DNA of 13,623 nt from Gemmatimonadaceae bacterium (lineage in GTDB: Bacteria > Latescibacterota > UBA2968 > UBA8231), in the NCBI GenBank assembly GCA_002726335.1, contig PBSR01000197.1:1-13623 (forward strand), read 5' to 3'. The notes under the pieces are model-generated. The model did no database searches, was not told the DNA's origin, and saw only the letters and a list, made by a program, of their open reading frames with translations. Within the stretch, counting starts at the first letter, position 1, and every line of letters starts with the position of its first letter. The translations under genes were made by a program, and so were the position numbers. Positions 1 to 13,623 of this stretch are shown here, one piece after another.

Positions 1-55
1 AAGAGCCGAACCCGTCCACAGGGCCACCCAGGGTGTCTACGGACCGTCTCTTCCA

Positions 56-90
56 AGGGTCCCTACTTTTCGGATTAGGGTCCCCACTTT
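56..90. repeat. Imperfect 14-bp direct repeat
   Basis: AGGGTCCCTACTTT at 56-69 recurs as AGGGTCCCCACTTT at 77-90, matching at 13 of 14 bases with a 21-bp period (two helical turns). A weaker partial match, AGGGTGTCTAC, lies at 30-40. The spacing would suit a protein binding the same helix face twice, but no gene start is visible next to it, so its role is unknown. Confidence 0.5.
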
Positions 91-106
91 CACGTATCGA
101 CGCAAA

Positions 107-130
107 GGGGGCCGGGGTCTGGGGGGCGGG
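107..130 (+). other. Putative G-quadruplex motif
   Basis: Four guanine runs of 5, 4, 6 and 3 bases are separated by loops of 2 (CC), 3 (TCT) and 1 (C) bases. This fits the usual G3+N1-7 definition with very short loops, which favour stable folding. The G-rich strand is plus, that is, antisense to any read-through transcript of the operon ending at 268, which would carry the C-rich complement. A role in stopping transcription or replication is only inference. Confidence 0.55.
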
Positions 131-267
131 ACGATGTGTCAACGATACCGGTGAGGGCACCGTCCAGGACACGCTTATCTGTCCCATACCGGTCGCAGAA
201 GTTACAGAGCTGTTAGAAAAGTTCGAGTGCCGCCTCTCCCTACCTCTGAGAATCACCCTTTGGGCAA

Positions 268-2214
268 TCAGAAGTTGAAGATCATGTTCCCTTCAAACCC
301 ATACGCCCCGTCGATGAAGACCCACATACACGCCGTGGTGAACTCACCGAGAATCAGCCCCAAAAAAAAGGGCTGCAGCGCCCGGTAGGTGCCGATCCCC
401 CCATACCGCAGCACCACGCTCTTGGCCAGCCACGCCAGGAAGATGGCGAACCAGCCGTAGGACATGATCGTGTACGTGTTGGCGATCGGGAATCCGATGG
501 GATGCAGGGGCCACCAGATGAATCGATGTCTCAGGAACAGCAGCACCGTCATCACGCCGGCGCCGAGGCCGGTAAATCCGAGGCGCGGCAGGAAGGGATC
601 CGGCGCGTTGTAGACCGAGGTCATGTAGTCGAAGGGCCACTTCGGCGCGCCCACGTAGTACCAGCTGTGCAGATTGATGCCGCCGTGGGCGTAGGCCATC
701 GTCATGGTGAACCAGATGGAGCCAGCCAGACCGACGACGACGGCGACGGCCATGGCGATGGGCATGCCCCGAAACCGACGCCGGTCACCGTCGTCGGTGA
801 CCAGTTTCAGCGAGTGGATGACGGCGTTCATCATGTTCGCCGCGGTCTCGCCGATCCACACTGTACTCAGCCCCAGGCCCGTCATGTTCTTCAGGCCCAG
901 CACCTCGGGACCGAAGCCGCGGGTGATGAAGGCCTGCGGCACCATCGGTGTCTGGGCCCCGGGCAGGCCGGCCTCGGCCACGATCCGGGACAATCCGATG
1001 AACGCCCCCAGTGAGCCGAAAACGAGCAGCACAGCCACGTAGAACGACAGTCCTGTCAGCGTCAGCCAGGCGATCATGAACAACACACCGGACAACAGTC
1101 CGCCGAAGGCCAGTCGGGGCGACATCACTTCACCGACGCCACGCTCTCCGGAGACGGCCTGTCGCCAGAGGCCGCGGATGTGTGGTGTCGCCGTCCATAG
1201 AAGGAACGCGACGAACACCATCATCGCTCCGGACTGCTGGTAGGAGATAATGGGTCCGGCGCCGCCGGAGGTCCAGATGTCCCCCGTGCCGATCTGGATG
1301 CCCACCCGTGTCAGCACCATGCGCTGCACCTGGCCGACGAGAAAGAAGAACCACATGCTGAAGGCCACGTTGAGCGGCATCAGGTAGGCGAGGCCCAGCA
1401 CGGGAAGGTTCAGGCGGAAGGGCACCACGGGCACGCCCGTCATGACGGTGAGGTTGCCCACCAGCGGGATCTTCTGGAAGGCGTCGGTGTAGTTCCCCAT
1501 CGAGTTCCACGTGTGCAGCAGCAATGGGATGGCAAATCCGAGCCACATGATGCGGTTGCTGAACAGCTTGCCGAGCACGGTCTGTTCGTCATCCTCGTCC
1601 TCGATCATGGCCAGCGGCAGCCGCGTCAGGGGAAAGACGAGCCGCTCGTTTTCCACCCACTGGCCGCGCAGCAGCACACCAAGACAGAACAGGACGCCGT
1701 AGAACACGAGGATGAAGGTGATCCACGTCGCCAATGGTGTCGCCCATGCCTCCCACGGGATGCTCATACCCCGGGGCAGTCCCTCGTAAAACAGGCGCAC
1801 TGCCCGCGTGTCTGTAGGCGACAGCCAGTGACTCAGATTGGGGACGAACAGGGCGTCCCAGTTGTTCTCGGGCGTGGCGTAATAGAGAACACCCGAGATC
1901 ACCGACAGGAAGGTCCCGGTAAAACCCGTGGTCACCACCACCGAGCCGACGAGCATCATCACGTACACCGTGATCAACTCGGTGCGGCGGAAGGCGAACC
2001 GTCTCGACAGCATCCGCAGCACGGGCTGAGCCACGGCGACCACGGCGAACAGCAGAAAAACGGCGATGATGGGAATCGCATTGCTCGTCAGCTGCGAGCC
2101 TTTGACCACCAGCACCGCCCACGGACTGACGACGCTGATGACGGCCACCAGAAACGCTCCGGCCAGCACGGCACGGAAGGTGACAGCACGCACCAGAGAG
2201 GATGCCTCGCTCAC
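268..2214 (-). CDS. DUF6785/DUF6784-type polytopic membrane protein, possible transporter
   Basis: A 648-residue integral membrane protein, last gene of the five-gene operon. It shows about 12-14 hydrophobic segments, for example near residues 14-36, 45-65, 80-110, 160-182 and 378-425, alternating with short charged loops. The motif ENERLVFPLTRLP after the fourth or fifth segment and the overall length agree with what I remember of the DUF6785/DUF6784 proteins of Planctomycetota and related phyla, which resemble oligopeptide-type transporters. The start is the GTG at 2214: it overlaps the TGA of the upstream flavoprotein by 4 bp (GTGA) and has a strong Shine-Dalgarno AAGGAGG at 2219-2225. A frame extension to 2292 would intrude into the upstream gene. 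Position in a catabolic operon suggests substrate uptake, but no member with a known substrate is recognisable. Family assignment is fairly confident; transport function is inferred. Confidence 0.8.
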   Translation of the reverse strand: MSEASSLVRAVTFRAVLAGAFLVAVISVVSPWAVLVVKGSQLTSNAIPIIAVFLLFAVVAVAQPVLRMLSRRFAFRRTELITVYVMMLVGSVVVTTGFTGTFLSVISGVLYYATPENNWDALFVPNLSHWLSPTDTRAVRLFYEGLPRGMSIPWEAWATPLATWITFILVFYGVLFCLGVLLRGQWVENERLVFPLTRLPLAMIEDEDDEQTVLGKLFSNRIMWLGFAIPLLLHTWNSMGNYTDAFQKIPLVGNLTVMTGVPVVPFRLNLPVLGLAYLMPLNVAFSMWFFFLVGQVQRMVLTRVGIQIGTGDIWTSGGAGPIISYQQSGAMMVFVAFLLWTATPHIRGLWRQAVSGERGVGEVMSPRLAFGGLLSGVLFMIAWLTLTGLSFYVAVLLVFGSLGAFIGLSRIVAEAGLPGAQTPMVPQAFITRGFGPEVLGLKNMTGLGLSTVWIGETAANMMNAVIHSLKLVTDDGDRRRFRGMPIAMAVAVVVGLAGSIWFTMTMAYAHGGINLHSWYYVGAPKWPFDYMTSVYNAPDPFLPRLGFTGLGAGVMTVLLFLRHRFIWWPLHPIGFPIANTYTIMSYGWFAIFLAWLAKSVVLRYGGIGTYRALQPFFLGLILGEFTTACMWVFIDGAYGFEGNMIFNF

Positions 2215-3707
2215 ACGGCCTCCTTCGCCAGTTGGCGACCGACGAGGCGGCCGCTCGTCATCGCCCAGGCGATGTGCAGACCGTGGCCCCACAGGACCTG
2301 ACCGCCCAGGCCGTTCTGGCCGATGGCGAAGAGTCCCGGGATCGGTTCACTGAGTGAGTCCAGCGCCCGGAACTTCTGGTCGATGGCCACGCCCCCCTCC
2401 GTCGTGGTGAAGTAGGCCTTTGCCGGCCCCAGCAACACCCACCGGCGGCCGGTCAGTTCGGGACACGAGTCGGTGGCTCTCTCCTCGTTCGCCGAACGCA
2501 CCGCTTCGACCAGCCCTGATGGCGGCAGTCCCCTGGCGGTCGCCACAGCTTCAACTGAATCGCCTGCCACGGCCACATCCTTCCGCAGCTTCAAATAGTC
2601 GGCCACGTAGGCGTAGGCGATCTTTGGTGCCGTCGAGATAAAATGCGGCCACGCGCTGTAGCGTTCGATCAGTCCTTCATCCAGCAGCAGGTAGCAGATC
2701 TTGCCCGGCTGCTGCGCGACAGCGATCTCGCGATCGGGCCAGCAGCGCTCGTCGCAGAACCGGTCTCCCCGCTCGTTGACAAGAATGGCACCGTCATCGA
2801 ACAGCGCGTTCTCGGGGTGTTGCCAGGTGACGAGCAGCCGCCGCGTCATGGCCGCCATGATGAAGGGCGGGATCCAGGGCAGCAGCCACGACATCAGCCG
2901 CGGGATCGGCCCCCTTGCCGGCAACCATTGCTGAAGTGTGCGACGCGGCGGCGGCACGAAGCGCAACTCGGGACCGTAGGCGACATCTATGTTGATCAGC
3001 CGCGCTCCCTCACGCTCTGCCAGCAGGTGCCCGTCTCCCGTTGATTTCTGGTTGATACCTTCCACTGCCCTGAAGGTCTCTCCGAGATGGCGGCCAATCA
3101 GCTCCTTTGAATTGGTATAGTCGCCAGCGGCCAGTACGACGCCCCGTCGCGCCGAGAACACCTGCCGTTCGCCCTGGACACCGACTTCGGCGATCACTCC
3201 CGTCACCCCACCCCCGTCGGCACGTGTCAGCGCCACCGCCTGAGCCTGACAGAGGAGACGCCCGCCACATCCTTGCAGACGATCCTGCAGTGTCGCTATG
3301 TAGGCCCTGGCCCCGGGGATGACGTTGTGCATCCGTGGCACTCGATTCGGTGGCTCCGGATTCGGACCCTGAAAACTCAATCCCATGTCCTGCAGCCAGG
3401 CCAGCGTATCGGCGCCGTGGCCTAGAAACCAGCGTCTCAGCTCCTCGTTGTTGCGTGCCTCGATCTTGCGGGGAGCAAAGCAGCCGGCGTCCTCGGCGTG
3501 GTCATCGACACGATCGACGATACCTGCCTGCTGCTGCTGTGGTGTCCGATTTGCCGTGAAGGAGCCCACGGCGAGCCCCGTGGTACCGCCGGGTTCGGGC
3601 TCTTTTTCCAGGACGAGAACCTGGGCGCCGTTTTCGGCGGCGCTCACCGCGGCGGCGAGTCCGCTGCCGCCGCCACCGACGATGATGACATCGAAGGTCT
3701 CAGGCAC
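2211..3707 (-). CDS. FAD-dependent oxidoreductase, fumarate reductase/3-ketosteroid dehydrogenase-like (FAD_binding_2 family)
   Basis: A 498-residue soluble flavoprotein. The N-terminus has the dinucleotide-binding fold: beta strand DVIIV, glycine motif GGGGSGLAAA (11-20) and the acidic residue ending the second strand (VLEKE, Glu34). It continues with the GGTT segment (40-43) typical of the fumarate reductase/ketosteroid dehydrogenase superfamily. The C-terminal FAD contact is at about 432-490 (TTTEGGVAID, then GLFAIGQNGLGG and a Gly-His-Gly-rich helix). Family members oxidise or reduce C-C bonds next to a carbonyl or carboxylate. The substrate here is unknown, and I do not identify the family's catalytic arginine. 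The start is the GTG at 3707, three bases after the TAG of the upstream gene; its ribosome site is weak (AGGT), so coupled translation is likely. Its own stop overlaps the DUF6785 start. Confidence 0.85.
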   Translation of the reverse strand: MPETFDVIIVGGGGSGLAAAVSAAENGAQVLVLEKEPEPGGTTGLAVGSFTANRTPQQQQAGIVDRVDDHAEDAGCFAPRKIEARNNEELRRWFLGHGADTLAWLQDMGLSFQGPNPEPPNRVPRMHNVIPGARAYIATLQDRLQGCGGRLLCQAQAVALTRADGGGVTGVIAEVGVQGERQVFSARRGVVLAAGDYTNSKELIGRHLGETFRAVEGINQKSTGDGHLLAEREGARLINIDVAYGPELRFVPPPRRTLQQWLPARGPIPRLMSWLLPWIPPFIMAAMTRRLLVTWQHPENALFDDGAILVNERGDRFCDERCWPDREIAVAQQPGKICYLLLDEGLIERYSAWPHFISTAPKIAYAYVADYLKLRKDVAVAGDSVEAVATARGLPPSGLVEAVRSANEERATDSCPELTGRRWVLLGPAKAYFTTTEGGVAIDQKFRALDSLSEPIPGLFAIGQNGLGGQVLWGHGLHIAWAMTSGRLVGRQLAKEAV

Positions 3708-3710
3708 TAC

Positions 3711-5618
3711 CTATACCTGTACGGTGACAGAGCTGGTGCTGCCGGCGAGACCGTGGGCGTTGACGACACGCGCCTCGAGCCGGTGTTCGCCGGCGGGCAC
3801 AGGCCAGTCGAAGGCGGGCGGCCGTTCCTCCCAGCCGCCGCCATCAACCCGGATCTCGTACCGATCGAGATCGGCGCAAACACCCTCCAGATCGACATGC
3901 AGGACGCCAGCCGCCGCCTGCAGATGAATCCGCACTCGATCCACGTCCCACTCGAAGTCACCCACCCGGTCCGAATGCCGGCTGTACCAGGGCAGCGGCA
4001 CCGTGCCCTCATCCTCCCAGAAGAGGTAGCCGTCGAAGTGGTAGGCCCCCTGACCGTTCTCCGGCTCTCCCGGTCCCAGTGTCGACGGCTCGTCGTTGCG
4101 CGGGTTCACCATGAGGCGTTCCCAAAGCTGGGACCGCTGTTCCACCGTGTGGTTTGTCAGCATCGGTGGCGCCGGCGGGTTCATACTGACACCCGCGAGG
4201 TCCTTCTCGACCCAGGCGCTGTGCACTTCCCGGGCGCTGAGGGGCACGCCGTCCCGTTCGAAGTGGTAGGTGTATTTGGTGGCATCGGTGCTGTCGCCGC
4301 CCGTGTCCATGGTCACCCACTTGCCGTAGTCGTTCGACCAGACCTCGCTGACACAGTGAGCGTGGATCACGAGAGTCCGGGCCATGAACCCCAGGACGGC
4401 ACAGCACTGGGTAAAGACGGTGGCGTAATGGGTGCACATGCCCAGCGACAGCTTCTTGCTGGCCAGCTCCAGAATCAACAGCGCGTCCCACGGCGGACAG
4501 AACTGCAGCTCGCCTCGATTCCAACCATCCTCCCACTGTTCGCGCACCCATTGGCTGAGCAGGACCATGGCCTCGAACTCGGTCTTGGCCGGCCCCACCA
4601 CCTGGTCGAGTTTCCAGCGCTCACGCAGGATGCGGCCGCGCTCGTCGTCGGCTTGCAGGTGGGAGAATCGATACGAGCCATACACGAGGGGACGATTGTC
4701 CGCCTCGGTGATCCGAGTGGCCGACTTCGACACTGGGTCGACGTCGGCAGTCAGCCTGACGCCCCGCAGAACAGGACTGACGGCGGGGTCGGTGCAGGAG
4801 AGCAGCACCCGCCACTGAAAGAAGCGAGCATCGACAGCCGGTTGAGCACCAGCCGTCTCCAGTGAAGTCCAGGCACTCCACGTCTGCGGCGCGTAGGCCG
4901 GCGTTGGGCCCGCCCGCCACTCTACCTGAACTGCCGTTCCGGCAGGAAACTCACCCTCGGCCCTGATCTGCACTCTTTCCACGCGGCCGGAGCAGGCGAC
5001 GCCTTCACCAGTCAGGTCGAGCAGGTCGGCAACCGAAGAGATGACCTCGCCACTGCCCACGTGCTGATCGAGCCAAAGTCTCACGAGGTATTCGCCGTCG
5101 GCGCGATCGTTGACTCCCATCTCCTGCGAGCGCCACGTCTGTCCGCCGTCGTCGCTCACCTCGCTGCGGTCCGGATGCCGGCTCTCTTCGATCAGCAGCG
5201 TCCAGCCCGCTTCCCCGACAGCGGCAAACCGGACCTCGTTCACCCCCTGACACAGCCACGTGGGGTCGATCTCGATGGCGTGCCAGGCATCTTCCCAGTA
5301 TTCCCGCGTCGACGCCCAGGTGACGACGGTCTCGTGGCCGTTCACCGTCACAGTCAGCTGGCCGCCGTCGGTGTCGCAGCGCAGGTAGACACACAGCTTC
5401 GCCCGGCGCGCCGTCACGGGTGCTTCGAGCAGCAGCATCTTGCGCGCCTGACGCAGGGCGCTGAGCCGCTCACCGTCGCGGGTGTTGCAGCGCCCCGCCT
5501 CATCGGTCAGGGTGACGCCGCGCCGCAGACGCAGAGCATCGTCCCGCCATACGACGCTGCGTCTCGGGCAGGCCGCAAGCTCATCTGCCAGCCAGTTGCG
5601 GGTGATCGTGTCTGTCAT
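3711..5618 (-). CDS. Transglutaminase-like cysteine enzyme with flanking beta-sandwich domains
   Basis: A 635-residue protein centred on a transglutaminase-like core (Transglut_core type) at about residues 345-445. The Cys-His-Asp triad is visible: Cys395 in GMCTHYATVF, His421 in HCVSEVW and Asp438 in VTMDTGG, with spacings usual for the fold. Bacterial members are mostly proteases, peptide N-glycanase-like amidases or cross-linking enzymes. The N-terminal part (about 70-150) resembles a galactose-binding-like jelly roll (TVTVNGHE, then EIDPTWLCQGVNEVRF). Residues about 177-293 look like a second beta domain ending in SPVLRGVRL, and the C-terminus (about 555-635) looks like an Ig/fibronectin-type fold. 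There is no signal peptide, unusual for such an architecture. The ATG at 5618 is chosen over an upstream extension to 5774 because it has an AGGGGG site six bases upstream and leaves the preceding aminotransferase intact. Activity is likely; substrate unknown. Confidence 0.8.
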   Translation of the reverse strand: MTDTITRNWLADELAACPRRSVVWRDDALRLRRGVTLTDEAGRCNTRDGERLSALRQARKMLLLEAPVTARRAKLCVYLRCDTDGGQLTVTVNGHETVVTWASTREYWEDAWHAIEIDPTWLCQGVNEVRFAAVGEAGWTLLIEESRHPDRSEVSDDGGQTWRSQEMGVNDRADGEYLVRLWLDQHVGSGEVISSVADLLDLTGEGVACSGRVERVQIRAEGEFPAGTAVQVEWRAGPTPAYAPQTWSAWTSLETAGAQPAVDARFFQWRVLLSCTDPAVSPVLRGVRLTADVDPVSKSATRITEADNRPLVYGSYRFSHLQADDERGRILRERWKLDQVVGPAKTEFEAMVLLSQWVREQWEDGWNRGELQFCPPWDALLILELASKKLSLGMCTHYATVFTQCCAVLGFMARTLVIHAHCVSEVWSNDYGKWVTMDTGGDSTDATKYTYHFERDGVPLSAREVHSAWVEKDLAGVSMNPPAPPMLTNHTVEQRSQLWERLMVNPRNDEPSTLGPGEPENGQGAYHFDGYLFWEDEGTVPLPWYSRHSDRVGDFEWDVDRVRIHLQAAAGVLHVDLEGVCADLDRYEIRVDGGGWEERPPAFDWPVPAGEHRLEARVVNAHGLAGSTSSVTVQV

Positions 5619-5624
5619 CGTGTG

Positions 5625-5630
5625 CCCCCT
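5625..5630 (-). promoter_or_regulatory. Ribosome binding site that fixes the transglutaminase-like gene start
   Basis: AGGGGG lies six bases before the ATG at 5618 and overlaps the TAG stop of the aminotransferase gene (5629-5631). Terminating ribosomes would therefore sit on this site, consistent with translational coupling, and it supports the short start over the frame extension to 5774. Confidence 0.65.
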
Positions 5631-6972
5631 ATTGGACCAGCCGACGGAAGGATTCTTCCACCAGCTCACATTCGATGAGATCGTCGAGGCAGTCCCGCTG
5701 CAACCCGTCGGCGATGACGGCGAAACTCTTCCGTACAGCGGCTTCGGTCCGATCCAGTGCTTCGGCGTCCTCATGGGCGGCGTTGAAGAAGAACCCCCCG
5801 GACAGAATCACCCCGTTGCGCGCATTCTCCTGCACGAACAAGGTAGCCACCTTCGAGGCCTGACTGGCAGTACAGTCAAATTGTATGCGTGGATGGGCGG
5901 CCACGCCGACACACCGGGCCGGACAGCCCGTCTGCCTCGCGGCGGCGTCGACTCGTTCACGGAACGACGCCCCCAGCCCCTCAAACAGGGCTGGCGCGTC
6001 GATCCGCTCGAGTTCGCGGATCGTCGCCAGGGCTGCCGTAATGCCGACGTTATCATCCCAGTAGGCGCTGGAGATGAACATGCGTGACACCGGCTCCATC
6101 ACGGCACGTCGGCCGACGACGGCAGCCATGGGATACCCGTTGGACATGGCCTTGGCAAAGACGGTGAGATCGGGCGTCACTCCCGCTACCTGCTGGACGC
6201 CTCCCAGTGAGATCCGCCAACCGCAGGAGACCTCGTCGAAGATCAGCACCACACCGTAGCGGTCGGCCAGGGCTCGCACTCCTTCCAGGTACCCCTCGGG
6301 AGGCAACTCCGTGCGCATGGGCTCCATGATGATAGCCGCCACTTCGCTGTCATTGGCCCGCAGCAGATCTTCGAGCTGGTCGAGGTCACCATACTCGAAG
6401 GGCATGGCCGTCCCCTCCAGGCCCTGGGGCACGCCGATGGGATCGATGCCGTTGAACAGATGCCCTGCAAGACGCTCCTCCCCGAGATTGGCCGCCAGGT
6501 ACCAGTCGTGCCAGCCGTGGTAGCCGCTGAACAGGACCTTGTCACGGCCCGTGACACCACGGGCGATCCGCACGGCCACCGTACAAGCCTCGCCGCCTCC
6601 TTTGGCGTAGCGCACCATCTCCGCCGACGGTACCAGACGTACCAGCAGCTCCGCCAACTCCACCGAGGACTCGTGCACGATCGAATACACCGAACCCTTG
6701 TCGATCTGCGCCTTCACGGCCTCGTCGACGACGGGGTTGGCGTAGCCGAGAATGATCGGCCCCACGGCACTCGACCAGTCGATGAACTCGTTGCCATCCA
6801 CGTCGGTGATGCGGCAGCCGCTGGCGCTTTCGGCATAGATCGGACTGAAGCCGAGAGCGGCCCGCGTCGGTCGGCGGCTGATCAGCTGCGTCGTGCCCGG
6901 GATCAGCTGTCGGGCACGCTGATAGATCTCGAGGGAACGGGTCACAGAGGCGTGCTGAGCCGGAGTTGTCAT
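5629..6972 (-). CDS. Class III PLP-dependent aminotransferase, glutamate-1-semialdehyde aminomutase-like
   Basis: A 447-residue fold-type I PLP enzyme of the class III group closest in motifs to glutamate-1-semialdehyde 2,1-aminomutase (GSAM). Visible signatures: the N-terminal IPGTTQ segment, the phosphate-binding region with GGGEA (125-129), the cofactor-stacking SGYHGWHDW (149-157), Glu217 in IIMEP, the PLP ring-nitrogen aspartate Asp246 in IFDEVSCGWR, and the Schiff-base Lys274 in VFAKAMSNGYP. Length fits the family. Despite similarity to the haem pathway enzyme, its place in a catabolic operon and variations such as KGGGEAC instead of the common NSGTEA type argue for transamination or aminomutation of another amino acid or amino sugar. 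I therefore give no gene symbol. The ATG at 6972 overlaps the TGA of the M81 gene by 4 bp (ATGA). Confidence 0.87.
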   Translation of the reverse strand: MTTPAQHASVTRSLEIYQRARQLIPGTTQLISRRPTRAALGFSPIYAESASGCRITDVDGNEFIDWSSAVGPIILGYANPVVDEAVKAQIDKGSVYSIVHESSVELAELLVRLVPSAEMVRYAKGGGEACTVAVRIARGVTGRDKVLFSGYHGWHDWYLAANLGEERLAGHLFNGIDPIGVPQGLEGTAMPFEYGDLDQLEDLLRANDSEVAAIIMEPMRTELPPEGYLEGVRALADRYGVVLIFDEVSCGWRISLGGVQQVAGVTPDLTVFAKAMSNGYPMAAVVGRRAVMEPVSRMFISSAYWDDNVGITAALATIRELERIDAPALFEGLGASFRERVDAAARQTGCPARCVGVAAHPRIQFDCTASQASKVATLFVQENARNGVILSGGFFFNAAHEDAEALDRTEAAVRKSFAVIADGLQRDCLDDLIECELVEESFRRLVQ

Positions 6973-8465
6973 GCCTTGCCGTCAATCTGTGAGAGGTCGA
7001 AGCGTCCATCTTCATCCAGCGGAAAGACGCGTCGTCCGAGGTTGTGAAAGGTCACCGCCCAGGGACTGTGTACGGAGGGTTCGGCGACCAGGTGGACGGC
7101 GCCAGCCCAGGACTCGAAGCCAGACCGGAAGTGAGCGGCTGATTTGACGCCGACGTAGCGCATCTTTTGAGGATCGAGATCGAGGGTGCGGCAGAATGCC
7201 GTATCGAAGGGCTGCTCGCGAATGGTGACCAGCAGGACATGCAGGCCATCCTGCTCGATGTGCGCCGATGGCCCCATGCTGGCCTCGAGGCCGGCGTACA
7301 TGGGGCCATCATACCGAAAGAGTCCGTCGCTGACAGAGACGACGGCAGCCTGCATCGGCACGGGCTCGCCCTGCACGGGAGAGGACTTTCCCCCTACCTG
7401 CAGATCGACGGTGGCCCCCACGCCGGCGGCATGGCAGGCGGCCACCGATTCCGGGTCGACCATGTAGAGCACGCAGGCATCGCGCAGTCCCGCCTCCATG
7501 AAAGCGCGCAGCATCCCCGTGCTGTCGCCTGGCGAGCCGCCACCGGTGTTGTCATCGCGGTCCGCAAGAATCACGGGAAAGACGGCATCCTCGTGCACCT
7601 GCTCCAGCACTTGTTGCGTCGACCGCCGCGGCAGGTGCCACTGCACCCGCCTCTCGTAGATCCAGGCACCCAGCTCGTCAGCGCAGGTCTGGGCCAGCTC
7701 GGCATCGTCGTCGGTGACCACCGTCACGGAGGCCCCCATGCAGGACACGTCACTCAATGGGAAGCAGGTGGCCACGGAGGCACAGATGACCCCGGGTCTG
7801 GCTTCGATCTCGTGCAGGCAATCGATCGTCTCCTTCATCGGTGCGTGTGCCGTGACCTGGTTCATGCCCCACATCATGGGCAGAAAGCAGGCGCACATGG
7901 TCGGATGCACACCGTCCCGGATGATTCGCACCAGGATGTCGGCGCACTCCCTCCCACGCTCGGCCTGGTCGACTTCGGGATAGGTTTCTCGCCCCACGAG
8001 CACGTCGGCGCACTCGATCATTTCCGGCGACATGTTCGTGTGGATGTCGAGTTGCGCCACCACCGGGACATGGGCGCCCACCACATCGCGGACGGCGCGC
8101 AGGATGTGACCGTCGGCGTCGGCGATCCCCTCGGCCACCATGGACCCGTGCAACTCGAGAAGGACCCCGTCGATCACCCCGGCGGCGCTGATGCCATCGA
8201 GCAGCTCGCCAAGAATCTCTTCGAACAGGTCACGATCCGTGGGTCCACTGGGATGGGGCTCGGCGAAGATCGTCGGGATCAGCTCGAAGTCATGCGCCTC
8301 AGCCCCCTCGATGAAGCCGCCGATCGGTGTGTTGGTGGCCCGGAACGTGGTCCACAGCTCGTCGCCACGGAGGTAACCGAAGCGCGACTCGTAGGCGGCC
8401 CGATCCGTGGCAACGGGCGTGAACGTACTGCTCTCGTGGCTGAAGGCGCCGATGACGATCCGCAT
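6969..8465 (-). CDS. M81-family metalloprotein, MlrC (microcystinase C)-like
   Basis: A 498-residue, apparently cytoplasmic metalloprotein and first gene of the minus-strand operon. The M81/MlrC pattern is clear: N-terminal GAFSHESSTFTP, ELHGSM (104-109) followed by ADADGHILRAVR, the metal-binding QLDIHTN (Asp140, His142), the GRETYPEVD segment (158-166), and the C-terminal domain opening with ADRDDNTGGGSPGD (301-314). Characterised MlrC cleaves linearised microcystin peptides, but most relatives act on unknown amide substrates. Where family members usually have His in a YPH[IV]D motif, a metal ligand as I recall, this protein has Glu164. The ATG at 8465 gives an N-terminus starting MRIVIGAFSHE, matching the usual beginning. 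An in-frame GTG at 8501 would add 12 residues and fall in the promoter palindrome, so I reject it. No ribosome site is visible, and the putative -10 box suggests a leaderless transcript. Confidence 0.88.
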   Translation of the reverse strand: MRIVIGAFSHESSTFTPVATDRAAYESRFGYLRGDELWTTFRATNTPIGGFIEGAEAHDFELIPTIFAEPHPSGPTDRDLFEEILGELLDGISAAGVIDGVLLELHGSMVAEGIADADGHILRAVRDVVGAHVPVVAQLDIHTNMSPEMIECADVLVGRETYPEVDQAERGRECADILVRIIRDGVHPTMCACFLPMMWGMNQVTAHAPMKETIDCLHEIEARPGVICASVATCFPLSDVSCMGASVTVVTDDDAELAQTCADELGAWIYERRVQWHLPRRSTQQVLEQVHEDAVFPVILADRDDNTGGGSPGDSTGMLRAFMEAGLRDACVLYMVDPESVAACHAAGVGATVDLQVGGKSSPVQGEPVPMQAAVVSVSDGLFRYDGPMYAGLEASMGPSAHIEQDGLHVLLVTIREQPFDTAFCRTLDLDPQKMRYVGVKSAAHFRSGFESWAGAVHLVAEPSVHSPWAVTFHNLGRRVFPLDEDGRFDLSQIDGKA

Positions 8466-8472
8466 GGCGCTC

Positions 8473-8501
8473 AGTATAGCCGTGTTGGCGGGTGACGTCA
8501 C
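8473..8501 (-). promoter_or_regulatory. Candidate sigma70-type promoter of the minus-strand operon
   Basis: Read on the minus strand, GTGACG (8501-8496; four of six matches to TTGACA) and TATACT (8478-8473; five of six matches to TATAAT) are separated by 17 bp. Only seven bases separate the -10 box from the ATG at 8465, so the start site would lie at or next to the start codon, giving a leaderless mRNA. This is consistent with the lack of a Shine-Dalgarno sequence there. Confidence 0.45.
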
Positions 8502-8513
8502 GCCCGCTACATT
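8485..8513 (+). promoter_or_regulatory. Candidate sigma70-type promoter of the plus-strand operon
   Basis: TTGGCG (8485-8490; four of six consensus) and TACATT (8508-8513; four of six) are spaced 17 bp apart. A start about seven bases downstream would fall at about 8520, immediately before the ATG at 8522. It overlaps the opposing promoter almost completely. The boxes are weak, so this is a positional inference rather than a clear promoter. Confidence 0.3.
8492..8501. promoter_or_regulatory. Perfect 10-bp palindrome, candidate operator
   Basis: GTGACGTCAC is a perfect inverted repeat near the middle of the 56-bp divergent intergenic region. It coincides with the putative -35 box of the minus-strand promoter and lies inside the spacer of the plus-strand promoter. 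A dimeric regulator bound here could control both operons together. No regulator gene is present in the window. Confidence 0.45.
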
Positions 8514-8521
8514 CGGCAGCC

Positions 8522-9301
8522 ATGATCTTCACAGGGATGGACACGTTCCGTCAGCGGCTGGCCGACGGTGAGATTCTCATTGGCAGCGGCATCAATACCA
8601 TCGATGCCCAGGTCAGCGAGGCACTGGCGGACTCCGTCGACTTCCTCTGGATCGACCTCGAGCACACGACGATGAGCCCCGAAGCCATGCGCGGCCACCT
8701 GATGGCGGCACGAGGCAGGAAGCGGGCCGCCGTCGTACGCGTACCCGGGTCTGACACAGCCTTCATCAAGCCGGTCCTCGACGCCGGGGCGCCGGGGATC
8801 GTCGTGCCCCAGGTGACTTCGGTCGAGCAGGTGCGTGGCGTCATCGACGACTGCCGGTACCCACCGGTGGGCCGCCGAGGCTTCGGCCCTCTCGTGGCCT
8901 CAGACTACGGGCGTATGGGCGACGACTATGTGGACCGGGCGAATGCCAGCCTCTTCGTGACGGTCATGATCGAGTGCGTGGAGGCCGTCGAGGCCATCGA
9001 CGAGATCGTCGCCCTCCCCGGACTCGACTCCGTCGTCCTCGGCCCCTACGACCTGTCGGGCTCTCTCGGCGTTCTCGGTCAGGTGCACCATCCCGACGTG
9101 GTCACCGCCATGGAACGGGTTATCGCCGCCGCCCGAACACACGGCCTCCCGGTGGGGTCCGGCATGCCGGTGGACCCAGAGTTCGCCCGGTTGCAGGCGT
9201 CGCGCGGTGTACAGTGGCTGCAGATGGGCGGCGACATCAGCTTCATGATGGCTGCCGTCGACGACGCTGTGGCCACGGTGCGCTCACGTCTGTCCGACTG
9301 A
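8522..9301 (+). CDS. HpcH/HpaI-type aldolase
   Basis: A class II (metal-dependent) pyruvate-type aldolase of the HpcH/HpaI family, 259 residues from the ATG at 8522 or 254 from the ATG at 8537. Members cleave 2-keto-3-deoxy or 4-hydroxy-2-keto acids to pyruvate (or a related 2-oxoacid) and an aldehyde. Numbered from 8537, the active-site residues correspond closely to HpaI: His43 in WIDLEHTT, Arg68 in VVRVPG, Glu146 in VMIECVEAVE and Asp172 in GPYDLSGS (HpaI has 45, 70, 149 and 175). YPPVGRRGFG (108-117) is the usual phosphate/carboxylate loop. It starts the plus-strand operon. Neither ATG has a good ribosome site; 8522 is preferred because it follows the candidate promoter directly. The in-frame GTG at 8492 lies in the operator palindrome and is unlikely. 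The actual substrate is unknown. Confidence 0.88.
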   Translation: MIFTGMDTFRQRLADGEILIGSGINTIDAQVSEALADSVDFLWIDLEHTTMSPEAMRGHLMAARGRKRAAVVRVPGSDTAFIKPVLDAGAPGIVVPQVTSVEQVRGVIDDCRYPPVGRRGFGPLVASDYGRMGDDYVDRANASLFVTVMIECVEAVEAIDEIVALPGLDSVVLGPYDLSGSLGVLGQVHHPDVVTAMERVIAAARTHGLPVGSGMPVDPEFARLQASRGVQWLQMGGDISFMMAAVDDAVATVRSRLSD

Positions 9302-9321
9302 CTCCGCCTGACCTCTCCTCC

Positions 9322-10398
9322 GTGAACACCTTTCCCGCGTCACGCCTGCACGAGCTGGGCGTCGAGCTCTTCGTCGCCTGTGGCGCGCCCGACGAGGAAG
9401 CCGAGACCGTGGCCGCCCACCTCGTCGAAGCCAGTCTCATGGGCATCGACTCCCACGGCGTCGTGCGCTACATATGGTATGTGAAGCAATGCCTGGAGGG
9501 TGGTATCCGCCCTGGCGCCCCGGTGGAGGTCGTGCGCGACAACGGCCAGCTGGCTCTCGTCGATTGCGGCATGAACTTCGGTCAGGTCGGCGCCCGCCGG
9601 ATGGTCGAGTGGGTCCGGGACCGGGCGCTCGAAGGCGGCATCGCCTTTGCCGTGAGCCGGCACTGCCATCACGTGGGCCGATTGGGAGCCTATCCGCAGG
9701 CGCTGGCCGAGGCGGGTCTGTTCGGTTTTGCCGTGGCCAACAGTCAGCGGCATGGCCACTTCGTCGTACCCTGGGGTGGACGGGAGGGCCGCCTGGCGAC
9801 CAACCCCCTGGCCTGGTCTGCACCGACGTTGACGAGGGACCGCCCCATCCTGCTGGACATGTCCACGAGCATGACTCCCGAAGGCAAGGTGCGCACCGCC
9901 TTGCACGCGGGTCAGACTCTGCCGGCAGGTCGCGTCCTCGACGCGGACGGCCACCCCACGACGGATCCCGCCGCCTTCTATGGCGACGACGACGGTCCGC
10001 CTGCAGGCGCCATCCTGCCCTTCGGAGGCGATCTCGGCTACCGGGGTTTCGGTCTCGGCCTGCTCGTCGAGATCCTCGGCGCCAGCATTGCCGGAGTCGA
10101 GCTCGGTGACGGTCATGACATCCCCTACATCAATGGCTTCTCGCTGCTGGCGATCAATCCGGCGACGATCACCGGCGAGGCGAACCGTTTCTCCGCCCTG
10201 ACCGAAGAACTGAAATCGTACATTACCGGAGTCCCACCAGCGCCGGATCATGACGAGGTCGTCCTGCCCGGAGAGCGCGAGTTTCGCCTGCTGGACAGAC
10301 GCCGGCGCGAGGGCATCCCTCTGCCGGCCGAAACCTGCCGCCTCATCGACGCGGCAGCAGAGAAGGTCAACGTCAACCATCGCCTGACAGGAGCTTGA
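9322..10398 (+). CDS. Ldh/MDH2-family NAD(P)-dependent 2-hydroxyacid dehydrogenase
   Basis: A 358-residue member of the malate/L-lactate dehydrogenase family unrelated to the classical Rossmann enzymes. Relatives act on L-lactate, malate, ureidoglycolate, 2,3-diketogulonate or sulfolactate. Visible motifs: GIDSHGVVRY (41-50), with the conserved Ser-His-Gly, AVSRHCHHVGRLG (110-122), matching the catalytic-His SNHFG-type segment, GGREGRLATNPLAW (152-165) with the cofactor loop, LDMSTS (178-183) and GYRGFGLGLLVEIL (239-252). In the last motif the usual lysine (KGYG or KGFG) is arginine. The GTG start at 9322 gives a family-typical N-terminus (FPASRLHELGVELF) 20 bp after the aldolase stop. No Shine-Dalgarno is seen; the upstream bases are pyrimidine-rich. 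In this operon it plausibly reduces the 2-oxoacid released by the aldolase or oxidises its hydroxyacid precursor; the direction is unknown. Confidence 0.86.
   Translation: MNTFPASRLHELGVELFVACGAPDEEAETVAAHLVEASLMGIDSHGVVRYIWYVKQCLEGGIRPGAPVEVVRDNGQLALVDCGMNFGQVGARRMVEWVRDRALEGGIAFAVSRHCHHVGRLGAYPQALAEAGLFGFAVANSQRHGHFVVPWGGREGRLATNPLAWSAPTLTRDRPILLDMSTSMTPEGKVRTALHAGQTLPAGRVLDADGHPTTDPAAFYGDDDGPPAGAILPFGGDLGYRGFGLGLLVEILGASIAGVELGDGHDIPYINGFSLLAINPATITGEANRFSALTEELKSYITGVPPAPDHDEVVLPGEREFRLLDRRRREGIPLPAETCRLIDAAAEKVNVNHRLTGA
10389..10393 (+). promoter_or_regulatory. Ribosome binding site of the ADP-ribosylglycohydrolase gene
   Basis: AGGAG lies 11 bases before the GTG at 10405 and inside the last codons of the dehydrogenase gene. 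The spacing is longer than optimal, but no other start with a better site exists before the conserved N-terminal region, so it supports the GTG start. Confidence 0.5.
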
Positions 10399-10404
10399 AT
10401 CCCA

Positions 10405-12522
10405 GTGCCCATTCCCGTCGACTATGAAGAGCGCGTCTACGCCGGCATCCTCGGCAAGATCATCGGGGTCTACCTCGGCCGGCCCTTCGAAGGCTGGACG
10501 AACGACCGCATCGAAGCCGAACTGGGTGAGATCAACTACTACGTTCACGAGCGGCTGGGGTATCCCCTGGTCGTTGCCGATGACGACATCTCCGGTACGT
10601 TCACTTTTATCCGCGCCCTCGAAGACCACGGTATCTCGGCTGAGCTCACAGCCGAACAGATCGGCAAGACCTGGCTCAACTACCTGATCGAGGAGCGCAC
10701 CATCCTCTGGTGGGGCGGCATGGGCAACTCCACTGAGCACACTGCCTTCCTGCGTCTCAAGCATGGCATCCCGGCGCCGCGCTCCGGCTCGATCGAACTC
10801 AACACGCAGGAGGTGGCCGAACAGATCGGGGCCCAGATCTTCATCGACAGCTGGGCCATGGTGGCCCCCGGTGAACCCGAACTGGCCGCCAGGCTCGCCC
10901 GCGAGGCGGGCAGTGTCTCTCACGACGGCGAGGCTATCTACGGTGCCCAGGTGGTGGCCGCCATGGAATCGGCCGCTTTCTACGAGAACGACCTCGGCAA
11001 GCTCCTCGATATCGGTCTCGGCCTCATCCCTGACGACTGCGTCATTCGCCGTCTGATCGACGACCTGCGCCAGTGGCATGCCGCCGACGGCGACTGGCGT
11101 CAGACTTTCGGCCGCATCCAGGAGCGCTACGGCTATGACAGATACGCCGGCAACTGCCACATGATTCCCAACCACGCCATTATCATTCTGGCGCTGCTCT
11201 ACGGCGACGACGACTTCCAGAAATCGCAGATGATCGCCAACACCGCCGGCTGGGACACCGACTGCAACGCCGCTAACGTCGGTTGCCTCATGGGCATCAA
11301 GAACGGGTTGGCCGGGATCGACGCCGGCCCCGACTGGCGCGGCCCCGTGGCCGACCGGATGTTCAAGATCTCCGCCGACGGCGGCGACGCGCTCACAGAC
11401 GCCGTACGCGAGACCTACCGTCTCTGCCGTGTCGGCCGCGAACTGCTCGGCGCCTCCGCCCGACCTCCACCGACGACGCGCTACCACTTCGAGTTGCCGG
11501 GCTCGCAGCAGGGCTTTGTCGCTGATGAGACCCCCGACAGCTGTGGGACAACCTCGATCTACAACACCGTCGGCCATAGCCGGGAGGGCAGCCACAGCCT
11601 CGCCGTCCAGTTCCGGCAGTTGGCCCCCGGTCGTCCGTCTCGCGTCGGCGTGCAGACCTTCGGCGAACCGGCCGACTTCGAGCATGGCGGCTACAGCATG
11701 GTCATGTCCCCTTCCCTCTATCCGGGACAGACCGTAACCGCCCAAATCACTCTGGACGAGCAGACCTCAGGACCGGTCGCCGTCGGCCTCTTCGCCCGGA
11801 TCTACCCGGACCGGCCGGGACAACCCCTGACGACGAGTACTTCCCCCTTCCAGGAGCTCGCACCGGGTACGAGCACCACACTCACATGGACGCTGCCCGA
11901 AACAGAGGGGCTGCCCATCGTCCGTATCGGCGTCGAATGCAGGGCCGACCAGGGGACCTCCGGCACCCTCCATCTCGACAGCATGCACTGGGCGGGTGCT
12001 CCCTCCTGTCTGTTCAGCGGCGCCGCGCTGGGCGGACATCATCGCCCCATCGGCTGGACCGACGGGATCGACAGCATCCATCTGTCACCGGCCGACAGCG
12101 GCGTACAGTTCCACCTGATCCACAACGAGGGACGTGGCCTGCTCATCAACGGGACCAGCGACTGGACCGACTACCGCCTCAGCGCCAGGGTTGCGCCGCA
12201 CATGGCGGCCGAAGCCGGCATCGCCACGCGCGTCGGTGGCGTCTCACGCTTCTACGCACTGCTGCTCTGTAAGGATCAGACCGTGCGACTGCTGCGCTGT
12301 TGTGATGGGGATGAGATCCTGGCCGAGCAGAAGTTCGCCTGGGAGCCGAACCGGTTCACCTCGCTCTCCCTCGAGGCTCGGGGCAGCCGGCTCATTGGCG
12401 CTGTCGACGACCGGGAGATCTTCACCGTCGAGGACGACGCCCTCCCGGCCGGCGCCATCGCCCTGGTGCAGACTGAAGGTCACACCTATTTCCGGGACGT
12501 GCGGCTCGAGAATGGCAGCTAG
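10405..12522 (+). CDS. ADP-ribosylglycohydrolase-family protein with C-terminal LamG/DUF1080-like domains
   Basis: A 705-residue two-part protein. Residues about 8-350 form the all-helical ADP-ribosylglycohydrolase fold with both metal-binding clusters: VADDDISGTF (Asp59-61) and NTAGWDTDCNAAN (Asp284, Asp286), plus HDGEAIYGAQ (173-182). The metal centre therefore appears intact. Characterised relatives remove ADP-ribose from proteins or dinitrogenase reductase, but extended members in sugar clusters may cleave other glycosides. Residues about 355-530 form a beta-rich domain. About 560-705 resemble the LamG-like or DUF1080 (3-keto-disaccharide hydrolase) sandwich (SDWTDYRLSARV, GGVSRFYALLL, GHTYFRDVRLEN). 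There is no signal peptide. The GTG start is six bases after the dehydrogenase stop, and the TAG stop lies 20 bp from the end of the convergent ArsC gene. Core family is confident; substrate and C-terminal role are inferred. Confidence 0.85.
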   Translation: MPIPVDYEERVYAGILGKIIGVYLGRPFEGWTNDRIEAELGEINYYVHERLGYPLVVADDDISGTFTFIRALEDHGISAELTAEQIGKTWLNYLIEERTILWWGGMGNSTEHTAFLRLKHGIPAPRSGSIELNTQEVAEQIGAQIFIDSWAMVAPGEPELAARLAREAGSVSHDGEAIYGAQVVAAMESAAFYENDLGKLLDIGLGLIPDDCVIRRLIDDLRQWHAADGDWRQTFGRIQERYGYDRYAGNCHMIPNHAIIILALLYGDDDFQKSQMIANTAGWDTDCNAANVGCLMGIKNGLAGIDAGPDWRGPVADRMFKISADGGDALTDAVRETYRLCRVGRELLGASARPPPTTRYHFELPGSQQGFVADETPDSCGTTSIYNTVGHSREGSHSLAVQFRQLAPGRPSRVGVQTFGEPADFEHGGYSMVMSPSLYPGQTVTAQITLDEQTSGPVAVGLFARIYPDRPGQPLTTSTSPFQELAPGTSTTLTWTLPETEGLPIVRIGVECRADQGTSGTLHLDSMHWAGAPSCLFSGAALGGHHRPIGWTDGIDSIHLSPADSGVQFHLIHNEGRGLLINGTSDWTDYRLSARVAPHMAAEAGIATRVGGVSRFYALLLCKDQTVRLLRCCDGDEILAEQKFAWEPNRFTSLSLEARGSRLIGAVDDREIFTVEDDALPAGAIALVQTEGHTYFRDVRLENGS

Positions 12523-12542
12523 TGCCCCGTTGCGCCCGAAGT

Positions 12543-12893
12543 TCAGTCCAGGATCTCGAGCACCTTCTCAGAGGGTCGGGCGATGACGGCCCGCTCGCCG
12601 CGCACGCAGACGGGCCGGTTCATCACACCGGGATGTTCGAGCAACAGTCCGACGAGAGCGTCAGGCGTGTCGTAGTCCTCGAGCTTCAGGCCCAGCTTGT
12701 CAACGGATCCGGGATGCAGGAACTCTGCCGGTGCACACCCCACCTGCTGCAGGAGACGCCGCAGAACGGCTTCACCCGGCGGGTATTCGATGTACTCGAT
12801 GACGTCGAACTCGACGTCGCGGGCGCGCAGAATCTCGAGCACGCCTCTGGACTTGCTTCAAGTGGGATTGTGGTAGACGATCATGTCAGCCAT
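12543..12893 (-). CDS. arsC: Selenocysteine-containing ArsC-family arsenate reductase (in-frame TGA at 12858-12860)
   Basis: The reading frame from the ATG at 12893 to the TGA at 12543 encodes 116 residues if the internal TGA is read as selenocysteine. The N-terminus MADMIVYHNPT-Sec-SKSRGV aligns with classical ArsC, whose catalytic Cys12 follows the same YHNP segment; Sec falls at residue 12 too. After the TGA the frame stays open and family-like: a GVLEILRAR helix, NRPV (Arg93, equivalent to Arg94) and ARPSEKVLEIL (Arg106, equivalent to Arg107). The usual Arg60 is His60. ArsC reduces arsenate to arsenite with glutathione/glutaredoxin, though some relatives act otherwise. A Shine-Dalgarno GGGAG lies five bases before the ATG. 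The gene follows an M14-like gene by 34 bp. Alternatives are a sequencing error (TGC to TGA) or a nonsense mutation. The exact placement at the catalytic Cys and the hairpin downstream favour selenocysteine. Confidence 0.82.
12822..12845 (-). promoter_or_regulatory. Candidate bacterial SECIS hairpin in the arsC coding sequence
   Basis: In the mRNA, GGCGUGC (12845-12839) pairs with GCGCGCC (12828-12822) as a 7-bp stem with one U-G wobble and a 10-base loop. The loop begins 19 nt after the UGA, within the 16-37 nt window I recall for bacterial SECIS elements. An overlapping alternative fold pairs CAGAG (12849-12845) with UUCUG (12832-12828), then CG with CG, around a UGCU loop. That loop has a G at its second position, as bacterial SECIS rules prefer. 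Which fold forms cannot be decided by eye. Confidence 0.6.
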
Positions 12894-12898
12894 GGATT

Positions 12899-12903
12899 CT
12901 CCC
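12899..12903 (-). promoter_or_regulatory. Ribosome binding site deciding the arsC start
   Basis: GGGAG lies five bases upstream of the ATG at 12893 on the minus strand. It places translation start ahead of the in-frame TGA and supports the full-length selenoprotein reading over a start at the internal GTG (12842), which has no comparable site and would remove the active site. Confidence 0.65.
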
Positions 12904-12927
12904 GGCAGTTATCCTGGTTTCATTCTG

Positions 12928-13623
12928 TCAGCGATAGCGCTCTTCGAACACACCCACGGCGGTGCGCACCGTGATCTTCGCCAGTTCGACGCGGCCGTCG
13001 AAAGTCCCGTACATCCCCATCTCCGTGCCGAAGGCCAGACCGTAGGTGCGGGAGGCAAAGTCCATCAGATTGAAGCCTTCCCCCCGCCGTGTCGCATCAA
13101 GCCAGAAGACGGCCCGTTCGGACGTGTCGAACCACTTCGACGGAGCATCCTCGTCGTTGGCCAGCTTCGCGCCCGAGTCAGCGATGGCCTGAATCGTCGC
13201 TCTGGCTGCCTTCTGCTCCCATTCCTCATTCTCGACATCCGGCTGACGCCGAGCCGACAGCCAGTAACGATCCTCCATCAGCTGTGACTCGTGCAGATCG
13301 AAGCTGAGGCCGGGCCGGATTCGTGCCAGCAGATCCCGTGTGACCCGCGGTTCCACCGGCGCCCACGGCGTGTCATGGAACCGATTGATGTGCAGGATCT
13401 CTCCCTCCAGAGAGATAATCAGCGTATACGCCCGCCCGAAATCACCAGTACCCTCCACGCCGGTCTGCCCGGGTGTCATGTAGACCCGACGCCCCAGCAG
13501 CGGCGCCAACCGGTCGGGCTCCTCGGCGTGCAGCCGCTGCAGACGCTTGTAGAAGGTGTTCTGCGGACACCTGCGATCCGGCGTCGGCCGGGCGCTCGTA
13601 TACCCGTAGTCGCCGATCAGAGC
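12928..13623 (-). CDS. M14-like zinc carboxypeptidase/deacylase, 3' part only
   Basis: The gene runs off the right edge; 231 C-terminal residues are seen and the frame is open to the last base. Two features point to the M14/AstE-AspA metallopeptidase fold: FDLHES (His111 in the visible part, the third zinc ligand position after a hydrophobic strand) and YGLAFGTEMG (Glu201, placed like the catalytic glutamate near the C-terminus). The N-terminal HxxE zinc motif expected in this fold would lie outside the window. Such enzymes remove C-terminal residues from peptides or N-acyl groups from amino acids. The TTG at 13509 is not the real start, because coding sequence continues upstream. It probably shares a transcript with arsC, 34 bp downstream. 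I am fairly sure of the fold and unsure of the substrate. Confidence 0.6.
   Translation of the reverse strand, partial: ALIGDYGYTSARPTPDRRCPQNTFYKRLQRLHAEEPDRLAPLLGRRVYMTPGQTGVEGTGDFGRAYTLIISLEGEILHINRFHDTPWAPVEPRVTRDLLARIRPGLSFDLHESQLMEDRYWLSARRQPDVENEEWEQKAARATIQAIADSGAKLANDEDAPSKWFDTSERAVFWLDATRRGEGFNLMDFASRTYGLAFGTEMGMYGTFDGRVELAKITVRTAVGVFEERYR

Follow-up and report, generated by a model that had tools for sequence, protein, structure and literature searches.

A probable UxxS-type selenoprotein of the ArsC family with an in-frame TGA at its active site and two hairpins downstream

The window, meaning the whole stretch of 13,623 nt that was analyzed (contig PBSR01000197.1), was found to carry on its minus strand an ArsC-family gene whose active-site stop codon is almost certainly read as selenocysteine (Sec). 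Taken as a whole, the observations are very probably best explained by a UxxS-type Sec-ArsC, with UGA decoded by SelA, SelB, SelD and tRNA-Sec and with selenolate chemistry at Sec12. This reading is supported because the TGA is conserved in two phylum-level groups and pairs with cysteine (Cys) at one alignment column. It is further supported because the Sec machinery is present in 20–22 of 22 related genomes and because hairpins after the UGA are much commoner in TGA genes than in Cys genes. The same four lines of evidence bear out the first-pass annotation, which had proposed a probable selenoprotein at 12543..12893 with an in-frame TGA at the Cys12 position of ArsC, and its frame and coordinates were verified. 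The features of the gene itself are as follows.

12543..12893, minus strand: predicted Sec-containing ArsC-family gene, 116 aa with Sec12, ending at its own TGA stop (from ORF reading, profile match and relatives)
12858..12860, minus strand: in-frame TGA (Sec codon) at codon 12, the catalytic Cys12 position (from alignment to relatives)
12899..12903, minus strand: GGGAG, Shine-Dalgarno-like, 5 nt before the ATG (read from the sequence)

The start ATG lies at 12893–12891 and the terminator of the Sec-ArsC gene, also TGA, at 12545–12543. The translation begins MADMIVYHNPT-TGA-SKSRG, in which the TGA is residue 12 and forms the UxxS motif U12-S13-K14-S15. A ribosome site ahead of the upstream ATG had been pointed out in the first-pass annotation, and the GGGAG with its 5-nt spacing agrees with this. 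It had also been anticipated that automatic annotation would yield a truncated 99-residue protein, and a mechanical ORF caller run on the window gave exactly that, a piece started by GTG at 12842 and nothing more of the gene. The Sec-ArsC gene is therefore another case which automatic annotation cuts, here to 99 aa with the active site removed. Among database homologues (469 found, 120 listed), 28 of those listed are likewise pieces, of 86–101 aa, one being the window's own; for two of these (P0015 and P0033) the NCBI name is ArsC/Spx/MgsR family protein, from Latescibacteria/Latescibacterota. Rfam at gathering scores and ARAGORN gave no match on the window. Between 268 and 10398 the window carries catabolic-looking neighbors, namely a DUF6785 membrane protein, an FAD-dependent oxidoreductase, a transglutaminase-like protein, a class-III aminotransferase, an M81/MlrC peptidase, an HpcH/HpaI aldolase and (by eye) an LDH2-type dehydrogenase. 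The mechanical starts of several neighbors overlap the preceding gene and are probably placed too far upstream.

A scan of a genome collection of 84,980 species returned 57 ArsC loci, the 12 closest of which (L001–L012) have TGA at codon 12, while the other 45 have TGC (41) or TGT (4). The first-pass annotation had suggested looking for a Cys/Sec pair at this column, and such pairs, TGA against TGC or TGT, were seen in close relatives. Loci of the first group are titled Latescibacteria, Latescibacterota, Gemmatimonadetes or Gemmatimonadaceae. Within the phylum of the genome of L004, an ArsC match was obtained in 42 of 64 genomes and the form with one TGA in 22 of the 64. The window DNA matched 58 of these 64 genomes (best G001, G005, G066 and G067, with 74–84% identity) in a search that covered this phylum alone, and on the basis of these DNA matches and of the ArsC matches the window was placed in the group of L004. 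The second group is the phylum of the genome of L012 (L011–L013 are labeled Myxococcota in the tree), from which an evenly spaced sample of 377 out of a larger group of genomes was searched. Of these, 106 matched at E 1e-15 or better, with TGA in eight rows, comprising UxxS-type genes in G012, G355, G210, G380, G370 and G378 and genes of another type in G113 and G371. TGA and Cys forms interleave in this phylum, at 69% (TGA) versus 68% (Cys) to the same query.

For comparison, a set of 30 TGA genes was used (23 of the first group, counting the window, and seven of the second), with second copies omitted (L071, L073, L075–L077, L085, L087, L089–L091 and L131), together with a set of 33 Cys genes from which L014–L057, a more distant group, were omitted. 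Loci L009 and L010 are nearly alike (identical over 78 columns of alignment A2), and alignment A1 holds 12 of 13 TGA loci, the near-copy L010 having been dropped. Position 12 is Cys in 91 and Ser in one of the 92 full-length listed homologues. A tree of 24 of the 30 TGA genes and 50 Cys proteins, built on few columns and with 21 of its 71 inner branches open, placed the window within a set of 18 rows (17 of them TGA genes) with support 100/100. One Cys protein, P0007, appears to be a Sec-to-Cys reversion since it is nested inside this TGA clade. The well-supported branches require at least two Sec/Cys switches; the parsimony count is five.

The Sec machinery was counted in the 22 TGA-arsC genomes of the phylum of L004, which are relatives of the window. 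The tRNA-Sec was found in 21 of these, selA in 21 at E 1e-20 (20 above the cut-off) and selB in 20, while selD was above the cut-off in all 22 and contained an in-frame TGA itself in 21, the exception (G010) being a fragment at a contig start. Among the first 12 TGA-arsC genomes, ARAGORN reported the anticodon TCA in 10. In G001, which holds the closest ArsC relative, tRNA-Sec and selB were not found, and in G043 selA and selB were not found; a selD with an in-frame TGA is present in both. As regards the second group, selA is present in G011 and G012; G011 has a tRNA-Sec with anticodon TCA, and the sole match to the tRNA-Sec model above the cut-off in G012 reads as a serine tRNA. Of 47 genomes with tRNA-Sec or selA, 22 have the TGA form of arsC, and of the 17 without either, none has it (Fisher p 2e-4), an association that is weak because all 17 machinery-free genomes have no ArsC match of any kind.

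The selD genes of 20 TGA-arsC genomes (L169–L188) are selenoprotein genes in their own right, with the in-frame TGA in a TCG-U-A or CGG-U-A setting. Their proximal hairpin has the sequence GGUC in nine, GGU in nine and neither in two (G006 and G009). The proposal that a GU loop marks the SelB site throughout these genomes was weakened by these last two, the selD loops of which have no GU.

Two explanations which do without Sec were weighed against this evidence. A single TGA interrupts the frame and there is one source for the window, as might be expected of a nonsense mutation, a sequencing error or a pseudogene. Such an origin is scarcely credible, as 29 additional genes from other assemblies share the TGA at this codon and every interior stop listed in the two phylum searches is TGA, never TAA or TAG. 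Decay after the TGA in relatives, which the first-pass annotation had named as evidence that would count against it, was looked for and none was seen, the frames of these genes being open downstream. Differences at first, second and third codon positions number 893/486/1035 in codons 2–11 and 3525/2522/6018 in codons 13–57, a third-position excess which points to a clearly coding sequence downstream of the TGA and weakly to one upstream. Both a pseudogene and a reassigned code were rejected in view of the conserved TGA and of the window genes, 7 of 10 of which (Sec-ArsC gene included) end in TGA. It is because of this last count that the standard code is taken to apply to the window, as had been held in the first-pass annotation. 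It is just as improbable that the TGA is a true stop and that the real product is the 99-aa protein from the GTG at 12842. ORF callers do give this protein, and the 28 pieces among the 120 listed homologues are of the same kind. However, the YHN motif before the TGA (Y7, H8 and N9) is invariant in 25 of 25 aligned genes, the codons of Y7 and N9 varying synonymously, and sequences resembling ribosome sites precede many of the upstream starts of TGA genes, whereas the 99-aa product would be left with neither the first strand nor the active-site residue.

RNAalifold predicted two hairpins after the UGA from 12 TGA genes and the same two from 30.

12822..12845, minus strand: SL1, proximal hairpin starting 12 nt after the UGA, with the stem GGCGUGC/GCGCGCC and a loop of 10 nt; candidate SECIS (-12.0 kcal/mol, z -2.4)
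12802..12817, minus strand: SL2, distal hairpin ACGUCG-AGUU-CGACGU, its loop starting 46 nt after the UGA; holds codons 27–30, GTC GAG TTC GAC

Across genes SL1 starts about 12–15 nt after the UGA, which is the usual place of a SECIS. The full consensus stem is present in 25 of 30 TGA genes versus 1 of 33 Cys genes; the loop is unconserved and the register shifts between genes. The bacterial SECIS (bSECIS) model, as it is given in a 2026 review, has a loop of 3–9 nt, a G in the first two loop positions, a distance of 16–37 nt from the UGA and an energy of -7.5 kcal/mol or lower (PMC13188914). A script of this model, permitting one mismatch and no bulges, was passed by 15 of 30 TGA genes and 7 of 33 Cys genes. 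The SL1 of the window fails this script; its minimum free energy loop is 10 nt long (UCGAGAUUCU). For SL2, the loop AGUU and the 6-bp stem fit the model, but the 46-nt spacing and the -7.0 kcal/mol do not.

The alternative to be weighed for SL2 is that it is a DNA operator (a palindrome) or a product of chance codon conservation, with no part in Sec recoding, which must be regarded as a real if minority possibility. Its sequence does double as a DNA inverted repeat. The six pairs are complete in all 30 TGA genes, where every cell is paired in 29 distinct rows, versus 4 of 33 Cys genes (L013, L096, L097 and L138). The stem has been kept by compensatory change at three of the six pairs, in L149 (one pair) and L146 (three pairs), the other three being invariant. 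The covariation score of 0.148 is nearly equaled when the 3′ partners are slid by three columns (0.146), but only 66% of cells are then paired versus 100%; the shuffles used for the pair counts take no account of kinship. The covariation term of RNAalifold is small (-0.71 kcal/mol). Folding energy alone proves nothing, since the whole stretch of 63 nt has a z-score of -1.58 and 17 of 200 shuffles fold as well.

The sequence of SL2 speaks against chance. Codons 27–30 are identical in 25 of 25 aligned genes, and among the 30 invariant residues of that alignment the columns with a single codon outside this block are TGA12, His8 and Met92, which has only one codon. The 12-mer occurs in 29 of 30 TGA genes and in none of the 33 Cys genes. 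From local codon usage about 2 of 29 would be expected, a sum taken over the 29 TGA genes other than L146 (which has no VEFD) and based, for some loci, on a small number of codons (319 to 6297). In all 22 TGA genomes arsC contains a 14-mer, CGTCGAGTTCGACG, of which seven have no other copy, although it is found somewhere in 15 of 42 non-TGA genomes; searched for across the loci, with the distant Cys group L014–L057 included, it was found in TGA arsC genes only. The Cys gene L138 encodes the same VEFD peptide with GAT as its Asp codon, and the stem still forms with wobbles, whereas the Cys gene L013 has a perfect six-pair stem at the same place with a different loop. The exception in sequence among TGA genes, L146, differs in both SL2 sequence and loop, as a DNA or chance origin would allow, and has its own stem at this place together with a proximal GGUC-loop hairpin 17 nt after the UGA.

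SL2 accompanies the TGA form, as is evident from its pairing and core sequence in TGA genes versus Cys genes, and it may take part in recoding; it may also, or instead, serve as a DNA site or a translational pause. A rather doubtful but specific proposal is that the recoding signal is bipartite, in which case SL1, as a stem only, would shorten the path and the loop recognized by SelB would be the AGUU of the ultraconserved SL2, 46 nt after the UGA. This spacing lies beyond the 16–37 nt of the accepted bacterial SECIS model. That model guides the prediction of selenoprotein genes, and if SL2 takes part in recoding, it is too narrow for UxxS Sec-ArsC.

When the TGA is read as U, the window protein matches the Pfam family ArsC (PF03960) with 38 bits against a cut-off of 24. 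With Cys in place of Sec it scores 91.6 bits with the arsC equivalog TIGR00014, under the cut-off of 106.05, and its 26.7 bits with TIGR01617 are likewise under the cut-off (75.05). An AlphaFold2 model (pLDDT 93) predicts the ArsC fold for the protein, the top 11 PDB matches of the model being arsenate reductases with TM 0.84–0.87, R60 mutants among them. Alignment to R773 ArsC (1jzw) indicates that the window protein keeps H8, S15, R93 (=R94) and R106 (=R107). S15 is invariant in all 25 aligned TGA genes, and H8, S15 and the equivalents of R94 and R107 are invariant in the 38 rows of alignment A4. The first-pass annotation had described good ArsC sequence on both sides of the TGA with arginine motifs; this stands as regards PF03960, H8, S15, R93 and R106, but the third residue of the arsenate triad is a histidine.

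12714..12716, minus strand: His60 codon, aligned with the arsenate-triad residue Arg60 of R773 ArsC (from alignment to 1jzw)

Residue 60 is His in 23 of the 25 aligned TGA genes, all from the group of the window, and Arg in the other two (L011 and L012). His60 is likewise present in 28 of 28 database pieces (two by eye), while Arg60 is kept in 7 of 7 TGA genes of the second group. In the 92 full-length listed homologues (read partly by eye) Arg occurs in at least 89 and His in P0005 and P0007, with P0099 ambiguous. In P0005, a full-length relative with His60, position 12 is Ser (YHNDRSGKS), possibly through loss of the nucleophile by a Sec-to-Ser change. P0007 keeps His60 and has no SL2-encoding VEFD peptide, which would fit a decay of SL2 following the change back to Cys.

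From these elements a course of events can be proposed. RNA structure within the coding sequence, shortly after the UGA at codon 12, would direct a bacterial SelA/SelB/SelD/tRNA-Sec system to decode that UGA as Sec. As a selenolate, Sec12 would then attack an oxyanion or an oxidized substrate with His8, Ser15, Arg93 and Arg106 as putative helpers, after which Sec12 would be resolved by a partner of the glutathione/glutaredoxin type. Sec insertion in the organism of the window and the resolving partner are presumed, as are the parts played in catalysis by Sec12 and its helper residues, which are taken from knowledge of ArsC.

Arsenate is plausible as that substrate, but at about even odds, because Arg60 is His in the group of the window. 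The protein may be a selenoprotein but some other thiol/selenol reductase of the ArsC/Spx/YfgD-like superfamily, which has close to, if slightly under, an even chance of being correct. In E. coli ArsC the Arg60/Arg94/Arg107 triad is reportedly essential (PMC3169414); in the window protein it is broken by His60. A domain scan of the other eight window proteins gave no arsenic protein, and no neighbor common to most of 13 loci was detected by blastp, with crude ORF picking that included some antisense frames. Acr3 was found in 6 of 22 TGA-arsC genomes, and a search of 64 genomes in the phylum of L004 gave ArsB in none. Arsenate as substrate is therefore unproven, given His60 in 23 of 23 TGA genes of this group, the missed equivalog cut-off, the absence of an adjoining ars operon and the Acr3 count. 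Against a different substrate are the invariant H8, S15 and R94/R107 equivalents and the nearest solved folds, which are arsenate reductases, R60 mutants included. In view of His60, the missing ars context and the Acr3 and ArsB counts, the protein is named here an ArsC-family selenoprotein reductase. The His60 change raises the question of whether Sec lets the ArsC fold dispense with part of the arsenate triad or whether the change marks a change of substrate.

The UxxS Sec-ArsC family has already been predicted and the window gene is a further member. The first-pass annotation had supposed that the family might not be new, which is correct since it was predicted in 2005 and 2008 (PMC1088965, PMC2398784, PMC9312934, PMC13188914). 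It had also supposed that very few members are documented, which the surveys contradict. A Sec-containing arsenate reductase was described as a new family with 14 sequences in the Sargasso Sea survey of 2005 (PMC1088965), and the GOS survey of 2008 lists ArsC 1 (UxxS, 77 sequences) and Arsenate reductase 2 (UxxC, 42 sequences) (PMC2398784). Both the UxxS and the UxxC types are listed in reviews of 2022 and 2026 (PMC9312934, PMC13188914), the latter stating that the functions of a selenoprotein group including arsenate reductase are largely uncharacterized. A literature search of titles, abstract openings and text passages, with figures (including the 2005 SECIS) outside its scope, gave no description of the distal hairpin or of His60. 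These two features go beyond the literature found and are points for specialist follow-up.

Compared by description, the window protein resembles the UxxS Sec-ArsC (COG1393/TIGR00014, MBT3519430.1) in belonging to the ArsC family with Sec at the catalytic Cys and U12-S-K-S15, while its His60 and SL2 are not mentioned in the descriptions of the 2005 and 2008 UxxS sequences. The related genomes examined here carry this predicted type alongside the Sec machinery. The UxxC arsenate reductase-like selenoprotein (NF041106; Arsenate reductase 2 of the GOS survey) shares the ArsC superfamily and the place of the in-frame TGA, but differs in its UxxC motif. ArsC-like genes with an in-frame TGA in the setting RT-U-(G/S)(T/A)C, separate from the UxxS genes, were observed in the second phylum (L161–L165, from G285, G420, G178, G346 and G314); they fit NF041106 as labeled in the 2026 review (PMC13188914), and L168 (G182) is a Cys form. 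The ArsC-family genes L166 (G113) and L167 (G371), with TGA in an FHKPx-U-STS setting, are distinct from both the UxxS and the UxxC groups. Spx/MgsR regulators have the superfamily fold in common with the window protein, which is unlike Spx in scoring under the TIGR01617 cut-off; the Spx motif is CxxC, as opposed to UxxS. The glutaredoxin-dependent arsenate reductase ArsC of plasmid R773 (PDB 1i9d/1jzw) shares with the window protein the predicted fold, H8, a nucleophile at residue 12, S15 and the equivalents of R94 and R107, from which the window protein departs in having Sec for Cys12, His for Arg60, a shorter C-terminus and a TIGR00014 score below the cut-off.
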